Shown here: positions 1 through 64,000 of the stretch, one piece after another
Position numbering within the stretch: the first letter of the stretch is position 1
Layout: each line of letters opens with the position of its first letter
Assembly (NCBI RefSeq): GCF_025499465.1
Contig: NZ_JAIMCA010000006.1
Coordinates: forward strand, 186,001-250,000
Reading direction: 5' to 3'
From: Allobosea sp. BH3
Lineage (GTDB): Bacteria > Pseudomonadota > Alphaproteobacteria > Rhizobiales > Beijerinckiaceae
Length of the DNA: 64,000 nt
Position numbers and translations under genes: made by a program
Notes under the pieces: model-generated
Seen by the model: only the letters and a program-made list of their open reading frames with translations
What the model was told of the DNA's origin: nothing
Databases searched by the model: none

Positions 1-483
1 TGGTCGATGGCCGCGCTGATCACGCTGGCCTTCGTCCTCGGCCTGACGATCGACGCCTTCCCCAGCGGCTGGAAAGCGGGCGCCATCGAGGCCCATAAGG
101 CCATCGGGCTCGCCCTCATCCTGCTTCTGGCGACCCGGCTGACCTGGCGGCTGACGCACCGCCCGCCCCCGCTCGAACCGGCTCCCCGGCTCATGACGGC
201 CGCGGCGCATCTCGGCCATGCCGCCCTCTATGGGTTGATGCTGCTCGCGCCGGTGATCGGGCTCGTCTACGCGATCAAGCGCGGACAGGGGCTCGATCTC
301 GGCCTCTTCAGCATTCCGCCGTTCGCCGCCCCGGCTCCCCGCGCGGAAACCCGGCCGATCCGCGAATGGCACGAATGGGCCGCCTATGCGCTGATGCTCC
401 TCGCGGGCGTGCACGCTCTCGCCGCGCTCTGGCACCATCTGATCCGCAAGGACGGAACGCTGCGCCGGATGCTGCCTCGCTAA
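1..483 (+). CDS. Cytochrome b561 family protein (5' partial)
   Basis: This is the C-terminal part of a diheme membrane cytochrome b561, which carries electrons within the inner membrane, usually between quinol and a partner redox protein. The reading frame is open through base 1 (Trp-Ser before the first visible Met). Family members normally start about 15-20 residues earlier with a Leu-His-Trp motif, so the true start lies outside the window. Three hydrophobic segments are visible (around residues 1-15, 30-45 and 70-90), plus a last one at about 120-145. Candidate heme-ligating histidines sit in EAHKAIG and in the last segment (GVHALAALWHH). It ends 11 bases before the convergent stop of the acyl-CoA dehydrogenase gene. 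The family is clear; the electron partner is unknown. Confidence 0.85.
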   Translation, partial: WSMAALITLAFVLGLTIDAFPSGWKAGAIEAHKAIGLALILLLATRLTWRLTHRPPPLEPAPRLMTAAAHLGHAALYGLMLLAPVIGLVYAIKRGQGLDLGLFSIPPFAAPAPRAETRPIREWHEWAAYALMLLAGVHALAALWHHLIRKDGTLRRMLPR

Positions 484-494
484 ACGAAACCGCC

Positions 495-2171
495 CTACTC
501 CTCGACCAGCCGGCGCGCGATAACCTGCGCCTGGATTTCGGCGGCGCCCTCGAAGATGTTGAGGATGCGGGCGTCGCAGAGCACGCGGCTCACCGGATAC
601 TCGAGCGCGAAGCCGTTGCCGCCATGGATCTGGAGCGCGTTATCCGCCGCCGCCCAAGCGACGCGGGCGCCCAGCAGCTTGGCCATGCCAGCCTCGAGGT
701 CGCAGCGTCGCTCCGCATCCTTCTCGCGGGCGGCGAAATAGGTGAGCTGACGCGCGATCAGGATCTCGGCTGCCATCATGGCGAGCTTGTCGGCGACGCG
801 CGGGAAGGCGATCAGCTTCTTGCCGAACTGGACGCGCTCCTGCGCATAGCGCAATCCGAGATCGAAGGCCGACTGCGCCACGCCGATGGCGCGCGCTGCC
901 GTCTGGATGCGGGCCGCCTCGAAGGTCTGCATCAGCTGCTTGAAGCCCTGCCCCTCGACGCCGCCGAGCAGGTTCTCCCCCTTGACCTCGAAGCCGTCGA
1001 AGGCGAGCTCGAATTCCTTCATGCCGCGATAGCCCAGCACCTCGATCTCACCGCCGGTGAGCCCTTCGACCGGGAACGGGTCGGCATCGGTGCCACGCGG
1101 CTTCTCGGCGATCAGCATGGAGAGCCCACGATAGCCCGGCGCATCGGGATCGGTGCGGACGAGCAGCGTCATGATGTCGGCGCGGGCGGGATGGGTGATC
1201 CAGGTCTTATTGCCGTGGACCTTCCAGACGTCGCCATCCTTCACCGCCCGCGTGCGCAGCGAGGCGAGGTCCGAACCGGTATTGGGCTCGGTGAAGACGG
1301 CCGTCGGCAACACTTCGCCCGAGGCGATCAGTGGCAGCCATTTCTCCTTCTGCTCCGGCGTGCCGCCGCAAAGGATCAGCTCGGCCGCGATCTCGGAACG
1401 GGTGCCCAGCGAGCCCACGCCGATATAGCCGCGCGAAAGCTCCTCGGAGACGACGCACATCGAGACCTTGGACAGGCCCATGCCGCCGTAGTCCTCGGGA
1501 ATGGTGAGGCCGAAGACGCCGAGCTCGGCCATCTTCTCGATCACCGGCAGCGGGATGTAGTCGTTGCGCAGATGCCATTCATGGGCATGCGGCGTGACCT
1601 CGGCCGCGCAGAAGCGGCGCATCTCGGTGCGGATCGCCTCCAGCGTCTCGTCGAGACCGGGGTCGCCGACGCTCGCCGCGCCATGATCCTGGCTGAACAG
1701 AGCGACGAAGCGTTGGCGGTTCTCCAGCGTGTTCCCTTCGGCGATCAACGCCTCGGCAGCGTCGGAATGGGCGGCCACGACTGCCTTCGGAGACAGGCCG
1801 AGCGCCGGCAGCCGCACGATCTCGCCCTGGCTCATCGGGATGCCGCCGAAGATCTGGGCGGCGTATTCACCCGCGCCGATGCGGATGGCGTAGTCCTCGA
1901 CCGCGCCGTAGCGGCCCTCGGACTGCAGTCGCTCGCCATAGGATTTGAGCTCGCGCAGCGCCGTCACATAAGTCGCGAGCCAGGAGAGGCCGTGGGCGGC
2001 GTGCTGCTCCTGCTCGAGCAGGGCGGACGAGATGCGGCCATCGGCCAGCACCTTCTGCCGCACGGCGGCGACGGCCTCCTGAAACAGTGTCTCGAAGCCC
2101 GGAAGCGCCGCGCCGATCAGCTCGACGGCGCTCGCCCGCTTCTGGTCCTGCAAGGCCGTTTCGGCGCTCAT
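495..2171 (-). CDS. mcd: (2S)-methylsuccinyl-CoA dehydrogenase, acyl-CoA dehydrogenase superfamily
   Basis: It probably oxidises (2S)-methylsuccinyl-CoA to mesaconyl-CoA in the ethylmalonyl-CoA pathway of acetyl-CoA assimilation. The protein has 558 residues. A normal acyl-CoA dehydrogenase core follows an N-terminal extension of about 165 residues, which is the hallmark length of Mcd. FAD/substrate motifs are visible (TEPNTGSD, KTWITHPARAD, QIHGGNGF), and the catalytic Glu is likely in the C-terminal IFEGAAEIQ. The start at 2171 is chosen over an upstream Met (2252) because GGGAGGA lies a few bases before it. The crotonyl-CoA carboxylase/reductase gene of the same pathway lies 2 kb away on the same strand, which strongly supports Mcd over a generic fatty-acid enzyme. 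The assignment is by family traits; no search was run. Confidence 0.87.
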   Translation of the reverse strand: MSAETALQDQKRASAVELIGAALPGFETLFQEAVAAVRQKVLADGRISSALLEQEQHAAHGLSWLATYVTALRELKSYGERLQSEGRYGAVEDYAIRIGAGEYAAQIFGGIPMSQGEIVRLPALGLSPKAVVAAHSDAAEALIAEGNTLENRQRFVALFSQDHGAASVGDPGLDETLEAIRTEMRRFCAAEVTPHAHEWHLRNDYIPLPVIEKMAELGVFGLTIPEDYGGMGLSKVSMCVVSEELSRGYIGVGSLGTRSEIAAELILCGGTPEQKEKWLPLIASGEVLPTAVFTEPNTGSDLASLRTRAVKDGDVWKVHGNKTWITHPARADIMTLLVRTDPDAPGYRGLSMLIAEKPRGTDADPFPVEGLTGGEIEVLGYRGMKEFELAFDGFEVKGENLLGGVEGQGFKQLMQTFEAARIQTAARAIGVAQSAFDLGLRYAQERVQFGKKLIAFPRVADKLAMMAAEILIARQLTYFAAREKDAERRCDLEAGMAKLLGARVAWAAADNALQIHGGNGFALEYPVSRVLCDARILNIFEGAAEIQAQVIARRLVEE

Positions 2172-2247
2172 CTTGTCATCCTCCCTTGTTGCGACGCAGC
2201 ATATGCCGAAGCGCGAACGAGCGAAAAGCCGTCTTTCGGTTGAGGCG

Positions 2248-2328
2248 GTCATTGCGAGCGCAGCGAAGCAATCCAGGGAGACGTGGAGCTCTGCCGCCCC
2301 TGGATCGCTTCGCTATGCTCGCAATGAC
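2248..2328. repeat. Palindromic intergenic repeat (REP-like), GTCATTGCGAGC type
   Basis: Two imperfect inverted arms of about 31 bases (2248-2278 and 2297-2328) carry GTCATTGCGAG at one end and CTCGCAATGAC at the other, with GCAGCGAAGC / GCTTCGC inside. The transcript would fold into a long hairpin. It lies between the mcd start and the end of the DMT transporter gene. Two other elements in this window (17087 and 19127) share the terminal GTCAT...ATGAC signature. Confidence 0.8.
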
Positions 2329-2343
2329 GGGGGGGGCGCGGCG

Positions 2344-3228
2344 CTATTTCCTGCTGGCAAGGACGACGCCAGCGATAGTCAGCGCCATGCCTGAGATCTG
2401 GATCAGCGACATCGTCTCGCCGAACAGGAACCAGGCCTCGAGCGCCACCAATGCCGGCACCAGATAGAGGAAGGTCGCGATGCGCGAGACCTCGCCGCGG
2501 CGCAGGATGAAAAGATAGAGCCCGATCCCGCCGAGCGAGAGCACCAAGACCGACCAGGCAAGGACCAGGGCCATGGTCAGGTTCCACTCGATCCGCATCG
2601 GCTCGAGGGCCATGGCGAGCGGGAGGGTGAACAGGAAGGCCGCGAGGTACTGGATGGTCGTGATCGTGCGCAGGTCGCCGGAGACGATGCGGGCCTTCTG
2701 GAAGAAGGAACCGAAGGTTACGGCGAACATGCCGACGATGTTGACGGCGACCGGCAGCAGGATGCCCCACAGCGCGGCAGGGTCAACGCCGACCAGCTTG
2801 GGTTCGAGCACCAGCGCAATGCCGAGGAAGCCGCAGAGAATGCCGGCCCAGCGGATCGGCGAAATGCGTTCGCCGACGAGGGCCGGCGCCAGCATCGCGG
2901 TCAGAATCGGCTGGAGGCCCGCGATCAGCCCGGAGATCCCCGCCGGAAGGCCGTGGCGCACGGCCCACCAGACGCCGCACAGGTAGACGGCATGGAGCAG
3001 GACGCCTGCTATGATGCAGTCGAGCCAGGCTCGCGCTGTCGCCGGCCATCGCGCCCCGACAGCCCATGACAGGACGGCAAGCAAAATCCCCGCGCTGGCG
3101 AAGCGCACCGACAGGAAGGTCAGCGGATCAGCGTACTGCGCCGAATAGCCCGCGACGATCCACCCTGAAGACCACAGGAAGGTGAAGATCAGCGGGACGG
3201 CGCGCAGGAACAGGGGCGATGACAGCAT
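2344..3228 (-). CDS. EamA/DMT-family transporter
   Basis: This is an inner-membrane transporter of the drug/metabolite superfamily, with 294 residues and about ten hydrophobic segments arranged as two EamA repeats of five helices. The first helix carries the FLWSSGWIVAGY signature, and the second repeat begins near residue 150 (WGILLPVAVNIVG). Family members export amino acids, metabolites or drugs, and the substrate cannot be predicted from sequence. The start at 3228 is an ATG directly before the first helix. It sits between the two ethylmalonyl-CoA pathway genes on the same strand, but nothing in its sequence ties it to that pathway. Confidence 0.85.
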   Translation of the reverse strand: MLSSPLFLRAVPLIFTFLWSSGWIVAGYSAQYADPLTFLSVRFASAGILLAVLSWAVGARWPATARAWLDCIIAGVLLHAVYLCGVWWAVRHGLPAGISGLIAGLQPILTAMLAPALVGERISPIRWAGILCGFLGIALVLEPKLVGVDPAALWGILLPVAVNIVGMFAVTFGSFFQKARIVSGDLRTITTIQYLAAFLFTLPLAMALEPMRIEWNLTMALVLAWSVLVLSLGGIGLYLFILRRGEVSRIATFLYLVPALVALEAWFLFGETMSLIQISGMALTIAGVVLASRK

Positions 3229-3331
3229 GAGACCGGCTTTCGAGGCCGATTGCTTAAGCGCGCGGCAGCGCGATGTCGCCCCATGCGGACGCTACGGCGT
3301 CATGCTTGCGTCGCTGCGCCGACAGCGAAAG

Positions 3332-3991
3332 TCAGTCGCGATCCGGTGCGCCCGGCGGGAAGAAATGGCGATACGGCCGCCCCTCATCGACCGCACGCGC
3401 GAAGGACGGGCGCGCCAACAGCCTCGCACGATAGGCACGCGTGTTGGGGAAGGCCGTATCGATCTCGTGGACCCAATCGGCATAGAAAAGCGATGGCGCG
3501 GCAGCACAATCCGCCATGCTGAAATCGTCGCCACAGGCCCAGTTGCGTCCGGCCAGCCGAACGTCGAGCCATTGATAAGCCGCGTCGAGCAGCGCCCGCG
3601 CGTCGGCGACGCCAGGGGGATCGCGGTCCTTTGCATCCCGCATGTGATCGAACACGATCTTCTGCATCGGCGTCATGACGTAGTTGTCGAAGAAGCGATC
3701 CATCATCCGCACGCCCAATGCCGCCTTCGCATCCGCGGGCAGCAGTGGGGCCGGCCCCGGGTAGGCGAGCGACAAATGCTCGATGATGACGCTCGACTCG
3801 ATAACGGCCTCGCCGCCATCGACCAGCACGGGAAAGCGCTTCAGCGGCCAGAGTGCGGCGAGTTCCTCGCCGGCCTGTGGGTCATCGAGGCCGAGCACCC
3901 GGTAGTCGAAAGGCGTCCCGTTCTCGTAGAGAGCGACCAGCACCTTCTGACAATAGGACGAGAAGGGGTGCGCGTAGAGCTGGAGCGACAT
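3332..3991 (-). CDS. Glutathione S-transferase family protein
   Basis: This 219-residue protein has an N-terminal thioredoxin-fold domain (residues 1-75) and a C-terminal all-helical domain. The N-terminal motif HPFSSYCQK places the Ser/Cys expected at the GST active site. RFPVLVDGGEAVIESSVI contains the cis-Pro and the glutathione-binding Glu-Ser pair. The ATG at 3991 begins the first strand (MSLQLYAHP); an upstream TTG (4009) would add six residues and has no clear ribosome site. Family members conjugate or reduce electrophiles with glutathione in the cytoplasm. The physiological substrate is unknown. Confidence 0.85.
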   Translation of the reverse strand: MSLQLYAHPFSSYCQKVLVALYENGTPFDYRVLGLDDPQAGEELAALWPLKRFPVLVDGGEAVIESSVIIEHLSLAYPGPAPLLPADAKAALGVRMMDRFFDNYVMTPMQKIVFDHMRDAKDRDPPGVADARALLDAAYQWLDVRLAGRNWACGDDFSMADCAAAPSLFYADWVHEIDTAFPNTRAYRARLLARPSFARAVDEGRPYRHFFPPGAPDRD

Positions 3992-4066
3992 CGCGGCCTC
4001 GTTCGGCAAATTACTTTACCGAACGATTAAGTGTTATCGCGATCAGGCGCAAGACGACCTAGCCCG

Positions 4067-5338
4067 CTACCCCGCCAGCGCCTCCGCCACATCCTCGTAA
4101 GTCCGCAGGCCGGTACGCGGTGCGTAGACCAGCACGGCCATGTTCCCGGGCGCATGCTGGTTCTTCCACATTTTGTGGTGAGCGAGCGGGATCTGATCCC
4201 AGGGGAAAACCTCGGACATGCAGGGGTCGACACGCCGGTCGAGCACGAACTGGTTGGCGGCGCTCGCCTGCTTGAGATGGGCGAAATGCGAGCCCTGGAT
4301 GCGCTTCTGCCGCATCCAGACATAGCGGGCGTCGAAGGTGATGTTGAAGCCCGAGGTGCCGGCGCAGAACACCACCATGCCGCCGCGCTTGGCAACGAGG
4401 CAGGAGACCGGGAAGGTCGCCTCGCCAGGGTGCTCGAACACAACGTCGACATCCTTCTTGCCGGTGATGTCCCAGATCGCCTTGCCAAAGCGGCGGGCCT
4501 CCTTGGTCCATTCGGTGTATTCGGGCGAATTGACCGTGGGCATCTGGCCCCAGCAGTTGAAATCCTTGCGGTTGATCACGCCCTTGGCGCCGAGGCCCAG
4601 CACATAGTCCCGCTTCGTCTCGTCCGAGATCACGCCGATGGCGTTGGCCCCGGAAGCGGCGCAGAGCTGCACGCCGAAGACGCCGAGGCCGCCCGAGGCG
4701 CCCCAGACCAGCACGTTGTCGCCAGGCTTGATCGTGTGCGGCGCGTGGCCGAAGAGCATGCGGTAGGCCGTCGCCAGCGTCAGCGTGTAGCAGGCGGATT
4801 CCTCCCAGGCGAGGTGCCTGGGCTTGAGCATGAGCTGGCGCGACTGCACCCGGCAGAACTGGGCGAAGGAGCCATCCGGCGTCTCATAGCCCCAAATGCG
4901 CTGGGTGGCCGAGAACATCGGGTCGCCGCCGTTGCACTCCTCGTCGTCGCCGTCGTCCTGATTGCAGTGGACGATGACTTCGTCTCCGACCTTCCAGCGC
5001 TTCACCTTGGAACCGATGGCCCAGACGATGCCGGCGCAATCCGAGCCCGCGACGTGGAACGGCGCCTTGTGGACGTCGAAGGGCGAGATCGGCTGGCCGA
5101 GCCCGGCCCAGATGCCGTTGTAGTTGACACCCCCGGCCATCACGAGGAGCAGTACCTCCTCTTCGCCGATCGGCCATGTCGGCACGACCTCGACCTGAAA
5201 GCTGTCCTGCGGCGCGCCGTGGCGCTCGCGCCGGATGGCCCAGGCGTACATGTTCGCCGGCACATGGCCGAGCGGCGGCAATTCATCGAGTTCGTAGAGA
5301 TCCTTGAGCGGTTTTGCGGCAGCCTGCGACTTCTGCAT
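4067..5338 (-). CDS. ccr: Crotonyl-CoA carboxylase/reductase
   Basis: It carries out NADPH-dependent reductive carboxylation of crotonyl-CoA to ethylmalonyl-CoA, the defining step of the ethylmalonyl-CoA pathway. The protein has 423 residues of the zinc-free MDR fold: a GroES-like N-terminal half, then a Rossmann domain with VLVWGASGGLGVFGVQL. Ccr-typical segments include GGVNYNGIWAGLG (the Asn used for CO2 binding), the acidic insertion NQDDGDDEECNGGDP, WGYETPDGSFAQF, and GSHFAHLKQA with the conserved His. These set it apart from ordinary quinone reductases. The start at 5338 has AGGGGAG just upstream; an in-frame upstream codon (5410) would add a non-conserved leader. Together with mcd it implies growth on acetate or C1/C4 compounds without a glyoxylate shunt. 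Confidence 0.94.
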   Translation of the reverse strand: MQKSQAAAKPLKDLYELDELPPLGHVPANMYAWAIRRERHGAPQDSFQVEVVPTWPIGEEEVLLLVMAGGVNYNGIWAGLGQPISPFDVHKAPFHVAGSDCAGIVWAIGSKVKRWKVGDEVIVHCNQDDGDDEECNGGDPMFSATQRIWGYETPDGSFAQFCRVQSRQLMLKPRHLAWEESACYTLTLATAYRMLFGHAPHTIKPGDNVLVWGASGGLGVFGVQLCAASGANAIGVISDETKRDYVLGLGAKGVINRKDFNCWGQMPTVNSPEYTEWTKEARRFGKAIWDITGKKDVDVVFEHPGEATFPVSCLVAKRGGMVVFCAGTSGFNITFDARYVWMRQKRIQGSHFAHLKQASAANQFVLDRRVDPCMSEVFPWDQIPLAHHKMWKNQHAPGNMAVLVYAPRTGLRTYEDVAEALAG

Positions 5339-5545
5339 GGTCGTCTCCCCTGCGCTGATCCTTCCCTCGCGAAGCCTACATCCTCGCGGGTGGATTTGGA
5401 CGATGATCATGCATCATTTGCTGCACCGCGCCATTCACCCAAGGAATCACATTGCGATGCAAAACGCCGGTTACCGGCTCGTGTTCCGCTTGCGGTTTCT
5501 TCACGGTTTCGCGCGATCCTGCAGGCTGGTACGGGAGAAAACGCG

Positions 5546-5848
5546 ATGCGCAGCCTGCTCATGATGGTCGGCATGCCGGACCTGCCGCTGCTGTCGATCA
5601 TCATCGTCTGCTCGATGATCGTGCTGACCGCATTGCTGTTCGGCTGGATTTCCGACATGCTCATGGGCGATGGCGGCTTCGGCATTACCCTCAATGCCGC
5701 ACTGGTCCTGATCGGGGCCTTCCTCGGCGCCTGGGCCTGGCAGCGTTTCGGAGTGCCGACCCGGCTCGACCCCAATGCCCTGCGCGCCGCCATCGCGCTC
5801 GGCAGCGGGTTGGTGCTGCTCGTCGCGGCAGCCGTCCTCCGGCCGTGA
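5546..5848 (+). CDS. Small hypothetical integral membrane protein
   Basis: This 100-residue protein has three predicted membrane segments (about residues 14-34, 46-66 and 78-98) and a short polar C-terminus. The middle part, MGDGGFGITLNAALVLIGAFLGAW, is split here by description only: a Gly-rich turn leads into a small-residue helix, loosely resembling GlsB/YeaQ-type small membrane proteins. That resemblance is not strong enough to name it. GGGAGAA lies 8 bases before the ATG at 5546. It is divergent from ccr (about 200 bases apart) and convergent with the PLP-enzyme gene, whose stop is 3 bases away. The function is unknown. Confidence 0.7.
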   Translation: MRSLLMMVGMPDLPLLSIIIVCSMIVLTALLFGWISDMLMGDGGFGITLNAALVLIGAFLGAWAWQRFGVPTRLDPNALRAAIALGSGLVLLVAAAVLRP

Positions 5849-5851
5849 CGG

Positions 5852-6793
5852 CTATCGCGGCGGGGCTGCTGCGAAGCTGTTGAGATATTTCATCCCGGTA
5901 TCGCACATCAGCGTCACGATGGTCGCGCCGGGGCCGAGCCTCTCCGCCAGGCGCAAAGCGGCGACGACGTTGCCGCCGGTCGAGGTGCCCGCAAAGAGCC
6001 CCTCTTCCCGCGCCAGCCTGAGCGCCATCGCCATCGCATCGGCCGTCGATACGGGCTCGACGGCATCGACGAGATCGGCCCGCCAGAGCGGCACGACGTA
6101 ACCCGCTCCGACACCGTCGATCTTGTGGGCGCCGCTGGGCCCGCCGGAAAGCACGGCGGATTCCGCCGGCTCGACCGCCACCAGTGCGAGCGGCCTTCCC
6201 CGCCGCCGCAGCGCCTCGCCCGTGCCGCGCAGCGATGCCGCCGTGCCGACGCTCTGGACGAAGCCGTCGATGCTCCCTTCCGTCTGCTGCCAGATCTCGT
6301 CGGCGAGCCGGTCATAGGCGGCAAGTTGGTCAGTGTTGCGCATCTGGTCCGTCCAGACGGCGCCCGTCTCCGCGGCAATGACGCGGGCGGCCTTGATCAT
6401 GTCCCGGGTCAGCTTCTCGGTCATGCGCCCGGATTCACTCGGGATGACGGTCAGTTCCGCACCGAGCAGGCGCATATGGGTGAGCTTCTCGGGCGCGAAG
6501 GCGTCCGAGGTGACGATCTTCAGCCTGTAACCCTTCACGGCGCAAACCTGCGCGAGCGAAACCCCGGTGCTGCCGCCGGTGTATTCGACCACCTCGCCGC
6601 CGGGACGCAGGCGTCCATCCGCTTCGGCCGCCGCGACCATGGCCAGCGCCATGCGGTCCTTCATGCTGCCGGTCGGGTTCTCGCTCTCGAGCTTGAGCAG
6701 GATGCGCGCGCAATTGGGCGGCACGATGCGGCGCAGCGGCATCAGCGTCGTGCCGCCGATGCGGCCAAGAATGTCGGCGAGCGCGGACGGCAT
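5852..6793 (-). CDS. PLP-dependent cysteine synthase-family protein
   Basis: This is a fold-type II PLP enzyme of 313 residues. The PLP lysine is in ENPTGSMKDRMA, the Ser/Thr-rich phosphate loop of the substrate is TGGSTGVSLA, and the glycine loop is GTSTGGN near residue 270. The family includes cysteine synthase, cystathionine beta-synthase and 2,3-diaminopropionate-type synthases. The sequence alone does not fix the substrate, and no CysK-typical partner genes are nearby. The ATG at 6793 has a near-perfect AGGAGGAG. It is divergent from a MarR regulator with 64 bases between starts, so the regulator probably controls it. That pairing points to a conditional role (for example thiol or amino-acid detoxification) rather than housekeeping cysteine synthesis. 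Confidence 0.85.
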   Translation of the reverse strand: MPSALADILGRIGGTTLMPLRRIVPPNCARILLKLESENPTGSMKDRMALAMVAAAEADGRLRPGGEVVEYTGGSTGVSLAQVCAVKGYRLKIVTSDAFAPEKLTHMRLLGAELTVIPSESGRMTEKLTRDMIKAARVIAAETGAVWTDQMRNTDQLAAYDRLADEIWQQTEGSIDGFVQSVGTAASLRGTGEALRRRGRPLALVAVEPAESAVLSGGPSGAHKIDGVGAGYVVPLWRADLVDAVEPVSTADAMAMALRLAREEGLFAGTSTGGNVVAALRLAERLGPGATIVTLMCDTGMKYLNSFAAAPPR

Positions 6794-6818
6794 GCTGGCT
6801 CCTCCTCATGATATTTAA

Positions 6819-6843
6819 TGTATATGCAACTATTGTATCTGCA
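6819..6843. promoter_or_regulatory. Candidate MarR operator (direct repeats) in divergent promoter
   Basis: The 64-base gap between the PLP enzyme and marR is sharply AT-rich. It holds two near-identical 10-mers, TGTATATGCA (6819-6828) and TGTATCTGCA (6834-6843), 15 bases apart. The position between divergent starts suggests an operator for the MarR protein; this is inference. Confidence 0.45.
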
Positions 6844-6857
6844 TGTAAATTGACAGC

Positions 6858-7319
6858 ATGAGCGGACGGGACGGATTTCGCGATGAGCTGCGCGCGCTGG
6901 CGATCAGCTGCCCGGGGCTGAGCCTCCGGCAGGCCGCGCGGCGCATCACGCAACGCTTCGACGAGGCGCTGGCGGAGAGCGGCCTCAGCCTTCCCCAGGT
7001 CGGGCTGATGGCGCTGATCGCCACCAGTGCGGATGACAGGATGGCAGCGCTCGCGGCGCGCGCCGGGCTCGATCCCTCGACGCTGTCGCGTAACCTGCGC
7101 GCCCTGGAGCGCGACGGGTTGATCGAAATCGCAAGCGTTGAAAAGGATCTGCGCCGCCGCGCGGTCTGGCTGACCGAGGCGGGGCTGAAGCGGCTTCAGG
7201 AAGCGTTGCCGGCCTGGCGCGCGGCGCAGGCCGGGATGGCGTCGATCCTGCCGTCCGAGCTTGTGCGGCAGATCGCGGCCGTCAGCGACGCGCTCGGCGA
7301 CGATCGACCGGAGGGCTAG
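6858..7319 (+). CDS. MarR family transcriptional regulator
   Basis: This 153-residue winged-helix repressor has a dimerisation helix near residues 10-40, a winged helix-turn-helix at about 55-110 (LAARAGLDPSTLSRNLRALERDGLIE, described here by its ends LAARAG and DGLIE), and the wing with the basic DLRRRAVWLTEAG motif typical of MarR. It is divergent from the PLP-dependent enzyme and probably regulates it and itself through the AT-rich gap. No good ribosome site precedes the ATG, which is only about 20 bases from the AT-rich promoter, so the message may be nearly leaderless. The ligand is unknown. Confidence 0.87.
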   Translation: MSGRDGFRDELRALAISCPGLSLRQAARRITQRFDEALAESGLSLPQVGLMALIATSADDRMAALAARAGLDPSTLSRNLRALERDGLIEIASVEKDLRRRAVWLTEAGLKRLQEALPAWRAAQAGMASILPSELVRQIAAVSDALGDDRPEG

Positions 7320-7329
7320 CGGCGCCGCC

Positions 7330-8085
7330 TCAAGCCCGCCGGCTGGCGGCGAGCATGTAGTTCACGTCCGTGTCGCGCGCCGCAATCCAGCGGCCGGTCA
7401 GCGGATTGAAGACCACGCCGGTCTGCGCCCCGAGCGCGAAGCCGTTGGCCTCGATCGCGCCGCCGAGCTCGTCGGGCGTGACGAATTTCTCCCAGTCATG
7501 CGTGCCGCGCGGCAGCCAGCGCAGCACATATTCGGCTCCGACGATGGCGAGCGCGTAGGATTTCGCGGTGCGGTTGATCGTCGCCATGACGAGCAGCCCG
7601 TCCGGCTTTACCGCCGCGCAGCAGGCCGCGACGAAGGCCTCGACATCCGCGACATGCTCGACCACCTCCATCGCGAGCACGATGTCGAAGCGCCGGCCCG
7701 AATCCACCACCGACTCGATCGTCTCCTCGCGGTAATCGATGGCGAGCCCCCCCGCCTCGGCATGGGCACGGGCGACGGCGATATTGGTCGGCGCGGGGTC
7801 CAGCCCCGTCACCTCGGCGCCCAATCGCGCCAGCGGCTCGGAAAGCACGCCGCCGCCACAACCGATATCGACGAGGCTCAGCCCTTTCAGCGCACGCATC
7901 TGCTTCGGATCGCGGCCGAAATGGGCGCATGCCTCATCGCGGACGAAGGCGAGCCGGACCGGGTTGAACTTGTGCAGGACGGCCATGGGCCCCTTCGGAT
8001 CCCACCAGTCGCGCGCGATGGCATCGAAGCGGGCGACCTCGGCCGGGTCGATCGTCGAGCCTGTGCGCTCAGTCGCAGCCGCCAT
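7330..8085 (-). CDS. ubiG: Ubiquinone biosynthesis O-methyltransferase UbiG
   Basis: This SAM-dependent enzyme performs both O-methylations of ubiquinone synthesis (bifunctional 3-demethylubiquinol 3-O-methyltransferase / 2-polyprenyl-6-hydroxyphenol methylase). The protein has 251 residues. UbiG hallmarks are the N-terminal FDAIARDWWDPKGPM and LHKFNPVR, the SAM motif DIGCGGGVLSEP, the acidic motif GLDPAP, and the late THDWEKFVTPDEL. The start at 8085 has AAGGA upstream; the longer frame from 8121 adds an unlikely basic leader. It ends 10 bases from the convergent marR stop and is divergent from lysC with 118 bases between starts. Confidence 0.94.
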   Translation of the reverse strand: MAAATERTGSTIDPAEVARFDAIARDWWDPKGPMAVLHKFNPVRLAFVRDEACAHFGRDPKQMRALKGLSLVDIGCGGGVLSEPLARLGAEVTGLDPAPTNIAVARAHAEAGGLAIDYREETIESVVDSGRRFDIVLAMEVVEHVADVEAFVAACCAAVKPDGLLVMATINRTAKSYALAIVGAEYVLRWLPRGTHDWEKFVTPDELGGAIEANGFALGAQTGVVFNPLTGRWIAARDTDVNYMLAASRRA

Positions 8086-8203
8086 GAACCGGTCCTTCTT
8101 TATGCCCCGACGCATTGACACCGCGCCTGCCGGTCGTCATCTACACCCGCCCCGCGCCCGGCGCGAGGGCGAGTTTGCGACCCGAGAGCCTCAAAGACCC
8201 GTC

Positions 8204-9442
8204 ATGGCCCGTCTGGTGATGAAATTCGGTGGCACGTCCGTCGCCACCGTCGAGCGGATCAAGAACGCGGCGCGCCACGTCAAACGCGAGTTCGACGCGG
8301 GCCACGAGGTCGCGGTCATCGTCTCGGCCATGTCTGGCAAGACCAACGAGCTGGTTTCTTGGTGTAAAGAGGCGGCCCCGATCTACGACCAGGCCGAATA
8401 CGACGTCGTCGTCGCCTCGGGTGAGCAGGTCACCTCCGGGCTCCTGGCGATCGTGCTGCAGGAGATGGGGCTGCCGGCGCGCTCCTGGCAAGGCTGGCAG
8501 ATTCCGCTCTACGGCTCGGATGCCCACGGCTCCTCGCGCATCGAGAGCGTCGACGGCGCCGGCATCCTTGCCGGCTTCGACCGCAACCGCGAGATCGCGG
8601 TCTGCTCCGGCTTCCAGGGCGTGCATGCCCAGACGAACCGCATCGTCACGCTCGGCCGCGGCGGCTCGGACACCAGCGCTGTGGCGCTGGCCGCCGGCCT
8701 CAAGGCCGATCGCTGCGACATCTACACCGATGTCGACGGCGTCTACACCACCGATCCGCGCGTGGTGCCGAAGGCGAAGCGCATGGACAAGGTCTCCTTC
8801 GAGGAGATGCTGGAGATGGCTTCGCTCGGCTCCAAGGTGCTGCAGGTGCGCTCCGTCGAGATCGCCATGACGCAGCGCGTGCCGACCTATGTGCGCTCCT
8901 CCTTCGACGACCCCGACAATCCGAAGCTTGGCACCCTCATCTGTGACGAGGACGACATCGTGGAACAGCAGATCGTCACCGGCATCGCCTTCTCCCGGGA
9001 CGAAGCCCAGATCACCCTCCGGCGCGTGGCCGACAAGCCCGGCGTCGCGGCGGCGATCTTCGGCCCGCTCGCCGATGCCAACATCAATGTCGACATGATC
9101 ATCCAGGTCGTCTCGGACGACCAGGCGACGACCGACATCACCTTCACCGTGCCGACCGCCGATTACGAGCGCGCCAAGACGCTGCTCGAGAGCAAGCACG
9201 ACGTGATCGCCTATCAGGAGATCCAGGGTGCGACCGACGTGGTGAAGATCTCGGCGATCGGCATCGGCATGCGCTCGCATGCTGGCGTCGCGGCCCGCGC
9301 CTTCAGGGCGCTGGCCGAGAAGGGCATCAACATCCGCGCCATCACGACCTCCGAGATCAAGTTCTCGGTACTGATCGACGCCGCCTATACCGAGCTGGCG
9401 GTCCGCACGCTGCACTCGCTCTATGGGCTCGACGCGGCCTGA
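8204..9442 (+). CDS. lysC: Aspartate kinase
   Basis: It phosphorylates L-aspartate with ATP, the first step toward lysine, threonine, methionine and diaminopimelate. The protein has 412 residues. The N-terminal amino-acid kinase domain starts with VMKFGGTSVA and carries the GRGGSDTSA nucleotide loop and the DVDGVYTTDPR aspartate segment. It is followed by two ACT domains (from about residue 265, with DKPGVAAAIFGPLADANINVD as the first). This is the usual length of lysine/threonine-feedback-inhibited class enzymes. The ATG at 8204 begins directly with the conserved kinase strand; the longer open frame upstream is non-coding. It is divergent from ubiG. Confidence 0.96.
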   Translation: MARLVMKFGGTSVATVERIKNAARHVKREFDAGHEVAVIVSAMSGKTNELVSWCKEAAPIYDQAEYDVVVASGEQVTSGLLAIVLQEMGLPARSWQGWQIPLYGSDAHGSSRIESVDGAGILAGFDRNREIAVCSGFQGVHAQTNRIVTLGRGGSDTSAVALAAGLKADRCDIYTDVDGVYTTDPRVVPKAKRMDKVSFEEMLEMASLGSKVLQVRSVEIAMTQRVPTYVRSSFDDPDNPKLGTLICDEDDIVEQQIVTGIAFSRDEAQITLRRVADKPGVAAAIFGPLADANINVDMIIQVVSDDQATTDITFTVPTADYERAKTLLESKHDVIAYQEIQGATDVVKISAIGIGMRSHAGVAARAFRALAEKGINIRAITTSEIKFSVLIDAAYTELAVRTLHSLYGLDAA

Positions 9443-9508
9443 TTGAGGCCGCGTCTGGCAGAGTCGCGCATTGACCCAGAGTAACTGGGCCGAGGCTCTG
9501 CCCATTTC

Positions 9509-10957
9509 TTGAGCGAAGAAAAAGTCTTAAGGTCTTCATGCCAGATTTTCGAGCACTGCATTCAGCAGGCTCGAGAGTTCGTGGCTACCGATCCCGACGT
9601 CAGTGCACCGGCCCCCGTGATGATCACCGTGGCCGCCATCCAGAAGCTCATGACGGCCGGCGGTGTAACCGAGCGGTCAAATGGGGTCGCTCGCGCCTTG
9701 CTGCCTGTGGCGATGACCCAGGTTCGCGGTGCGGCACATGCCTATTGCGACCATCTTGAGCGCTCGGTCACCGACATGAAGGCTCATGTCGCGCTCAAAC
9801 GCGACGCGATCGTCGATGCCGAGGCCAGACATTTCGAGATCCTGTTCACCGGCGCTTTCGGCCAGGATTATGCGGATGCTCTGATAAGCGCTGCAGCGAC
9901 CGAGTCGGGGTACGCCATGGGCGTGCGTACCCGGCTCGGAACCTCGCTACGTCTGATCGAGCCGCTTTTCGCCGCCATCCTCAAGAGCAGGCGCCTCAGC
10001 GCCAAGCAAGCCGTCGCGGATTGTGCCGCCCTGACCAAGCTCCTGCTGAGCGACGCGCTCGCCGCGACCTCCTGCTTCCAGCGTGCGACGCGTATCGAAC
10101 TGCAGCAGCGCGAGCAGGCACTCCAGGCGAATTCGGCCGCCTTTCAAAACGATGTCGCCTCACTGGCAGAGCGGCTCGAAGCCGCCGCCTCGGCTCTGCG
10201 CTCCTATTCGACCGCGAGCGTCGAATGCAGCGAGCAAGCCGACCGGCAGGCGATCGCCGCCGAAAGCGCGGCGCGCGATGGCGTGAGCCGGATCGAACGC
10301 ACGGTCCTGTCAACCGAAGACCTGGCCGACGCCTTGCAGCAGGTCAGCAACGAAACGCAGCAAGCCTTGTCGGTGACCGGACAAGCGGTCGAGGATCGCG
10401 CTGCCGTCACTGACGCGATCGGCGTCCTGGCAGAGGCAGCAGGACGGATCGGCTCCATCGTCACGCTCATTCAGGAAATCGCCAACAAGACCAACCTGCT
10501 TGCGCTGAATGCGACCATCGAGGCGGCCCGCGCCGGTGAGGCAGGGCTGGGCTTCGCCGTCGTGGCCGGCGAGGTCAAGAGCCTCGCGAGCCAGACCGCG
10601 AACGCGACGGCCGAAATCTCGATGCAGATCGCACAGGTGCAGGCAGCGACGAAGTCCTGCGTTGCCCATGTGGGCTCGATCGGCGGCACGATCAGCCGGC
10701 TGGAGGACGCTGCCCGCTCGATCGCCCATACGGTGAGCGAGCAGTCTAACGCGACGAGCGAGATGGCCATCAACGCACAGCAAGCGGCGACGCGAACCCA
10801 TGAGGGCGTCCAGTCGGCCCAGGCGGCACGCGCAGCGATCTTCGAAGCCACCCGCCGCTCGGTCGAGCTGGACAGCGCCGCTGTCCAGGTCGAGGCGTCG
10901 GCGGGAATGATCGGCGATCTCGTCGCCAAGTTCCTGGCCAAGCTGAAGGCCGCCTGA
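9509..10957 (+). CDS. Soluble methyl-accepting chemotaxis protein with globin-sensor-like N-terminus
   Basis: This is a cytoplasmic chemoreceptor of up to 482 residues with no membrane segment. The N-terminal 180 residues are helical and resemble a protoglobin-type sensor fold (a segment near residues 105-160 reads like its E-F helices), but the proximal heme His position appears to be Gly. The C-terminal half is the coiled-coil signalling domain, with the hairpin tip [19 protein letters not shown] near residue 330, which binds CheA/CheW. No HAMP domain and no C-terminal CheR pentapeptide are seen. The start is uncertain: TTG at 9509 lacks a ribosome site, and GTG at 9581 or ATG at 9620 are in-frame alternatives. 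No other che genes are in the window. Confidence 0.85.
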
Positions 10958-10991
10958 GCCGAGCCTCGCCCTTTCCAACGCTGCTCCGGCT

Positions 10992-13900
10992 TTACTCCGC
11001 CGGGTGCGTGACGTGCTCCGGCTGGCGCTTGCCGCCGAATAGCCTGCCGAGCCCTTCCGAGAGCCTGTCCATGTAGAGGAACAGGACGGGCGTGATGAAC
11101 AGCGTCAGCACCTGGGAGATCATCAGGCCGCCGACCACGGCGATGCCGAGCGGCTGACGTAGTTCAGCCGAGGCGCCCGCGCCCAGCGCGATCGGCAGCG
11201 TGCCCATCAGCGCCGCCAGCGTCGTCATCAGGATCGGCCGAAAGCGCATCAGGCAGGCTTGGTGGATGGCCTCCTGCGCGCTCTTGCCCTCGCGCCTGAG
11301 CACCAGCGCCACGTCGATCATCATGATCGCGTTCTTCTTGACGATGCCGATCAGCATCAGCAGCCCGATGATGGCGATGACCGAGAGGTCGAGCCCGAAA
11401 AGCCAGAGCGCACCGAGCGCGCCGACCGCCGCTGACGGCAGACCGGTCAGGATCGTCAGCGGGTGGATGAAGCTCTCGTAGAGGATGCCGAGCACGATGT
11501 AGATCGTCAGGATCGCGCCCATGATCAGCAGCCCCTGGTTCGCGAGCGAATCCTGGAAGGTCTTGGCGGTGCCCGCGAGCGTCGTGGAGAGCGAGGCCGG
11601 CAGGTTGATCTCCTGCTTGATCGCATTGATGCGATTGACGCTGTCGCCCAGCGCGACGCCGGGGGGCAGGTTGTAGGAGATCGTTACCGCCGGGAGCTGG
11701 CCGAGCTGGTTGACAGTGAGCTGGCCGGCCGTGCGCTCGATCCGCGCTATGGCGCCGAGCGGCACCAGCGTGCCGTTCTTGGTGCGCACGCGGATGGAAT
11801 TCAGGCGCTCGGGCGTCCACTGATCGTTGGGGTTGAACTCGACCACGACGTTGTAGCTGTCGCCGGCCGTGTAGATCGTCGAGACCTGCCTGACGCCGAA
11901 GCCCGAATAGAGCGTTGAGCGCAGGATGTCGGAGCCGATGCCGAGCGCGTTGGCCTTGTCGCGGTCGACGATCACGGTCGCCTGCAGCGCGTTGTTCTGC
12001 AGGTCGGTGGCGACGTCGAGGAAGGTCGCGCGGTCGCGGCCCATCGTGTCGGCAAGGCGCACGGCCCAGTCGTTCATCAGCGCCTGATCGAGCCCCTGCA
12101 CGACGAGCTGGTACTGGCTCTTCGAAGAGCGCGCGCCGATCTGCAGGTTCTGCACCGGCGTCATGTAGGTGTTGATGCCCGGTACCTGGGCGAGGTCCCG
12201 CCTCAGCGAGGCGAGCACCGCCGGCATGCGCGGCCGCTCGTCGAGCGGCTTCAGCTCGACGAAGAGGCGCCCGGCATTGAGCGCGGCGCTGCCGGGGCCG
12301 CTGCCGCCCACGGTCGAGGCGACGTGGGCGACATAGGGCGAGCTGCGGAAGACGGTCGCGACCTCGGCCTGCAGCTTCTGCATCGCGTCGAAGGAGATGT
12401 CCTGCCGCGCCTCGGTCGAGACGCTGAGCTGGCCGATATCCTCCTGCGGGAAGAAGCCCTTCGGCGTCACCTTCAGCAGCCAGACCGTGCCGAAAAGCGT
12501 GAGGAAGAAGGCGAGCAGCATCAGCGGCTGGAGGCGCAGGCAGAGCTTCAGCCCGCGGTCATAGCCGGCGAGCAGCGCGTCGAAGCCCTTTTCGAGCCAA
12601 CGGCCGAGCGCGTTCTCCTCATGATGCTGCGAATAGCCGGAGAGCAGGCGCGAGCACAGCATCGGCGTCAGCGTGAGCGAGACGAAGGCCGAGGCCAGGA
12701 TCGAGACCGTCACCACGATGGCGAACTCATTGAAGATGCGGCCGATGACGCCGCCCATCAGCAGAACGGGGATGAAGACCGCCACGAGCGACAGCGAGAT
12801 CGAGATGATGGTGAAGCCGATCTCGCGGGAGCCCTTCAGCGCCGCCTCGAAGGCGTCGAGTCCATCCTCCTCCATGTGGCGGACGATGTTCTCCAGCATG
12901 ACGATGGCATCGTCGACGACGAGACCGACCGAGAGGGTGAGGCCGAGCAGCGAGATGTTGTCGATCGAGAAGCCGAAGAGATACATCGCCGCCAGCGTCG
13001 CGATGATCGAGATCGGCACCGCCACCGCCGGGATGAAGGTCGCGGCCAGCCTGCGCAGGAAGACGAAGATCACCATCACCACCAGCGCGATGGTGAGCAG
13101 CAGCGTGAACTGCACATCCTCCACCGCCTGGCGGATCGAGACCGAGCGGTCGTTCAGCAAGGAGAGCGACGCTGCGGCCGGAAGCTGGGCCTCGAAGGCC
13201 GGGATCATCGCCTTGACGCGGTCCACCACCTCGACCGTGTTGGCGTCCGGCTGGCGCTGAACGGCGAGCACGATGGCGGGCGTGCCGTCATAGGTCGAGC
13301 GGGTCAGGGTGTTCTCGACCGAGTCGATCACCGTCGCCACATCGCCAAGCCGCACCGGCTTGCCGGAGCGCGTGGTGATGATGACGTTGGCGAACTGGGC
13401 GGCGTTGGCGAGCTGCGTCTTCGCCTCGATGGTGAGCTGCTGCGCGGTGTTCTGGATGGTGCCGACCGGCGTATTGGCGTTGGCGGCCGTGATTGCGAGC
13501 TGCAGCTCGTCGAGGCCGATACCGCGCGCGGCCAGCGCCGTCGGGTCAATGCGGATGCGGACCGCGTATTTCTGGCTGCCCCAGATCAGCACCTGCGCCA
13601 CGCCGTCCACGGTCGAGAGCGCGGGCGAGATCACCTGCTGGGCGAAGGCGTCGAGCTGCGAGAGCGGCACCACATCGCTCTTCAGCGCCATCAGGACGAT
13701 CGGGGCGTCAGCCGGGTTCACCTTGCGGTAGCTCGGCTGCGTCGTCATCTCGATCGGCAATTGCCGCTGGGTGCGGGCGATCGCGGCCTGCACGTCTGCC
13801 GCGGCGGCGTCGATATTGCGGTTCAGCACGAACTGGATCGCGATGGAGGTCGAGCCCTGCGCATTCGTGGTCGAGATCGAATCGATCCCGGCGATGGTGC

Positions 13901-14114
13901 CGAACTGCTTGATCAGCGGCGTCGCCACCGAGGTCGCCATGGTGTCGGGCGAGGCGCCGGGAAGCTGGGCGGAGACGTTGACGACCGGGAATTCGGCCCG
14001 AGGCAGCGCTGCCACCGGCAGGAAGCGATAGGCGAAGAGCCCTGCCAGCACCAGCGCGACCGACATCAGGATGGTCGCGACCGGATGGCGAATGCAGAAG
14101 GTGGAGACGTTCAC
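10992..14114 (-). CDS. Multidrug efflux RND permease (MdtB/MdtC-like)
   Basis: This is the inner-membrane proton-driven pump subunit of a tripartite efflux system, 1040 residues long, the normal size for HAE1-family RND proteins. The first helix begins right after the start (FCIRHPVATILMSVALVLAG). GLVVDDAIVMLEN, near residue 400, is the proton-relay helix carrying the paired Asp residues. Twelve membrane helices in two repeats flank the large periplasmic loops. The start is GTG at 14114, overlapping the adaptor stop as GTGA, so the two are translationally coupled. The third gene upstream is a MarR regulator. No outer-membrane TolC-type channel is present here and it must be supplied elsewhere. 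Likely substrates are hydrophobic drugs or bile-salt-like compounds; this is inferred from the family. Confidence 0.93.
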   Translation of the reverse strand: MNVSTFCIRHPVATILMSVALVLAGLFAYRFLPVAALPRAEFPVVNVSAQLPGASPDTMATSVATPLIKQFGTIAGIDSISTTNAQGSTSIAIQFVLNRNIDAAAADVQAAIARTQRQLPIEMTTQPSYRKVNPADAPIVLMALKSDVVPLSQLDAFAQQVISPALSTVDGVAQVLIWGSQKYAVRIRIDPTALAARGIGLDELQLAITAANANTPVGTIQNTAQQLTIEAKTQLANAAQFANVIITTRSGKPVRLGDVATVIDSVENTLTRSTYDGTPAIVLAVQRQPDANTVEVVDRVKAMIPAFEAQLPAAASLSLLNDRSVSIRQAVEDVQFTLLLTIALVVMVIFVFLRRLAATFIPAVAVPISIIATLAAMYLFGFSIDNISLLGLTLSVGLVVDDAIVMLENIVRHMEEDGLDAFEAALKGSREIGFTIISISLSLVAVFIPVLLMGGVIGRIFNEFAIVVTVSILASAFVSLTLTPMLCSRLLSGYSQHHEENALGRWLEKGFDALLAGYDRGLKLCLRLQPLMLLAFFLTLFGTVWLLKVTPKGFFPQEDIGQLSVSTEARQDISFDAMQKLQAEVATVFRSSPYVAHVASTVGGSGPGSAALNAGRLFVELKPLDERPRMPAVLASLRRDLAQVPGINTYMTPVQNLQIGARSSKSQYQLVVQGLDQALMNDWAVRLADTMGRDRATFLDVATDLQNNALQATVIVDRDKANALGIGSDILRSTLYSGFGVRQVSTIYTAGDSYNVVVEFNPNDQWTPERLNSIRVRTKNGTLVPLGAIARIERTAGQLTVNQLGQLPAVTISYNLPPGVALGDSVNRINAIKQEINLPASLSTTLAGTAKTFQDSLANQGLLIMGAILTIYIVLGILYESFIHPLTILTGLPSAAVGALGALWLFGLDLSVIAIIGLLMLIGIVKKNAIMMIDVALVLRREGKSAQEAIHQACLMRFRPILMTTLAALMGTLPIALGAGASAELRQPLGIAVVGGLMISQVLTLFITPVLFLYMDRLSEGLGRLFGGKRQPEHVTHPAE

Positions 14115-15310
14115 GAGCGTGCTCCCTCCGCAACCGGGGTGCTCAGCGCCGGCTTCTCCCCGCTCGTCGCCCGCTCGCGCACCCTCGTTCCCTGGGTCAG
14201 CCGCATCTGGCCGTCGGTGACCACGCGCTCGCCGGGCGCGACGCCTTCCGTCACCGCGGTCTTCTCACCATCGCTGAGCGCAATCTTGATCTGGCGCAGG
14301 TCGACGGTCGAATCCGGCTTCAGCACGAAGGCGTAAGGGCCCTTCTGTCCGGTCTGGACGGCGACGGTCGGAATCACGGTGACGTCCTTCAACACCTCCG
14401 GAATGATCTCGACATCGACATACTGGCCGGGCCAGAGGCTGAGGTCGTCATTGGCGAAGGCTGCTCTTGCGGTGATCGTGCCAGAGGCGATATCGACCGT
14501 GGAATCGACGAAGTTGAGCCTGCCCTCGGGCGGCTTGGCCTTCGTATTCGGCACGCGGGCCGTCACCGGCACGGGCTTGGAGGCCGCGAGCGCGCCCTGC
14601 AGCGTCGGCAGCTCGCTTTCCGGCATGGCGAAGGAGACGCGCAGCGGCTTCATCTGAGTGATGGTCAGGAGCGCGGTGCCGCTGGCGTTGGCGCTGACGA
14701 GATTGCCGGGGGTGACCTGGACCGCGCCGATGCGCCCGTCGATCGGTGCCGTGATTTTGGTGTAGCTCAGCTTCAGCCGATCCGCGTCGAGCGTCGCACG
14801 GTCGCCCTTGATGCTGGCGGCGGAGCTGCGCTCGTCGGCGGTCGCCTGGTCGACCTGCTGCTGCGTGCCCGCATTGCGCTGGAAGAGCTGCTTGTAGCGC
14901 TCCAGATCGGCGAGGTTGCGCGTATGCGTGGCCTCGTCGCGCGCCAGCATCGCCTCGTCCTTCTCGATCTGGGCCTTGATGTCGCGGTCGTCGAGGGTGA
15001 AGAGCAGGTCACCCGCCTTGACGAACTGCCCGTCGCTGACGTGCTGCGCCATGATCTGGCTGTCGATGCGCGAGCGCACCACCACGCTCGCCGGCGTCTC
15101 GACGAAGCCGATGGCGTGCTTGCGTACCGGGAAATCCGCCTGGACGGCGGCTGCGGCCACCACCGCCACCGGCGCCCCCTCGCCCCGGCGGGCAACGCTG
15201 GCCCCTTCCGGCGCGCGCGAACGCATATACCAGGCACCGCCCGCCGCAACCGCGACGAGAACGAGCCCGACGACAACTCTCGAACGTTTCAATGCCGTCT
15301 TCCTCTTCAA
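14111..15310 (-). CDS. RND efflux periplasmic adaptor (membrane fusion protein)
   Basis: This HlyD/AcrA-type adaptor links the RND permease to an outer-membrane channel. It has 399 residues: an N-terminal signal-anchor helix (VVVGLVLVAVAAGGAWYM), a first half-lipoyl segment (SRIDSQIMAQHVSDGQFVKAGDLLF, described by its ends SRIDSQ and GDLLF), a coiled-coil hairpin at about residues 110-160, a second lipoyl half (ITAPIDGRIGAVQVTPGN), and beta-barrel and proximal domains. No lipobox is present, so the N-terminal helix is the anchor. The start overlaps the marR stop by 4 bases, and the permease overlaps this gene's stop, making a tight three-gene operon. Confidence 0.92.
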   Translation of the reverse strand: MKRKTALKRSRVVVGLVLVAVAAGGAWYMRSRAPEGASVARRGEGAPVAVVAAAAVQADFPVRKHAIGFVETPASVVVRSRIDSQIMAQHVSDGQFVKAGDLLFTLDDRDIKAQIEKDEAMLARDEATHTRNLADLERYKQLFQRNAGTQQQVDQATADERSSAASIKGDRATLDADRLKLSYTKITAPIDGRIGAVQVTPGNLVSANASGTALLTITQMKPLRVSFAMPESELPTLQGALAASKPVPVTARVPNTKAKPPEGRLNFVDSTVDIASGTITARAAFANDDLSLWPGQYVDVEIIPEVLKDVTVIPTVAVQTGQKGPYAFVLKPDSTVDLRQIKIALSDGEKTAVTEGVAPGERVVTDGQMRLTQGTRVRERATSGEKPALSTPVAEGARS

Positions 15311-15783
15311 GCGGTCCGGCCGGGCGCGTCCGGCATCCCGGCCCTGTCTTCACGCGTTGTGCGCGTCTGATCGCGGATGGTGGCCAGCGCGCCGAGCGCG
15401 GCGAGGATCGCCTCTTCGTCGACGCCGCCGAGCAGATCCTGCGCGATCTCCGTCCGCACCTCGTCGAGGTCGTCCACCAGCGCCCGCCCGGTCGGGGTCA
15501 GATGCAGGCGGTAGGCACGCCGGTCGGCCGGGTCCTGCCGGCGCTCGATCAGGTTCTGGTTCTGCAGCCGGTCGAGAAGGCGGGCGAGAGAGATCGGCTG
15601 CAGATCCATCAACTCCGCCAGAGACGCCTGGTTCAGCCCCTCCTGCCGGCGCAGCCGGGTCATCACCCCCCATTGAGCCCGCGTCGTGCCGTGCTGGCGC
15701 GCGCGCTGGTCGACATAGGTGCGCAGCAACCGTGAGGTTTCCACGAGCTGGAATATGAATTCCCGCCTCAGGGGTCGCTTCAT
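15307..15783 (-). CDS. MarR family transcriptional regulator of the RND operon
   Basis: This 158-residue winged-helix protein has the recognition region LAELMDLQPISLARLLDRL and the wing QDPADRRAYRLHLT, a canonical MarR DxR wing. It is the first gene of the efflux operon, overlapping the adaptor by 4 bases (ATGA). It is therefore expected to repress its own promoter and be released by a pump substrate. GGAGACC lies before the ATG at 15783. A small inverted repeat 19 bases upstream of the start is a candidate operator. It is divergent from the old yellow enzyme gene about 200 bases away, which may be co-regulated. Confidence 0.88.
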   Translation of the reverse strand: MKRPLRREFIFQLVETSRLLRTYVDQRARQHGTTRAQWGVMTRLRRQEGLNQASLAELMDLQPISLARLLDRLQNQNLIERRQDPADRRAYRLHLTPTGRALVDDLDEVRTEIAQDLLGGVDEEAILAALGALATIRDQTRTTREDRAGMPDAPGRTA

Positions 15784-15801
15784 CCGCAGGTCTCCATTTC
15801 G

Positions 15802-15813
15802 TAAGCTTGCTTA
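15802..15813. promoter_or_regulatory. Candidate MarR operator upstream of RND operon
   Basis: TAAGC-TT-GCTTA is a perfect 5-base inverted repeat with a 2-base spacer, lying 19 bases upstream of the marR start. Short AT-rich palindromes of this size are typical MarR half-site pairs. Function is inferred from position. Confidence 0.5.
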
Positions 15814-15984
15814 TCATGTGCGGGATTACGGCGTTTTCGCGTCGCAATCTCGCATCCGCACAAATTCGCGAGGTGTATCTGCACACATGGAGGAGCGAGC
15901 CTGCGTGCATGCCACTGGCCAGCGGCGCGGCTGCGCTCTTACAGTGCGCGCCGAAAACACGTCCCTCCCAAGGTCCTCACCGAC

Positions 15985-17076
15985 ATGAGCCAGCTTTTCA
16001 GCCCCCATCAGCTCGGCGGCCTCACGCTCGCCAACCGCATCGTCATCGCGCCGATGTGCCAGTATTCCGCCCAGGACGGCGTCGCCTCAGACTGGCACAC
16101 CATCCATCTCGGGCATCTCGCCCTCTCCGGCGCCGGCCTGCTCATCATCGAGGCGACCGCCGTCGAGCCGGATGGGCGCATCAGCCCCTATGATCTCGGT
16201 CTCTGGTCGGATGAGACGGAGGCCGCGCTCGGCAAGGTGCTGGCCTCCACGCAGCGCTGGTCCGACATGCCGATCGCGATCCAGCTCGCCCATGCCGGAC
16301 GCAAGGCCTCGGTCGACCAGCCCTGGAAGGGCGGCGGGCAGCTCGCCCCGGCCGAGGGCGGCTGGCAGGTCCATGCCCCCTCCCCGGTCGGATTCGAGAG
16401 CTACCCGAACCCACCGCGCGCCCTGACCAAGGACGATATCGCCCGGTTGGTCGACGCCTTCGCGGATTCGGCCAGGCGCGCTGTCCGGGCAGGCTTCGCG
16501 GCCATCGAGCTCCATGGCGCGCATGGCTACCTGATGCACCAGTTCCTCTCGCCCGTCTCGAACAAGCGGGATGACGAGTACGGTGGCTCTCTGGAGAACC
16601 GCATGCGCTTCCCCCTCGCCGTGCTCGACGCGGTGCGCGCGGCGGTACCAGCGGGCTATCCCGTGGGCTTCCGCATCTCCGGGACCGACTGGGTCGAGGG
16701 CGGCTGGGATCTCGAGCAGAGCATCGCCTTCTCGCATGCGGCCAAGGCGCGTGGCGCCGATTTCATGCATGTCTCGGGTGGCGGGCTCTCGGCCAAGCAG
16801 AAGATCCCGCTCGGCCCGAACTACCAGGTGCCGCTGGCGCGCGCCGTGAAGGAGGCGACCGGCATCACCACCATCGCAGTCGGGCTCATCACCGAGCCGG
16901 AGCAGGCGGAAGCCATCATCGGCACCGGCGAAGCGGATTTCGTCGGGATCGCGCGCGGCATCCTCTACAACCCGCGCTGGCCGTGGCACGCAGCCGCCCA
17001 TCTCGGCGCCAGCGTCAAGGCGCCGAACCAGTATCTGCGCTCGCAGCCGCGGCAGTATTCCAAGCTTTTCGCCTGA
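15985..17076 (+). CDS. NADH:flavin oxidoreductase, old yellow enzyme family (YqjM-like)
   Basis: This FMN enzyme reduces activated C=C bonds of enones, nitro compounds or other electrophiles with NAD(P)H. It has 363 residues in a TIM barrel. APMCQYSA near residue 25 carries the redox-modulating Cys of the YqjM/XenA class. IQLAHAGRK is the FMN-binding strand. ELHGAHGYLMHQFLSP has the substrate-binding His pair, followed by NKRDDEYGGSLENR. IAVGLIT and FVGIARG bind the FMN phosphate. The ATG at 15985 begins the conserved N-terminus. It is divergent from the marR-RND operon, which suggests a shared detoxification theme. Whether MarR controls it is unknown. Confidence 0.92.
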   Translation: MSQLFSPHQLGGLTLANRIVIAPMCQYSAQDGVASDWHTIHLGHLALSGAGLLIIEATAVEPDGRISPYDLGLWSDETEAALGKVLASTQRWSDMPIAIQLAHAGRKASVDQPWKGGGQLAPAEGGWQVHAPSPVGFESYPNPPRALTKDDIARLVDAFADSARRAVRAGFAAIELHGAHGYLMHQFLSPVSNKRDDEYGGSLENRMRFPLAVLDAVRAAVPAGYPVGFRISGTDWVEGGWDLEQSIAFSHAAKARGADFMHVSGGGLSAKQKIPLGPNYQVPLARAVKEATGITTIAVGLITEPEQAEAIIGTGEADFVGIARGILYNPRWPWHAAAHLGASVKAPNQYLRSQPRQYSKLFA

Positions 17077-17086
17077 GCGACGCAAC

Positions 17087-17132
17087 CGTCATTCCGGGCA
17101 AGTGCGGCTAAACCCGCTTGCCCGGAATGACG
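17087..17132. repeat. Short inverted repeat, CGTCATTCCGGGCAAG type
   Basis: Perfect 16-base arms (17087-17102 and 17117-17132, CGTCATTCCGGGCAAG and its complement) surround a 14-base loop. It lies between the OYE stop and the carboxypeptidase start on the same strand and could act as a transcript hairpin. The terminal GTCAT...ATGAC resembles the other two palindromic elements in this window. Confidence 0.85.
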
Positions 17133-17174
17133 CGTCAGCTAGCGTTGCCCGCGAATCCACATCCGAAAGAAGCC

Positions 17175-18668
17175 ATGACCGCCTATTCCGATCTCGCCGC
17201 CCATTTCGGCCGCATCGCCGCGCTCTCCAACGCGGTCGGCATCCTGCAATGGGACAGCGACACGATGATGCCGAACGGCGCGGCGGAGACGCGGGCGGAG
17301 AGCATGGCGCTGTTGCGCGTGCTGCGCCATGGCATGGCGACCGACGCCCGCATCGGCGACTGGCTGGGAGAGGCTGACGGCGACAGCGACCTCGATGATT
17401 GGGAGAAGGCCAATCTCCGCGAGATCAGGCGGGTCTGGACCGTCGACACTGCGCTTCCGGCCGATCTGGTCGAGGCGTCGAGCAAGGCGATCTCGGCCTG
17501 CGAGATGCGCTGGCGACAGGCGCGGGCCGAGGCCGATTTCACCGGGCTCCTGCCCTATCTCGCCGAGGTGCTGAACCTGCAGCGCCAGATCGGCAAGGCC
17601 AAGGGCGAAAAGCTCGGGCTCTCGCCTTATGACGCACTGCTCAACGACTACGAGCCGGACGGCAGCTCCGCGAAGATCGACGCGCTCTTCGACGATCTGG
17701 CGAACTTCTTGCCCGGCTTCACGCAGGAGGCCATGGCGGTGCAGGCGCGCCGGCCGGCCTCCGCCGCTCTGGAAGGCCCGTTTGCGGTCGAGACGCAGCG
17801 CGCGCTCGGCCTCAGGCTGATGGCGGCGCTGGGCTACGATTTCGAGCGGGGGCGGCTCGACGTCTCGACCCATCCTTTCTGCGGCGGCAGCGACAACGAC
17901 GTGCGCATCACCACGCGCTATGACGAGACGGACTTCACCAAGGCGCTGATGGGCGTGCTGCACGAGACCGGCCATGCGCTCTACGAGCAGGGCCGGCCGC
18001 AGGGCTATCTCAGCCAGCCGGTCGGCGCGGCGCGCGGCATGAGCCTGCATGAGAGCCAGTCCCTGCTGATGGAGATGCAGGCCTGCCGCTCCCGGCCCTT
18101 CCTGACTTTCGCCGCGCCGCTGATGCGGGAGAGTTTTGAAGGGAACGGCCCCGCCTGGGAAGCCGAGGCGATGTGGCACCGCTACACCCGCGTCGCGCCC
18201 GGCTTTATCCGCGTCGATGCCGACGAGGTGACCTATCCCGCCCATGTCATCCTGCGCTATCGGCTCGAAAAGGCGCTGATCGCCGACGAGATGCCGTTGG
18301 CGGAGCTGCCCGCCTCCTGGAACGAGGGCATGAAGGCGCTGCTCGGCCTCACCGTGCCAGACGACCGCGTCGGCTGCCTGCAGGACATTCACTGGCCCTC
18401 TGGCGGCTGGGGCTATTTCCCGACCTATACGCTCGGCGCCATGACCGCCGCCCAGATCTTCGACGCCGCCTGCAGAGCCGAGCCCGGCATCCTGCCCGGC
18501 ATCGGCAAGGGCGATTTCAGCCCGCTGGTCGGCTGGCTGCGCGCCCATATCCACGGCAGGGGCTCGCTGCTCTCCACCGACGCTCTGCTGACCGAGGCGA
18601 CGGGCCGGCCGCTCGATGCCTCAGTCTTCAAGGCGCATCTGCGCCGGCGCTACATCGACGAAGCATAA
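17175..18668 (+). CDS. Carboxypeptidase M32 (Taq-type metallocarboxypeptidase)
   Basis: This is a cytoplasmic zinc carboxypeptidase of 497 residues, the standard M32 length. All family motifs are present in order: HPF (233-235), the DxRxT of NDVRITTRY (about 242-246), the zinc motif HETGH (263-267), HESQS, IRVDADE and GCLQDIHWPSGGWGYFPTY. It removes C-terminal residues from peptides with broad specificity, avoiding Pro. The ATG at 17175 follows AAAGAAGCC. The open frame extends upstream through the palindromic repeat but that part is non-coding. It probably works in peptide turnover. Confidence 0.95.
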   Translation: MTAYSDLAAHFGRIAALSNAVGILQWDSDTMMPNGAAETRAESMALLRVLRHGMATDARIGDWLGEADGDSDLDDWEKANLREIRRVWTVDTALPADLVEASSKAISACEMRWRQARAEADFTGLLPYLAEVLNLQRQIGKAKGEKLGLSPYDALLNDYEPDGSSAKIDALFDDLANFLPGFTQEAMAVQARRPASAALEGPFAVETQRALGLRLMAALGYDFERGRLDVSTHPFCGGSDNDVRITTRYDETDFTKALMGVLHETGHALYEQGRPQGYLSQPVGAARGMSLHESQSLLMEMQACRSRPFLTFAAPLMRESFEGNGPAWEAEAMWHRYTRVAPGFIRVDADEVTYPAHVILRYRLEKALIADEMPLAELPASWNEGMKALLGLTVPDDRVGCLQDIHWPSGGWGYFPTYTLGAMTAAQIFDAACRAEPGILPGIGKGDFSPLVGWLRAHIHGRGSLLSTDALLTEATGRPLDASVFKAHLRRRYIDEA

Positions 18669-18791
18669 GCAGCTGATTTAATTTATTCCAATCAAAGAGT
18701 TAGAAGCCCTCAAGCGCTGGCCGGCCATGCGCTCGAGGGCTTGCATCGCGGCCGCCAAAGGAGGATGTCGAGGTGACATTCTCTTTCGACG

Positions 18792-19115
18792 ATGGCCCTT
18801 ATGACGACAACCAAGCCCGCCCCGCGCATCGCCATCACCTATTGCTCGATGTGCAACTGGATGCTTCGCTCGGCCTGGCTCGGGCAGGAGTTGCTCTCGA
18901 CCTTCGGGCAGGATCTTGGCGAAGTCGCGCTAATCCCGCGCACCGGCGGCATCTTCCAGATCACCTATGACGGCGAGCTGATCTGGGACCGCAAGACCGA
19001 TGGCGGCTTCCCGGATTCCAAGGTGCTGAAGCAGCGCGTGCGAGACCGGCTCGACCCCGAGCGCAGCCTCGGCCATGTCGACGGCCACGCGATGTCGGCG
19101 GAGGCGGAGAGCTGA
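18792..19115 (+). CDS. SelT/SelW/SelH family thioredoxin-fold protein
   Basis: This 107-residue protein has the family's N-terminal beta strand followed by a redox motif, ITYCSMCNWMLRSAWL. The C-x-x-C replaces the C-x-x-U of selenoproteins W and T. It then has the IPRTGGIFQITYDGELIWDRK core and the KVLKQRVRDRL tail. These proteins are presumed glutathione- or thioredoxin-linked redox factors; the bacterial role is unknown. The start is ambiguous between ATG 18792 and ATG 18801. A strong AAAGGAGG lies at 18757-18764 but is 27 bases before 18792. In between is an in-frame ATG-TCG-AGG-TGA mini-frame. Confidence 0.82.
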   Translation: MALMTTTKPAPRIAITYCSMCNWMLRSAWLGQELLSTFGQDLGEVALIPRTGGIFQITYDGELIWDRKTDGGFPDSKVLKQRVRDRLDPERSLGHVDGHAMSAEAES

Positions 19116-19126
19116 TCGATCCTGCC

Positions 19127-19208
19127 GTCATGGTCGGGCTTGACCCGACCATCTCGGAAACCAGCGACTTCTGGTCATGAGATTCTCGGGTCAAGCCCGA
19201 GAATGACG
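19127..19208. repeat. Palindromic intergenic repeat, GTCATGGTCGGGC type
   Basis: The element begins GTCATGGTCGGGCTTGACCC and ends TTCTCGGGTCAAGCCCGAGAATGAC. Each half folds on itself (ATGGTCGGG/CCCGACCAT and ATTCTCGGG/CCCGAGAAT), and the whole is bounded by GTCAT...ATGAC. It lies in the gap between the convergent SelW-like and thiE genes, where a bidirectional transcript hairpin would be useful. Confidence 0.8.
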
Positions 19209-19212
19209 CATG

Positions 19213-19839
19213 TCAGGCCGCGTGTTTCCGCGTCGCTGCGACCCACGCCTTCAACCGCCCCTCGGGATCGGTATTCAGCGTGATGTCCGTCACCGCCGCG
19301 ACGATGTCGGCTCCGGCCTCGAAGACGCCCGGCGCCCGCTCCAGCGAGATGCCGCCGATGCCCACCAGTGGCAGATCACCGATGCGGCGCTTCCATTCGC
19401 CGACGCGCTCCAGCCCCTGCGGCCCGAAGCGCATCTGCTTCAGGATGGTCGGATAGACCGGTCCGAGCGCGACATAGTCCGGCTCAATCGCCAGCACGCG
19501 CTCCAGTTCCGCCTCGTCATGGCTGCTGACGCCCAGCTTCAAGCCCGCCTTGCGGATTGCTGCGAGATCGGCGGTGTCGAGATCCTCCTGGCCGAGATGC
19601 AGCCATTCGCAGCCCTCCTCGATCGCGAGCTTCCAGTAGTCGTTGACGACGAGCACGCAGCCGCCCTCGGCGCAGAGTTTCTTCGCCGTCGCGATCTCGC
19701 GGGCGACTTCGGTTTCGAGCCTGTCTTTCACGCGCAACTGCACCAGCTTCATGCCGAGCGGAAGCATGCGCGCGATCCAGTCGGCGCTGTCGAAGATCGG
19801 GTAGAACGGATCGAGCTTCATGCCGGAAACTTCACTCAT
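19213..19839 (-). CDS. thiE: Thiamine phosphate synthase
   Basis: It joins the thiazole phosphate and HMP-PP to form thiamine monophosphate. The protein has 208 residues in a TIM barrel, with LVQLRVKD (phosphate/substrate strand), [22 protein letters not shown] and LPLVGIGGI as the ThiE landmarks in order. It is the last gene of the thiOSGE operon. Its ATG overlaps the thiG stop by 4 bases. The operon is preceded by a TPP riboswitch, so expression should fall when thiamine pyrophosphate is abundant. Confidence 0.93.
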
Positions 19840-20609
19840 GCCAGGAAAGCCTTGCCCATGACGGGGGTGGAGGGAGCCGCCATGTCGCGCGCCTCGATCG
19901 GCTGTGCCTCGAGGGCTAGCCGGCCGGCGCGGATGGCGAGCGCGAAGGCTTCCGCCATCGCAGCCGGATCGCCGGCCTTGGCGACGGCGGTGTTGAGCAG
20001 GATGCCGTCATACCCCAGTTCCATCGCCTGGGCGGCGTGGGAGGGCAGGCCGATGCCGGCATCGACGACGAGCGGAATGTCGGGGAAATGCCGGCGCAGC
20101 GTGCGCAGCCCGTAGGGGTTGTTGAGCCCCCTGCCCGACCCGATCGGCGCGCCCCAGGGCATCAGTACCTCGCAGCCCGCATCGACGAGCCGGCCGGCGA
20201 CGACGATATCCTCAGTCGTATAGGGAAAGACCTGGAAGCCATCGTCGGACAGGATGCGGGCCGCCTCGATCAACCCGACGACATCCGGCTGGAGAGTGTC
20301 GTCCTCGCCGATGACCTCGAGCTTGATCCAATCCGTGCCGAAAACCTCCCGCGCCATTTGAGCGGTGGTCACGGCCTCCTTCACCGTGTGGCAGCCCGCC
20401 GTGTTGGGCAGCACCCGGACACCGAGCTCGCGGATCAGCCCCCAGAAAGCCTGCCCCGCCCCCTCCCCGGCCGATTCTCGGCGCAGCGAGACGGTGACGA
20501 CCTCGGCGCCGGAGCGCTTCACCGCATCGGTCAGGATCGCCGGCGACGGGTATTGCGCCGTGCCGAGGAAAAGCGGATTGCCCGGCTCGAAGCCGTAGAA
20601 GGACGCCAT
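19836..20609 (-). CDS. thiG: Thiazole synthase
   Basis: It forms the thiazole phosphate carboxylate from 1-deoxy-D-xylulose 5-phosphate, dehydroglycine and ThiS thiocarboxylate. The protein has 257 residues in a TIM barrel. The Schiff-base lysine is in [11 protein letters not shown] near residue 95. GTAQYPS starts the barrel, and [21 protein letters not shown] and [12 protein letters not shown] form the phosphate-binding end. The start at 20609 has GGGAGG 5 bases upstream; the longer frame adds a basic leader and is unlikely. The gene lies one base after the thiS stop, an arrangement that keeps ThiS and ThiG levels linked. Confidence 0.95.
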
Positions 20610-20610
20610 C

Positions 20611-20808
20611 TCAGCCTCCCTGCATCGGCGAGACGACCTCGATGCGGTCGCCATCGTTCAGGGGCGTCTCGGCGCGCTTACGGGCCGGGACGAAATCGCC
20701 GTTGAGCGCGGTCGCGACGATGCGGCCGCTAAAACCCAACTCGGCCAGCGCCTCGGCCAGCGTCCTGCCCGCGATCTCCTGCGGCGCGCCGTTAAGCAGC
20801 AAGGTCAT
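20611..20808 (-). CDS. thiS: Sulfur carrier protein ThiS
   Basis: This 65-residue ubiquitin-like sulfur carrier ends in the required Gly-Gly (SPMQGG), which is adenylated and thiocarboxylated before delivering sulfur to ThiG. The N-terminal MTLLLNG strand and the LAEALAELG helix match the beta-grasp fold. GGAGATG lies before its ATG. The start lies inside the last 17 bases of thiO and the stop is one base from thiG. Confidence 0.95.
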
Positions 20809-21817
20809 GCAACATCTCCGAACGGGATTGCGGGTTCAACGCGGCATCGGCCGCCATCCGCGCCATGGCGGGGCTGAGCAGGAAGCCGTGGCGGTAGAGC
20901 CCGTTGACATGGAGCACCCGGCCGCGACGGACGAGGCGCGGCAGGTTGTCGGGAAAGGCCGGGCGGGCATCGGTGCCGATCTCGACGATCTCCGCCTCGC
21001 CGAAGGCGGGATGCAGCGCATAGGCCGCTCCGAGCAGTTCCAGCATCGAGCGCGCCGAGATGCGGCGGCGGTCGCCGCTCTCGATCATGGTGGCGCCGAC
21101 CATGAAGAGCCCATCCGCCCGCGGCACGATATAGAGCGGAATGCGCGGATGCAGCAGCCTGACAGGACGCGACAGGCTGATCTCATCGCTCTTCAGCAAC
21201 AGCATCTCACCCTTGACGCCGCGTAGATCCGGCAGGAGATCGCGCGCGGCTAGCCCCCGGCAATCGAGCACGATGTCGGCCTTGAGATCGGCGGGCTCGG
21301 CGGCACTGCCGAAATGGATGGCCGCACCGTCGGAGACGAGCCGCTCTGCCAGCGCAGCAATCGCCTCGCGCGGATCGAGATGCGCCTCACCGGCAAAGAA
21401 CAGCCCGCGCGAGAAGCGATCCGCCAGATCGGGCTCCAGCGCGGCGATGGCCTGCCCGTCGATCTCCTCGAAATGGCTCGTGCGGCGGCCGAAGCGAGTC
21501 AGTTCCGAACGATCGCGGCTCGGCGCAACCACGAGCGTCCCCTGCCGCAGGACGCAGCCGGCGTGGCGCTCCCACCAGCCCGCCGCCTCCTGCCCCAGCC
21601 GGATCACCGGCTCCTCGGCGCTCTCGCCCTCGCACCAGGGCGCGAGCATGCCGCCGGCGTACCAGGAGCAGGCCTCGGCGCCGATTCGCGGGCCGCGCTC
21701 ATGGACGACGACCCGGGCTCCGCGCGCCATGAGTTCCGTGGCGCAGGCGAGCCCGACCACGCCGGCGCCGATCACCGCGACGTCGAGATTTTGGTAGAGG
21801 CTGGCTTGTGTCGCCAT
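20792..21817 (-). CDS. thiO: Glycine oxidase
   Basis: This FAD enzyme oxidises glycine to the dehydroglycine imine used by ThiG, the aerobic alternative to ThiH. The protein has 341 residues: a Rossmann FAD motif (VAVIGAGVVGLACATEL), the substrate region CSWYAGGMLAPWCEGES with the glycine-oxidase signature, and a C-terminal HVNGLYRHGFLLSPAMA that closes the FAD site. The start at 21817 is preceded by GAGGGAA; the upstream in-frame Met (21880) would fall inside the riboswitch region. It is the first gene after the TPP riboswitch. Having thiO rather than thiH fits an aerobic organism. Confidence 0.93.
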   Translation of the reverse strand: MATQASLYQNLDVAVIGAGVVGLACATELMARGARVVVHERGPRIGAEACSWYAGGMLAPWCEGESAEEPVIRLGQEAAGWWERHAGCVLRQGTLVVAPSRDRSELTRFGRRTSHFEEIDGQAIAALEPDLADRFSRGLFFAGEAHLDPREAIAALAERLVSDGAAIHFGSAAEPADLKADIVLDCRGLAARDLLPDLRGVKGEMLLLKSDEISLSRPVRLLHPRIPLYIVPRADGLFMVGATMIESGDRRRISARSMLELLGAAYALHPAFGEAEIVEIGTDARPAFPDNLPRLVRRGRVLHVNGLYRHGFLLSPAMARMAADAALNPQSRSEMLHDLAA

Positions 21818-21883
21818 GCCGTTCCCTCGCTGGCCGGGAAGGCGACGGCCAACGGCACGAGCAGCAAATCTGCGAGCCAAGGA

Positions 21884-21964
21884 CCGTTCCCTTCGCCGGC
21901 ATGACCCGGATCAGGTTCGATGGGTTGGCGCGAAACGCACCTCTCAGCCCTCAGGCACCCCAAC
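21884..21964 (-). ncRNA. TPP riboswitch (THI element)
   Basis: Read on the minus strand, the conserved thi-box blocks are GGGGTGCCTGAGGGCTGAGA and, about 20 bases later, AACCTGATCCGGGTCATGCC followed by GGCGAAGGGAAC. Between them is a P3 stem-loop. It lies about 65 bases upstream of thiO in the correct orientation. It should shut down thiO-thiS-thiG-thiE expression on binding thiamine pyrophosphate, most likely by blocking translation or causing termination. Confidence 0.95.
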
Positions 21965-22188
21965 GGACAGGCTCAATTTAGTGGTTGGGGCAAAGCGAGG
22001 CAAGGCAAGCCGGCGCAGGACGCCGTTGCGATGCGTGAGGCTCTCCACCTCTTCTTCACACTCTCGCCCCCTGCCTTACCACGGGAGCGCTCTACCCGAT
22101 GTGTCACGGACATGCACAGGCGTTCGAGAAGGAAGTTGCCGGTGAGGCTTGTCAAAGGGCGCAGCAATCGGGCATAGAGCCTCTCGCC

Positions 22189-22279
22189 GGAGACGTGGCC
22201 GAGAGGCTGAAGGCACTCGTTTGCTAAATGAGCATACCCCACAAGGGTATCGAGGGTTCGAATCCCTCCGTCTCCGCCA
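22189..22279 (+). tRNA. tRNA-Ser (anticodon GCT)
   Basis: This is a complete type II tRNA. The acceptor stem GGAGACG pairs with CGTCTCC (22269-22275), followed by G73 and an encoded CCA (22277-22279). The anticodon stem CTCGT/ATGAG encloses loop TTGCTAA with anticodon GCT at 22223-22225. The long variable arm TACCCC-ACAA-GGGTA is diagnostic of serine tRNA. The T arm GAGGGTTCGAATCCCTC is intact. It reads AGC and AGU codons. Confidence 0.97.
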
Positions 22280-22430
22280 CTTTACCTCCTATAAGCGTTT
22301 GATTTTGTTGAAAAATCAGACGTTGCGGGCGTTCGAAGCCCCAACAATCACCCCAACATCCCTTCCCGCTCGCAAATCCCTTTGCTGACGCGAGGTTCCC
22401 ATCGTTCATGGAGCAACGCGTTTCCGATTC

Positions 22431-22473
22431 GCGCCATTTGCAGAAGTTGGCGTCTTGCCCAGAAGCGGACTTT
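22431..22473. repeat. 43-bp dispersed repeat, copy 1
   Basis: This sequence starts GCGCCA and ends CAGAAGCGGAC plus three bases. It matches 35 of 43 positions with 45187-45229 without gaps. Both copies lie in gene-free gaps and neither encodes a convincing protein. It is probably debris of a dispersed element. Confidence 0.6.
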
Positions 22474-22490
22474 CCACATCGGCTAAAGGA

Positions 22491-22517
22491 GCCGTTCCCG
22501 CCCGTTAGCGGAACGGC
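22491..22517. other. Intergenic hairpin in the tRNA-to-22681 gap
   Basis: GCCGTTCC (22491-22498) and GGAACGGC (22510-22517) form a perfect 8-bp stem around an 11-base loop. No T-run follows, so it is not a classical terminator. The rest of the roughly 400-base gap from the tRNA to 22681 shows no gene; it contains only this hairpin and dispersed repeat copy 1. Confidence 0.5.
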
Positions 22518-22680
22518 GGGAGCGCTGCATCACCTTCCGGTCGCCGCTCACGGTAGGCAGACAACTGGGAATGCCGCGGACACTTGAGGAAATCAGAAAG
22601 TTTCCCGCCGTCTGAAAGCTCTCCATGGAACCGGTGCAAGGAATGACGGTTGTGAGCGTTGTCTGCTTGGAGGGACCGCC

Positions 22681-22929
22681 ATGATTAAGCCTCTCATTCT
22701 TGCCCCGCTCGCGCTTCTGGTTCTGCCTTCTCTCGGCGCCCCAGCCCTGGCAGAGACAGGCGTTATCAAGGAGGTGGCGGGGTTGGAACTGGGCGAGCGG
22801 CTCAGCAAGGCGAGTGGGCCGGCGGCCCTATCGGCAGCTCCGCAGGTCACGCCCGTGGCGGTCGACGATGGCGCCGCGCCCACTCGCGCCGAGCGTAAGG
22901 TCCGGGTCGTCTATCCGCTTCCTCGCTGA
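22681..22929 (+). CDS. Small secreted hypothetical protein
   Basis: This 82-residue protein has a clear Sec signal peptide: positive start MIKP, a hydrophobic core rich in Leu, and a likely cleavage after APALA near residue 24. The mature part (about 58 residues) has no Cys, is mixed polar, and ends in a basic strand (RKVRVVYPLPR). TTGGAGGG lies 6 bases before the ATG, which supports translation. No family was recognised. It stands alone between the tRNA gap and the aldo/keto reductase operon. Confidence 0.6.
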   Translation: MIKPLILAPLALLVLPSLGAPALAETGVIKEVAGLELGERLSKASGPAALSAAPQVTPVAVDDGAAPTRAERKVRVVYPLPR

Positions 22930-23080
22930 GAAGGCCCCAAGCCGGGCCGTTGAAGCGCTGACGGTTCTCCGTCAGCCCGGGGCCAGGAGCGGACATTGCA
23001 CGATTGCCGCACGGCAGACATCCGAGCTCGGCGGGGACCAACGTCGAAGACGCCGGTCTTCCCGCCTTGTCTGATCGAAC

Positions 23081-24085
23081 TCAGGGCAATGGCGCTATTG
23101 GGTCGATGAGATCAGCCGCGCGCAGCTCCCGCCAGAAATCCCCTGGAATGACTTCTTCGAGCGCGGCCCGGTCTTCCGCGATGCGGCTGGGCTGGCTGGC
23201 GCCCGGGATCACGGCTGCGACAGCCGGATTGGCGAGCGAGAACTGGAGGCCGGCGGCCTTCATGCTGATGCCGTGGCGGTCGGCGAGCGCCTTGATCCGC
23301 GCGACCTTGTCGCGGATTGCAGGTGTCATCGGCGCGTACTCGAAATTCGGCCCGCCGACCAGCGCACCAGAGCTGTAGGGGCCGCCGACGACGATGCCGA
23401 GGCCACGCTCCGCGACCATTGGCATCACGCGCTGCAATGCGCGGCTGTGGTCGAGCAGCGTGTAGCGGCCGGCGAGCAGGAAGCCATCGGGGCGTGGCTC
23501 GTCGAGCGCGAGCAGGAGTTCGATCGGTTCGACGCGGTTGACCCCGAGGCCCCAGGCCTTGATCACCCCCTCGTCGCGCAGCCGGTCGAGCGCCTTGAAA
23601 GCTCCCTTGCGGGCGGTCTCGAACACCGAGAGCCATTCGTCGCCATAGAAGTCCTGCGCGACGTCGTGCACCCAGGCGATCTCGACGCGATCGGTCTTCA
23701 GGCGCTTCAGGCTGTCCTCGATCGAACGCAGGGTCGCATCGGCCGAGTAGTCGTTCACGATCTTATTCGGGCGACCGTGTTTGAAGACGTCGCCCTTTTC
23801 GCCAAGGTCTCGGGCGCTGACATCCTCGACCTCGTCGAGAATGACCCGGCCAACCTTGGTCGAGATGACGTATTGGTCACGCGGCCTGGCCGAGAGCGCC
23901 TCGCCCATGCGGATCTCGGCGAGCCCGGCTCCGTAAAAGGGGGCGTTGTCGAAATAGCGGATGCCATCATTCCAGGCGGCATCGACCGTCGCGCGCGCCT
24001 CCTGTTCCGGAATGTCGCGGAACATGTTGCCGAGTGGCGCGGCACCAAAGCCGAGCTTGCTCGGCAGGATATCCTTGAGTGCCAT
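23081..24085 (-). CDS. Aldo/keto reductase
   Basis: This is an NAD(P)H-dependent oxidoreductase of 334 residues in a TIM barrel. The catalytic tetrad is visible: Asp and Tyr in YFDNAPFYG, Lys in VISTKVGR and His in AWVHDV. The C-terminal GIVVGGPYSSGAL and IPGASQPSRIAEDRAAL bind the cofactor. The sequence is of the D-threo-aldose/L-fucose 1-dehydrogenase or pyridoxal 4-dehydrogenase type rather than the AKR1 type, but the substrate is not certain. AAGGATC precedes the ATG. It is the last gene of an operon with a DJ-1/PfpI protein and an ABM-fold monooxygenase, under a divergent LysR regulator. Confidence 0.9.
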   Translation of the reverse strand: MALKDILPSKLGFGAAPLGNMFRDIPEQEARATVDAAWNDGIRYFDNAPFYGAGLAEIRMGEALSARPRDQYVISTKVGRVILDEVEDVSARDLGEKGDVFKHGRPNKIVNDYSADATLRSIEDSLKRLKTDRVEIAWVHDVAQDFYGDEWLSVFETARKGAFKALDRLRDEGVIKAWGLGVNRVEPIELLLALDEPRPDGFLLAGRYTLLDHSRALQRVMPMVAERGLGIVVGGPYSSGALVGGPNFEYAPMTPAIRDKVARIKALADRHGISMKAAGLQFSLANPAVAAVIPGASQPSRIAEDRAALEEVIPGDFWRELRAADLIDPIAPLP

Positions 24086-24155
24086 GGTTCTGATCCTTGT
24101 GGATTTTGCGATGCGGGTGGCGCCTCAGCGAGGCTCAATCTTTCGTTTGCTGTCC

Positions 24156-24452
24156 TCAGGCGACGCGGACGGCGTCGAGGACAAGCGCATTGCGGTCGGC
24201 GAGATCGCCGATGCGCGCGAGATAGGCCTTGAAATGGGCCGTGGCTCGGTGCGCGGCGACGGCATCATTGTCCCTGTAGAGCTCGTCGAGGACGAAGCGC
24301 GCCGGCTCAGCCTGGTCGCGCCAGGTGTCCCAGCGCAGATTTCCGGGCTCCTTGCGGCTGCTTAAGGCGAGTTCGAAGAGGAGTTCTTTCAACTCCTCGG
24401 CCTTGTCCGCGTGCGCCGTTAGCGTCGCCATGATCTTCACCGCAGTGGTCAT
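24156..24452 (-). CDS. Antibiotic biosynthesis monooxygenase (ABM)-fold protein, quinol monooxygenase-like
   Basis: This small dimeric alpha/beta-barrel protein has 98 residues. The ABM pattern is an N-terminal strand (VKIMATLTAHADKAEEL), a helix, GNLRWDTWRD, the strand ARFVLDELYRDNDAVAAH, and a helix with HFKAY. Relatives are cofactor-free quinol monooxygenases (YgiN type) or heme-handling enzymes. The start at 24452 has GGGAGAT upstream. It is flanked by PfpI and aldo/keto reductase genes on the same strand, which together suggest a response to electrophile or carbonyl stress. Confidence 0.82.
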   Translation of the reverse strand: MTTAVKIMATLTAHADKAEELKELLFELALSSRKEPGNLRWDTWRDQAEPARFVLDELYRDNDAVAAHRATAHFKAYLARIGDLADRNALVLDAVRVA

Positions 24453-24526
24453 CGATATCTCCCGTCCCGAGGTGCGAACCGCCGGCCGGTGTCTCGCCAC
24501 CAGCAGTCCGCCCGTCTTTCTCAGGC

Positions 24527-25324
24527 TCATGCGGCCGCCGCGCGGTCGAGCGCCGCGACGAAGCGTGCGGCGAGCGGATGGTCCGAACGCGGGTTCTGGC
24601 CGGTGATGAGCTCGCGATCCTCGATCACATTCGGCTCGAAATCAGCGCTGGTCGTGGTCACGTCGCCGCCGGCAGAAAGCAGCGCATCCGGCATGTTGAA
24701 ATACATCTTGGCATGCAGGATGTGGTCCTCGACAACCTTTTCCTCGGTGGCCGAGAACACAGTCATGCGATAGCCGGCGTACTGCCAGCCCTTTGCCCAT
24801 TCGGCCGCCTTCTCCGGCGCGCCGGCGATCAGCGCGGCGCGGAATTCACGGGCATGCGGCATCGCCGAGACCACCGCGATCGGTCCGTGGCAGAGTAGCG
24901 CGGTCGGCTTGGCGCGTTCGTGGAAGTGGCGCAGGATTTCGCCCAGCTCCTGGTCCTGCATCAGATCCACGACCGGGGCCTGTCCGCCGGGCACGAATAC
25001 GCCGGCATAATTGTCGAGCCCCTCCTCGATCACCGAGCGCAGCGTGCGCACCTGGTTCATCGAGGGATCGTTCGCATAGAACGCCTGGGCGCGGCGCCAG
25101 GCGGCTTCGTCACCCTCGAAATGCTGGGCGGCATCCGAAACCTCGTCGATATGCGGCTTTGTCCCGTTCGGCGTGGCGAGCACGACCTCGTAGCCGGCGG
25201 CGATCACCGCCATCGCGGGGACCACCGTTTCGTTCAGATACTGGCCGGTAGCACCGGTGCTGCCACCCTGAATTTCGATCCGCGTGGCGTTCGACCCGAC
25301 GACTAGAACCTTGCCCTTGCTCAT
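24527..25324 (-). CDS. DJ-1/PfpI family protein (glyoxalase III/chaperone-like)
   Basis: This class I glutamine-amidotransferase-like protein has 265 residues. The nucleophile elbow is ALLCHGPIAV, with the Cys-His pair near residues 144-145. The acidic partner is in the N-terminal NGTKPHIDEVSD region, and FVPGGQAPVVDL is the oxyanion segment. The family contains glyoxalase III (HchA), deglycase-like proteins and amidases; no single activity is assigned. AGGAG precedes the ATG. It is the first gene of the operon driven from the gap shared with the LysR gene. Confidence 0.87.
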   Translation of the reverse strand: MSKGKVLVVGSNATRIEIQGGSTGATGQYLNETVVPAMAVIAAGYEVVLATPNGTKPHIDEVSDAAQHFEGDEAAWRRAQAFYANDPSMNQVRTLRSVIEEGLDNYAGVFVPGGQAPVVDLMQDQELGEILRHFHERAKPTALLCHGPIAVVSAMPHAREFRAALIAGAPEKAAEWAKGWQYAGYRMTVFSATEEKVVEDHILHAKMYFNMPDALLSAGGDVTTTSADFEPNVIEDRELITGQNPRSDHPLAARFVAALDRAAAA

Positions 25325-25422
25325 GACGATCTCCTGAATTGGTTGGCGTCCTCTTGGACGCCCCCAACATGAGCTCCCGGAACATATTCCAGAAGTTTAT
25401 TTCTATTATTTTAGATATTCAT

Positions 25423-25439
25423 ATGAGATTATAACTCAT
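25423..25439. promoter_or_regulatory. Candidate LysR autoregulatory inverted repeat
   Basis: ATGAG-ATTATAA-CTCAT sits in the AT-rich gap between PfpI and the LysR gene; its right arm overlaps the LysR start codon. The 113-base gap is the only spot for divergent promoters and LysR boxes. Assignment is by position only. Confidence 0.4.
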
Positions 25440-26343
25440 GCGCTATGATCTGAACCTGCTGCCGGTCTTCGTCGTCCTAATGGAGGAGCGCAGCGTCACC
25501 CGTGCCGCGCAGCGGCTCGGCATCACCCAGCCAGCCCTGTCCAACGCACTCACCCGGCTGCGCGCGGTGATGCGTGATCCGCTCTTCATCCGCGAGCGCT
25601 ACGGCATACAGCCGACGGCGCTGGCGCTGGAACTCGCGCCGACCATCGCCGCGGCGCTGGCAACCGTCGACGACATCGTGGTCGGGCAACAGGAGTTCGA
25701 TCCGGCCCAGGCCGAGCGGCTGATCACGATCGCGCCCAACAGCTATGTCGAGTTCGTGCTGGTGCCGGCGATAGTGGCGCGGCTGCGCTCAGTCGCCCCA
25801 GGCATCCGGTTGCGCCTGACACCCTATGGCAGCGATGTCGTCGAAACCGGGGTGGTCTCGGGCGACACGGCCATGGTGCTCGGCCGCATCGTGGATCCCC
25901 CGGACAGCCTGGTCGTGCAGCATCTGATGGATGATGGTCTTGCCTGCATCGTGAGAGCCGACCATCCCGAGGTGGCCTCGACGATGTCGCGTGAGCAATA
26001 CGAGAGGTTGCGACACGTCAACATGCAGCCGCCCGGACGCTTGCGCGCCGGGCTGTTCCAGGCTCTCGAACGGCAGGGCTTGAAACGCGAGGTCGCAGTC
26101 TCGGTCACGCATTTCCTCGCGATACCTGAGCTCATTGCGGTCACCGATTATTGCAGCACGCTGCCGAAGCAAATCTGCCGGCATCTTGCGGGCGACAAGC
26201 GCCTCAAGATCGTGCCCTCTCCGGTCGATCTCGGCACCTTCCCGGTCGAAATGGCCTGGCATGTTCGCTACCGCAACGACCCCGCCCATCGCTGGCTGCG
26301 ATCGCTGATCGCGGAGGTCGCGAGCGAACTCGCGCTCGCTTAG
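25438..26343 (+). CDS. LysR family transcriptional regulator
   Basis: This 301-residue regulator has the N-terminal winged helix (MRYDLNLLPVFVVLMEERSV, then TRAAQRLGITQPALSNALTRLR) and a periplasmic-binding-protein-like effector domain from about residue 90. The opening resembles the NodD/SyrM-like LysR branch. It is divergent from the pfpI-ABM-AKR operon, the standard layout for a LysR activator and its target. The inducer is unknown; the target enzymes suggest a reactive carbonyl or quinone. Confidence 0.9.
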   Translation: MRYDLNLLPVFVVLMEERSVTRAAQRLGITQPALSNALTRLRAVMRDPLFIRERYGIQPTALALELAPTIAAALATVDDIVVGQQEFDPAQAERLITIAPNSYVEFVLVPAIVARLRSVAPGIRLRLTPYGSDVVETGVVSGDTAMVLGRIVDPPDSLVVQHLMDDGLACIVRADHPEVASTMSREQYERLRHVNMQPPGRLRAGLFQALERQGLKREVAVSVTHFLAIPELIAVTDYCSTLPKQICRHLAGDKRLKIVPSPVDLGTFPVEMAWHVRYRNDPAHRWLRSLIAEVASELALA

Positions 26344-26563
26344 CCGTCAGTGCGTTGCGTGAGGTGTTTCCAATGGTTGCATTGAGAAAGCCGGTTGGGC
26401 CGGCGCCAAGGAAGAGGGTTGGTCTGCCGTCGCGCATCTCGAACCTTGTCTTGATCGAGGAGCCCAGGACCTGTTCTGGCGGTATCCCATAGATGCGCTC
26501 GGTCCAGGACGAGATATGCCCATCGTGGATGGCATGCTCTCTCCAGACGTTTCCGCGGGACTC

Positions 26564-26785
26564 TCAATCTGCCATGGGAGACCCGGTGAAATAGTCTTGC
26601 TGGCGTTGCTTGTTGGTCAGCGGATAAAGCGATTGGCATTCGCCATAGGAAAAGCTGCCGACTTGCCGATTGGAAGGATCGGCGCAGATCCGGGCGAGCT
26701 CTGCCTGCCTTGATTGCGGCGTCTGACAGGCCGACAGAGCCAGCCCGGCCGCAAGCACGTAGCCTATGATGACGGAACTCTTCAT
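26564..26785 (-). CDS. Small predicted lipoprotein
   Basis: This 73-residue protein has a lipoprotein signal: MKSS, a hydrophobic core, and lipobox LSAC with the lipidated Cys near residue 19. The mature part has two further cysteines (ARICADPS and YGECQSL) that could form a disulfide, then YPLTNKQRQQDYFTGSP. GGAGGCC lies before the ATG at 26785, which is chosen over the longer frame for this reason. It is downstream of the arylsulfatase on the same strand. The function is unknown. Confidence 0.75.
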   Translation of the reverse strand: MKSSVIIGYVLAAGLALSACQTPQSRQAELARICADPSNRQVGSFSYGECQSLYPLTNKQRQQDYFTGSPMAD

Positions 26786-26882
26786 GTCGGCCTCCGCCGA
26801 TGTTGAGCATGACAGGTTTGCAGCTACGGCTATCCTGCGCGGCGGCGAGCAAACCAGCCGCCGCGCCATGTCGAAGGCGAGT

Positions 26883-28580
26883 TTATTTGGCCATCGCCCT
26901 TGCAGCCTCGATCTGGGCCTTGACGGCATCGAGGTTGAAGCTCGCGCCGCGCTGCATCGGCGGGAACTCGATCGCGGTCATGGCAAGCTTCTCGACCTGC
27001 TGCTGGACGAACACGAAGCGCCAGAACTCATATTGGAACCAGCTGAAGTAATTCTGCGAGCCGGTCTTTGTCCCGTTTTCGGGCCAGCCTGTGCGTTCGA
27101 ACGGGTCGAGCCGAAGATTGGTCAGATAGGGTACGTCCGCCTTGGTCTTGTCGCCAAGCCAGCCGCCAGGCTGGTCGAGAAAGCGATATTTGTAGTCGCC
27201 GATACGAACCGCGCCCAGCGAGCTCTCGCCGAAATACCAGATCTCGTTCCGGCTCGACGGGCCCTTGCCGGTGATCAGGTCCATCTGGTTGTAGCCGTCG
27301 AGATAGACCTTGTAGGTGCGGTCGCCGATCTGCTTACCCTTCTTCAGCTCTTCGGCAATGTTGGGATTGCCGGCGGCGGCCAGGAACGTCGGGAACCAGT
27401 CGAGGCCGGAGATCAGGCCGTTCTCGACCTTGCCCGCCGGCACCCTGCCGGGCCAGCGGATCATAGCCGGCGCGCGGAAACCGCCTTCCATGACCGTGCC
27501 CTTGCTCTGCGCGAACGGCGTCTGCCCGCCGTCGGGCCAGGTGAAGACCTCGGTGCCGTTGTCGGTGGTGAACACGACGATGGTGTTGTCGTCGACGCCC
27601 ATATCCTTGAGCTTCTGCATCACCAGGCCGATATCATCGTCAAGCTGCGCCATCCCCGCCTCATGGATGGACCAGCCATTCTTCGAATTGCGCATCGCCT
27701 GATACTTCGGCGAGAGATGCGTGACGATGTGCATGCGGGTCGGATTGAGCCAAAGAAAGAACGGCTTGTTGTCCGCCTTGGCCTTGTCCAGGAACTTGAA
27801 GGATAGGTCGCGGATCTCGTCGTCCACCGTCTGCATGCGCTGCGGGCAGAGCTCTCCGGCGTCACGGATCGTCTGCTTGCCGACCTTGCCCCAGCGCGGA
27901 TCCACCGTAGTGTCCTCGACGTTGGCCGCCAGCGAATGGACCATGTTGCGCGGGCCGACCTGTGACCTGAGATCCTGCGGATAGTTGGGATGGCAGGGGT
28001 CTTCCATCGCATCGAGATGGTAGAGATAGCCGAAGAACTCGTCGAACCCGTGCACCGTCGGCAGGAACTCGTTCTTGTCGCCGAGATGGTTCTTGCCGAA
28101 CTGACCGGTGGCGTAGCCCATGTTCTTGAGCGCCGTGGCGATCGTCACCGCCTGCGCCGGCAGGCCAGTGGGGGCGCCCGCTTGGCCAACCGTCGTCATT
28201 CCGGTGCGGATCGGCAGCTCGCCGGTGATGAAGTTGGCGCGGCCTGCCGTGCAGCTGGCCTCGGCATAGTAATCGGTGAAGAGCATGCCTTCGGCGGCCA
28301 ATTTGTCGAGATTCGGCGTGCGGCCCGCCATCATGCCGCGGTGATAGGCGCCGATGTTCCAGATGCCGATGTCGTCGCCCATTATGACGACGATGTTGGG
28401 TCGTTGCTGAGCGGGCTGTGGCGTCGGGGTTTGCGCCGACAGATTGTCAGATGCAGCGAACGATATCAGCGCAGCCGATCCGAATAACATCGCGCGTGTT
28501 CGCCCGCGCCAGCCGCAAATTGTCCGCCATAGGGAGTTTTGAATTGACGAAAATTCACCTATCTCGTTTCCAGGCGACAT
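26883..28580 (-). CDS. Exported arylsulfatase
   Basis: This formylglycine-dependent sulfatase hydrolyses sulfate esters in the periplasm. The protein has 565 residues. After a signal sequence ending near SFAASDNLSAQ, the sulfatase fold starts with NIVVIMGDD (metal-binding Asp pair near residues 69-70). The modification motif is CTAGR (Cys about residue 110), the C-x-A-x-R variant. Later landmarks are FGKNHLGD and VVFTTDNGTE. The ATG at 28580 has GGAGGGAAAC just upstream; further in-frame Met codons up to 28742 lack this. It needs a formylglycine-generating enzyme, not seen here. The role is probably sulfur scavenging. Confidence 0.9.
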   Translation of the reverse strand: MSPGNEIGEFSSIQNSLWRTICGWRGRTRAMLFGSAALISFAASDNLSAQTPTPQPAQQRPNIVVIMGDDIGIWNIGAYHRGMMAGRTPNLDKLAAEGMLFTDYYAEASCTAGRANFITGELPIRTGMTTVGQAGAPTGLPAQAVTIATALKNMGYATGQFGKNHLGDKNEFLPTVHGFDEFFGYLYHLDAMEDPCHPNYPQDLRSQVGPRNMVHSLAANVEDTTVDPRWGKVGKQTIRDAGELCPQRMQTVDDEIRDLSFKFLDKAKADNKPFFLWLNPTRMHIVTHLSPKYQAMRNSKNGWSIHEAGMAQLDDDIGLVMQKLKDMGVDDNTIVVFTTDNGTEVFTWPDGGQTPFAQSKGTVMEGGFRAPAMIRWPGRVPAGKVENGLISGLDWFPTFLAAAGNPNIAEELKKGKQIGDRTYKVYLDGYNQMDLITGKGPSSRNEIWYFGESSLGAVRIGDYKYRFLDQPGGWLGDKTKADVPYLTNLRLDPFERTGWPENGTKTGSQNYFSWFQYEFWRFVFVQQQVEKLAMTAIEFPPMQRGASFNLDAVKAQIEAARAMAK

Positions 28581-29176
28581 GTTTCCCTCCAACATTTTGT
28601 TGAATTTAATTATTTCGTAGGGGAAATCTTGGTAGTCGCAGTTACCAGGGCCAATCCGAGCCAAATTTATCGAATTTGTCTCGCCTGCCGATCCATTCAA
28701 ATGGAGTTTTTTCTCAGCAATACTTGACGCTTGACCTAGCAAACGCCGGCATGCAGGCGTTTCGATCCGGAACAGGCAATAGCGAGAAGCTGCCCAAGGG
28801 TATAGGCCATGCGAGCCTTGATTGGAAACGAAATCGAATCTGAGAACATTCGATGCCAGCTTCCAGGCAAGCGTCGCCTCCGGGCCAGCGACTGATCCGT
28901 CGTGCTTCGGCGCCTAAGGCGCTATCTAGCCGATCGAGGAGGGGCCGGCGAACGCCCGCTTCCCACCCGGCTCGGACGGAAGCCGATGCTGAAACCTCGA
29001 GGCAGTGCTGCGCCATTAGCGGACATTGAGCCACCTGCGGAAGCCGACGCTTGTCGTGTCCGTCTCCATAGGTCGGCAGCTTAACTCTCAGCGCCTCAAA
29101 CAGCAGGCCAGTGGTCGGGTTCGGCGTACCTCGTTCGCGGCCGACGGCAGCCCATTGACTTGTGGCGCTTCGCTGT
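28581..29176. other. Gene-free gap between arylsulfatase and RpiR regulator
   Basis: These roughly 600 bases hold no supported gene. The first 150 bases upstream of the sulfatase are AT-richer and probably contain its promoter. The segment around 29010-29028 (GCGCCATTAGCGGACATTG) resembles parts of the dispersed repeat at 22431 and 45187 but is too short to claim as a copy. A minus-strand open frame across the gap is low-complexity and lacks a ribosome site. Confidence 0.5.
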
Positions 29177-29190
29177 GAAACATTCGTTTC
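29177..29190. promoter_or_regulatory. Candidate RpiR operator
   Basis: GAAAC-ATTC-GTTTC is a perfect 5-base inverted repeat 23 bases upstream of the RpiR start. GAAA/TTTC palindromes are common sites for RpiR/MurR regulators, which usually control their own operon. Function is inferred. Confidence 0.5.
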
Positions 29191-29212
29191 GTTAATTCTC
29201 GCACGAGAAGTC

Positions 29213-30079
29213 ATGCGTTCCAGGACTCAAGACACCGTTGCCCTTCTCACCGCCGCGCTGCGCCGCCTGCCGCCGCAGCAGGCCGATGCGGCGCGCTTCG
29301 TGATCGGGCGCAGCTTCGAGGCGGCGACGATGCCGATGCGCGGGCTGGCGCGGGCCGCGGGCCTTCCACCTGCAACGTTTACCCGGCTGGCCCAGTCTCT
29401 GGGCCTTCCTGGCTGGGAGGAATTGCGTGCCGGTCTGATCGCCGATGCTCGCGACGACCTCGGCGCGCGGCGGCCCTTCTCCGTCCGGCCTTTGCCGGAA
29501 GGGGGCACGGAGCCGCTCGCGAGCGCTATGATCGCGGCGGATCGGGCTATCCTCGACAATCTCGACACCGCCCGGATCGAGCAGGCCGCAAGCGTGCTGG
29601 AGGCGGCGCCGCGCGTTCTCGTCGCCGGCTTCCGCAGCTGCCACGCCCCGGCGCTGCTGTTTCACTACCAGTATCGGCTGTTCCGCCCGGACATCGCGCT
29701 GATGGGCGGCGTAGGCGGCGTGCTCGATGTCGAGCTCGGCGGGCTCAAGGCCGGCGATGCGCTGGTGCTCTTCGGTTTCGATCCCTATTCGCGCGACGGC
29801 CTGCTCTGCGCGGAGGCTGCGGCCGATGCCGGCGCGAAGGTCGTCGCCATCGTCGATCGCCCCGATGCGCCAGTCGCCGAGGGCGCCGCGGTGGTGCTCA
29901 CCTTCGGTACGGATTCGAGCGGCTTCTTCCCTTCGCTCACGGGCTGCGTTTCGCTGGTGCAGGCGCTCGCCGCGACGCTCTATTCCCGCGCTGGCGACGC
30001 CGGGCGCGAGCAGTTGCGCCGCACCGAGGCGCGCATCGCGGCGCATACGCCCTATCTCGAAACCGGGCCACGGCGATGA
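29213..30079 (+). CDS. MurR/RpiR family transcriptional regulator with SIS domain
   Basis: This 288-residue protein has an N-terminal HTH-6 domain (residues about 1-75; MRGLARAAGLPPATFTRLAQ as the recognition part) and a C-terminal sugar-isomerase (SIS) domain from about 110 (RVLVAGFRSCHAPALLF and DALVLFGFDPYSRDGL). The SIS domain normally senses a phosphosugar, but RpiR members linked to amino-acid catabolism also exist. It heads the plus-strand operon and overlaps the aminotransferase by 4 bases. It is therefore the likely local regulator of the whole catabolic island. The ATG at 29213 is preceded by GAGAAG. Confidence 0.9.
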   Translation: MRSRTQDTVALLTAALRRLPPQQADAARFVIGRSFEAATMPMRGLARAAGLPPATFTRLAQSLGLPGWEELRAGLIADARDDLGARRPFSVRPLPEGGTEPLASAMIAADRAILDNLDTARIEQAASVLEAAPRVLVAGFRSCHAPALLFHYQYRLFRPDIALMGGVGGVLDVELGGLKAGDALVLFGFDPYSRDGLLCAEAAADAGAKVVAIVDRPDAPVAEGAAVVLTFGTDSSGFFPSLTGCVSLVQALAATLYSRAGDAGREQLRRTEARIAAHTPYLETGPRR

Positions 30080-31401
30080 CACGACTGCTCCACCGTTCGC
30101 CGGCCTCGCCGCCGCCCGTCGCTGCCGAGAGCAGCGGCATCCTCATTCGCACCGCCGACGGACGCGCGATCATCGACGCCGCCGGCGGCGCAGCCGTCTC
30201 CTGCCTCGGTCATGGCCATCCTGCGGTCGTCGCGGCGATCCGCGAGCAGGTCGGCAAGCTCGCCTATGCTCATAGCGGCGCCTTCAGTAGCGCGCCGGCG
30301 GAAGAGCTGGCTGATTGTCTCGTCGGCCACGAGCCGGGCGGGCTAAGCCATGCCTATTTCGTCTCTTCGGGTTCGGAGGCTTGCGAGGGCGCTTTCAAGC
30401 TGGCGCGCCAGTATTTCCTGGAGACCGGGCAGCCCGGCCGGACGCACTTCATCGCGCGGCGCCAGAGCTATCACGGCAATACGTTGGGCGCCTTGGCGGC
30501 GGGCGGCAATGCGGGCCGCCGCGCCCCCTATGCGCCGCTGCTGCCCGAAAGCTTCAGCCATGTCTCCGCGCCGAACGCCTATCGCCGCCCTGCCGGAACC
30601 AGCGAGGCCGATTTCGTCGATAGCCTCGAAGCCGAGTTAGAGGCCGAGTTCCAGCGCCTCGGCCCTGCCAATGTCGCCGGTTTCGTCGCCGAGACGGTGA
30701 TCGGCGCGACCGCGGGCGCCATGCCGGCGCCTCCCGGCTATCTCGCCATGGTCCGTCGCCTCTGCGACCGGCATGGCGCGCTGCTCATCCTCGACGAGGT
30801 GATGTGCGGCATGGGCCGGACCGGGACGATACACGCCTGGGAGCAGGACGGTGCGAGCCCGGATCTCCAGACCGTCGCCAAAGGGCTGGGCGGCGGCTAC
30901 CAGCCGATTGCCGCTGTGCTGATGCGCGAACCGATCATGGCAGCGATCCGCGCCGGCAGCGGCCGGCTCTGGCATGGTCACACCTATATGAACCACCCGG
31001 TCGCCTGCGCAGCAGCGCTCGCCGTGCAGCGGACTATCGCGGCGGAAGGCCTGCTGGACCGGGTCCAGGCGATGGGCGAGCGGCTCTCGCAGCGGCTCAA
31101 TGCCCGCTTCGGCAACCACCCCCATGTCGGGGACATCCGCGGCCGCGGCCTGATCCAGGCGATCGAGCTCGTCTCGGACCGCTCGGCCAAGGAGCCCTTC
31201 GACCCGGCGCTCAAGCTCAACGAACGGGTCAAGCAGGTCGCCTTCGATCTCGGCCTCGCCTGCTACCCCTCCGGCGGCACGGTCGACGGAGTCCGCGGCG
31301 ACCATGTTCTGCTCGCCCCGCCCTACATCGTCACGGCCGAAGAGATCGACCGGATCGTCGAGATTCTCGGCGAAGCGGTCGATCTGGCTCTCGCTTCCTG
31401 A
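30076..31401 (+). CDS. Class III PLP-dependent aminotransferase
   Basis: This omega-amino-acid-type transaminase has 441 residues. The PLP lysine is Lys269 in TVAKGLGGGYQP, and the PLP pyridine Asp is Asp240 in LILDEVMCGMGRTG. SSGSEACEGAFKLAR binds the phosphate, and HGHTYMNHPVACAAAL is the usual following segment. Members act on terminal amino groups or amines using pyruvate or 2-oxoglutarate. It overlaps the RpiR gene by 4 bases and is followed 12 bases later by an M81 peptidase gene. The context suggests it removes the amino group of a product released by the neighbouring amidases. The substrate is unknown. Confidence 0.93.
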   Translation: MTRLLHRSPASPPPVAAESSGILIRTADGRAIIDAAGGAAVSCLGHGHPAVVAAIREQVGKLAYAHSGAFSSAPAEELADCLVGHEPGGLSHAYFVSSGSEACEGAFKLARQYFLETGQPGRTHFIARRQSYHGNTLGALAAGGNAGRRAPYAPLLPESFSHVSAPNAYRRPAGTSEADFVDSLEAELEAEFQRLGPANVAGFVAETVIGATAGAMPAPPGYLAMVRRLCDRHGALLILDEVMCGMGRTGTIHAWEQDGASPDLQTVAKGLGGGYQPIAAVLMREPIMAAIRAGSGRLWHGHTYMNHPVACAAALAVQRTIAAEGLLDRVQAMGERLSQRLNARFGNHPHVGDIRGRGLIQAIELVSDRSAKEPFDPALKLNERVKQVAFDLGLACYPSGGTVDGVRGDHVLLAPPYIVTAEEIDRIVEILGEAVDLALAS

Positions 31402-31413
31402 AGGTTATCGCTG

Positions 31414-32898
31414 ATGCCTCGCCTCGCCGTTGCCCGGTTCTCGCATGAAGGCAATTCCTTCTCGCCGGTGACGACCGGGCTCTCGGAGTTCCGGCGAGAA
31501 TGGTATCAGGGCCAGGAGGCCGAGGCCGTCTACCGCGGCACCACGACAGAGGGCGGCGGCGCGGTCGCGTTCCTCGACGCGCATCCAGAGTGGCGCGGCA
31601 CCTTCCTGCGCATGACCGGCGCGACGCCTGCCGGCCCTGTCACCCGCGAGGCCTACGACACGATCCTCGACGAGATCTTAGCCGACCTGACCCAGGGCGA
31701 ATGGGATGCGGTCTTCCTCTCGCTGCACGGGGCGATGGTGGTCGAGGGCATGGACCTCGCCGATTACGAGGTCGTCCGCCGCGTGCGCGAGGCGATCGGG
31801 CCGGACATGCCCTTCGGCGTCAGCTTCGACCTGCACGCCAATCTCGACCCGCGCATTGCCGATCTCGTCACCTTCGCCGCCGGGTTCAAGGAGCACCCGC
31901 ATATCGACATGAAGGAGACCGCCGAGCGCGTGCTCGACGTGCTCGACCGCACGGTGAAGGGCGAGGTCCGCCCCGTCGGCTACATCGCCAAGCTCGACGC
32001 GATCCTGCCCAGCATCAACATGCGCACGGCGGAGGGGCCGATGGCGGAGCTCGAAGCCTTCGCGCGCGGCCTCGAATTCGATCCGCGCATCCTCGACGCC
32101 TCGCCCTTCGGCGGCTTCTCCTATGGCGACACGGTCGTCGCGGGTGCCGGCGCGCTGGTCTATGCCGATGGCGACCGGGAGCTGGCGAAGCGCGCCGCCG
32201 AACGCATCGTCGAAGAGACCCGCAGGCGGCTCGACCGCTTTTATATCGCGCTGCCCGATGCGGCGGCCGGTATCGCCCAGGCACTCAGGCTCGGGCCGGA
32301 ATCGCAGCCCGTCGCAGTGATCGATTCCGGCGACAACCCGCTTTCCGGCGGCATCGGCGATACGCCGGAGATGCTGCGCGCCCTGCTGGAAGTAGCCCCA
32401 CAGGTGCCGACCGTCTTCGCATTCTTCGCCGATCCGGCACTGGTCGAGCGCTGCATCGCGACAGGCGAGAGCGCTGCGATCAGCGGCACGCTCGGCGGCC
32501 GGATCAGCACCGATTTCGGCCCGCCGGTGCCCTTCTCGGGGACGGTGCTCAAGCTCACGGATGGCCACTACGTCAACAGCGGCCCAATGATGCGCGGCCT
32601 GCCGATGTCGCTCGGCCCGACGGCCGTGATCGGCATCGGGCAGGTCAGCGTCATCGTCACCACCGCCTGCGGCTCGGCGCATGACCCGGCCTTCTATGCG
32701 CTCCACGGCGTCGACTTCGCGCAGGTCGCATTGCTCTGCGCCAAGGCCAAGAACCATTTCCGCGCCGCCTTCACCTCGATCTGTCCGACCATGATCGACA
32801 TCGATGCGCCCGGTCCCGCGGCGCTCGAGATCAACCGCTTTCCGTTCCGCCTCGCCCCACCCACCCTTTATCCGCTCCGTATCAGGGAGGCTTCGTGA
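31414..32898 (+). CDS. M81 family metallopeptidase (MlrC-like), copy 1
   Basis: This protein is related to microcystinase MlrC, a zinc enzyme cleaving linear peptides with unusual residues. It has 494 residues. Likely metal and catalytic positions are all present: HEGNSF (His11-Glu12), LSLHGAM (His105), FDLHAN (Asp139, His141) and EHPHID (His161/His163). The C-terminal MlrC domain starts near residue 300 (VIDSGDNPLSGG). No signal peptide is seen, so it is cytoplasmic. Its stop overlaps the next start (TGATG). Pairing with a solute-binding protein suggests it hydrolyses the imported compound. Confidence 0.9.
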   Translation: MPRLAVARFSHEGNSFSPVTTGLSEFRREWYQGQEAEAVYRGTTTEGGGAVAFLDAHPEWRGTFLRMTGATPAGPVTREAYDTILDEILADLTQGEWDAVFLSLHGAMVVEGMDLADYEVVRRVREAIGPDMPFGVSFDLHANLDPRIADLVTFAAGFKEHPHIDMKETAERVLDVLDRTVKGEVRPVGYIAKLDAILPSINMRTAEGPMAELEAFARGLEFDPRILDASPFGGFSYGDTVVAGAGALVYADGDRELAKRAAERIVEETRRRLDRFYIALPDAAAGIAQALRLGPESQPVAVIDSGDNPLSGGIGDTPEMLRALLEVAPQVPTVFAFFADPALVERCIATGESAAISGTLGGRISTDFGPPVPFSGTVLKLTDGHYVNSGPMMRGLPMSLGPTAVIGIGQVSVIVTTACGSAHDPAFYALHGVDFAQVALLCAKAKNHFRAAFTSICPTMIDIDAPGPAALEINRFPFRLAPPTLYPLRIREAS

Positions 32899-34460
32899 TG
32901 AGACGCCGTGATTTCCTCGCCGCCGCTGCCGCGACCGCCATCGCCCGCCCGGCGCTTTCGCAGAGCCGCCAGCGCGTCCTGAAGTTCATCCCCCAGGCCG
33001 ATCTCGCCAATCCGGATCCGATCTGGACCACGACGACCGTCGCCTACAACCACGGCTTCATGGTCTGGGATACGCCTTATGCGCTCGATGCCAACTACCT
33101 GCCGAGGCCGCAGATGGTGGCGGGCCACGAGCTCTCCGACGACAAGCTGACCTGGCGCTTCACCCTGCGCGACGGGCTCGTCTTCCATGACGGCGAGCCG
33201 GTGCGCTCGATCGACCTCGTCACCTCGATCCAGCGCTGGGCGAAGCGCCGGCCGCTCGGCCAGCTCATGATGAGCTTCGGCGCGGAACTCACCACCGAGG
33301 GCGACAAGGTCTTCACGGTCAGGCTGAAGAGGCCCTTCGGACTGATGCTGAACGCGCTCGCCGATTACTGCTTCATCATGCCGGAGCGCATCGCGAAGAC
33401 GGACCCGTTCAAGCAGATCTCCGAATATGTCGGCTCCGGCCCCTACCGCTTCCTGCGCGACGAATGGAAGCCCGGCGCCGGCGCGGCCTATGTCCGGCAC
33501 GAGCGCTATGTGCCGCGCCAGGACGAGACGAGCCTGCTGGCCGGCGCGCGCATTGCACATTTCGACCGGGTCGAATGGATCGTCATGCCCGATCCCGCCT
33601 CGGCCGCCGCGGCGCTGCAGACGGGCGAGGCCGACTGGCTGGAGAGCCCGCTGCCGGATCTGCTGCCGATCCTGCGCGGCAACCCGGCGACCCGGGTGCT
33701 GCGTAACGACCGCATCGGCGCCATCGGCATGGCGGCGATCAACCACCTGCATCCGCCCTTCAATAACCGCAAGCTGTTGCAGGCAGTGCTGACCGCGGTC
33801 GACCAGAAGGAGTTCATGCAGGCCGCCTTCAACAACGAGCCCGATCTCTTCGCCTCCGGCGTCGGCGTCTTCACCAAGGGCCTGCCCATGGACAATGACG
33901 AGGGCATCGGCCTCTTCAAGGCGGATATCGCTCTGGCGAAGAAGATGGTGGCCGAGAGCGGCTACAAGGGCGAGCGTGCGGTGCTGATGGCGCCGGGCGA
34001 CCAAGCGGTGCTCGGCGCCTTCGCGCCAGTGATGGCGGCGACGCTTGAGCGCATCGGCATCAATGTCGACCATGTCACAACCGATTGGGGCACGCTGGTG
34101 CAGCGCCGCTCCAGCCAGGAGCCCGTCGAAAAAGGCGGCTGGTCGATGTTCTGCACCTCCTATACGGGGCTTTCCGTGATGGACCCGGCCGTGCACTTGC
34201 CGCTGCGCGGCACCGGCAAGGCCGGCTGGTTCGGCTGGCCGACCGACCCGGACATGGAGAAGCTGCGCGACGCCTGGATCGATGCGCCGGACCTTGCCGC
34301 CCAGAAGCAGATCGCCCGCAGGATGCAGGCCCTCGCCTTTGAGAACGTGCCGTTTATTCCGCTGGGCCAGTACTATTTCGCGACGGCGGCGCGTGCCGAC
34401 CTTACGGGCTTCGTTCCGTGGCCCACGCCGATCTTCTGGAACGTCCGCCGCAGCGGCTGA
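32898..34460 (+). CDS. ABC transporter family-5 solute-binding protein, copy 1
   Basis: This periplasmic binding protein of the peptide/nickel/opine (DppA/OppA) class has 520 residues. It carries a twin-arginine signal (MRRRDFLAAAAATAIARPALS), so it may be exported folded. Family landmarks are the early LTWRFTLRDGLVFHDGEPV segment and the middle VGSGPYRFLRDEW. AGGGAGG precedes the ATG at 32898, which overlaps the M81 stop. No permease or ATPase gene of this transporter class is in the window, so its membrane partner must lie elsewhere. It is clearly paralogous to the protein at 34752. Confidence 0.9.
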   Translation: MRRRDFLAAAAATAIARPALSQSRQRVLKFIPQADLANPDPIWTTTTVAYNHGFMVWDTPYALDANYLPRPQMVAGHELSDDKLTWRFTLRDGLVFHDGEPVRSIDLVTSIQRWAKRRPLGQLMMSFGAELTTEGDKVFTVRLKRPFGLMLNALADYCFIMPERIAKTDPFKQISEYVGSGPYRFLRDEWKPGAGAAYVRHERYVPRQDETSLLAGARIAHFDRVEWIVMPDPASAAAALQTGEADWLESPLPDLLPILRGNPATRVLRNDRIGAIGMAAINHLHPPFNNRKLLQAVLTAVDQKEFMQAAFNNEPDLFASGVGVFTKGLPMDNDEGIGLFKADIALAKKMVAESGYKGERAVLMAPGDQAVLGAFAPVMAATLERIGINVDHVTTDWGTLVQRRSSQEPVEKGGWSMFCTSYTGLSVMDPAVHLPLRGTGKAGWFGWPTDPDMEKLRDAWIDAPDLAAQKQIARRMQALAFENVPFIPLGQYYFATAARADLTGFVPWPTPIFWNVRRSG

Positions 34461-34468
34461 GCGCGGGC

Positions 34469-34696
34469 ATTCCAATGCAGTGCCGCGCCGCAAAGCTCTA
34501 GGTTGTCCGTAGCGTTGAGGCGCCACTTCCAGACATTGGGCCGCCGCCGTGAAGCAGACGCTCAGTTCGGCCGTGTCAGACATCGGCTTCCGGCGCGAGT
34601 CGCTTCGCGTCCGTGAAGGGTCGCTATTGCGCCCGATGTGGTGCCGGTCCGCTTGCATCGGCCGTTTGCGACATCCTAGGATCGCGGCATTGGAAT
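34469..34696. other. Gap between solute-binding genes, bounded by a 10-bp inverted repeat
   Basis: The 291-base gap between the two solute-binding-protein genes holds no gene. ATTCCAATGC (34469-34478) and its exact complement GCATTGGAAT (34687-34696) lie at its two ends, enclosing about 208 bases. This could be a decayed insertion or chance; no transposase-like frame lies inside. A promoter for the second gene pair may also lie here. Confidence 0.4.
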
Positions 34697-34751
34697 TGCA
34701 GTGACGCTGCCCCGAGCAGCTTTTCCATCTCCTCAGCAGAGGGTTCAGGGC

Positions 34752-36332
34752 ATGAAGCGTCGGACGTTTCTGGGTGTCGCTGCGGGTGCCGCGGTTTCTG
34801 CAATGGCCAAACCGGCCGTCGCGCAACGGGCCAAATTGCTGAAGTTCATTCCTGAATCGGACGTCGCGATCGTCGACCCGGTCTGGACCACGGCGACGGT
34901 GACGCGCAACCATGGCTACCTCGTCTTCGACACACTCTACGGCCAGAACGCCGCCTACGGGTTCGAACCCCAGATGGTCGCCGGCCATACGATCGAGGAC
35001 GACGGCAAGCTCTGGCGGCTGACGCTGCGCGAAGGTCTGCGCTTCCATGACGGCGAGCCGGTGCGGGCGCAGGACGTAGTGCCGAGCATTCGTCGCTTCG
35101 CCGCTCGCGATGCCTTCGGCCGCGCCTTGATGGATGCAACGGACGAGCTCTCGGTCGAATCCGACCGCGTCGTGAAGTTCCGGCTGAAGCGCCCCTTCCC
35201 ACTGCTGCCGGCGGCGCTCGGCAAGACCGGCACCTCGATGCCCTGCATCATGCCGGAGCGCTTCGCGGTCACCGACCCGAACAAGCAGGTCACCGAGATG
35301 ATCGGCAGCGGGCCGTTCCGATTCAGGGTCGACGAACGCGTGCCGGGCGCGCTGACCGTCTATGAGCGCTTTGCCGACTATGTTCCGCGCGCGGATGGCT
35401 CCGCGACCTTCACCGCAGGCCCGAAGCAGGTTCATTTCGACCGCATCGAATGGCGCATCATTCCCGATCCGCAGACGGCAGCCAATGCGCTCGCCAATGG
35501 TGAGGTCGACTGGTGGCAGAACCCGACGCCCGACCTGCAAGGCACCCTCAAGGGCCGATCAGGCCTCAAGCTGGAGGGGCTCGACCCGGCTGGCGGCATC
35601 GGCTGCCTGCGCTTCAACGCGCTGCACCCACCCTTCGACAATCCGGCGATCCGACGGGCGCTGCTCGGCGCCATCGACCAGAGCGAGTGCATGACGGCGG
35701 TCGCCGGCGACGAGCGTTCGCTCTGGAAGGACCATGTCGGTGTCTTCAGCCCGGACACACCGATGGCAACGACGGCCGGGACTGAGGTGCTGGTCGGCAA
35801 GCGCGATTTCGCTGCCGTCAAGCGCGCCCTGGAAGCGGCGGGCTACAAGGGCGAGCGCGTCGTGCTGCTCGACCCGACCGATTATCCCTCGACCCATGCG
35901 CTCGCCGCGGTGGCGGCCGACGCTCTCCAGAAATCGGGCGTGAATGTCGAGTTGGTCTCGACCGACTGGGGCACGGTCGTCCAGCGCCGCGCCAGCCGCC
36001 AGCCGGTCGACAAGGGCGGCTGGAGCATCTTCTTTACCTACCTGAATGGCACCAATAATTTCGATCCTGCGAGCCAGCTCGGCATTCGCGGTAATGGCGA
36101 CCAGGCCTGGTTCGGCTGGCCGAAATCCCCGCGCCTCGAGGAGCTCAGGCTCGACTGGTTCGCCGCCAAGGATCTCGTGGCCCAGAAAGCCATCTGCGCC
36201 GAGATCCAGAAGCAGTTTTTCATCGACGTGCCCTATATCCCGCTCGGCGCCTACTATGAAAAGACAGCCTATCGCGGGATCAGCGGCATGCGGACCGGTT
36301 TCGCTCAATTCTACGACGTCAGGCCGCTGTGA
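34752..36332 (+). CDS. ABC transporter family-5 solute-binding protein, copy 2
   Basis: This periplasmic DppA/OppA-class binding protein has 526 residues and a twin-arginine signal (MKRRTFLGVAAGAAVSAMA). It parallels the upstream copy throughout: KLLKFIPESDVAIVDPVWTT, LRFHDGEPVRAQD, IGSGPFRFRVDE, STDWGTVVQRRASRQPVDKGG and AWFGWP all have matching counterparts there. The two arose by duplication and have diverged, so they may bind different but related ligands. The ATG at 34752 matches the Tat consensus position. It overlaps the second M81 gene as GTGA. No cognate permease is in the window. Confidence 0.9.
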   Translation: MKRRTFLGVAAGAAVSAMAKPAVAQRAKLLKFIPESDVAIVDPVWTTATVTRNHGYLVFDTLYGQNAAYGFEPQMVAGHTIEDDGKLWRLTLREGLRFHDGEPVRAQDVVPSIRRFAARDAFGRALMDATDELSVESDRVVKFRLKRPFPLLPAALGKTGTSMPCIMPERFAVTDPNKQVTEMIGSGPFRFRVDERVPGALTVYERFADYVPRADGSATFTAGPKQVHFDRIEWRIIPDPQTAANALANGEVDWWQNPTPDLQGTLKGRSGLKLEGLDPAGGIGCLRFNALHPPFDNPAIRRALLGAIDQSECMTAVAGDERSLWKDHVGVFSPDTPMATTAGTEVLVGKRDFAAVKRALEAAGYKGERVVLLDPTDYPSTHALAAVAADALQKSGVNVELVSTDWGTVVQRRASRQPVDKGGWSIFFTYLNGTNNFDPASQLGIRGNGDQAWFGWPKSPRLEELRLDWFAAKDLVAQKAICAEIQKQFFIDVPYIPLGAYYEKTAYRGISGMRTGFAQFYDVRPL

Positions 36333-37837
36333 CGCAGTCCAAGCTTCGGATCGCCGTTCTCCAGTTCGCGCATGAGACGGTGACATTCCTCCCCAACGAC
36401 ACGACGCGGGAGGACTTCATCTATCCGGGCTCCCCGGCCTCCGGCGAGGACCTGCTCGCCACCGACCCGAAGGGCTATATGGGCGGCTTCGTGCAGGTCG
36501 CCCGCGAATTCACGGACGTCGAGCTCATCGGCATTACTTCCCCGCTCTGGCCACGCACCGGAACGGGCTCGGGCTGGGTAACCGAAGACGCCTACGAGCA
36601 TTTCATGGGCATCATGATCGCGGAGCTGAAGGCACAGTCGCAATTCGACGGCGTCTATCTCGCGCTCCACGGTGCGCTCGCCGTGCGCGGCGTGCCTCGA
36701 CCGGAGGCCGATATCGCCAGGCGCGTCCGAGAGGTGGTCGGCGACAAGGCCTTCATCACCGCGACCTTCGACCCGCATGGCAACGAGGACGAAGCCTTCC
36801 TCGAACAGGCCGACATGGCGTTCTGCGTGAAGTATTTCCCGCACTACGACATGCATCTGCAAGGCGAGCGCGCGGCGCGCATGCTGGTCCGCGCCATTCG
36901 CGGCAGCTTCAAGCCGGTGCACCGCACCCTGCGCATCCCGATCATCGCGCCGACAGTGGTGATGTGGACCGGCGCCTCGCCCTGGTCCGATCTGATCCAG
37001 CGCGCGCTGATCTGGGAGGCGCGAGAGCCCGATGTCTTCGTCAACGTCTTCTTCGGCTTTCCCTGGTCCGACGTGCCCGATGCCGGCATGTCGCTGCAGG
37101 TGCTGACCAATGACGACCCCGATCTCGCCGAGCGTGTCATCCGCGACATGGCGGAATGGACGTGGCGTCGGCGCGAGGCTTTGCTGGACTCGGTCAAAAT
37201 CCACAAGGCCAAGGAGGCGGTCGCGCTGGCCCGCGAAGCCGTTGCCGAGGGCAAAGGGCCGGTCCTGCTTGCCGACTACAGCGACCGCTCGGGCTACGCG
37301 ACCTGGCTGCTTCGGGAGATCGTCGCGCAGAAGCTCGAACGCACGCTGATCGCGACGGTCGCCTCGCCCGAGGCGATCCGTGCCGTGACCGAAGCCGGCG
37401 CGAAGCCGGGGGACCCGTTCGATGCGGAGATCGGTGGCCTTTTCGATGAATCGGCGGGAGCGCCGATCCGCATTTCCGGCACGCTGCGCTCCGTCGGGCC
37501 GGCGACGACCGCGCGCGGCCAAGGCACGGACTGGATCTGCGTCGAGTTCAGCAAGGGCAACCTGCTGGTGCTCAGCGCCTATCTCGTCCAAATCATCGAG
37601 CCATCGGAGCTCTGGCAGCTCGGTCTCGCGCCGGATGATTTCGATGTGATCGCGATCAAGTCGCGCGTGCATTTCCGCCGCGGCTTCGACGATAACGGCT
37701 TCACGCCGACCATCATCCTCGCCGAACCGCCCGAGCCCTTCATGGGCACCGTTCATCTCGATGCGCTGCCCTACGAGAACCTCTCGGTGAAGGACTATTA
37801 CCCCTATGGCAGCCCTAGCTTCTCACCGGAAGGCTGA
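36329..37837 (+). CDS. M81 family metallopeptidase (MlrC-like), copy 2
   Basis: This second MlrC-family enzyme has 502 residues and starts with GTG overlapping the upstream stop (GTGA). Its metal motifs differ from copy 1: HETVTF (His15-Glu16) instead of HEGNSF, FDPHGNED (Asp148, His150) instead of FDLHAN, and FPHYD (His172, Asp174) instead of HPHID. The acid and histidine ligands appear kept. The C-terminal domain carries VLLADYSDRSGYATW near residue 315. The divergence suggests a different substrate from copy 1. It has the mirrored partner order, SBP then M81, relative to the first pair. Confidence 0.88.
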   Translation: MTQSKLRIAVLQFAHETVTFLPNDTTREDFIYPGSPASGEDLLATDPKGYMGGFVQVAREFTDVELIGITSPLWPRTGTGSGWVTEDAYEHFMGIMIAELKAQSQFDGVYLALHGALAVRGVPRPEADIARRVREVVGDKAFITATFDPHGNEDEAFLEQADMAFCVKYFPHYDMHLQGERAARMLVRAIRGSFKPVHRTLRIPIIAPTVVMWTGASPWSDLIQRALIWEAREPDVFVNVFFGFPWSDVPDAGMSLQVLTNDDPDLAERVIRDMAEWTWRRREALLDSVKIHKAKEAVALAREAVAEGKGPVLLADYSDRSGYATWLLREIVAQKLERTLIATVASPEAIRAVTEAGAKPGDPFDAEIGGLFDESAGAPIRISGTLRSVGPATTARGQGTDWICVEFSKGNLLVLSAYLVQIIEPSELWQLGLAPDDFDVIAIKSRVHFRRGFDDNGFTPTIILAEPPEPFMGTVHLDALPYENLSVKDYYPYGSPSFSPEG

Positions 37838-37980
37838 AGAGTAAGGTGATCGAGACGCGCCAGTTGCGGACCTTGGGATGCTGCCTGAGAGCGGACGCTC
37901 GTTCGCATGCCGCCAAAGCGCATTGAGATCGTTTCGTGGCGAGCGTCTAACTCGAGCGCGGGTTTGTTTGCCGATAATAC

Positions 37981-38094
37981 CTACAACCCGTCATTCGGCA
38001 GCGCGTGCTTGATCAAGCCGCCGATCTTGACGTCGATGTTGTAGACGATCGTTTCCTTCGCCCCCTTGCCCGAGTTGGCATAGGCGCTGGTCAT
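37981..38094 (-). pseudogene. Possible gene fragment (C-terminal, SRPBCC/CoxG-like?)
   Basis: A short minus-strand frame encodes 37 residues, from ATG at 38094 to a TAG at 37981. The stretch GKGAKETIVYNIDVKIGG reads like real protein and recalls the TxLxYxxDVxVGG strand of CoxG/SRPBCC proteins, but the rest of such a domain is missing on both sides. No ribosome site is seen. It lies in the 372-base gap between M81 copy 2 and hyuA, which otherwise shows no gene. It is most likely a remnant, with low certainty. Confidence 0.3.
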
Positions 38095-38209
38095 GCCCAG
38101 AACCGTAGCTCGGCGAGCTTCGATTGCATGACGGAATGAGGTCGTTCTTGCATGGGGGCAGGGATCGAAGCGGGCGCAAGGTCGCCACGGCCTGGGAGTA
38201 GTGTGAACG

Positions 38210-40291
38210 ATGGTGCAGAAGCATGTCAGGCTGGCGGTCGATATCGGCGGCACCTTCACCGATGTGGTCCTCGAGACTGGCGGCCGGCGGATCACTCGCA
38301 AGGTCCTGACCACGCCTTCGCGGCCAGAGGAAGGTGTGCTCGGCGGCGTCAGGCTGATCCTTGCCGACACGAAGCTGCACATGTCGGATATTGACGTCTT
38401 CGTGCACGGAACGACGCTCGCGACCAACGCCATCATCGAGCGCCGCGGCGCCAGGACAGCTCTCGTGGCGACGGACGGCTTCCGCGATGTCGTCGAGATC
38501 GGCACCGAAAGCCGCTACGATCAATACGATCTGTCCATCGAGAAGCCGAGGCCGCTGGTCGGCCGCGCGTTGCGTTTCACCGTACCCGAACGTGTCGACG
38601 TCCATGGCGCGGTCCGTCTGCCTCTCGACGAGGCGGCTGTCGCTGCGCTGGTGCCGAAGTTGCGGGCAGCCGGCGTTGAGAGCGTGGCGATCGCGTTCCT
38701 GCATTCCTATGCCAATCCTGCCCATGAGCGGCGAACGGCGGAGTTGCTGAAAGCGGCAATGCCGGAGGTGAGCGTTACGCTGTCGAGCGAGGTCTGCCCC
38801 GAAGTCCGCGAATACGAGCGGACCTCGACAGCCATCGCCAACGCCTATGTGCAGCCGCTCATGGCAGGCTATCTCGCGCGGATGGCGGAGCGCCTGCAGT
38901 CGGAGCAGTTCCGTGGCGTGATCTACCTCGTCACCTCCGGCGGCGGGCTGACCTCGATCGAGACGGCGCAGCGCTTCCCGGTCCGCCTCGTCGAGTCCGG
39001 CCCGGCTGGTGGAGCCATCTTCGCGGCGCTCACCGCGGCGCAACTCGGCGAAAGCAAGGTGCTCTCCTTCGATATGGGGGGGACGACGGCAAAGGTCTGT
39101 CTGATCGAGAAGTTCGAGCCACATTCCTCCCGCATTTTCGAGGTCGACCGGGCCGCACGTTTCCTCAAGGGCTCCGGCTTGCCGGTCCGCATTCCGGTCA
39201 TCGAGATGGTCGAGATCGGCGCGGGTGGCGGCTCGATCGCCAGGGTAGACGCCTTGAAGCGCGTCACGGTCGGCCCAGAAAGCGCAGCATCCGAGCCAGG
39301 GCCGGCCTGCTACGGTCGCGGGGGCACGCATCCAGCCGTCACCGACGCCGATGTGGTGCTCGGGATGATCGATCCCGATGCCTTCGCGGGGGGAACCATC
39401 GGCTTGAAGCCCGAGCTGTCGCGCGAAGCGTTGAGGGCGGATATCGGCGAGCCGCTGGGGCTCGACGCGGAGACTGCAGCTTACGCAGTGCATGAAATGG
39501 TCTGCGAGAACATGGCGAGTGCCGCCCGCGTTCACGCCGTGGAACGTGGTGCCGTGGTCGCGGAACATACGCTGATCGCTTTCGGGGGGGCCGCCCCGCT
39601 CCATGCCGCGCGCGTCGCCGAGAAGATCGGCGTCAGCCGCGTTATCGTACCGCCCAATGCGGGTGTCGGCTCGGCTGTCGGCTTCCTGGCGGCACCGGTG
39701 TCCTACGAGCTCGTACGCAGCCGACATGCCCGTCTCGATGCCTTCGACAGTGCCGCGGTCACCGCGTTGCTCGCCGAGATGGAGGCAGAGGCCCGCATGC
39801 TGGTCGAGCCCGGCGCCCGGGGAGAGCCGGTCTTCGCCCGCCGCATCGCCTTCATGCGCTATGTCGGGCAAGGCCACGAGATCAGCGTCACCCTGCCCGA
39901 GGGCGCGCTCGGTGAAGCCGATGTGCCGGCTCTACGCGCCGCCTTCGAGGCCGACTACGCTGCCCTGTTCTCCCGGCCGATCCCCGGCGCGGCGATCGAG
40001 GTGCTGAGTTGGTCCGTGCTCGCGACGACGCAGCCCGCTCGGCCCGAGCCGGTTGCTCCAGCGGCCGCTGCGCCGGCTCCGGAGGCAACGGGCAGCCGCG
40101 CTTGTTTCGACGGCAAGGCCGGCGTGAGCATCGCCGTTCCGCTCTACCGGCGCGAAGCGATGGCGCCTGGAGCCAGGATCGCCGGCCCGGCGATCATAGC
40201 CGAGGACGAGACCTCGACCTTCGTCTCCAACAGCTTCGACGCGCATATCGACGCCGTCGGCTGCATCGTCATGGATCGCAAGGCAGCGTGA
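38210..40291 (+). CDS. hyuA: Hydantoinase/oxoprolinase family protein, subunit A
   Basis: This is the ATP-dependent A subunit of a hydantoinase/5-oxoprolinase/acetone-carboxylase-type enzyme. It has 693 residues. The actin-like ATPase motifs are visible: AVDIGGTFTDVV near residue 10, VHGTTLATNAIIERRG, and SFDMGGTTAKVCLI near residue 290. VGPESAASEPGPACYGRGG marks the hydantoinase_A core. GGGAGTAG lies about 8 bases before the ATG. It is followed 11 bases later by subunit B, and the two form one ATP-dependent cyclic-amide hydrolase or carboxylase. The substrate is not fixed by sequence; N-methylhydantoin, oxoproline and ketones are all acted on by family members. Confidence 0.92.
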   Translation: MVQKHVRLAVDIGGTFTDVVLETGGRRITRKVLTTPSRPEEGVLGGVRLILADTKLHMSDIDVFVHGTTLATNAIIERRGARTALVATDGFRDVVEIGTESRYDQYDLSIEKPRPLVGRALRFTVPERVDVHGAVRLPLDEAAVAALVPKLRAAGVESVAIAFLHSYANPAHERRTAELLKAAMPEVSVTLSSEVCPEVREYERTSTAIANAYVQPLMAGYLARMAERLQSEQFRGVIYLVTSGGGLTSIETAQRFPVRLVESGPAGGAIFAALTAAQLGESKVLSFDMGGTTAKVCLIEKFEPHSSRIFEVDRAARFLKGSGLPVRIPVIEMVEIGAGGGSIARVDALKRVTVGPESAASEPGPACYGRGGTHPAVTDADVVLGMIDPDAFAGGTIGLKPELSREALRADIGEPLGLDAETAAYAVHEMVCENMASAARVHAVERGAVVAEHTLIAFGGAAPLHAARVAEKIGVSRVIVPPNAGVGSAVGFLAAPVSYELVRSRHARLDAFDSAAVTALLAEMEAEARMLVEPGARGEPVFARRIAFMRYVGQGHEISVTLPEGALGEADVPALRAAFEADYAALFSRPIPGAAIEVLSWSVLATTQPARPEPVAPAAAAPAPEATGSRACFDGKAGVSIAVPLYRREAMAPGARIAGPAIIAEDETSTFVSNSFDAHIDAVGCIVMDRKAA

Positions 40292-40302
40292 GGGGAATGG
40301 CC

Positions 40303-41925
40303 ATGAGCAGCACCAAAAGCAGCCTGATCGACCTCCAGATCATGTGGAACCGCCTGATCGCGGTGGTCGAGGAGCAGGGCCAGATCCTGATGCGCACGGC
40401 GTTCTCGCCGATCGTGCGCGAATGCGGCGACATCTCCGCCGGCGTCTTCGACCTCTCGGGGCGGATGCTGGCGCAGGGCGTCACCGGCACGCCGGGCCAC
40501 GTCAACTCGATGGCGGAATCGGTGAAGCACTTCCTGCGGCACTTCCCGGTCGAGACGATGAAGGAGGGCGACGCTTACATCACCAACGACCCCTGGATGG
40601 GCACCGGCCACCTCAACGACTTCGTCGTGACCACGCCTGCCTTCAAGGACGGCAAACCCGTCGCGCTGTTCTCCTGCACCAGCCACCTGATGGATATCGG
40701 CGGCATCGGCTTCGGGCCGGACGCGACCGACGTGTTCATGGAAGGCCTCTACCTGCCGATGCTGAAGCTGATCGATGCAGGCCAGGTGAATGAGAGCGTG
40801 ATGGCGATCATCCGTGCCAACACCCGCCAGCCGGTCGATACGGAAGGCGACACCTATTCGCTCGCCGCTTGCAACGACATGGGCGCCAAACGGCTGGTCG
40901 AGATGATGGAGGAATTCGGCATCGAAACGCTCGACGAGCTCGCAGATCATATCTGCGAGCGCTCGCGCGAAGCGGTTCTGGCCGAAATCGCCAAGCTACC
41001 CAAGGGCACCTGGAAGAACGAGATGGTGGTCGACGGCTACGAGGCGCCGGTGACGCTATCCGCGACTCTGACCATTTCCGCGGACGGCATCCACGTCGAC
41101 TACACCGGGACGTCGCCTCAGGCCGCGCGCGGCATCAACGTGCCGCACTCCTACACCACCGCCTATACGGTCTTTGGGCTCGGATGCGTGGTGGCCGCAC
41201 AGATTCCAAACAATGCAGGCTCGCTGGCGCCGTTGACTGTCTCGGCACCGCCAGGCTCGATCCTGAATGCGCCGAAGCCGGCCGCTGTCTCATCCCGCCA
41301 TATCATCGGCCAGATGCTGCCTGACGTCGTGTTCGGCTGCCTGAGGCAGATCATTCCGGAGCGGGTGCCGGCGGAAGGCACTTCCTGTCTGTGGAACCTC
41401 AATGTCCGTGGGCGCACACATGCCGGCGCACAGGGCAATTACGGTTTCGCCATGGCTGTCACCAGCAATGGCGGGACCGGCGCGCGCTTCGACAAGGACG
41501 GGCTCTCGGCGACCGCCTATCCTAGCGGCGTCAAGGGCACGCCCGTCGAGATCGCCGAGACGCAGACGCCTCTGATCTTCTGGAAGAAAGAGCTGCGCCC
41601 AGGCAGCGGCGGCGAGGGGCGCACGCGCGGCGGCCATGGCCAGATCATCGAGATCGAGAGCGGTGTCGCTGCCCCCTTCGAGATTCTCGCAGCCTTCGAC
41701 CGTATCGACCACCCTCCCCGCGGCCGCGACGGTGGCAAGGATGGCGCAGCCGGTTATGTCGGATTGAAATCCGGCAGGAAGCTCAAAGGCAAAGGCTTCC
41801 AGGAGATTCCTCCAGGCGATCGCCTCGTCGTGTTGACACCAGGCGGGGCCGGCATCGGCGACCCGGCGGAACGAGACACGACGCTGATCGCGCGCGATGT
41901 CGAGGACGAACTAGTCGTAGGCTGA
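40303..41925 (+). CDS. hyuB: Hydantoinase/oxoprolinase family protein, subunit B
   Basis: This is the partner subunit of HyuA and carries the hydrolytic (HyuB) fold. It has 540 residues. Family segments include SPIVRECGDISAGVFDLSGRMLAQG (given here by SPIVRE and MLAQG), HVNSMAESVKHF, ITNDPWMGTGHLNDF, and the C-terminal GGHGQIIEIES and RGRDGGKDG. The ATG at 40303 is 6 bases after AGGGGA; an ATG at 40297 is too close to that site. It ends before a strong GC hairpin (41950) that may end the hyuAB transcript. A TRAP transporter follows, plausibly for the substrate. Confidence 0.92.
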   Translation: MSSTKSSLIDLQIMWNRLIAVVEEQGQILMRTAFSPIVRECGDISAGVFDLSGRMLAQGVTGTPGHVNSMAESVKHFLRHFPVETMKEGDAYITNDPWMGTGHLNDFVVTTPAFKDGKPVALFSCTSHLMDIGGIGFGPDATDVFMEGLYLPMLKLIDAGQVNESVMAIIRANTRQPVDTEGDTYSLAACNDMGAKRLVEMMEEFGIETLDELADHICERSREAVLAEIAKLPKGTWKNEMVVDGYEAPVTLSATLTISADGIHVDYTGTSPQAARGINVPHSYTTAYTVFGLGCVVAAQIPNNAGSLAPLTVSAPPGSILNAPKPAAVSSRHIIGQMLPDVVFGCLRQIIPERVPAEGTSCLWNLNVRGRTHAGAQGNYGFAMAVTSNGGTGARFDKDGLSATAYPSGVKGTPVEIAETQTPLIFWKKELRPGSGGEGRTRGGHGQIIEIESGVAAPFEILAAFDRIDHPPRGRDGGKDGAAGYVGLKSGRKLKGKGFQEIPPGDRLVVLTPGGAGIGDPAERDTTLIARDVEDELVVG

Positions 41926-41949
41926 AGGCGGCTGCTGTAGCTGGCCCGT

Positions 41950-41970
41950 CGGGGCCGGCTTTCGGCCCCG
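41950..41970 (+). terminator. GC hairpin after hyuB
   Basis: CGGGGCCG (41950-41957) and CGGCCCCG (41963-41970) form a perfect 8-bp stem around a 5-base loop, 25 bases after the hyuB stop. No T-run follows, so it may be a weak terminator or an mRNA-end stabiliser. Confidence 0.5.
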
Positions 41971-42152
41971 GCGATCCGCGTCTCCGTCTCCCTTCCGGCG
42001 GCACGACGCCCGAGACGCGGATGCTCGCCATGCGGACGGGCATGACGCGCACGCAGATCGGCGGTCCAATTCGAACCCGGTCCAGGCTCAGCTTGGCCGC
42101 ACTCTTGCATCGTCCCGGGAGGAACCAACGGGATACCGCAGAGGCTTTCGAC

Positions 42153-43151
42153 ATGGCTGACCATCGCATCGCGCGGCGCGCGTTCCTCCTTGCCTTCGGC
42201 GCACTCGGGCTTCTCGCCCAGCCCGCCGCCGCGCAGACCAAGCTTGATCTCTCGACCGTCTGGCCGGAGGCCAATTTCCACACGCAGAACGCGATGCGCT
42301 ATGCCGCCGAGGTCAAGAAGGCCACCAATGGCAGCGTCGACATCATCGTAAAGGCTGGCGGCCAGCTCGGTTTCAAGGGGCCGGAGCATTTGAGGGCGGT
42401 GCGCGACGGCATCGTGCCTATGGCCGATGTGCTGAACATCCAGCAGGTCGGCGACGAGCCCCTGCTCGGTATCGAAAGCGTGCCCTTCCTCGTCGGATCG
42501 CCTGAGGAACTCAAGGTCCTGCACAAGCATGTGCGGCCCGAATACGACAAGATCGCCGCGCGCAACAACCAGAAGATCCTCTTCGTCGTGCCCTGGCCGA
42601 CGCAGTATCTCCAGCTCAAGACCAAGGTCACCTCGGTCGACGGCCTCAAGAACATCAAGATCCGCGTGCCGGACAAGAACGCTGCCGACATGCTCAACGC
42701 CGTCGGCATGTCGGCCGTGCTGATCCCCTGGGGCGAGACGATTCCGGCATTGGCTTCCGGCGTGGTCTCCGGTGTCTCGACCTCGTCGGTCTCGGGCGTC
42801 GACGGCAAGTTCTGGGAGTTCCTCAAGACCCTGCTACCGACCAACCACGTCTGGTCGTCGCAGATCGTGACGATCAACCTCGATAGCTGGAACAAGCTCA
42901 AGCCCGAAGAGCGCAAGGCGATGGAAGAGCTCGCCGCCAAGCTCGAACCGGAGTTCTGGGCCGCTTCGCTCAAGGCAGACACCGATAGCCTGAACCGCCT
43001 CAAGGAGGGCGGCATGGAGGTCGTGCCCGTTCCAGACGCCATGATGACCGAGCTGCGTGCCAAGACTGCCCCGATGCTGGAAGCCTTCCTCAAGCGCGTT
43101 CCGGCGGCGGAAAAGCCTGTGCGGGCCTATCTCGCAGAGATGAAGCGCTGA
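42153..43151 (+). CDS. dctP: TRAP transporter solute-binding protein (DctP family)
   Basis: This periplasmic receptor of a tripartite ATP-independent transporter captures an organic-acid-type solute for the DctQM membrane complex. It has 332 residues, with a signal ending at QPAAAQ. DctP landmarks are the Arg-containing KIRVPDKNAADML (the Arg that clamps a carboxylate) and the helix WGETIPALASGVVSGVS. The start at 42153 follows AGAGG. It is two bases from dctQ. Its position directly after hyuAB suggests the ligand is a carboxylated substrate or product of that enzyme. Confidence 0.92.
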   Translation: MADHRIARRAFLLAFGALGLLAQPAAAQTKLDLSTVWPEANFHTQNAMRYAAEVKKATNGSVDIIVKAGGQLGFKGPEHLRAVRDGIVPMADVLNIQQVGDEPLLGIESVPFLVGSPEELKVLHKHVRPEYDKIAARNNQKILFVVPWPTQYLQLKTKVTSVDGLKNIKIRVPDKNAADMLNAVGMSAVLIPWGETIPALASGVVSGVSTSSVSGVDGKFWEFLKTLLPTNHVWSSQIVTINLDSWNKLKPEERKAMEELAAKLEPEFWAASLKADTDSLNRLKEGGMEVVPVPDAMMTELRAKTAPMLEAFLKRVPAAEKPVRAYLAEMKR

Positions 43152-43153
43152 AG

Positions 43154-43735
43154 ATGGCGCCTGCTTCCTCGCCCAACGCAGCGGCGCCCGCGCCGCTGCG
43201 GCTCCTGCTCGACGGCATCGACCGGCTCGGTCGGCTCGACGGCTGGATCGGCGGCGGCTGCCTGCTGGCACTCACGCTGCTGATGCTCTGCGAAATCGGG
43301 ACGCGCTTCTTCTCGAATTTCCTGCCCTTCTTCCCGGCCTCGATTCCCGTGGCCTGGGAGTATTCCTCCTATCTGATGGCCGCCTCCTTCACCTTCGGGG
43401 CGGCGATGACGTTGCGGGCGGGCGGCCATATCCGTGTGACGCTGCTCATCAACAACACCGCGCCGGCGCCGAGGAGAGCGCTGGAGATCGTGAGCAGCCT
43501 GCTGGGCTTCGCCTTCATGTGCTTCCTGACCTACGCCATGGTGCGCTTCACCTGGGGGGCGTTCAGCCGGGGCCAGACCTCGATCTCCAGCGATACGCAA
43601 CTCTGGATACCGCAGGCCGTCGTCACCTTCGGCATGCTGCTGCTGGCACTCCAGTTCCTCTCCCGAACGATCCAGGCCGTGCTCGGCCTGCCGCTCGAAG
43701 ACCACCGCATGAAGGCAGCGGCGCCGGCGGACTGA
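43154..43735 (+). CDS. dctQ: TRAP transporter small permease (DctQ family)
   Basis: This 193-residue small membrane subunit of the TRAP transporter has four hydrophobic helices: about residues 35-55 (IGGGCLLALTLLMLCEIGTRF by its ends IGGGC and GTRF), 70-90, 105-125 and 150-170. The family pattern VAWEYSSYLM and GAAMTLRAGGHIRV are both seen. It joins DctM in the inner membrane. It starts 2 bases after dctP, and a 67-base gap follows before dctM. Confidence 0.9.
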   Translation: MAPASSPNAAAPAPLRLLLDGIDRLGRLDGWIGGGCLLALTLLMLCEIGTRFFSNFLPFFPASIPVAWEYSSYLMAASFTFGAAMTLRAGGHIRVTLLINNTAPAPRRALEIVSSLLGFAFMCFLTYAMVRFTWGAFSRGQTSISSDTQLWIPQAVVTFGMLLLALQFLSRTIQAVLGLPLEDHRMKAAAPAD

Positions 43736-43802
43736 ACGCCGGCCCTTCGCCCTCATTTTTCAGCCTTCTGCGAGGCCGGCCACGCCGGTCGGGAACACGC
43801 CC

Positions 43803-45107
43803 ATGTCCATCGAAGTCATCGTGATGTTCGCGATCCTGTTCAGCCTGCTGGCATGCGGGCTCTGGATCGGCCTGACGCTTGCCCTGACCGGCACGACGCT
43901 GCTCTTCCTCTTCCGCGACATCCCGCTCGACCGGCTGCTGCCGCAATACACATGGAACATCCTGACGACGCAGGAGCTGCTGGCGTTGCCGCTCTTCATC
44001 CTGATGGGGGAACTCCTGTTCCGTACCCATCTGTCGAAGGCCCTGTTCCAGGGGCTGGCACCCTGGGCCGGGCTGCTGCCGGGGCGGCTGCTGCACGTCA
44101 ACATCTTCGGCTGCACGATCTTCGCCGCGATCTCGGGCTCCTCGGCGGCGACGACGCAGGTCGTCGGGCGCATTGCGCTGATGGAGCTTCTGAAGCGCGG
44201 CTACTCCAAGGACATCGCCATCGGTTCGCTGGCGGGGGCCGGGACGCTCGGCTTCCTAATCCCGCCCTCCAACATCATGATCATCTACGGCGTGCTGGGC
44301 GACGTCTCGATCCTGAAGCTGTTCACCGCCGGATTCATCCCCGGCTTCCTTCTGGCAGGAAGCTTCATGGCCTGGGTGATGATCCACACCGCGATCCGCC
44401 GCGACCTCGTGCCGGCCACCGAGAACGACCTCAAGAACCTGAGCTGGACCGAGCGCTTCGCCGCGCTGCGCGACCTCGCTCCCGCGCTCTTCCTGATCTT
44501 CTGCGTGCTGGGCTCGATGTATGGCGGCATTGCCACCCCGTCCGAAGCCGCCGCCGTAGGCGTGCTCGGCGCGGCCATTGTCACGGCCATCCAGGGCTCG
44601 CTCAATTTCGAGGCGGTCAAGGGCATCCTCATCGGGTCCGTGATCACCTGCGCGATGATCGCGCTGATCGTTCTCGGCGCCTCGATCCTCGGCAATGCCG
44701 CGGCCTTTCTCGGAATTCCCCAGGCGATCGCGGCCTTCGTGAAATCGCTCGAACTGACGCCGCTGATGCTGATCGTAGTGCTGATCGCGTTCTATATTGT
44801 GCTCGGCTGCTTCCTCGACGGCTTCTCGATGATCGTGATGACGCTGCCGATCGTGCTGCCGATCGTGAAGCAGGCCGGTTTCGACCCCGTCTGGTTTGGC
44901 GTCTTCATGGTGCTGGTCGTCGAGATGGCGCAGATTACGCCGCCGGTCGGCTTCAACCTCTTCGTTATCCAGGGTCTGACGGGAGACGGGCTCGGCTATA
45001 TCGCCAAGGTGACCTTCCCTTATCTCGTCATCATGGTGCTGTTCACGCTGCTGCTCACGATCTATCCGCAGATCGTGCTGTGGCTGCCGGAGGCACTGGC
45101 GCGCTGA
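43803..45107 (+). CDS. dctM: TRAP transporter large permease (DctM family)
   Basis: This is the sodium- or proton-coupled transport subunit of the TRAP system, 434 residues with about twelve helices. Conserved features include NIFGCTIFAAISGSSAATTQ near residue 105 and LIPPSNIMIIYG near 155, the two re-entrant substrate and ion regions. IVLGCFLDGFSMIVMTLPIVLPI and the later EMAQITPPVGFNLFVIQG are the DctM signature. It closes the plus-strand island and is convergent with the liv cluster. Confidence 0.94.
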   Translation: MSIEVIVMFAILFSLLACGLWIGLTLALTGTTLLFLFRDIPLDRLLPQYTWNILTTQELLALPLFILMGELLFRTHLSKALFQGLAPWAGLLPGRLLHVNIFGCTIFAAISGSSAATTQVVGRIALMELLKRGYSKDIAIGSLAGAGTLGFLIPPSNIMIIYGVLGDVSILKLFTAGFIPGFLLAGSFMAWVMIHTAIRRDLVPATENDLKNLSWTERFAALRDLAPALFLIFCVLGSMYGGIATPSEAAAVGVLGAAIVTAIQGSLNFEAVKGILIGSVITCAMIALIVLGASILGNAAAFLGIPQAIAAFVKSLELTPLMLIVVLIAFYIVLGCFLDGFSMIVMTLPIVLPIVKQAGFDPVWFGVFMVLVVEMAQITPPVGFNLFVIQGLTGDGLGYIAKVTFPYLVIMVLFTLLLTIYPQIVLWLPEALAR

Positions 45108-45186
45108 TCGTAATTTCAGCAGCGTGAAGCACCACACAAGCTTCACATCTCGCGAGTTTGAAGCCTGCAGCCTGCTCTCGTGCAAT

Positions 45187-45229
45187 GCGCCAAGAGCAGA
45201 AGCTGGTGCCTTGCTCAGAAGCGGACATT
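45187..45229. repeat. 43-bp dispersed repeat, copy 2
   Basis: Ungapped match to 22431-22473 at 35 of 43 positions, with identical GCGCCA, GCAGAAG and CAGAAGCGGAC blocks. It lies in the 250-base gene-free gap between the convergent dctM and livF genes. Confidence 0.6.
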
Positions 45230-45359
45230 TACTAGGGCTGAGCAGCACAGGGCGGCGACCCAGAGCCGAAATCACGCGGACGCACCGGCTTGCCCTTCGC
45301 CGATTGCGTCAGGTGTCGCTCTGCGTGGACAGACCGGAGTTCCGTCGACGCTCCGACTG

Positions 45360-46091
45360 CTATGCTGCGGCGGTGCGTCCGCCGAGATAGGCAGCGCGGA
45401 TCTCCTCGTTCGACCAGAGTTGATCCGGCGCGCCGGAGAGCACGAGCTTGCCGGTCTCCAGCACATAGCCGCGATCGGCAACGGACAGGCCCATTCTGGC
45501 GTTCTGCTCGACCAGCAACACCGTCGTCCCGCGCCGGCGAATCTCGGCGATGATTGCGAAGACCGCCTGGACGATGACCGGTGCGAGGCCAAGCGAAGGC
45601 TCGTCGAGCAGCAGAATGCGCGGCTTCGCCATCAGCCCCCGTGCCACCGCCACCATCTGCTGCTGGCCGCCCGAGAGCGTCCAGCCGAGCGCATTGGCGA
45701 AGCGGCGGATATCGGGGAAGAGATCGAACATCTCGTCAGCCTCGCGCTTGATCGCGGCGGCCTTCATGCCGGCTCTGTTCGAGGCGCCGAGCATGATGTT
45801 CTCGCGGACGCTCAAGCCCGGAAAGACGCGTCGGCCTTCCGGGACATGGGCGATGCCCCGGCGCACGATCTCCTCGGGCCTCAAGCCGACGATCGACTGG
45901 CCCTCGAAGAGGATGTCACCCGAGGCCGGCTTCGCGAGGCCGGAGATGGCGCGCAGCGTGGTCGATTTGCCGGCTCCGTTCGAGCCGAGCAGGGTAACGA
46001 CCTCGCCGGCCTCGACGACGAGCGAGATGCCGTCGACGGCTTCGACCTCGCCATAGCGGACAACGACGGATTTCAGTTCAAGCAGGGACAT
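45360..46091 (-). CDS. livF: Branched-chain amino acid ABC transporter ATPase LivF
   Basis: This ATPase subunit of a HAAT-family importer has 243 residues. Walker A is GSNGAGKST (residues about 36-44), the signature is LSGGQQQMVAVARGL, and Walker B is ILLLDEPSLGLAP. LivF-specific segments are HVPEGRRVFPGLSVRENI and LLVEQNA. It overlaps livMG by 14 bases and is the last gene of the liv operon. With the substrate-binding gene at the other end, it forms a complete importer. Confidence 0.95.
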   Translation of the reverse strand: MSLLELKSVVVRYGEVEAVDGISLVVEAGEVVTLLGSNGAGKSTTLRAISGLAKPASGDILFEGQSIVGLRPEEIVRRGIAHVPEGRRVFPGLSVRENIMLGASNRAGMKAAAIKREADEMFDLFPDIRRFANALGWTLSGGQQQMVAVARGLMAKPRILLLDEPSLGLAPVIVQAVFAIIAEIRRRGTTVLLVEQNARMGLSVADRGYVLETGKLVLSGAPDQLWSNEEIRAAYLGGRTAAA

Positions 46092-47859
46092 CGGGAGCCG
46101 TTCCGAGATAAGCCGCGATCACATCGGGGTGCTTCAGCACGTCGGCGGAATAGCCGTCGGCGATGCGACGGCCGAAGTTCAGCACGGTGATGTGCTGCGC
46201 GACCTCGCTGACCAGGGTCATGTCGTGGTCGATGATCAGGATGGTGAGGCCGCGCGCCGAGATGCGCTTGAGCAGGTTGCGCAATTCGACCTTCTCCGAG
46301 GAGTTGAGGCCCGCACCCGGCTCGTCGAGCAGGAGAAGAACCGGATCGGCCGCGAGCGCCCGGGCGATTTCGACCGCCCGCTGGTGGCCGTAGGAGAAAT
46401 TAGCAACGACCTCGTCGGCCCGCTCCTCCAGATCGACGAAGGCAAGCGCCGCCCTCGCCCGCGCCAGCAGCGCGGCGGGATCGTTGCCGACCGCGCTTCC
46501 GGGGCGCTCGGCGCCGACCATGACATTCTCAAGCGCCGTCATCGAGCGCCAGAGTCGGATGTTCTGGAAGGTACGGCCGAGGCCGGCCTTGGTGCGCGCA
46601 TGCGGCGGCAGGTCGGTTATGTCCTGCCCGTTGAGTTCGACGGTGCCGGCCGTGGCCCGATAGAGGCCGGAGAGGACGTTCAGCGTCGTGGTCTTTCCGG
46701 AGCCGTTCGGGCCGATCAGCGCATGCACACCGCCACGCTTGATCGTGAGATCGACCTCGTCGACCGCCTTCAGGCCACCGAAATGCTTCGAGAGGCCCCG
46801 AACCTCCATGACGGTCTCAGCGCCTTCGCCGCCGCCCGACATTTGCAAGGCTGCGCCGGAGCGGCTCGGCAGCACGGCGCGCTTGAAGCGGTCGAGCTGG
46901 CTGCGCAGATAGCCCCAGATGCCGTCCGGCATGAACAGCACGATCAGGATCACCGCCGCGCCGTAGATGGCGAGGTAGAGGCCGGGGATGCTCTTCAGGA
47001 AGCGCAGCCATTCCGGAATCAAGATCAGCAGGCCTGTGCCGATGACGGCGCCGATCGGCGAGGCGACACCACCGAGCAGCACCATGGTCAGGAACACCAC
47101 GGATTCCGCGAAGGAGAACTGGTCCGGACTGACATAGGCGAAGCCGCCCGCGAAGAGGCCGCCGCCGATGCCCCCGAGGATGGCGGACAGCGCGAAGGCG
47201 GTGACTTTGGTCCGGTAGACGTCGATGCCGGCTACGCCGGCGGCGAGTTCGTTGTCGCGCACCGCCCGCATGGCGCGACCGAGCTTGGTGTCACGCAGGC
47301 GCCAGACGAGGTAGCCGAGACCGGCGAGCATCGCGATGCAGAAGGCGAGATAGGTCGAGCCGTCGGCGAGGAACCCCGGGCGCGGAATGGCGCGCACGCC
47401 GTCCGGGCCCTTGGTGACCGGGATCCAGTTGATCAGCACGAGCGTGACGATCTGCTGGAAGGAGATCGTCACCATGGCGAGGTAATGCCCGCCCAGCCGC
47501 AGCGTCGAGGCGCCGAGCAGCGCGCCGAAGCCCGCTGCCATGCTGGTGCCGATCAGCAGGCAGACCCAGAAATTCAGGCCGTATTCGGTCTGGCCGATGC
47601 CCACCGCATAGGCGCCGAGCCCGAAGAAGGCCGCCTGCGCCAGATTGATCTGGCCGCAGAGCCCCAGCACGATCGTCAGGCCGAGCACCGCGGTGGCGTA
47701 GGTCGTCGCCTGCAGCGAGATGTTCAGCACATACCCGGTCTTGGGCACGACGATGGCGAGCGCCATCGCGGCCAGGACCAGCAGAACGAAGGCCAGGACT
47801 CCCCAGCGCAGGCGCGGCCGGATATCGCCAGTGGTGGCGGTGGTTTCGGTCGTGCTCAT
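46078..47859 (-). CDS. livMG: Fused LivM permease-LivG ATPase
   Basis: This is a single polypeptide of 593 residues. Residues about 1-325 are a LivM permease (VLNISLQATTYATAVLGLTIVLGLCGQINLAQAAFFGLGAY is its core, given by the ends VLNIS and GLGAY). Residues about 345-593 are a LivG ATPase with Walker A GPNGSGKTT and Walker B VLLLLDEPGAGL. The linker (LPSRSGAALQMSGGGEGAE) is short and polar. The start is ATG at 47859, 4 bases inside the livH end, so they are coupled. Fusions of this type are known in this transporter family. Confidence 0.93.
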   Translation of the reverse strand: MSTTETTATTGDIRPRLRWGVLAFVLLVLAAMALAIVVPKTGYVLNISLQATTYATAVLGLTIVLGLCGQINLAQAAFFGLGAYAVGIGQTEYGLNFWVCLLIGTSMAAGFGALLGASTLRLGGHYLAMVTISFQQIVTLVLINWIPVTKGPDGVRAIPRPGFLADGSTYLAFCIAMLAGLGYLVWRLRDTKLGRAMRAVRDNELAAGVAGIDVYRTKVTAFALSAILGGIGGGLFAGGFAYVSPDQFSFAESVVFLTMVLLGGVASPIGAVIGTGLLILIPEWLRFLKSIPGLYLAIYGAAVILIVLFMPDGIWGYLRSQLDRFKRAVLPSRSGAALQMSGGGEGAETVMEVRGLSKHFGGLKAVDEVDLTIKRGGVHALIGPNGSGKTTTLNVLSGLYRATAGTVELNGQDITDLPPHARTKAGLGRTFQNIRLWRSMTALENVMVGAERPGSAVGNDPAALLARARAALAFVDLEERADEVVANFSYGHQRAVEIARALAADPVLLLLDEPGAGLNSSEKVELRNLLKRISARGLTILIIDHDMTLVSEVAQHITVLNFGRRIADGYSADVLKHPDVIAAYLGTAPDVPA

Positions 47860-48731
47860 GCTTTTTCCGCCACGCGCTCGCCGAAGATGCCCTGCGGCCG
47901 GAAGATCAGGAAGGCGATCAGGACCAGGAAGGCGAAGCCGTCCTTGTAGGGGACCGAGATGTAAGCGGCCCCGAAGGTCTCGATCACGCCCAGCGCAAGT
48001 CCGCCGATGATGGCGCCGGTCACGTCGCCGAAACCGCCGATGATGGTGGCGGCAAAGGCCTTCAGCGCGATGGTCGCGCCCATGCCGATTGAGACGAACA
48101 GCACCGGCGCGACGAGGATGCCGGCGATGCCGCCGATCACCGCCGAATATATGAAGGTGATCATGATCATGACCGCGACCGGGATACCGAGCAGCGAGGC
48201 CATCTCCTTGTCCTGCGATGTCGCCTGCAGCTTCTTTCCGAGCAAGGTGTGCTCGAAGAACCAGTATTGCAGCGCGACCAGCAGCGCGGTGACCACGATG
48301 ATGAGCACGTACTGATTGTCGAGGTAGACCGGCCCGAGCATGAAACCGGGTGTATCGAACCAGCCGGACAGCACCTCCGGCTCCGGTCCGTGGATCGCCA
48401 ACGTTGTATTGGCCATCAGGATCGAGGCCCCGATCGTCGAGATGATCACCGGCAGATAGGTGCGGTGGCGCAAAGGGTAATAGACCGCCAGATTGAAGAC
48501 CGCGCCGAGCCCCGCCATGCAGACCAGGGCAAGAACGAAAGCGACCCAATAAGGCAGGCCGATCTTGAGGGAGAACACCACCATCAGGAAGGCGGCCACC
48601 ATCGAGAACTCGCCCTGCGCGAAGTTCACGACATTCGTGGCCCGGAAGATCAGGACGAAGCCCAGCGCGACCAGCGCATAGACCGAGCCGATACCGATCC
48701 CGGTGAAGAGAAGCTGAAGAACGAGATCCAT
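47856..48731 (-). CDS. livH: Branched-chain amino acid ABC transporter permease LivH
   Basis: This inner-membrane permease of the HAAT importer has 291 residues and about eight helices. It starts with the LivH signature GIGIGSVYALVALGFVLIFRATNVVNFAQGEF (given by GIGIGSVYAL and NFAQGEF). The conserved cytoplasmic coupling region is QDKEMASLLGI, and the last part is GLALGVIETFGA. The ATG at 48731 precedes the first helix; an upstream Met (48782) would add a basic leader. The gene is separated from its binding-protein gene by a 176-base gap containing a perfect hairpin. Confidence 0.93.
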   Translation of the reverse strand: MDLVLQLLFTGIGIGSVYALVALGFVLIFRATNVVNFAQGEFSMVAAFLMVVFSLKIGLPYWVAFVLALVCMAGLGAVFNLAVYYPLRHRTYLPVIISTIGASILMANTTLAIHGPEPEVLSGWFDTPGFMLGPVYLDNQYVLIIVVTALLVALQYWFFEHTLLGKKLQATSQDKEMASLLGIPVAVMIMITFIYSAVIGGIAGILVAPVLFVSIGMGATIALKAFAATIIGGFGDVTGAIIGGLALGVIETFGAAYISVPYKDGFAFLVLIAFLIFRPQGIFGERVAEKA

Positions 48732-48835
48732 CTGTCTACCGCGCTTGGTGGGGCCAATCGGTCCTCCGCGGCGAACGGCCAAGGCCGCCCGCCCCGAAAG
48801 GCGTGGTACGAGATGCGCCGGGCGCTTCGACGGCT

Positions 48836-48859
48836 ACGGGGCTCGCTACCGAGCCCCGT
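48836..48859 (-). terminator. Perfect hairpin between liv binding protein and permease genes
   Basis: ACGGGGCTCG pairs exactly with CGAGCCCCGT around a 4-base loop, giving a 10-bp GC-rich stem 49 bases after the binding-protein stop. No strong T-run follows. Partial termination or 3' mRNA protection here would let the periplasmic protein be made in excess over the membrane subunits. Confidence 0.6.
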
Positions 48860-48907
48860 CACGGGCACCGACCTCTGGTGAAGAGAGCCGGCCCCTGCGC
48901 CAGCGGA

Positions 48908-50062
48908 TCAGCCGAGACTCGGCGTAAAGTCGATCCGCTTGTCGAACTTGATGTCGCCCTTGTCGTTCTTGACGATGTTGTAGCCGTGCAGGCCATCACC
49001 GTTCTTGTCGAAGTTGTATTCGCCCTCGGCGCCCTTGTGGCCGCGGATGGCGAGCATGGCCTCGCGCACCTTGTTGGGCTCGGTCGAGCCCGCCTTGTTC
49101 ATTGCCATGGCAAGGCAGGTCACGGCGTCGAAGGTCCAGGAGGACTGGTTGTCGGGCGCGACCTTGCGGACTTCGCGATAGGCCGTGCCGAAGGCCTTCG
49201 AGGCAGGGCTGGAATCCTCGGCGTAGTCGGCGACGCCGTAGGTGTTATGGAGCGCAGGACCTGCGAGTTTCAGCGCCGAGACGTTGACGATCGAGGGTGA
49301 CCCGACCCAGGGGATGTTGACGCCGAGCTGGCGCAACTGCCGGGCGAAGATGCCGAGATCGGTTTCGAAGGTGAAATAGGTACCGAGGATGTCGGCGCCC
49401 GATTGGCGCACCGCCAGCACGACCGGCGTGAAATCCTGGCTCTGGTTGGCATAGCCTTGGTCGAGCGCGAGCGTCGCGCCATTGTCAGGCAGCGCATCGG
49501 CGAGCGCCTTGCCGCCGGCCGTGCCAAAGGCATCGGTGGAATGGACGATCGCCCATTTCTTCTTGCCGAGTTCCTTGGAGCCGAACTGTGCGATCACCTT
49601 GCCCGAATAGGAATCGTTCGGGCGGAAACGGAAGAGCCAGGGATTGCCGAGCTTGGTCAGGTTCGGGTCCGTGCCGCCGAAGCCGACCGGCTTTCCGATC
49701 TTGAGCATGTCGGGCGCCATGGCGTGCATCTGCGTCGAGCGGATCGAGCCAAGGAAAGCGACAATATCGGGCTGGCTGGCGAGCTTGGAGAAGGCCAGGA
49801 CCGCGCCGGGATTGGTAGTCTGATCATCCTCCATGATCAGCTCAAGCGGCTTGCCAAGTACACCGCCGGCCTTGTTAACAGCTTCGAGTGCGATCTTTGC
49901 GCCGGTCTGGGCGAAGGAGCCGGATTCGGCGGCGGCACCGGTCATCGGCACGACCATGCCGATCTTGATGGTAGCACCTTGTGCGAAAGCAGTGCGGATG
50001 ACGGCTGGAGCGGCAATGCTACCGGCAAGCGCCGTCGCAAACCCGCGACGAGTCAACTTCAT
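48908..50062 (-). CDS. Branched-chain amino acid-type ABC transporter substrate-binding protein
   Basis: This periplasmic receptor of the HAAT (Leu/Ile/Val) family has 384 residues and a twin-arginine-like signal (KLTRRGFATALAGSIAAPAVI). The first domain starts IKIGMVVPMTGAAAESG, the standard ligand-binding opening. LELIMEDDQTTNPGAVLAF and VAFLGSIRSTQMHAMAPD follow. It is the first gene of the liv operon. HAAT proteins bind many amino acids, amides and aromatic acids, so leucine specificity should not be assumed. Confidence 0.92.
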   Translation of the reverse strand: MKLTRRGFATALAGSIAAPAVIRTAFAQGATIKIGMVVPMTGAAAESGSFAQTGAKIALEAVNKAGGVLGKPLELIMEDDQTTNPGAVLAFSKLASQPDIVAFLGSIRSTQMHAMAPDMLKIGKPVGFGGTDPNLTKLGNPWLFRFRPNDSYSGKVIAQFGSKELGKKKWAIVHSTDAFGTAGGKALADALPDNGATLALDQGYANQSQDFTPVVLAVRQSGADILGTYFTFETDLGIFARQLRQLGVNIPWVGSPSIVNVSALKLAGPALHNTYGVADYAEDSSPASKAFGTAYREVRKVAPDNQSSWTFDAVTCLAMAMNKAGSTEPNKVREAMLAIRGHKGAEGEYNFDKNGDGLHGYNIVKNDKGDIKFDKRIDFTPSLG

Positions 50063-50312
50063 CGCTATCCTCCCGATTTTTATGGATTGGATCGGATCTG
50101 AACGTCCGATTGCAGCGATGATGGATTATCTGCGGGCTCGCCAGAACCGCATTTTCCGTAATCCTTTAGTCTATATTCCGATGCCCTCCAGCGGTGAGAG
50201 CGCTGCGCAGCGATATCGCAGCGCCTCCGGGTCATGGTCTCAGATTGAGATGACCGAAGACGGCCTTAGTCGTTCCAAGAGATTCCTCAAAAACACCTTT
50301 GCTCGATCATCG

Positions 50313-52292
50313 TCAGCGCCCCATGGCGGCTTGCGCGATGCGCTGCGTGGCCTCCGGCCGGCTGCCGGGCGCCAGCAAGCCGGGTCGCGGCACCTGCCGG
50401 ATGGGATCGTTCAGCAGCCGCAAGCCATTGAGGACGACCAGAACCGTGCCGCCTTCGTGCCCGAGGACTGCAAGCGGGAGTGGAAGGTCGAAGAAGGCTG
50501 CGCCGGTCACGAGAAGCAGCATCGCGCCGATCGAGAACATCAGGTTCTGGCGAATGATCCATGCGGCCCTCTGCGAGAGCCGGTGCGCCGCCGCAAGCCG
50601 CCCCATATCCTCGGAGAGAAGGGCCACGTCGGCCGCCTGAAGAGCGACTTCGGAACCGGCCGCGCCCATGGCAATGCCGACGTCGGCACGCGCCAAGGCG
50701 GCTGCGTCGTTCACGCCGTCGCCGACGAACGCGATCTTCTGCCGCGCTGCTGCTTCGGCAACCAGCCGGACCTTGTCCTCGGGCAGCATCTCGGCGTGAA
50801 TCTCATCGTCGCGCAGCCCCAGTTCCGCACCAATCCGCAAGGCTACGGGGCGCCTGTCTCCCGTCATCATGAGGATCGTTGCGACACCGCTTCGCCGCAG
50901 CGCTGCGAGCGCTGCGGCCGACGTCTCGCGCGGCTTGTCGGCTACGCTGACAGCACCAAGGAGACGGTCGCCGCGGCCCAGGTAGACAACGGTCTCGGCG
51001 GCGCTTTGCAATGCCTTCAGAGCCGCGTGATCGATCGCTGCGCCCATGGTTTCGGCCATGCGGCGGTTACCTGCCCAAACAGGGCCGGCATCGTCGTCTC
51101 CGATGATACCCTTGCTGGGTAGCGCCTTTACATTGCGCATCTCGCGGATCGTCAGCCCGCGCTCAGCAACTTCGCGCCGCAGGGCGTCGCCAATGTGATG
51201 TTCGGAATCGGCCTCGAGACTGGCCAGCGTCGAAAGGAAGCCGCGTTCATCGCCATCCAAGGCGACGACATTCGTCACCGTGGCCCGTCCGGCCGTCAAT
51301 GTTCCGGTCTTGTCGAACGCAAAGACCCTGACCCCGGCCAAGGTCTCCAGAGCCGCACCACCCTTGAAGAGGACGCCTCCGCGGGCTGCAGCCGAGAGAG
51401 CGGAGAGAATTGCGGCCGGCACGGAGATGACAACCGCGCAAGGGCTTGCCGCAACCAGCATCGTGGCGGCGCGATAAAGGGCTATGTCCCAGCTGTTTCC
51501 AAGCCAGAGGAAGACACCCAGGGCAGCGACAGACCCGACGAGAACCGCGATCGTGTATCGCTGTCCGAACCATGCGCTGAACCGCTCCGAGGGCGCCTTC
51601 GCCGCCTGCGCCTCCGTGACGAGCGCGATCATCCGGGCAACCGTGCTCTGCCCCAGCGATTTCGTGATGCGCACCTCGAGAACGCCATCGAGATTGACCG
51701 TCGCCTCGAAAAGCGGCTGGCCCGGCGCCTTTCTGACGGGCATCGACTCGCCGGTGATCGTGGATTCGTCCAGCGAGCCCCGGCCGGACGCGACGGTTCC
51801 GTCCGCGGGAACCCGTGACCCGGGTCGTAGGATCACCAGATCGCCGATGCGCAGATCCGTCGCGGGCACCTCCTCCACCCCGCCATCCGGCGCCTTGCGG
51901 ATAGCCGTTTCCGGCCTCAGCGCCATCAAGGCCTCGATGGCACGCCTGGCGCGCCCCATGGCGCGTTCCTCGAGCGTCGTCGACAGGCTGAACAGCGTCA
52001 GCAGGACCGCGCCTTCGAGGGCCGCACCGACGACTGCCGCCGCGAGCGCCGCGACGATCATCAGAAGATCGATATCGAGGATGTGCTCGCGCCAGAGCGC
52101 CCGCAGCGCACGCCAGCCAGCCGGCAGCCCACCAGCCAAGTAGGCGAGCACCGTGCCGAACAGGAACGCCAGTGATCCAGCCGGGCCTCCGACAAGCCAT
52201 TTGCCACACATCGCCAGCGCGAGGCCGATCACCGTCGCCGCGGTGAGAACAACCGGAAGGTTCGATGGAAGACGCGGCAAAAGCCCCTCCAA
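50313..52292 (-). CDS. P1B-4-type heavy-metal-exporting ATPase (Fe/Co/Zn class)
   Basis: This is an inner-membrane metal efflux pump of about 659 residues. The ion-path motif is SPC (residues 283-285, not CPC) and the last helix has HEGGT (612-616); this pair defines the P1B-4 (CoaT/CtpD/Nia-like) group that exports Fe2+, Co2+ or Zn2+. The phosphorylated Asp is Asp327 in DKTGTLT, TGES is at 180-183, and GDGVNDAAAL is at 524-533. No N-terminal HMA domain is present, as usual for this class. The nucleotide-domain motif usually SEHP reads SEHH (363-366). The start is uncertain: TTG at 52292, or a TTG 12 bases later with GGAGGGG just upstream. The upstream Irr-like palindrome points to iron. Confidence 0.9.
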   Translation of the reverse strand: MEGLLPRLPSNLPVVLTAATVIGLALAMCGKWLVGGPAGSLAFLFGTVLAYLAGGLPAGWRALRALWREHILDIDLLMIVAALAAAVVGAALEGAVLLTLFSLSTTLEERAMGRARRAIEALMALRPETAIRKAPDGGVEEVPATDLRIGDLVILRPGSRVPADGTVASGRGSLDESTITGESMPVRKAPGQPLFEATVNLDGVLEVRITKSLGQSTVARMIALVTEAQAAKAPSERFSAWFGQRYTIAVLVGSVAALGVFLWLGNSWDIALYRAATMLVAASPCAVVISVPAAILSALSAAARGGVLFKGGAALETLAGVRVFAFDKTGTLTAGRATVTNVVALDGDERGFLSTLASLEADSEHHIGDALRREVAERGLTIREMRNVKALPSKGIIGDDDAGPVWAGNRRMAETMGAAIDHAALKALQSAAETVVYLGRGDRLLGAVSVADKPRETSAAALAALRRSGVATILMMTGDRRPVALRIGAELGLRDDEIHAEMLPEDKVRLVAEAAARQKIAFVGDGVNDAAALARADVGIAMGAAGSEVALQAADVALLSEDMGRLAAAHRLSQRAAWIIRQNLMFSIGAMLLLVTGAAFFDLPLPLAVLGHEGGTVLVVLNGLRLLNDPIRQVPRPGLLAPGSRPEATQRIAQAAMGR

Positions 52293-52332
52293 TGCCTGAT
52301 CGGCGCCAGGCCGGCGTCAGCGCGTATTTAAT

Positions 52333-52347
52333 TTAGAATCATTCTAA
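52333..52347 (-). promoter_or_regulatory. Iron control element (Irr box-like) upstream of the P1B-4 ATPase
   Basis: TTAGAATCATTCTAA is a perfect 15-bp palindrome centred about 48 bases upstream of the ATPase start. It matches 13 of 14 fixed positions of the rhizobial iron control element TTTAGAAnnnTTCTAAA bound by Irr. The surrounding sequence is AT-rich and promoter-like. This suggests derepression of the exporter when iron (heme) is plentiful. Confidence 0.7.
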
Positions 52348-52402
52348 TGTTTGCATCGAATGTTGTCCAGCGAGCGCGCGCTCCGCGCGTTTGCACTCGA
52401 TC

Positions 52403-52434
52403 GATCAAGAGATTCATGGATCGAGAGATTCATG
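52403..52434. repeat. Two tandem 16-bp units
   Basis: GATCAAGAGATTCATG (52403-52418) is followed directly by GATCGAGAGATTCATG (52419-52434), matching at 15 of 16 positions. It lies in the 250-base gene-free stretch between the Irr-like box and the host-attachment gene. Confidence 0.6.
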
Positions 52435-52600
52435 GCCGCACAGGCAAAACGCCGTCCGGCCGGGCTGCAGGCTTCAAAAAGCATCGTGCCTTGCCGAACT
52501 CGATGCTTTCGCATCCCCCTCGACGTGAATAGGCGTTGTCACCCTGCCGCATCTCGCCGCCGCGGGGGCCATCGCCCTCAGCTGCGGGTTTTCGGACGGC

Positions 52601-53047
52601 CTAGGCCTCGGTCAGCAATCGTTCGAGCTCGCGAACCGGATGCCTCGTCAGGTCCTTGTCCACTTCCGCGATGATCGCGGAACGGAGTCCATCATCAAGA
52701 CTGCGCCGGAGCGCGGAGAGCATGCGCGGCGGCGCGACCAGGACGAAACCGCGCGGTCGCCCGCTGTGATGCAGGTGCTCCACCGCTCGGGCCGTCTCGC
52801 GCGCGAACCGCATCTCGGCCAGGTCATGCCAATCGGCCGTTCCGGTCGCGCTCGTCGGCGCGACGGCGTTCTGCATGCGCCCGGGCCGATCCGTTCCCTG
52901 CTCGGCATTGGGCGGGTTGGCGGGCGCCTCCGTCACCTGCTCGACCTGCAGATTGGGGACAGTCGCGTCGCCTTCGTTGCGAAGGAAGATGGCCTTGCGG
53001 GCATCACAGACGAGAACCCAGGCATCATGGGGAATGCGGAGTTGCAT
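52601..53047 (-). CDS. Host attachment family protein
   Basis: This 148-residue protein belongs to a family named after an Agrobacterium protein required for attachment to host cells. Landmarks are HDAWVLVCDARKAIFLRNEGD at the N-terminus, the middle DWHDLAEMRFARETARAVEHLH, and a late LVAPPRMLSALRRSLDD followed by VDKDLTRHPVRELERLL. The fold is related to the bacterial eRF1/RNase-like group. The attachment role is historical and not proven for most members. GGAGATC precedes the ATG. No signal peptide is seen, so it is cytoplasmic. Confidence 0.87.
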   Translation of the reverse strand: MQLRIPHDAWVLVCDARKAIFLRNEGDATVPNLQVEQVTEAPANPPNAEQGTDRPGRMQNAVAPTSATGTADWHDLAEMRFARETARAVEHLHHSGRPRGFVLVAPPRMLSALRRSLDDGLRSAIIAEVDKDLTRHPVRELERLLTEA

Positions 53048-53200
53048 AATCGATCTCCGGCCAATGCGCCAAGCCCCCCGATCAGCATAATCCCGGATTG
53101 CCCGGCAACCCTCATTGATTCAACGCAAAGGTTGCGACTGGCCACACGCCCGAGCCGGTTCTTTCCTGTCGCGGGCAGATCATGCGGCGCCGTCGCAGGG

Positions 53201-54019
53201 TCAGGCCGGCCCTCGCCCGGACATCTCGTCGGCGAAGATCGTTCGACCACGCTCGCCGGCGAAATAGGCCTTGAGCCAGGGATCGTCATGGGCAAGCAAG
53301 TCGTGCAGCGTTCCGATGGCGATGACCTTGCCCCGGGCGATCGCTGCGATCCGGTCACAGGTCGTGTGAAGGCTGCTCAGGTCGTGAGTGATCATCATGA
53401 CGGTGAGATTCAGGCTGGCCGCGAGCGTCAGCAGCAATTGATCGAACGCATCGGCGGCGAGCGGGTCGAGGCCGGAGGTCGGCTCGTCGAGGAAGAGGAT
53501 TTCAGGGTCCAGGGCCAGGGCGCGCGCCAGGGAGGCCCGCTTGGTCATGCCGCCGGAGAGCTGGGAGGGATACTTGTCTGCGGCATCGCGCGGCAGGCCC
53601 ACGAGATCGAGCTTCAGCAAGGCCATCTCGGTCATCAGGCTTCGCGACAGTTGCAGGCTTTCCCGCATCGGCAGCTGGATATTCTCGGCAATCGTCAGGG
53701 ACGAAAACAGCGCGCCGTGTTGGAACATCACGCCGCAGCGCCGCTCCATCGCGCGATGCTCGCTATCCGACAAGGCATCGACGTTCCTGCCGAACATCTC
53801 AACAACGCCGCTTCGCTTGGAGATGAGCCCCAGGATCGTGCGGGCCAGCACCGACTTGCCCGATCCGGACGCGCCGATGACGCCCAGTATCTCGCCGCGC
53901 ACGATGTCGAGGTCGAGGCGATCAAGCACTGTCTTATCGTCGAAAGCGACTTCGAGCGCATGCACGCTGACGACGATCTCGCGCAGGCGCCCCGGCTCCA
54001 TCGCCGCGCTCCGAACCAT
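53201..54019 (-). CDS. ABC transporter ATPase, MlaF-like (MCE/phospholipid trafficking class)
   Basis: This ATPase subunit has 272 residues. Walker A is GASGSGKS near residues 50-57, the signature is LSGGMTKRASLARAL (the Met-Thr-Lys form typical of MlaF/Ttg2A), and Walker B is ILFLDEPTSGLDP. The MQFQ-like GVMFQHGALFSSLTIAENI is the MCE-class Q-loop. Mla ATPases normally sit next to MlaE permease and MlaD genes, but neither is in view, so the complex partner must be elsewhere. AGGAGG precedes the ATG at 54019. Confidence 0.9.
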   Translation of the reverse strand: MVRSAAMEPGRLREIVVSVHALEVAFDDKTVLDRLDLDIVRGEILGVIGASGSGKSVLARTILGLISKRSGVVEMFGRNVDALSDSEHRAMERRCGVMFQHGALFSSLTIAENIQLPMRESLQLSRSLMTEMALLKLDLVGLPRDAADKYPSQLSGGMTKRASLARALALDPEILFLDEPTSGLDPLAADAFDQLLLTLAASLNLTVMMITHDLSSLHTTCDRIAAIARGKVIAIGTLHDLLAHDDPWLKAYFAGERGRTIFADEMSGRGPA

Positions 54020-54334
54020 GAAAGCCTCCTGCCAGGCGCAGACCGACGGAAACAGGAACGACTCTATTCTGACCTTGAGCTGACGTTCTCGAATTGACGC
54101 GGATCAAGAGCCAACGACTTGATGCGGTTTGTCAGGCCCCAAAACATTTCCGTCTCGCGCTCGCTCAGAAGACAACTTCGCGAAAGATAGCCGACCCGTT
54201 CTATCAGTCTTCAACGAGACACTGAAAGGCTAGCACGGAGCCCCTGCCCGCTTGGCGACAGGCACCATGCGAATGCACTGGCAACGCCTCCCGACAGCCA
54301 GAGACGGGCGGCGGCTCAGATTCTCGCCGCGATC
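54020..54334. other. Gene-free gap, 315 bases
   Basis: No supported gene, RNA or strong palindrome was seen between the MlaF-like gene and the XRE-cupin regulator. It probably holds the MlaF promoter and the end of the regulator transcript. Confidence 0.6.
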
Positions 54335-54976
54335 TCAGAGATCGACGAGAACCCAGAGCACCACGGCGTTGGTGGCTCCTTTGGACGTCCAGGTGTGCTC
54401 CGTGGTGGCGTCGTAGTAGACGGAATCGCCCTTGTTGAGCTCCAGCGGCTCATAAAGCCGGCTGTGGACCACGAGGGTGCCTTCGAGCACCATCACGAAG
54501 ATTTCCGCCTCGGACTTCGCCCAGGCCGCGTATTCGTCTGGCGAGCGTGCCGTCACCGTGGTCAGGATCGGCGTGGCGCGCTTGTTCTTCAGATCGGCGC
54601 AGAGCAGGACGTTGTTGCAGGTGCCGGTGGTGTGCTTGTTGCCGCCGCCTGCGCGGTTGATGCTGCGACGCCCGGCGAAGCTCACCGCGCCATTGTCCTG
54701 CCCGCTCGACAGCAGCGTGACGAGCTCAACCTCGAGGCCGTGGGCGATGCGCTGCAACGTCGAGATCGTCGGCGAAAGCTCGTTGCGCTCGATCTTCGAG
54801 AAGGCCGAAGCCGAAACGCCGGTCATCGTGCTGACGTCCTGCAGCGTCAGGCCGCGGCTCTTGCGCAGCTTGAGCAGCAGCGCGCCGATATCGACCCCGC
54901 CACGGACCTCCTCACCGGATTGCCAGGCCTCGGGCGGGTCGATCTCCCCCCGCTCCGACAGCGCGATTTCCGGCAT
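54335..54976 (-). CDS. XRE family regulator with C-terminal cupin domain
   Basis: This 213-residue regulator has an N-terminal helix-turn-helix (residues about 30-85: LRKSRGLTLQDVSTMTGVSASAFSKIERNELSPTI, given by LRKSRG and NELSPTI) and a C-terminal cupin (about 125-210, with EIFVMVLEGTLVVHS and GDSVYYDATTEHTW). HTH-cupin proteins are usually ligand-responsive regulators of amino-acid or amine catabolism. GAGGAG precedes the ATG at 54976; an upstream Met is not supported. It is divergent from the eight-gene catabolic operon and very probably controls it. Confidence 0.9.
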   Translation of the reverse strand: MPEIALSERGEIDPPEAWQSGEEVRGGVDIGALLLKLRKSRGLTLQDVSTMTGVSASAFSKIERNELSPTISTLQRIAHGLEVELVTLLSSGQDNGAVSFAGRRSINRAGGGNKHTTGTCNNVLLCADLKNKRATPILTTVTARSPDEYAAWAKSEAEIFVMVLEGTLVVHSRLYEPLELNKGDSVYYDATTEHTWTSKGATNAVVLWVLVDL

Positions 54977-55061
54977 GCCGATTCTCCTCATTCCGCCTCT
55001 TGGCGTCCTGCCTGTCATAATGTGTCGCGCCGAGAAGGGAAAGAGAATGTCGTGGCGTATG

Positions 55062-55084
55062 GTCCGATAATTTTCGTATCGGAC
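55062..55084. promoter_or_regulatory. Candidate XRE-cupin operator
   Basis: GTCCGATA (55062-55069) and TATCGGAC (55077-55084) form a perfect 8-base inverted repeat with a 7-base AT-rich spacer. A TTGACA -35-like hexamer for the plus-strand operon follows at 55102. It lies in the 245-base gap between divergent start codons. Function is inferred. Confidence 0.6.
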
Positions 55085-55221
55085 ATTTTTGTATTTTTGT
55101 GTTGACAGCCATCGCCACCTGAAACAGGTTTCGATCCCAACGATGCGCCGGCAATGAACTGAGCGCTGTTGGCGAGGGGCCGACACGCGAAACCGGTTGC
55201 ATCACTGCAGGGATGCTTCAG

Positions 55222-56121
55222 ATGACGCTTACGCACGACTCTCTTGGCGGGCTCTACACCGCGATCGTGACGCCGCTCACCACTGACGGAGCTGTCGACA
55301 TCAAGGGCCTGCAGGCGCTGGTGCGCTTCCAGCTCGATGCAGGCGCTGCCGGTATCGTGCCGATCGGCGGCACGGGCGAATATCCGGTCTTCTCCCGCGC
55401 CGAGCGCCGCGACATCGTCGCCGCCTGCGTTGACGCGGCAGATGGCAAGCCGGTGATCCCGGGCGTGCTCTCCACCGGCTACGAGGATGCGCTGGAGGCC
55501 GGCCGCGACTTCGCCAAGGCCGGCGCCTCGGCGGTGATGACGGTGACCCCCTATTATGCGCCGGGCACCCAGGAGGGCATGCGCGCCTGGTTCGCCCGCT
55601 ATCGCGACGCGGTCGACCTGCCGGTGATGCTCTACCAGATCCCGCGGCGCACCACGGTCTCCGCCTTCGCCGAGACGGTCCAGGCGATGGCCGAGGACCG
55701 GTCGATCATCGGCATGAAATACTCTTCCTACGACATGCCGGACTTCATCCGGACGGTGAAGCTCGCCGGCGACAAGATCGCGATCCTCTCGGGCGAGGAG
55801 CCGCTCTTCGCCACGCACGTGGCGCTCGGTGCCGTTGGCGGCGTCCTCGCCTCGGCGACGATCTATCCCAAGATCTGGATCGAGATCTTCGAGCTCGCCC
55901 GCCAGGGCAAGCTGAAGGAGGCTCTCAAGCTCCAGGACAAGATCGACCCGGTCATCGACGCCATCTATGTCGAGACGAATCCGGGGCCGCTGAAGGAGTA
56001 TATGGCACTTGCCGGCAGGCCGGTCGGCGGGGTCCGCCTGCCGCTGCTGGGGCCCAGCGCGGAGACGATGGCGAAGCTCAAGACCGCCGCCGCGCGGGCC
56101 AAATCCGTCAGCCTCGCCTGA
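55222..56121 (+). CDS. Dihydrodipicolinate synthase family lyase/aldolase
   Basis: This class I aldolase-fold enzyme has 299 residues. The Schiff-base Lys is in IIGMKYSS near residue 160 and the catalytic Tyr is in VMLYQIPRRT near residue 135. The DapA motif GTTGE is GGTGEYP here, so lysine synthesis is unlikely. Other family members are hydroxyproline-pathway deaminases, sugar-acid dehydratases and hydroxy-oxoglutarate aldolases. The ATG at 55222 is 8 bases after AGGGA; one at 55213 is too close to it. It is the first gene of the operon and precedes the FAD dehydrogenase by 14 bases. Co-occurrence with DadA and OCD homologs fits imine or pyrroline chemistry. Confidence 0.85.
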   Translation: MTLTHDSLGGLYTAIVTPLTTDGAVDIKGLQALVRFQLDAGAAGIVPIGGTGEYPVFSRAERRDIVAACVDAADGKPVIPGVLSTGYEDALEAGRDFAKAGASAVMTVTPYYAPGTQEGMRAWFARYRDAVDLPVMLYQIPRRTTVSAFAETVQAMAEDRSIIGMKYSSYDMPDFIRTVKLAGDKIAILSGEEPLFATHVALGAVGGVLASATIYPKIWIEIFELARQGKLKEALKLQDKIDPVIDAIYVETNPGPLKEYMALAGRPVGGVRLPLLGPSAETMAKLKTAAARAKSVSLA

Positions 56122-56135
56122 ACGGAGACCGGATC

Positions 56136-57563
56136 GTGATCGAGACACTTCGCGGCATCGTCGGAGAGAAAGGGCTGATCACCGATCCGGCAGAGATGGA
56201 GCCGTGGCTCACCGACTGGCGCCAGCGTCGGCGCGGCCGCGCGCTCGCCGTCGTCCAGCCGGCTTCGACCCAAGAGGTCGCCGCGGTGGTCGCGCTATGC
56301 GCGGCCGAGGGAGAGCCGGTCTTTCCGGTCGGCGGGAATACCGGGCTGTGCTTCGGCGCCGTGCCGGAAAGCGATCTCGACGACAAGCCCGGCATCGTGC
56401 TCTCCCTGCGCCGGATGAACCGCATCCGCGCGATCGACCGGGCGGCCGGCGTCGCCACGGTCGATGCCGGCGTCGTGCTCGGTGATCTGCACAGCGCTGC
56501 TGCCGAGGCGGGGCGTCAGTTCCCGCTGCATCTCGGCAGCGAGGGCAGCGCGCAGATCGGGGGCCTGATCTCGACCAATGCAGGCGGCACCGGTGTCGTC
56601 CGCTACGGGCCGATGCGCGATCTCGTCGCCGGGCTGGAAGTGGTGCTGCCGGACGGCCGCGTGCTGACGGACCTCGCGGCGCTGCGCAAGGATAATACCG
56701 GCTACATGCTGCGCCATCTCTTCATCGGCGCGGAAGGTTCCCTCGGCATCATCACGGGCGCGGCGTTGAGGCTGCATCCGCAGGTTCCGAACACGGCCCA
56801 CGCCTGGGTCGCCGCGGCCGATCCGGCCGATGCAGTGGCGCTGCTGGCCGCCATGCAGGATCGTGCCGGCTCCGCCATCCAGGCTTTCGAGCTGGTCTCC
56901 GCCTCGCAATTCGAGCTGGTGCGGAAACACGCCGAGCGCGCGCGCTTCCCCTTTGCCGAGATCCCCGCCTGGTCGGTGCTGATCGAGCTAGGCAGCGAGG
57001 ATGCGACGACGGCGCTGCGCGACACTCTCGAAGAGGTGCTCGGCGCGGCGCTGGAGCGCGGCGAATTGCTGGATGCTGTGATCGCCAGCTCAGAGCAGCA
57101 GGCGGCCGATTTCTGGCACATCCGCCACTCGGTCTCCGAAGCCAACAAGAAGGAGGGCATGAGCATCACGCATGACGTGGCCGTGCGCTCCTCCGACGTC
57201 GCGCCGTTCATCAAGGCGGCGGATGACGTCGCCGCCGAGCTGTTTCCGGAGGCCTATAGCGAGGTGGTCTGCCATCTCGGCGACGGCAACGTCCACTACA
57301 TCCTGATGTTCACACACGCCTACTGGGCGGCCCTGCCGGATCCCGAAGCCTTCGCGCTGACGGTCGAGCGCGCGATCCATGACGTCGCCGCCCGCTTCGG
57401 CGGCACATTCAGCGCCGAGCATGGCGTCGGCCGCAAGCTGACGGAGGAGCTGGAACGCCTCGCCGATCCGCTCCGCTACGAACTCATGAACAAGGTCAAA
57501 TCGCTGTTCGACCCACAGAACCTGATGAATCCGGGTGTTCTGCTGGCGTCGAAGACAGCCTGA
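56136..57563 (+). CDS. FAD-binding oxidase/D-2-hydroxyacid dehydrogenase (GlcD/D-2HGDH-like)
   Basis: This vanillyl-alcohol-oxidase-fold flavoprotein has 475 residues. The FAD domain (about 40-215) has VFPVGGNTGLCFGAVPE, HLGSEGSAQIGGLISTNAGGTG (given by HLGSEG and NAGGTG) and RKDNTGYML. The C-terminal domain has VVCHLGDGNVHY and FGGTFSAEHGVGRKL, which hold the metal/substrate residues of D-2-hydroxyglutarate dehydrogenases. It oxidises a D-2-hydroxyacid to the 2-oxoacid and passes electrons to ETF or quinone. Its place after an aldolase-like gene suggests it handles a hydroxyacid product. Confidence 0.9.
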   Translation: MIETLRGIVGEKGLITDPAEMEPWLTDWRQRRRGRALAVVQPASTQEVAAVVALCAAEGEPVFPVGGNTGLCFGAVPESDLDDKPGIVLSLRRMNRIRAIDRAAGVATVDAGVVLGDLHSAAAEAGRQFPLHLGSEGSAQIGGLISTNAGGTGVVRYGPMRDLVAGLEVVLPDGRVLTDLAALRKDNTGYMLRHLFIGAEGSLGIITGAALRLHPQVPNTAHAWVAAADPADAVALLAAMQDRAGSAIQAFELVSASQFELVRKHAERARFPFAEIPAWSVLIELGSEDATTALRDTLEEVLGAALERGELLDAVIASSEQQAADFWHIRHSVSEANKKEGMSITHDVAVRSSDVAPFIKAADDVAAELFPEAYSEVVCHLGDGNVHYILMFTHAYWAALPDPEAFALTVERAIHDVAARFGGTFSAEHGVGRKLTEELERLADPLRYELMNKVKSLFDPQNLMNPGVLLASKTA

Positions 57564-57687
57564 AACGACGAGAGAATCCGCTGCCGCCTCCGGTGAGGGG
57601 CGGAAGATCACGGAAGCCCGCAGGGGAAGCGGGAGCCTACCTCACCAGCCAACACGGGGTTCGCCTCATAACGCCGGGAGAATGAAA

Positions 57688-58536
57688 ATGACTACACGTA
57701 GGGATCTGGCAGGCCTCATCGGCGCCGGCGCAGTCGCGGCTGGCGCACTGACGCTCGCCTCCAACGGCGCGCGCGCGCAGGCCGCCGGGCAGAACACCTT
57801 CGACCGCATCGTCGCCAACAAGAAGCTGCGGCTCGGCGCCGTGACCTCGAGCGCGCCCTGGTTCATCAAGGACCCGGGCACGGGCAAGTGGGGCGGCCAT
57901 TTCTATACCATCGGCTCGGCGCTCGCGAAGGACATGGATGTCGAGCTCGAGCTCGTCGAGACGACCTGGGGCAATGCCGTGCTCGATCTCCAGGCCGACA
58001 AGATCGACATCATGTTCGGCCTCAACCCGACGCCGAAGCGCGCCATGGCGGTCGATTTCTCGGTCGGAGCCTATGACAGCGCGCTGGTCGTCATCGCCAA
58101 GCCGGGCTTCGAGCCGAAGAGCTGGGCCGACATGAACAAGCCCGAGGTGAAGATCTCGGTGGACGTCGGCTCGGCGCACGACCAGATCGCCACGCTGCTG
58201 TGCCCCAAGGCCCAGATCACGCGTTTCAAGACCATCAACGAAGCGATGCTCGCCCTGCGCAGCGGCCGCGTCGACGCTCAGTGCATCTTCTGGATGGGCG
58301 GCGTGCGCGCCGTGAAGGCTGACCCTGCCCTCGGCAAGGTCATCGTGCCGCAGCCCTTCTTCGGCTCGACCTCGAACGCGGCCGTCCGCCGCGAGGTGGA
58401 CAAGACCTGGCTCTTCTTCGTCAACACCTGGATCGTCTATGCGCGTGGCCTCGGCCTCGTCCGCAGCGCGGTGGTCGAGAGCCTGGAGCAGGTCGGCGTG
58501 AAGCCCGAGGACATTCCGCCGGGAATCACCCTCTAA
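57688..58536 (+). CDS. Polar amino acid ABC transporter substrate-binding protein (family 3)
   Basis: This periplasmic receptor of the PAAT family has 282 residues and a twin-arginine signal (TTRRDLAGLIGAGAVAAGA). Family-3 markers are LRLGAVTSSAPWFIKD, KIDIMFGLNPTPKRAMAVDFS, VKISVDVGSAHD and RSGRVDAQC. The ATG at 57688 is 7 bases after GGGAG; one at 57682 is closer than usual. An exact 14-bp hairpin starts 6 bases after its stop. It works with the permease and ATPase genes that follow. Confidence 0.92.
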   Translation: MTTRRDLAGLIGAGAVAAGALTLASNGARAQAAGQNTFDRIVANKKLRLGAVTSSAPWFIKDPGTGKWGGHFYTIGSALAKDMDVELELVETTWGNAVLDLQADKIDIMFGLNPTPKRAMAVDFSVGAYDSALVVIAKPGFEPKSWADMNKPEVKISVDVGSAHDQIATLLCPKAQITRFKTINEAMLALRSGRVDAQCIFWMGGVRAVKADPALGKVIVPQPFFGSTSNAAVRREVDKTWLFFVNTWIVYARGLGLVRSAVVESLEQVGVKPEDIPPGITL

Positions 58537-58542
58537 GCCTCT

Positions 58543-58576
58543 TCCGGCTTCCCGCGCTCATCCGCGGGAAGCCGGA
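58543..58576 (+). terminator. Strong hairpin between binding-protein and permease genes
   Basis: TCCGGCTTCCCGCG (58543-58556) pairs exactly with CGCGGGAAGCCGGA (58563-58576), giving a 14-bp stem with a 6-base loop 7 bases after the binding-protein stop. No long T-run follows. The position suits partial termination or mRNA 3' protection that raises binding protein over membrane parts. Confidence 0.7.
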
Positions 58577-58649
58577 TCCATTCTTCAAGCATCCGTTCTT
58601 GCGAACGGCTTTCGTCCGCGAGTCCGCGCTGGCGTAGGCAGGGTTGGGC

Positions 58650-59315
58650 ATGTCCTACACTTGGAACTTCGACATCCTCTGGAGCTACCGCTGGATCTTC
58701 CTCAGCGGAACCGGCGTCACGATCGGCCTCACGATCGCGGTCGTGGTGCTCGGCCTGCTCGTCGGCCTCGTCGCCGGAATCGCGCAGCTCTCGCGCTCTC
58801 CGACGCTGCGCTGGCTGTCCTGGGCCTATATCGAGATGTTCCGGCTGACGCCGCTGCTCGTGCTGCTGCTGTGGTTCTACTATGCGCTGCCGATCCTGAC
58901 CGGGATCAAGATCGATGCGATCACAGCCTCGATCCTGACGCTGACGCTGTATGGCGGCTCCTTCTATGCCGAAGTCATCCGCGGCGGCATTGTCTCGATC
59001 GATCCGGGGCAGAGCGAGGCGGGGCTGGCGCTGGGCATGACGCCGGCGCGGGTGATGCGCCGGATCGTGTTGCCGCAAGCGGTCAAGCGGATGATCCCGC
59101 CGCTGATGAACCAGTCGATCATCCAGTTCAAGAACACCTCGCTCGTCTCCGTCCTCGCCGTGCCCGATCTGCTCTACCAGGGTCAGGCCGCGGCGATGGA
59201 CACTTACCGTGCGCTAGAGGTCTACACGGTGGTCGCGGTGATCTACGTGGTCGTGCTGTTGCCTCTCACCGTGATCGTCAAGCGAGCCGAGAAGCGGCTT
59301 TCGCAGAGCAATTGA
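58650..59315 (+). CDS. Polar amino acid ABC transporter permease
   Basis: This single inner-membrane permease of the PAAT family has 221 residues and five or six helices. [21 protein letters not shown] is the first, and [20 protein letters not shown] is the family segment. The EAA coupling loop is [24 protein letters not shown]. Only one permease gene is present, so the transporter is probably a homodimer. The ATG at 58650 follows AGGG. It ends 11 bases before the ATPase gene. Confidence 0.92.
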
Positions 59316-59325
59316 GGCCAAGGCG

Positions 59326-60087
59326 ATGAGCTACAAGATCGAGGTCTCGGGGCTGCGCAAGAGCTTCGGCGCACTGACCGTGCTGCGCGACATCAATCTC
59401 AAGGTCGAAACCGGCCAGGTCGTCGCGCTGATCGGCCCTTCCGGCTCCGGCAAGTCGACACTGCTGCGCTGCCTCAACCTGCTCGTCATGCCCGAGGGCG
59501 GGCGTGTCCGCATCGGCGACGACAGCTTCAGCTTCGGCGAGGGCTCGAAGCTGCCCGCCACCCGCGAGCAGGCGCGCTTCCGCTCGAACACCGGCATGGT
59601 CTTCCAGCACTTCAACCTGTTCCCGCACATGACGGTGGTCCAGAACGTCATGGAAGGGCCGATCTCGGTGAAGGGCATGCCGAAGGCTAAAGCCGAGGAG
59701 ATCGCCCGCAAGCTGCTCGCCAAGGTGGGGCTCAGCGACAAGGTCGATGTCTTCCCCAGCAAGCTCTCTGGCGGCCAGAAGCAGCGCGTCGCCATCGCGC
59801 GTGCGCTCGCCATGGAACCGGAGGTGATGCTCTTCGACGAAGCGACCTCGGCCCTCGACCCCGAACTCGTCGGCGAAGTCCTCGGCGTGATGCGCGATCT
59901 CGCCGCCGAAGGCATGACGATGATCATCGTCACCCACGAGATCGGCTTCGCCCGCGAAGTCGCCGACCGTGTCGTCTTCATGCGCGACGGTGTCATCGTC
60001 GAGGAAGGGCCGGCGCGCGACGTCATCGGCGAGCCGAAGCAGGAGGCGACCAGGGCCTTCCTCAGTCATTTCCACAATCGCGGCTGA
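59326..60087 (+). CDS. Polar amino acid ABC transporter ATPase (GlnQ-like)
   Basis: This 253-residue ATPase has Walker [10 protein letters not shown] near residues 38-46, Q-loop [19 protein letters not shown], signature [16 protein letters not shown] and Walker [15 protein letters not shown]. The [13 protein letters not shown] switch region is the PAAT form. It powers the transporter with the preceding permease and binding protein. It is followed after 9 bases by the DadA-like gene, tying uptake to catabolism. Confidence 0.94.
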
Positions 60088-60096
60088 GACGGACCG

Positions 60097-61374
60097 ATGC
60101 CGCAGGATGCGCCTCTGACCGTCGCCGTCATCGGCGCCGGAATCGTGGGCCTGTGCGCGGCGCTCGAGATCCAGCGCGCCGGCCATCACGTCATCCTGCT
60201 CGAGCCGGGCGAGCCCGGCGGCCGGCAGGCCGCCTCGTACGGCAACGCGACCTGGATCAACCCCGGCGCGATCGCACCGATTTCCCTGCCGGGACTGTGG
60301 CGCAAGGTGCCCGGCTTCCTGCTCGACCGGACGGGGCCGTTCACGGTGCGCTGGCGGGACCTGCCGCGGCACGCCAGCTGGCTCTGGCGCTTTGTCGCCG
60401 CCGGGCGGGACTGGGATCGGATCGCGACCTGCGCACGCGAGCGCTATCCGCTCTGCAAGGACACAGTGACCGATCACAAGGCCTATGCGGGCGAGGCCGG
60501 TGTCGGCCATCTGATCCGGCAGCAGGGCCTGGTCTATGTCTACCCTGACCGTGCCGGCTTCGTCGCCGAAAGCCGGATCTGGTCGATGCGCCGTGAACTC
60601 GGTGTCCGCTTCAGCGAGATCGAGGAAGCCGAACTCCGCCGGCTTCAGCCTGAGCTGTCGCAGCACTATCGTTTTGGCGCCCGGTTGGACGATGCCGGCC
60701 AGATTGCTGATCCGGGGGCCTATTGCGCCGCCCTCGCCCGCTTGCTGGAAGCGCGCGGAGCGCAGCGCGTCGTCGCTCGCGCCACCGGCTTCACCCTCAA
60801 CGGCGGCAGGCTGAACGCGATCTCGACCGACCAAGGCTCGATCCCCTGCGACCGAGCCGTGCTGGCGGCCGGCATCGGCTCGGCAAGCCTCGCGCGGATC
60901 GCCGGTGACCAAGTGCCGCTGATTTCCGAGCGGGGTTATCACGTCGTCGTTCCCGACCCCGGCCTGGAACTCGGAGCCGGATTGATGCCATCCGACGGCC
61001 AGATGGGCGTCGTTTCAACGCCGCAGGGGCTGAGGCTCGCCGGGCAGGTCGAGCTCGCCGATCCCGACGCCGCGCCCGATTGGCGCCGCACCGATATCCT
61101 GCTGGGCTATGCCCGGAAGATGTTTCCCGAGCAGGCCCGACGGTTCGATGCCGCCGAGGTCGACCGCTGGATGGGCAACCGCCCCTCGACGCCGGACGGC
61201 CTGCCCTGCATCGGTTTCGCCTCCGGTTCGACCGACATCGTGCATGCCTTCGGCCATGCCCATACCGGGCTGACGCAGGGGCCGGCGACGGGAAAGCTTG
61301 TCGCCGCGCTGATCGACGGGCATGAACCGCCCTTCGATCCCGCTCCCTATTCCGCACGGAGATTCGCCCGGTGA
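60097..61374 (+). CDS. FAD-dependent D-amino acid dehydrogenase (DadA-like)
   Basis: This 425-residue flavoprotein has an N-terminal Rossmann motif VAVIGAGIVGLCAALEIQRAG, the DadA-type ASYGNATWINPGAIAPISLPG, and a C-terminal MGNRPSTPDGLPCIGFA followed by HAFGHAHTGLTQGPATG. These read clearly as the D-amino acid/D-hydroxyproline dehydrogenase group. It oxidises D-amino acids to imines or ketoacids at the membrane with quinone as acceptor. Its GTGA overlap with the next gene couples it to an imine-reductase-type enzyme. D-proline, D-hydroxyproline or general D-amino acids are possible. Confidence 0.92.
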   Translation: MPQDAPLTVAVIGAGIVGLCAALEIQRAGHHVILLEPGEPGGRQAASYGNATWINPGAIAPISLPGLWRKVPGFLLDRTGPFTVRWRDLPRHASWLWRFVAAGRDWDRIATCARERYPLCKDTVTDHKAYAGEAGVGHLIRQQGLVYVYPDRAGFVAESRIWSMRRELGVRFSEIEEAELRRLQPELSQHYRFGARLDDAGQIADPGAYCAALARLLEARGAQRVVARATGFTLNGGRLNAISTDQGSIPCDRAVLAAGIGSASLARIAGDQVPLISERGYHVVVPDPGLELGAGLMPSDGQMGVVSTPQGLRLAGQVELADPDAAPDWRRTDILLGYARKMFPEQARRFDAAEVDRWMGNRPSTPDGLPCIGFASGSTDIVHAFGHAHTGLTQGPATGKLVAALIDGHEPPFDPAPYSARRFAR

Positions 61375-62339
61375 ACGAGCGCCTGCTCTACCTCTCGCGC
61401 CAGGATGTGAAGACCCTCGGCATCCCGCCCGGCGAGGCACGCGAGGCCGTCCTTCAGGCGTTCCGCGATCACGCCGCCGGTCTCAACAGCAGCCTGCCGA
61501 AGAGCGCACTCGGGCTCGGCCCCGGACACGGCTTCCAGGCGATGACGGCCGCCTCGCAGGCGGCCGGGATCGCGACGCTCAAATGGGTCTCGATGGCGCC
61601 CGTCGAGCCGGGCAGCCCGATCCCCGGCATCAACGCCCTGATCTGCGTCAGCGACTACCGGAGCGGCGCACCGCTGGCGGTACTCGACGGCGACGAGATC
61701 ACGCTCATCCGGACGGCGGCGCTCTCGGCCGCTGCGGCCTCACGGATGGCGCCGCCCTCCCCCCGGACGATCGGCTTCGTCGGCTGCGGTCTTCAGGCAC
61801 ATGCCCATCTCGCCGCCTTCCTCGATCTCTATCCCAGTCTGACCACGGCGCTGACGCTCAGCCGCAGCCGCTCCTCTGCGGAACAGCTCGCGCAGGCGGC
61901 CTCCGAGCGGGGGCTCGCTGCCGAAATTGCCAATGATGCAGATACGCTGCTGGCCCGTAGCGACATCGTCATCTCGATGGTGCCGGGCGCTCCTGGCTTG
62001 AAGCCCTTCCTCGACGCCAGCCTCATGAAGCCGAACGCCTTCGCCGCCGCGGTCGATATCGGTCGAAGCTGGATTCCGGAAAACCTGCCGGCATTCGACG
62101 TGCTGGCGACCGACAGCCTCGAGCAGTCGAAGGCGCCCTACGACATCGACGGCAACCCGGTGACGACGGTCCGTTTCGGCCACGACCTGATCGAGCTTGC
62201 AGCAGCAGCCCATCCGACGGCGCCGGGAGCCCGCTCCTTCTTCTGCTTCCGTGGTTTCGCGCTCGCCGATCTGGCGCTGGCGCATCTCGTCGTCGCCCGC
62301 GCGCGCGAACACGGCATCGGCATCGAGCTGCCGCGGTGA
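61371..62339 (+). CDS. Ornithine cyclodeaminase/mu-crystallin family protein
   Basis: This Rossmann-fold enzyme has 322 residues. The NAD(P) motif is IGFVGCGLQAHAHLAAF near residue 130, the active-site Lys is in ATLKWVSMAP, and the substrate loop is VLDGDEITLIRTAALSA. The family includes ornithine cyclodeaminase, delta1-pyrroline-2-carboxylate reductase and ketimine reductases; the reductase role fits best beside a DadA-like dehydrogenase because it would reduce the cyclic imine. It starts with GTG overlapping the dadA stop. The exact activity is unproven. Confidence 0.9.
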   Translation: MNERLLYLSRQDVKTLGIPPGEAREAVLQAFRDHAAGLNSSLPKSALGLGPGHGFQAMTAASQAAGIATLKWVSMAPVEPGSPIPGINALICVSDYRSGAPLAVLDGDEITLIRTAALSAAAASRMAPPSPRTIGFVGCGLQAHAHLAAFLDLYPSLTTALTLSRSRSSAEQLAQAASERGLAAEIANDADTLLARSDIVISMVPGAPGLKPFLDASLMKPNAFAAAVDIGRSWIPENLPAFDVLATDSLEQSKAPYDIDGNPVTTVRFGHDLIELAAAAHPTAPGARSFFCFRGFALADLALAHLVVARAREHGIGIELPR

Positions 62340-62349
62340 TGCTGACCCG

Positions 62350-63501
62350 ATGACCACGTTCGCCCATATCCTCAACGTCGCCGACGCGCGCCGCGCCGCT
62401 TCGCGGCGGCTGCCGCGCGGCCTGTTCGAATATGTCGACCGGGGCAGCGAGGATGAGATCTCCATTGCTACCAACCGCGCCCAGCTCGACGCGATCCGGC
62501 TTTCACCCGCCGTGCTGGTCGACGTCTCGCAACGGTCGACCGAAGCCGAGATCCTCGGCCAACGCCAGCCCCTGCCCCTCGTGATCGCGCCGACCGCTGT
62601 CGCAGGCCTCGTGTGGCATGACGGGGAGATCGCCATCGCCAAGGCCGCTGCGGCGGCGGGCATACCCTTCTGCGTCTCGACACAATCGATCACGCCCATC
62701 GAGCGCATCGCGGCGGAGTCCGGCGCGCGGCTCTGGTTCCAGCTCTATGTCTGGAAGAACCGGCAGCGCATGCTTGCCCTGCTCGACCGGGCATGGGCCG
62801 CCGGGGCCGAAACGCTCGTCCTGACCGTCGACACCGCCGTCGGTCCCAATCGCGAGTACAACCTCCGCAACGGCTTCGGCATCCCGCTGAAAGCCTCGTG
62901 GGGCGCGGGCCTCGACGTTGCGCTCCACCCACGCTGGACGGCTTCCGTCATGCTGCGGGCGCTGGCGAATGGCGGCGTGCCGACCTATGCGCATTACCCC
63001 GAGGAATTCCGCACGAAGCTTGGCCGGACGTCGCTTTCGGACGAACTCAGCCTGGCGACCGATGTGACCTGGGACGATGTGAAGCTGCTCCGCCGGCACT
63101 GGCGCGGCAAGCTCGTGCTCAAAGGTATTCTGCGGGTCGAGGACGCGCAGGCTGCGGCGGACCACGGCGTCGACGCGATCGTCGTCTCGAACCACGGGGC
63201 TCGCAATCTCGACTGCGCTCCCGGACCGACCCAAATCCTGCCGGCGATTGCGGATGCCGTCACAGGGCGCCTCGAGATTCTGGCCGATAGCGGCGTTCGC
63301 CGCGGCGCCGATATCGCCCGCTTCCTGGCGCTCGGTGCGCAGGGCGTGCTGGTGGGCCGCGCGCCTCTCTATGGGGTCGCCACCGGCGGGGCCGCGGGCG
63401 CCAGCCGCGTCCTCGACATCCTCGCCAACGAACTTCGGATCACCATGGGCATGTTGGGCGCGCCGACCCTCGGTGATCTGCGGGTTGCCGCCGGTCAGTA
63501 A
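62350..63501 (+). CDS. FMN-dependent alpha-hydroxy acid oxidase/dehydrogenase
   Basis: This TIM-barrel enzyme of the LldD/glycolate-oxidase family has 383 residues. It opens with the conserved ARRAASRRLPRGLFEYVDRGSEDE region. FQLYVWKNR and the FMN lysine strand KLVLKGILRVEDA follow. The catalytic His is in VVSNHGARNLD, and LADSGVRRGADI is the FMN-phosphate region. It oxidises an L-2-hydroxyacid and complements the D-specific FAD dehydrogenase in the same operon. The start is at 62350, 10 bases after the upstream stop. It is the last operon gene. Confidence 0.93.
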   Translation: MTTFAHILNVADARRAASRRLPRGLFEYVDRGSEDEISIATNRAQLDAIRLSPAVLVDVSQRSTEAEILGQRQPLPLVIAPTAVAGLVWHDGEIAIAKAAAAAGIPFCVSTQSITPIERIAAESGARLWFQLYVWKNRQRMLALLDRAWAAGAETLVLTVDTAVGPNREYNLRNGFGIPLKASWGAGLDVALHPRWTASVMLRALANGGVPTYAHYPEEFRTKLGRTSLSDELSLATDVTWDDVKLLRRHWRGKLVLKGILRVEDAQAAADHGVDAIVVSNHGARNLDCAPGPTQILPAIADAVTGRLEILADSGVRRGADIARFLALGAQGVLVGRAPLYGVATGGAAGASRVLDILANELRITMGMLGAPTLGDLRVAAGQ

Positions 63502-63609
63502 GGCTGCTGGCTGCTGTGCCGATCGTTACGCGCGATACATGTTGCATCACGCTCAGGACGTTCCAAGACAGGCAGCGGTAACCCCATCAAGGGCTCCTTG
63601 CGCAAGGTC

Positions 63610-63831
63610 CTATCTTCCCAGGCCCAGGTCATTGCCGAAAAAGTCCGTCTGCTGAGGCGGCCTTCCAACGCCGGGCTGCATGTAGCGCGGACCATCGGGT
63701 GTCGATCCTCCGCCCGATGTGCAACCGGGAAACAGCAGAGCAGACAGCAGCGCAGCGGTGCAGCCCCACCTCAACGGGTGGGCTGAGATGAATCCGGTCT
63801 TGGTCGTCGAATGCGATGCGGATTTATTCAA
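63610..63831 (-). CDS. Small predicted lipoprotein (TTG start)
   Basis: This 73-residue protein starts with TTG; GGAGGGCAGT lies directly upstream, a strong ribosome site that fixes the start despite the unusual codon. A signal segment of about 15 hydrophobic residues (GCTAALLSALLFPGC) ends in a lipobox with Cys near residue 37. The mature part is Gly/Pro-rich (TSGGGSTPDGPRYMQPG and NDLGLGR). No family was recognised. The longer than usual N-terminal region before the hydrophobic core is a little odd. Confidence 0.7.
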   Translation of the reverse strand: MNKSASHSTTKTGFISAHPLRWGCTAALLSALLFPGCTSGGGSTPDGPRYMQPGVGRPPQQTDFFGNDLGLGR

Positions 63832-63889
63832 ACTGCCCTCCGTTTCACGAGAGACCTGCGCAGGCGCTCATAGCCCGTTGGATGTCGTC

Positions 63890-64000
63890 TTAGAGGGCCA
63901 TCAGTGCGACCAGAATCGGCCCCCAAGCCGTCAGAAGAATATTGCCGATCGCATAGGGCACCGTATAGCCCAAAGCGGGAATGCTGCTCTGGGCCTCGTC
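63890..64000 (-). CDS. AspT/YidE-type transporter, C-terminal end (partial)
   Basis: A minus-strand frame runs into the window end and stops with TAA at 63890. Its 36 residues read [20 protein letters not shown], then a last hydrophobic stretch [16 protein letters not shown]. The [14 protein letters not shown] segment is characteristic of the C-terminus of aspartate:alanine antiporter-type (AspT/YidE/YbjL) transporters. The N-terminus and most of the protein lie beyond the window. The function is by family likeness only. Confidence 0.75.

Follow-up and report, generated by a model that had tools for sequence, protein, structure and literature searches.

A gene for a P1B-4-type metal-exporting ATPase in the soil bacterium Allobosea sp. 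BH3 is preceded by a perfect palindrome that is very likely an operator of Irr, which would place a pump of this class in an iron regulon. We propose that Irr occupies an operator on the -10 region of the ATPase gene when iron, and with it haem, is low, so that transcription of the pump would be blocked together with that of bfr and mbfA. As iron and haem rise, Irr would leave the operator or be degraded and the pump would be made, removing surplus cytosolic Fe(II) beside export by MbfA and storage by Bfr. The pump gene would be among the last to be derepressed and would thus serve as an emergency valve for high iron. We give this whole explanation, in which Irr binding, repression, the Fe(II) cargo and the order of derepression are all predicted, a probability of roughly 0.7. 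Control of the pump by Irr is its best-founded part and is well supported in silico.

The palindrome, TTAGAATCATTCTAA, lies at positions 52333-52347 of the window (the whole 64,000-nucleotide stretch of DNA that was analysed) and has no strand of its own; its 17-bp form spans 52332-52348. Perfect 7-bp arms, TTAGAAT and ATTCTAA, flank a single central base, C, and the position is the one given in the original prediction. The rhizobial Irr box has the consensus TTTAGAANNNTTCTAAA (TTTAGAA-N3-TTCTAAA), from which the palindrome departs at one of 14 positions; the claimed agreement at 13 of the 14 fixed positions is therefore right for this consensus. With as many as three mismatches allowed, the palindrome was the single place found in the window, seen on both strands, against 0.09 expected from shuffles, and it is also the sole exact match to TTAGAATNATTCTAA in the 5.25-Mb, 14-contig genome. 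A scoring matrix was trained on 25 sites of bfr, mbfA and the desulfurase after removal of repeats and contained no pump sites. It gave the palindrome 32.2, compared with 15.7 for the runner-up place in the window and 16.4 for the best place among 40 random windows. The palindrome also outscored the genome's own bfr (30.6), mbfA (30.5) and desulfurase (26.7) boxes, all three of which belong to the training set. Because this palindrome also served to find the training sites, the matrix is not a wholly independent test.

Five further places in the genome differ from TTAGAATNATTCTAA by one base. They precede the bacterioferritin gene bfr (22 nt from box to gene), mbfA (14 nt), a cysteine-desulfurase-like gene and two TonB receptor genes, and a looser box with 1 mismatch from the 17-mer consensus stands before one of the two irr genes. 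MbfA and Bfr both score over NCBIfam cut-offs and the receptors over Pfam cut-offs; the desulfurase passes the Pfam cut-off for class-V aminotransferases, with NifS as its best, sub-cut-off NCBIfam model. Across nine Bosea genomes, this one and eight others with a close pump, a search at one mismatch or fewer returned 33 places, which lie before bfr (9), the desulfurase (9), mbfA (7), the pump (4), a VIT1-pump pair (2) and a TonB receptor (2). The reversed pattern matched nowhere in the nine. Family scans covered 3 of the 9 bfr, 2 of the 9 desulfurase, 6 of the 7 mbfA and both receptor genes, the others being recognised by likeness; the mbfA product of genome G012 is short (260 residues) and falls under its cut-off. 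A second P1B pump, detected in this genome at E 1e-100 on contig C12, is of the CPC type and 41% identical; even with 4 mismatches allowed, its 7-kb stretch holds nothing like the box, which is therefore not a general feature of metal pumps. Separately, a second Irr-like box, TTAGAATTTATCTAA (G000:C11:185908-185922), lies 79-93 bases left of the window, with 2 mismatches and a matrix score of 27.6. It sits 15 nt before a cytochrome b561 gene (PF01292) that starts 63 bases left of the window and occupies positions 1-483 at its left edge.

The ATPase gene, on the minus strand at 50313-52280, encodes a protein of 659 residues when counted from the first TTG of its open frame. P1B-4 pumps are marked by SPC in TM4 and HEG(G/S)T in TM6. 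The SPC (residues 283-285) and HEGGT (612-616) motifs are present as predicted, together with DKTGT and GDGVND; the only cysteines are residues 29 and 285, and there is no CxxC. Pfam recognised E1-E2 ATPase and hydrolase domains alone, the N-terminal heavy-metal-binding domain being absent. Among NCBIfam models, TIGR01525, TIGR01512 (the 'cadmium family' subfamily) and the general TIGR01494 were over cut-off, the copper subfamily TIGR01511 was under its own (336 of 397), and the ZntA, CopA and KdpB models were far under. The best match among solved chains was sCoaT (PDB 7qbz), in which SPC aligned and HEGGT aligned to HEGST, although the two are only distantly related (370 bits over 607 query residues). 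By its motifs, the absence of CxxC and this alignment, the pump is a member of the P1B-4 class, as had been claimed.

Because P1B-4 members move Fe, Co, Zn or Cd, iron export by this pump is a matter of inference. Of the original prediction of an Irr-controlled iron exporter, the Irr half is thus upheld by the motif before Irr targets, the Irr genes and the conserved box, and the iron half stands as inferred from the regulator, the co-regulated genes and a VIT1 partner of the pump in a related group (Shinella, Brucella tritici, Ferrovibrio and others). On these grounds we favour iron as the main cargo, with some reserve, and regard the pump as a likely iron exporter. A rather unlikely alternative keeps the Irr operator and makes Co, Zn or Cd the real cargo; Irr would then tie the pump to haem and iron status because these metals come in through the same uptake or poison haem and Fe-S assembly. 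The broad cargo of the class and the placement in the 'cadmium family' TIGR01512 would suit it. So would the in vitro behaviour reported for sCoaT (PMC8880997), which prefers Zn and Cd and is weakly stimulated by Co, its authors not excluding Co in vivo; we count this preference, with the breadth of the class, against the Fe(II) reading. Irr, however, senses haem and iron (PMC7762939), the genes co-regulated with the pump are iron genes, and in the related group the pump shares its operon with a VIT1 family protein; we count these points in favour of iron.

Position also bears on how Irr would act. The open frame (50313-52292) has its first start codon at TTG 52292, 40 nt from the palindrome. 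The true start is probably TTG 52280, 52 nt away, because most relatives keep GGAG followed by TTG; here the putative ribosome binding site GGAGGGG lies at 52284-52290 on the minus strand. The earlier estimate of about 48 bases to the ATPase start was a fair one. A scan of 52240-52640 returned one promoter-like site, where shuffles gave 0.1: a predicted sigma-70-type promoter on the minus strand at 52341-52369, with TGGACA, a 17-nt spacer and TAGAAT (10 of 12). The predicted -10 hexamer falls within the palindrome, a position suggestive of repression when iron is low. Next upstream of the pump gene, at 52601-53047 on the minus strand, is a gene for a Host_attach/baeRF_family12 protein.

Repression of the pump by Irr is, in our judgement, likely, and the pump is probably made only when iron is plentiful. 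In Rhodobacter sphaeroides the mbfA transcript starts within the Irr box, which the authors took as fitting repression (PMC3413700), and we count the -10 inside the box in the present promoter in the same way. The same report describes a small effect of Irr on mbfA and weak binding (~800 nM), which we count against our reading. In Bradyrhizobium japonicum, Irr represses bfr and mbfA and binds these promoters most tightly, with full opening at higher iron (PMC4902296); if the pump gene follows these two, it would be held down at low iron and released late. It is expected among the last genes derepressed because its box surpasses every other Irr-type site found in the genome.

The opposite sign, with Irr activating the pump at low iron so that it removes other divalent metals entering through upregulated iron uptake, appears improbable. 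Irr is described as both activating and repressing, depending on box position (PMC7762939), and we retain activation as a rival because of one precedent. A DAP-seq and gel-shift study of Brucella melitensis found Irr bound before a P-type ATPase gene called zntA, whose expression falls in an irr mutant (PMC10374146); this looks like activation and counts against repression here. That gene resembles ours as a P-type ATPase gene with an Irr box, but it adjoins hemN, its expression falls in the irr mutant, and it is known there as zntA. A search for this Irr-bound pump at four more distant P1B loci of B. tritici recognised no hemN and no box within 3 mismatches. Against activation, the Allobosea box lies over the predicted -10, a repressing position, and is similar to those of bfr and mbfA, both repressed by Irr in B. 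japonicum (PMC4902296).

The genome supplies the regulator that the main reading calls for. It has four Fur-family genes, two of which score over the curated Irr cut-offs NF045677/NF045678 and encode proteins with an HxH and a CP motif each. The other two proteins are Fur-like and Zur-like and pass no cut-off; none of the four passes the PerR cut-off, and likewise none the Fur cut-off. Two Rrf2 genes were also over cut-off. The Irr paralogues lie at G000:C1:530598-531131 and C7:564970-565566; by eye, one adjoins bfr and the other fabA/fabB-like genes. The 7-1-7 form is common to Fur-family boxes, which would allow the palindrome to belong to another member of the family, PerR-like, Fur/Mur-like or Zur-like, although we think this very improbable. 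Fur and/or PerR are the known regulators of iron-exporting P1B-4 pumps (PMC7762939), and Bacillus subtilis PfeT is derepressed through PerR (PMC9993123). Set against these precedents are the cut-offs just given and the occurrence of the motif before established Irr targets; a PerR or Zur box in particular was judged unlikely from the Fur-family gene content and the neighbours of the sites. A chance palindrome without function we reject as next to impossible, given the shuffle expectation of 0.09 in the window, the empty reversed-pattern control in nine genomes, the gap in matrix score, and the retention of the box before the pump in several genera.

That retention is patchy. Within the genus, 8 of 36 other genomes carry a close pump (69-85% identical), in nine copies in total. 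The box is exact upstream of the pump in G012, G016 and G017 (contig C25) and has two mismatches in G018; in G002 and G024 a one-mismatch box precedes a VIT1 gene (PF01988 in G002) that overlaps or adjoins the pump. A box with two mismatches or fewer is thus found at 6 of the 9 other Bosea copies, two of these six being before VIT1. In G030 and the second G017 copy, both VIT1-pump pairs, it is reduced to three-mismatch remnants, and G027 (Bosea thiooxidans, also L107) has no box upstream of the pump; these three copies count against the main reading.

A wider sample comprised 80 named loci among the matches listed. At six of these a box stands no more than 300 bp from the pump (one Bosea, two Afipia, Camelimonas and two other Hyphomicrobiales), and at seven one stands ahead of a pump paired with VIT1 (Afipia, Ferrovibrio, two Shinella, Brucella tritici and two more). 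At the remaining 67 no box with two mismatches or fewer precedes the pump or the VIT1 gene, a VIT1-like gene being upstream at two of them. The VIT1 genes at listed loci were recognised by motif, with Pfam confirming three. The samples overlap: L107 corresponds to G027, L170 to G002 and L103 to G012, each pair being identical or nearly so. When the order was sampled evenly, 8 of 396 other genomes had a close pump (E 1e-220); 2 of the 8 have VIT1 and an exact box, and at the other 6 loci the stretch retrieved contains no box at 3 mismatches or fewer. That the box stands wherever this pump occurs is accordingly rejected, and its absence at these 67 listed and 6 order-sample loci counts against the main reading.

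Mismatch numbers before the pump at the 80 listed loci are two-peaked, at 0-1 or at least 4; none of 400 letter-shuffled upstream regions reached 2 mismatches and two reached 3, while none of 80 in-gene stretches reached 3. In a stack of ten box-bearing pump promoters the commonest base averages 0.93 per box column versus 0.47 per flank column, and in eight box-bearing VIT1-pump promoters 0.95 versus 0.54, a test not wholly independent because possession of the box was the basis on which the promoters were selected. In a quick, unbootstrapped tree the direct boxes fall in one part (11 of 26 rows, and 10 of the 13 rows nearest the Allobosea pump) and those before VIT1 in a different one (9 of 12 rows). 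Irr was over cut-off in 13 of 13 box-bearing listed genomes versus 5 of 11 box-less ones, hand-picked from the 67.

Comparison of DNA between families points to transfer. The VIT1-pump block of G002 is 94-96% identical to those of Shinella lacus (2,699 bp) and B. tritici (2,597 bp), whereas rpoB is 81.5 and 78.5% identical, respectively. With the block so much more alike than rpoB, its exchange between families is very probable. The box itself is found ~75 nt beyond the region of high similarity, in a promoter that has diverged around it, and would thus have been kept under selection or regained. The Allobosea pump and that of G012 have 86% of residues in common as against 97.6% for RpoB, which suggests that this pump group too was exchanged or is fast-evolving. 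As a tentative generalisation, one we hold with less than even confidence, an iron-export cassette (a P1B-4 pump alone or VIT1 with the pump) may move between families of Alphaproteobacteria, keep or regain an Irr operator in Irr-bearing hosts, and join the resident Irr network as the safety valve that is held most tightly and released last.

Set beside known systems, a P1B-4 pump with an Irr-type box amounts to known parts in new wiring. The Irr regulon of Bradyrhizobium and its relatives (bfr, mbfA, suf) has the same form of box, and in Allobosea too Irr is present, bfr and mbfA are boxed, and a box lies over the promoter; the difference is a P-type pump as an added target. The Fe(II) exporters PfeT of B. 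subtilis and FrvA of Listeria share with the pump its class, a predicted role in iron overload and control by the Fur family. Their regulators, however, are reported to be PerR and/or Fur, whereas the Allobosea box is of the type bound by Irr, which senses haem and binds DNA without ligand. Control of the PfeT kind was not found here, the box being Irr-type and no Fur-family protein passing a PerR or Fur cut-off; the pump may work like PfeT but be wired differently. MbfA has the same type of operator and the same regulator, and its VIT1 domain recurs in the pump's operon partner in the related group, but MbfA joins a rubrerythrin domain to VIT1, whereas here the exporter is a P-type ATPase. 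A 2020 review names Fur and/or PerR for iron-exporting P1B-4 pumps where regulators are known and Irr for MbfA (PMC7762939), which fits the earlier remark that an Irr link is rarely described for the class; among the matches listed from the open-access literature, we found no report of an Irr-controlled P1B-4 pump. If our reading is correct, an ATP-driven exporter joins a regulon in which MbfA is the known exporter, and a class so far tied to Fur and PerR comes under a haem-sensing regulator that binds DNA without ligand. It would also mean that a horizontally moving exporter stays under its host's iron regulator. The pump box also makes it easy to test whether genes are derepressed in the order of their box strength.

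Several loci show further arrangements around the pump. At L164 (2143 and 2192) and L172 (169 and 218), one Afipia and one Ferrovibrio, the VIT1-pump pair has two Irr boxes ahead of it, set 49 bp apart. In L065 (the same as G027 and L107), L064, L106 and L121 the pump lies behind a two-component system. The L065 kinase is QseC-like, with 2CSK_N, and in this organism, B. thiooxidans, the pump follows 53 bp behind the kinase and lacks an Irr box, as though control had been switched; at L064, L106 and L121 the box lies between the two-component system and the pump. Some box-less pumps of Paracoccus and roseobacters (L132, L152, L154, L155, L174 and L177) appear by eye, in the neighbourhoods listed, to lie near ApbE-like and large membrane reductase-like genes, which is possibly another link to iron.
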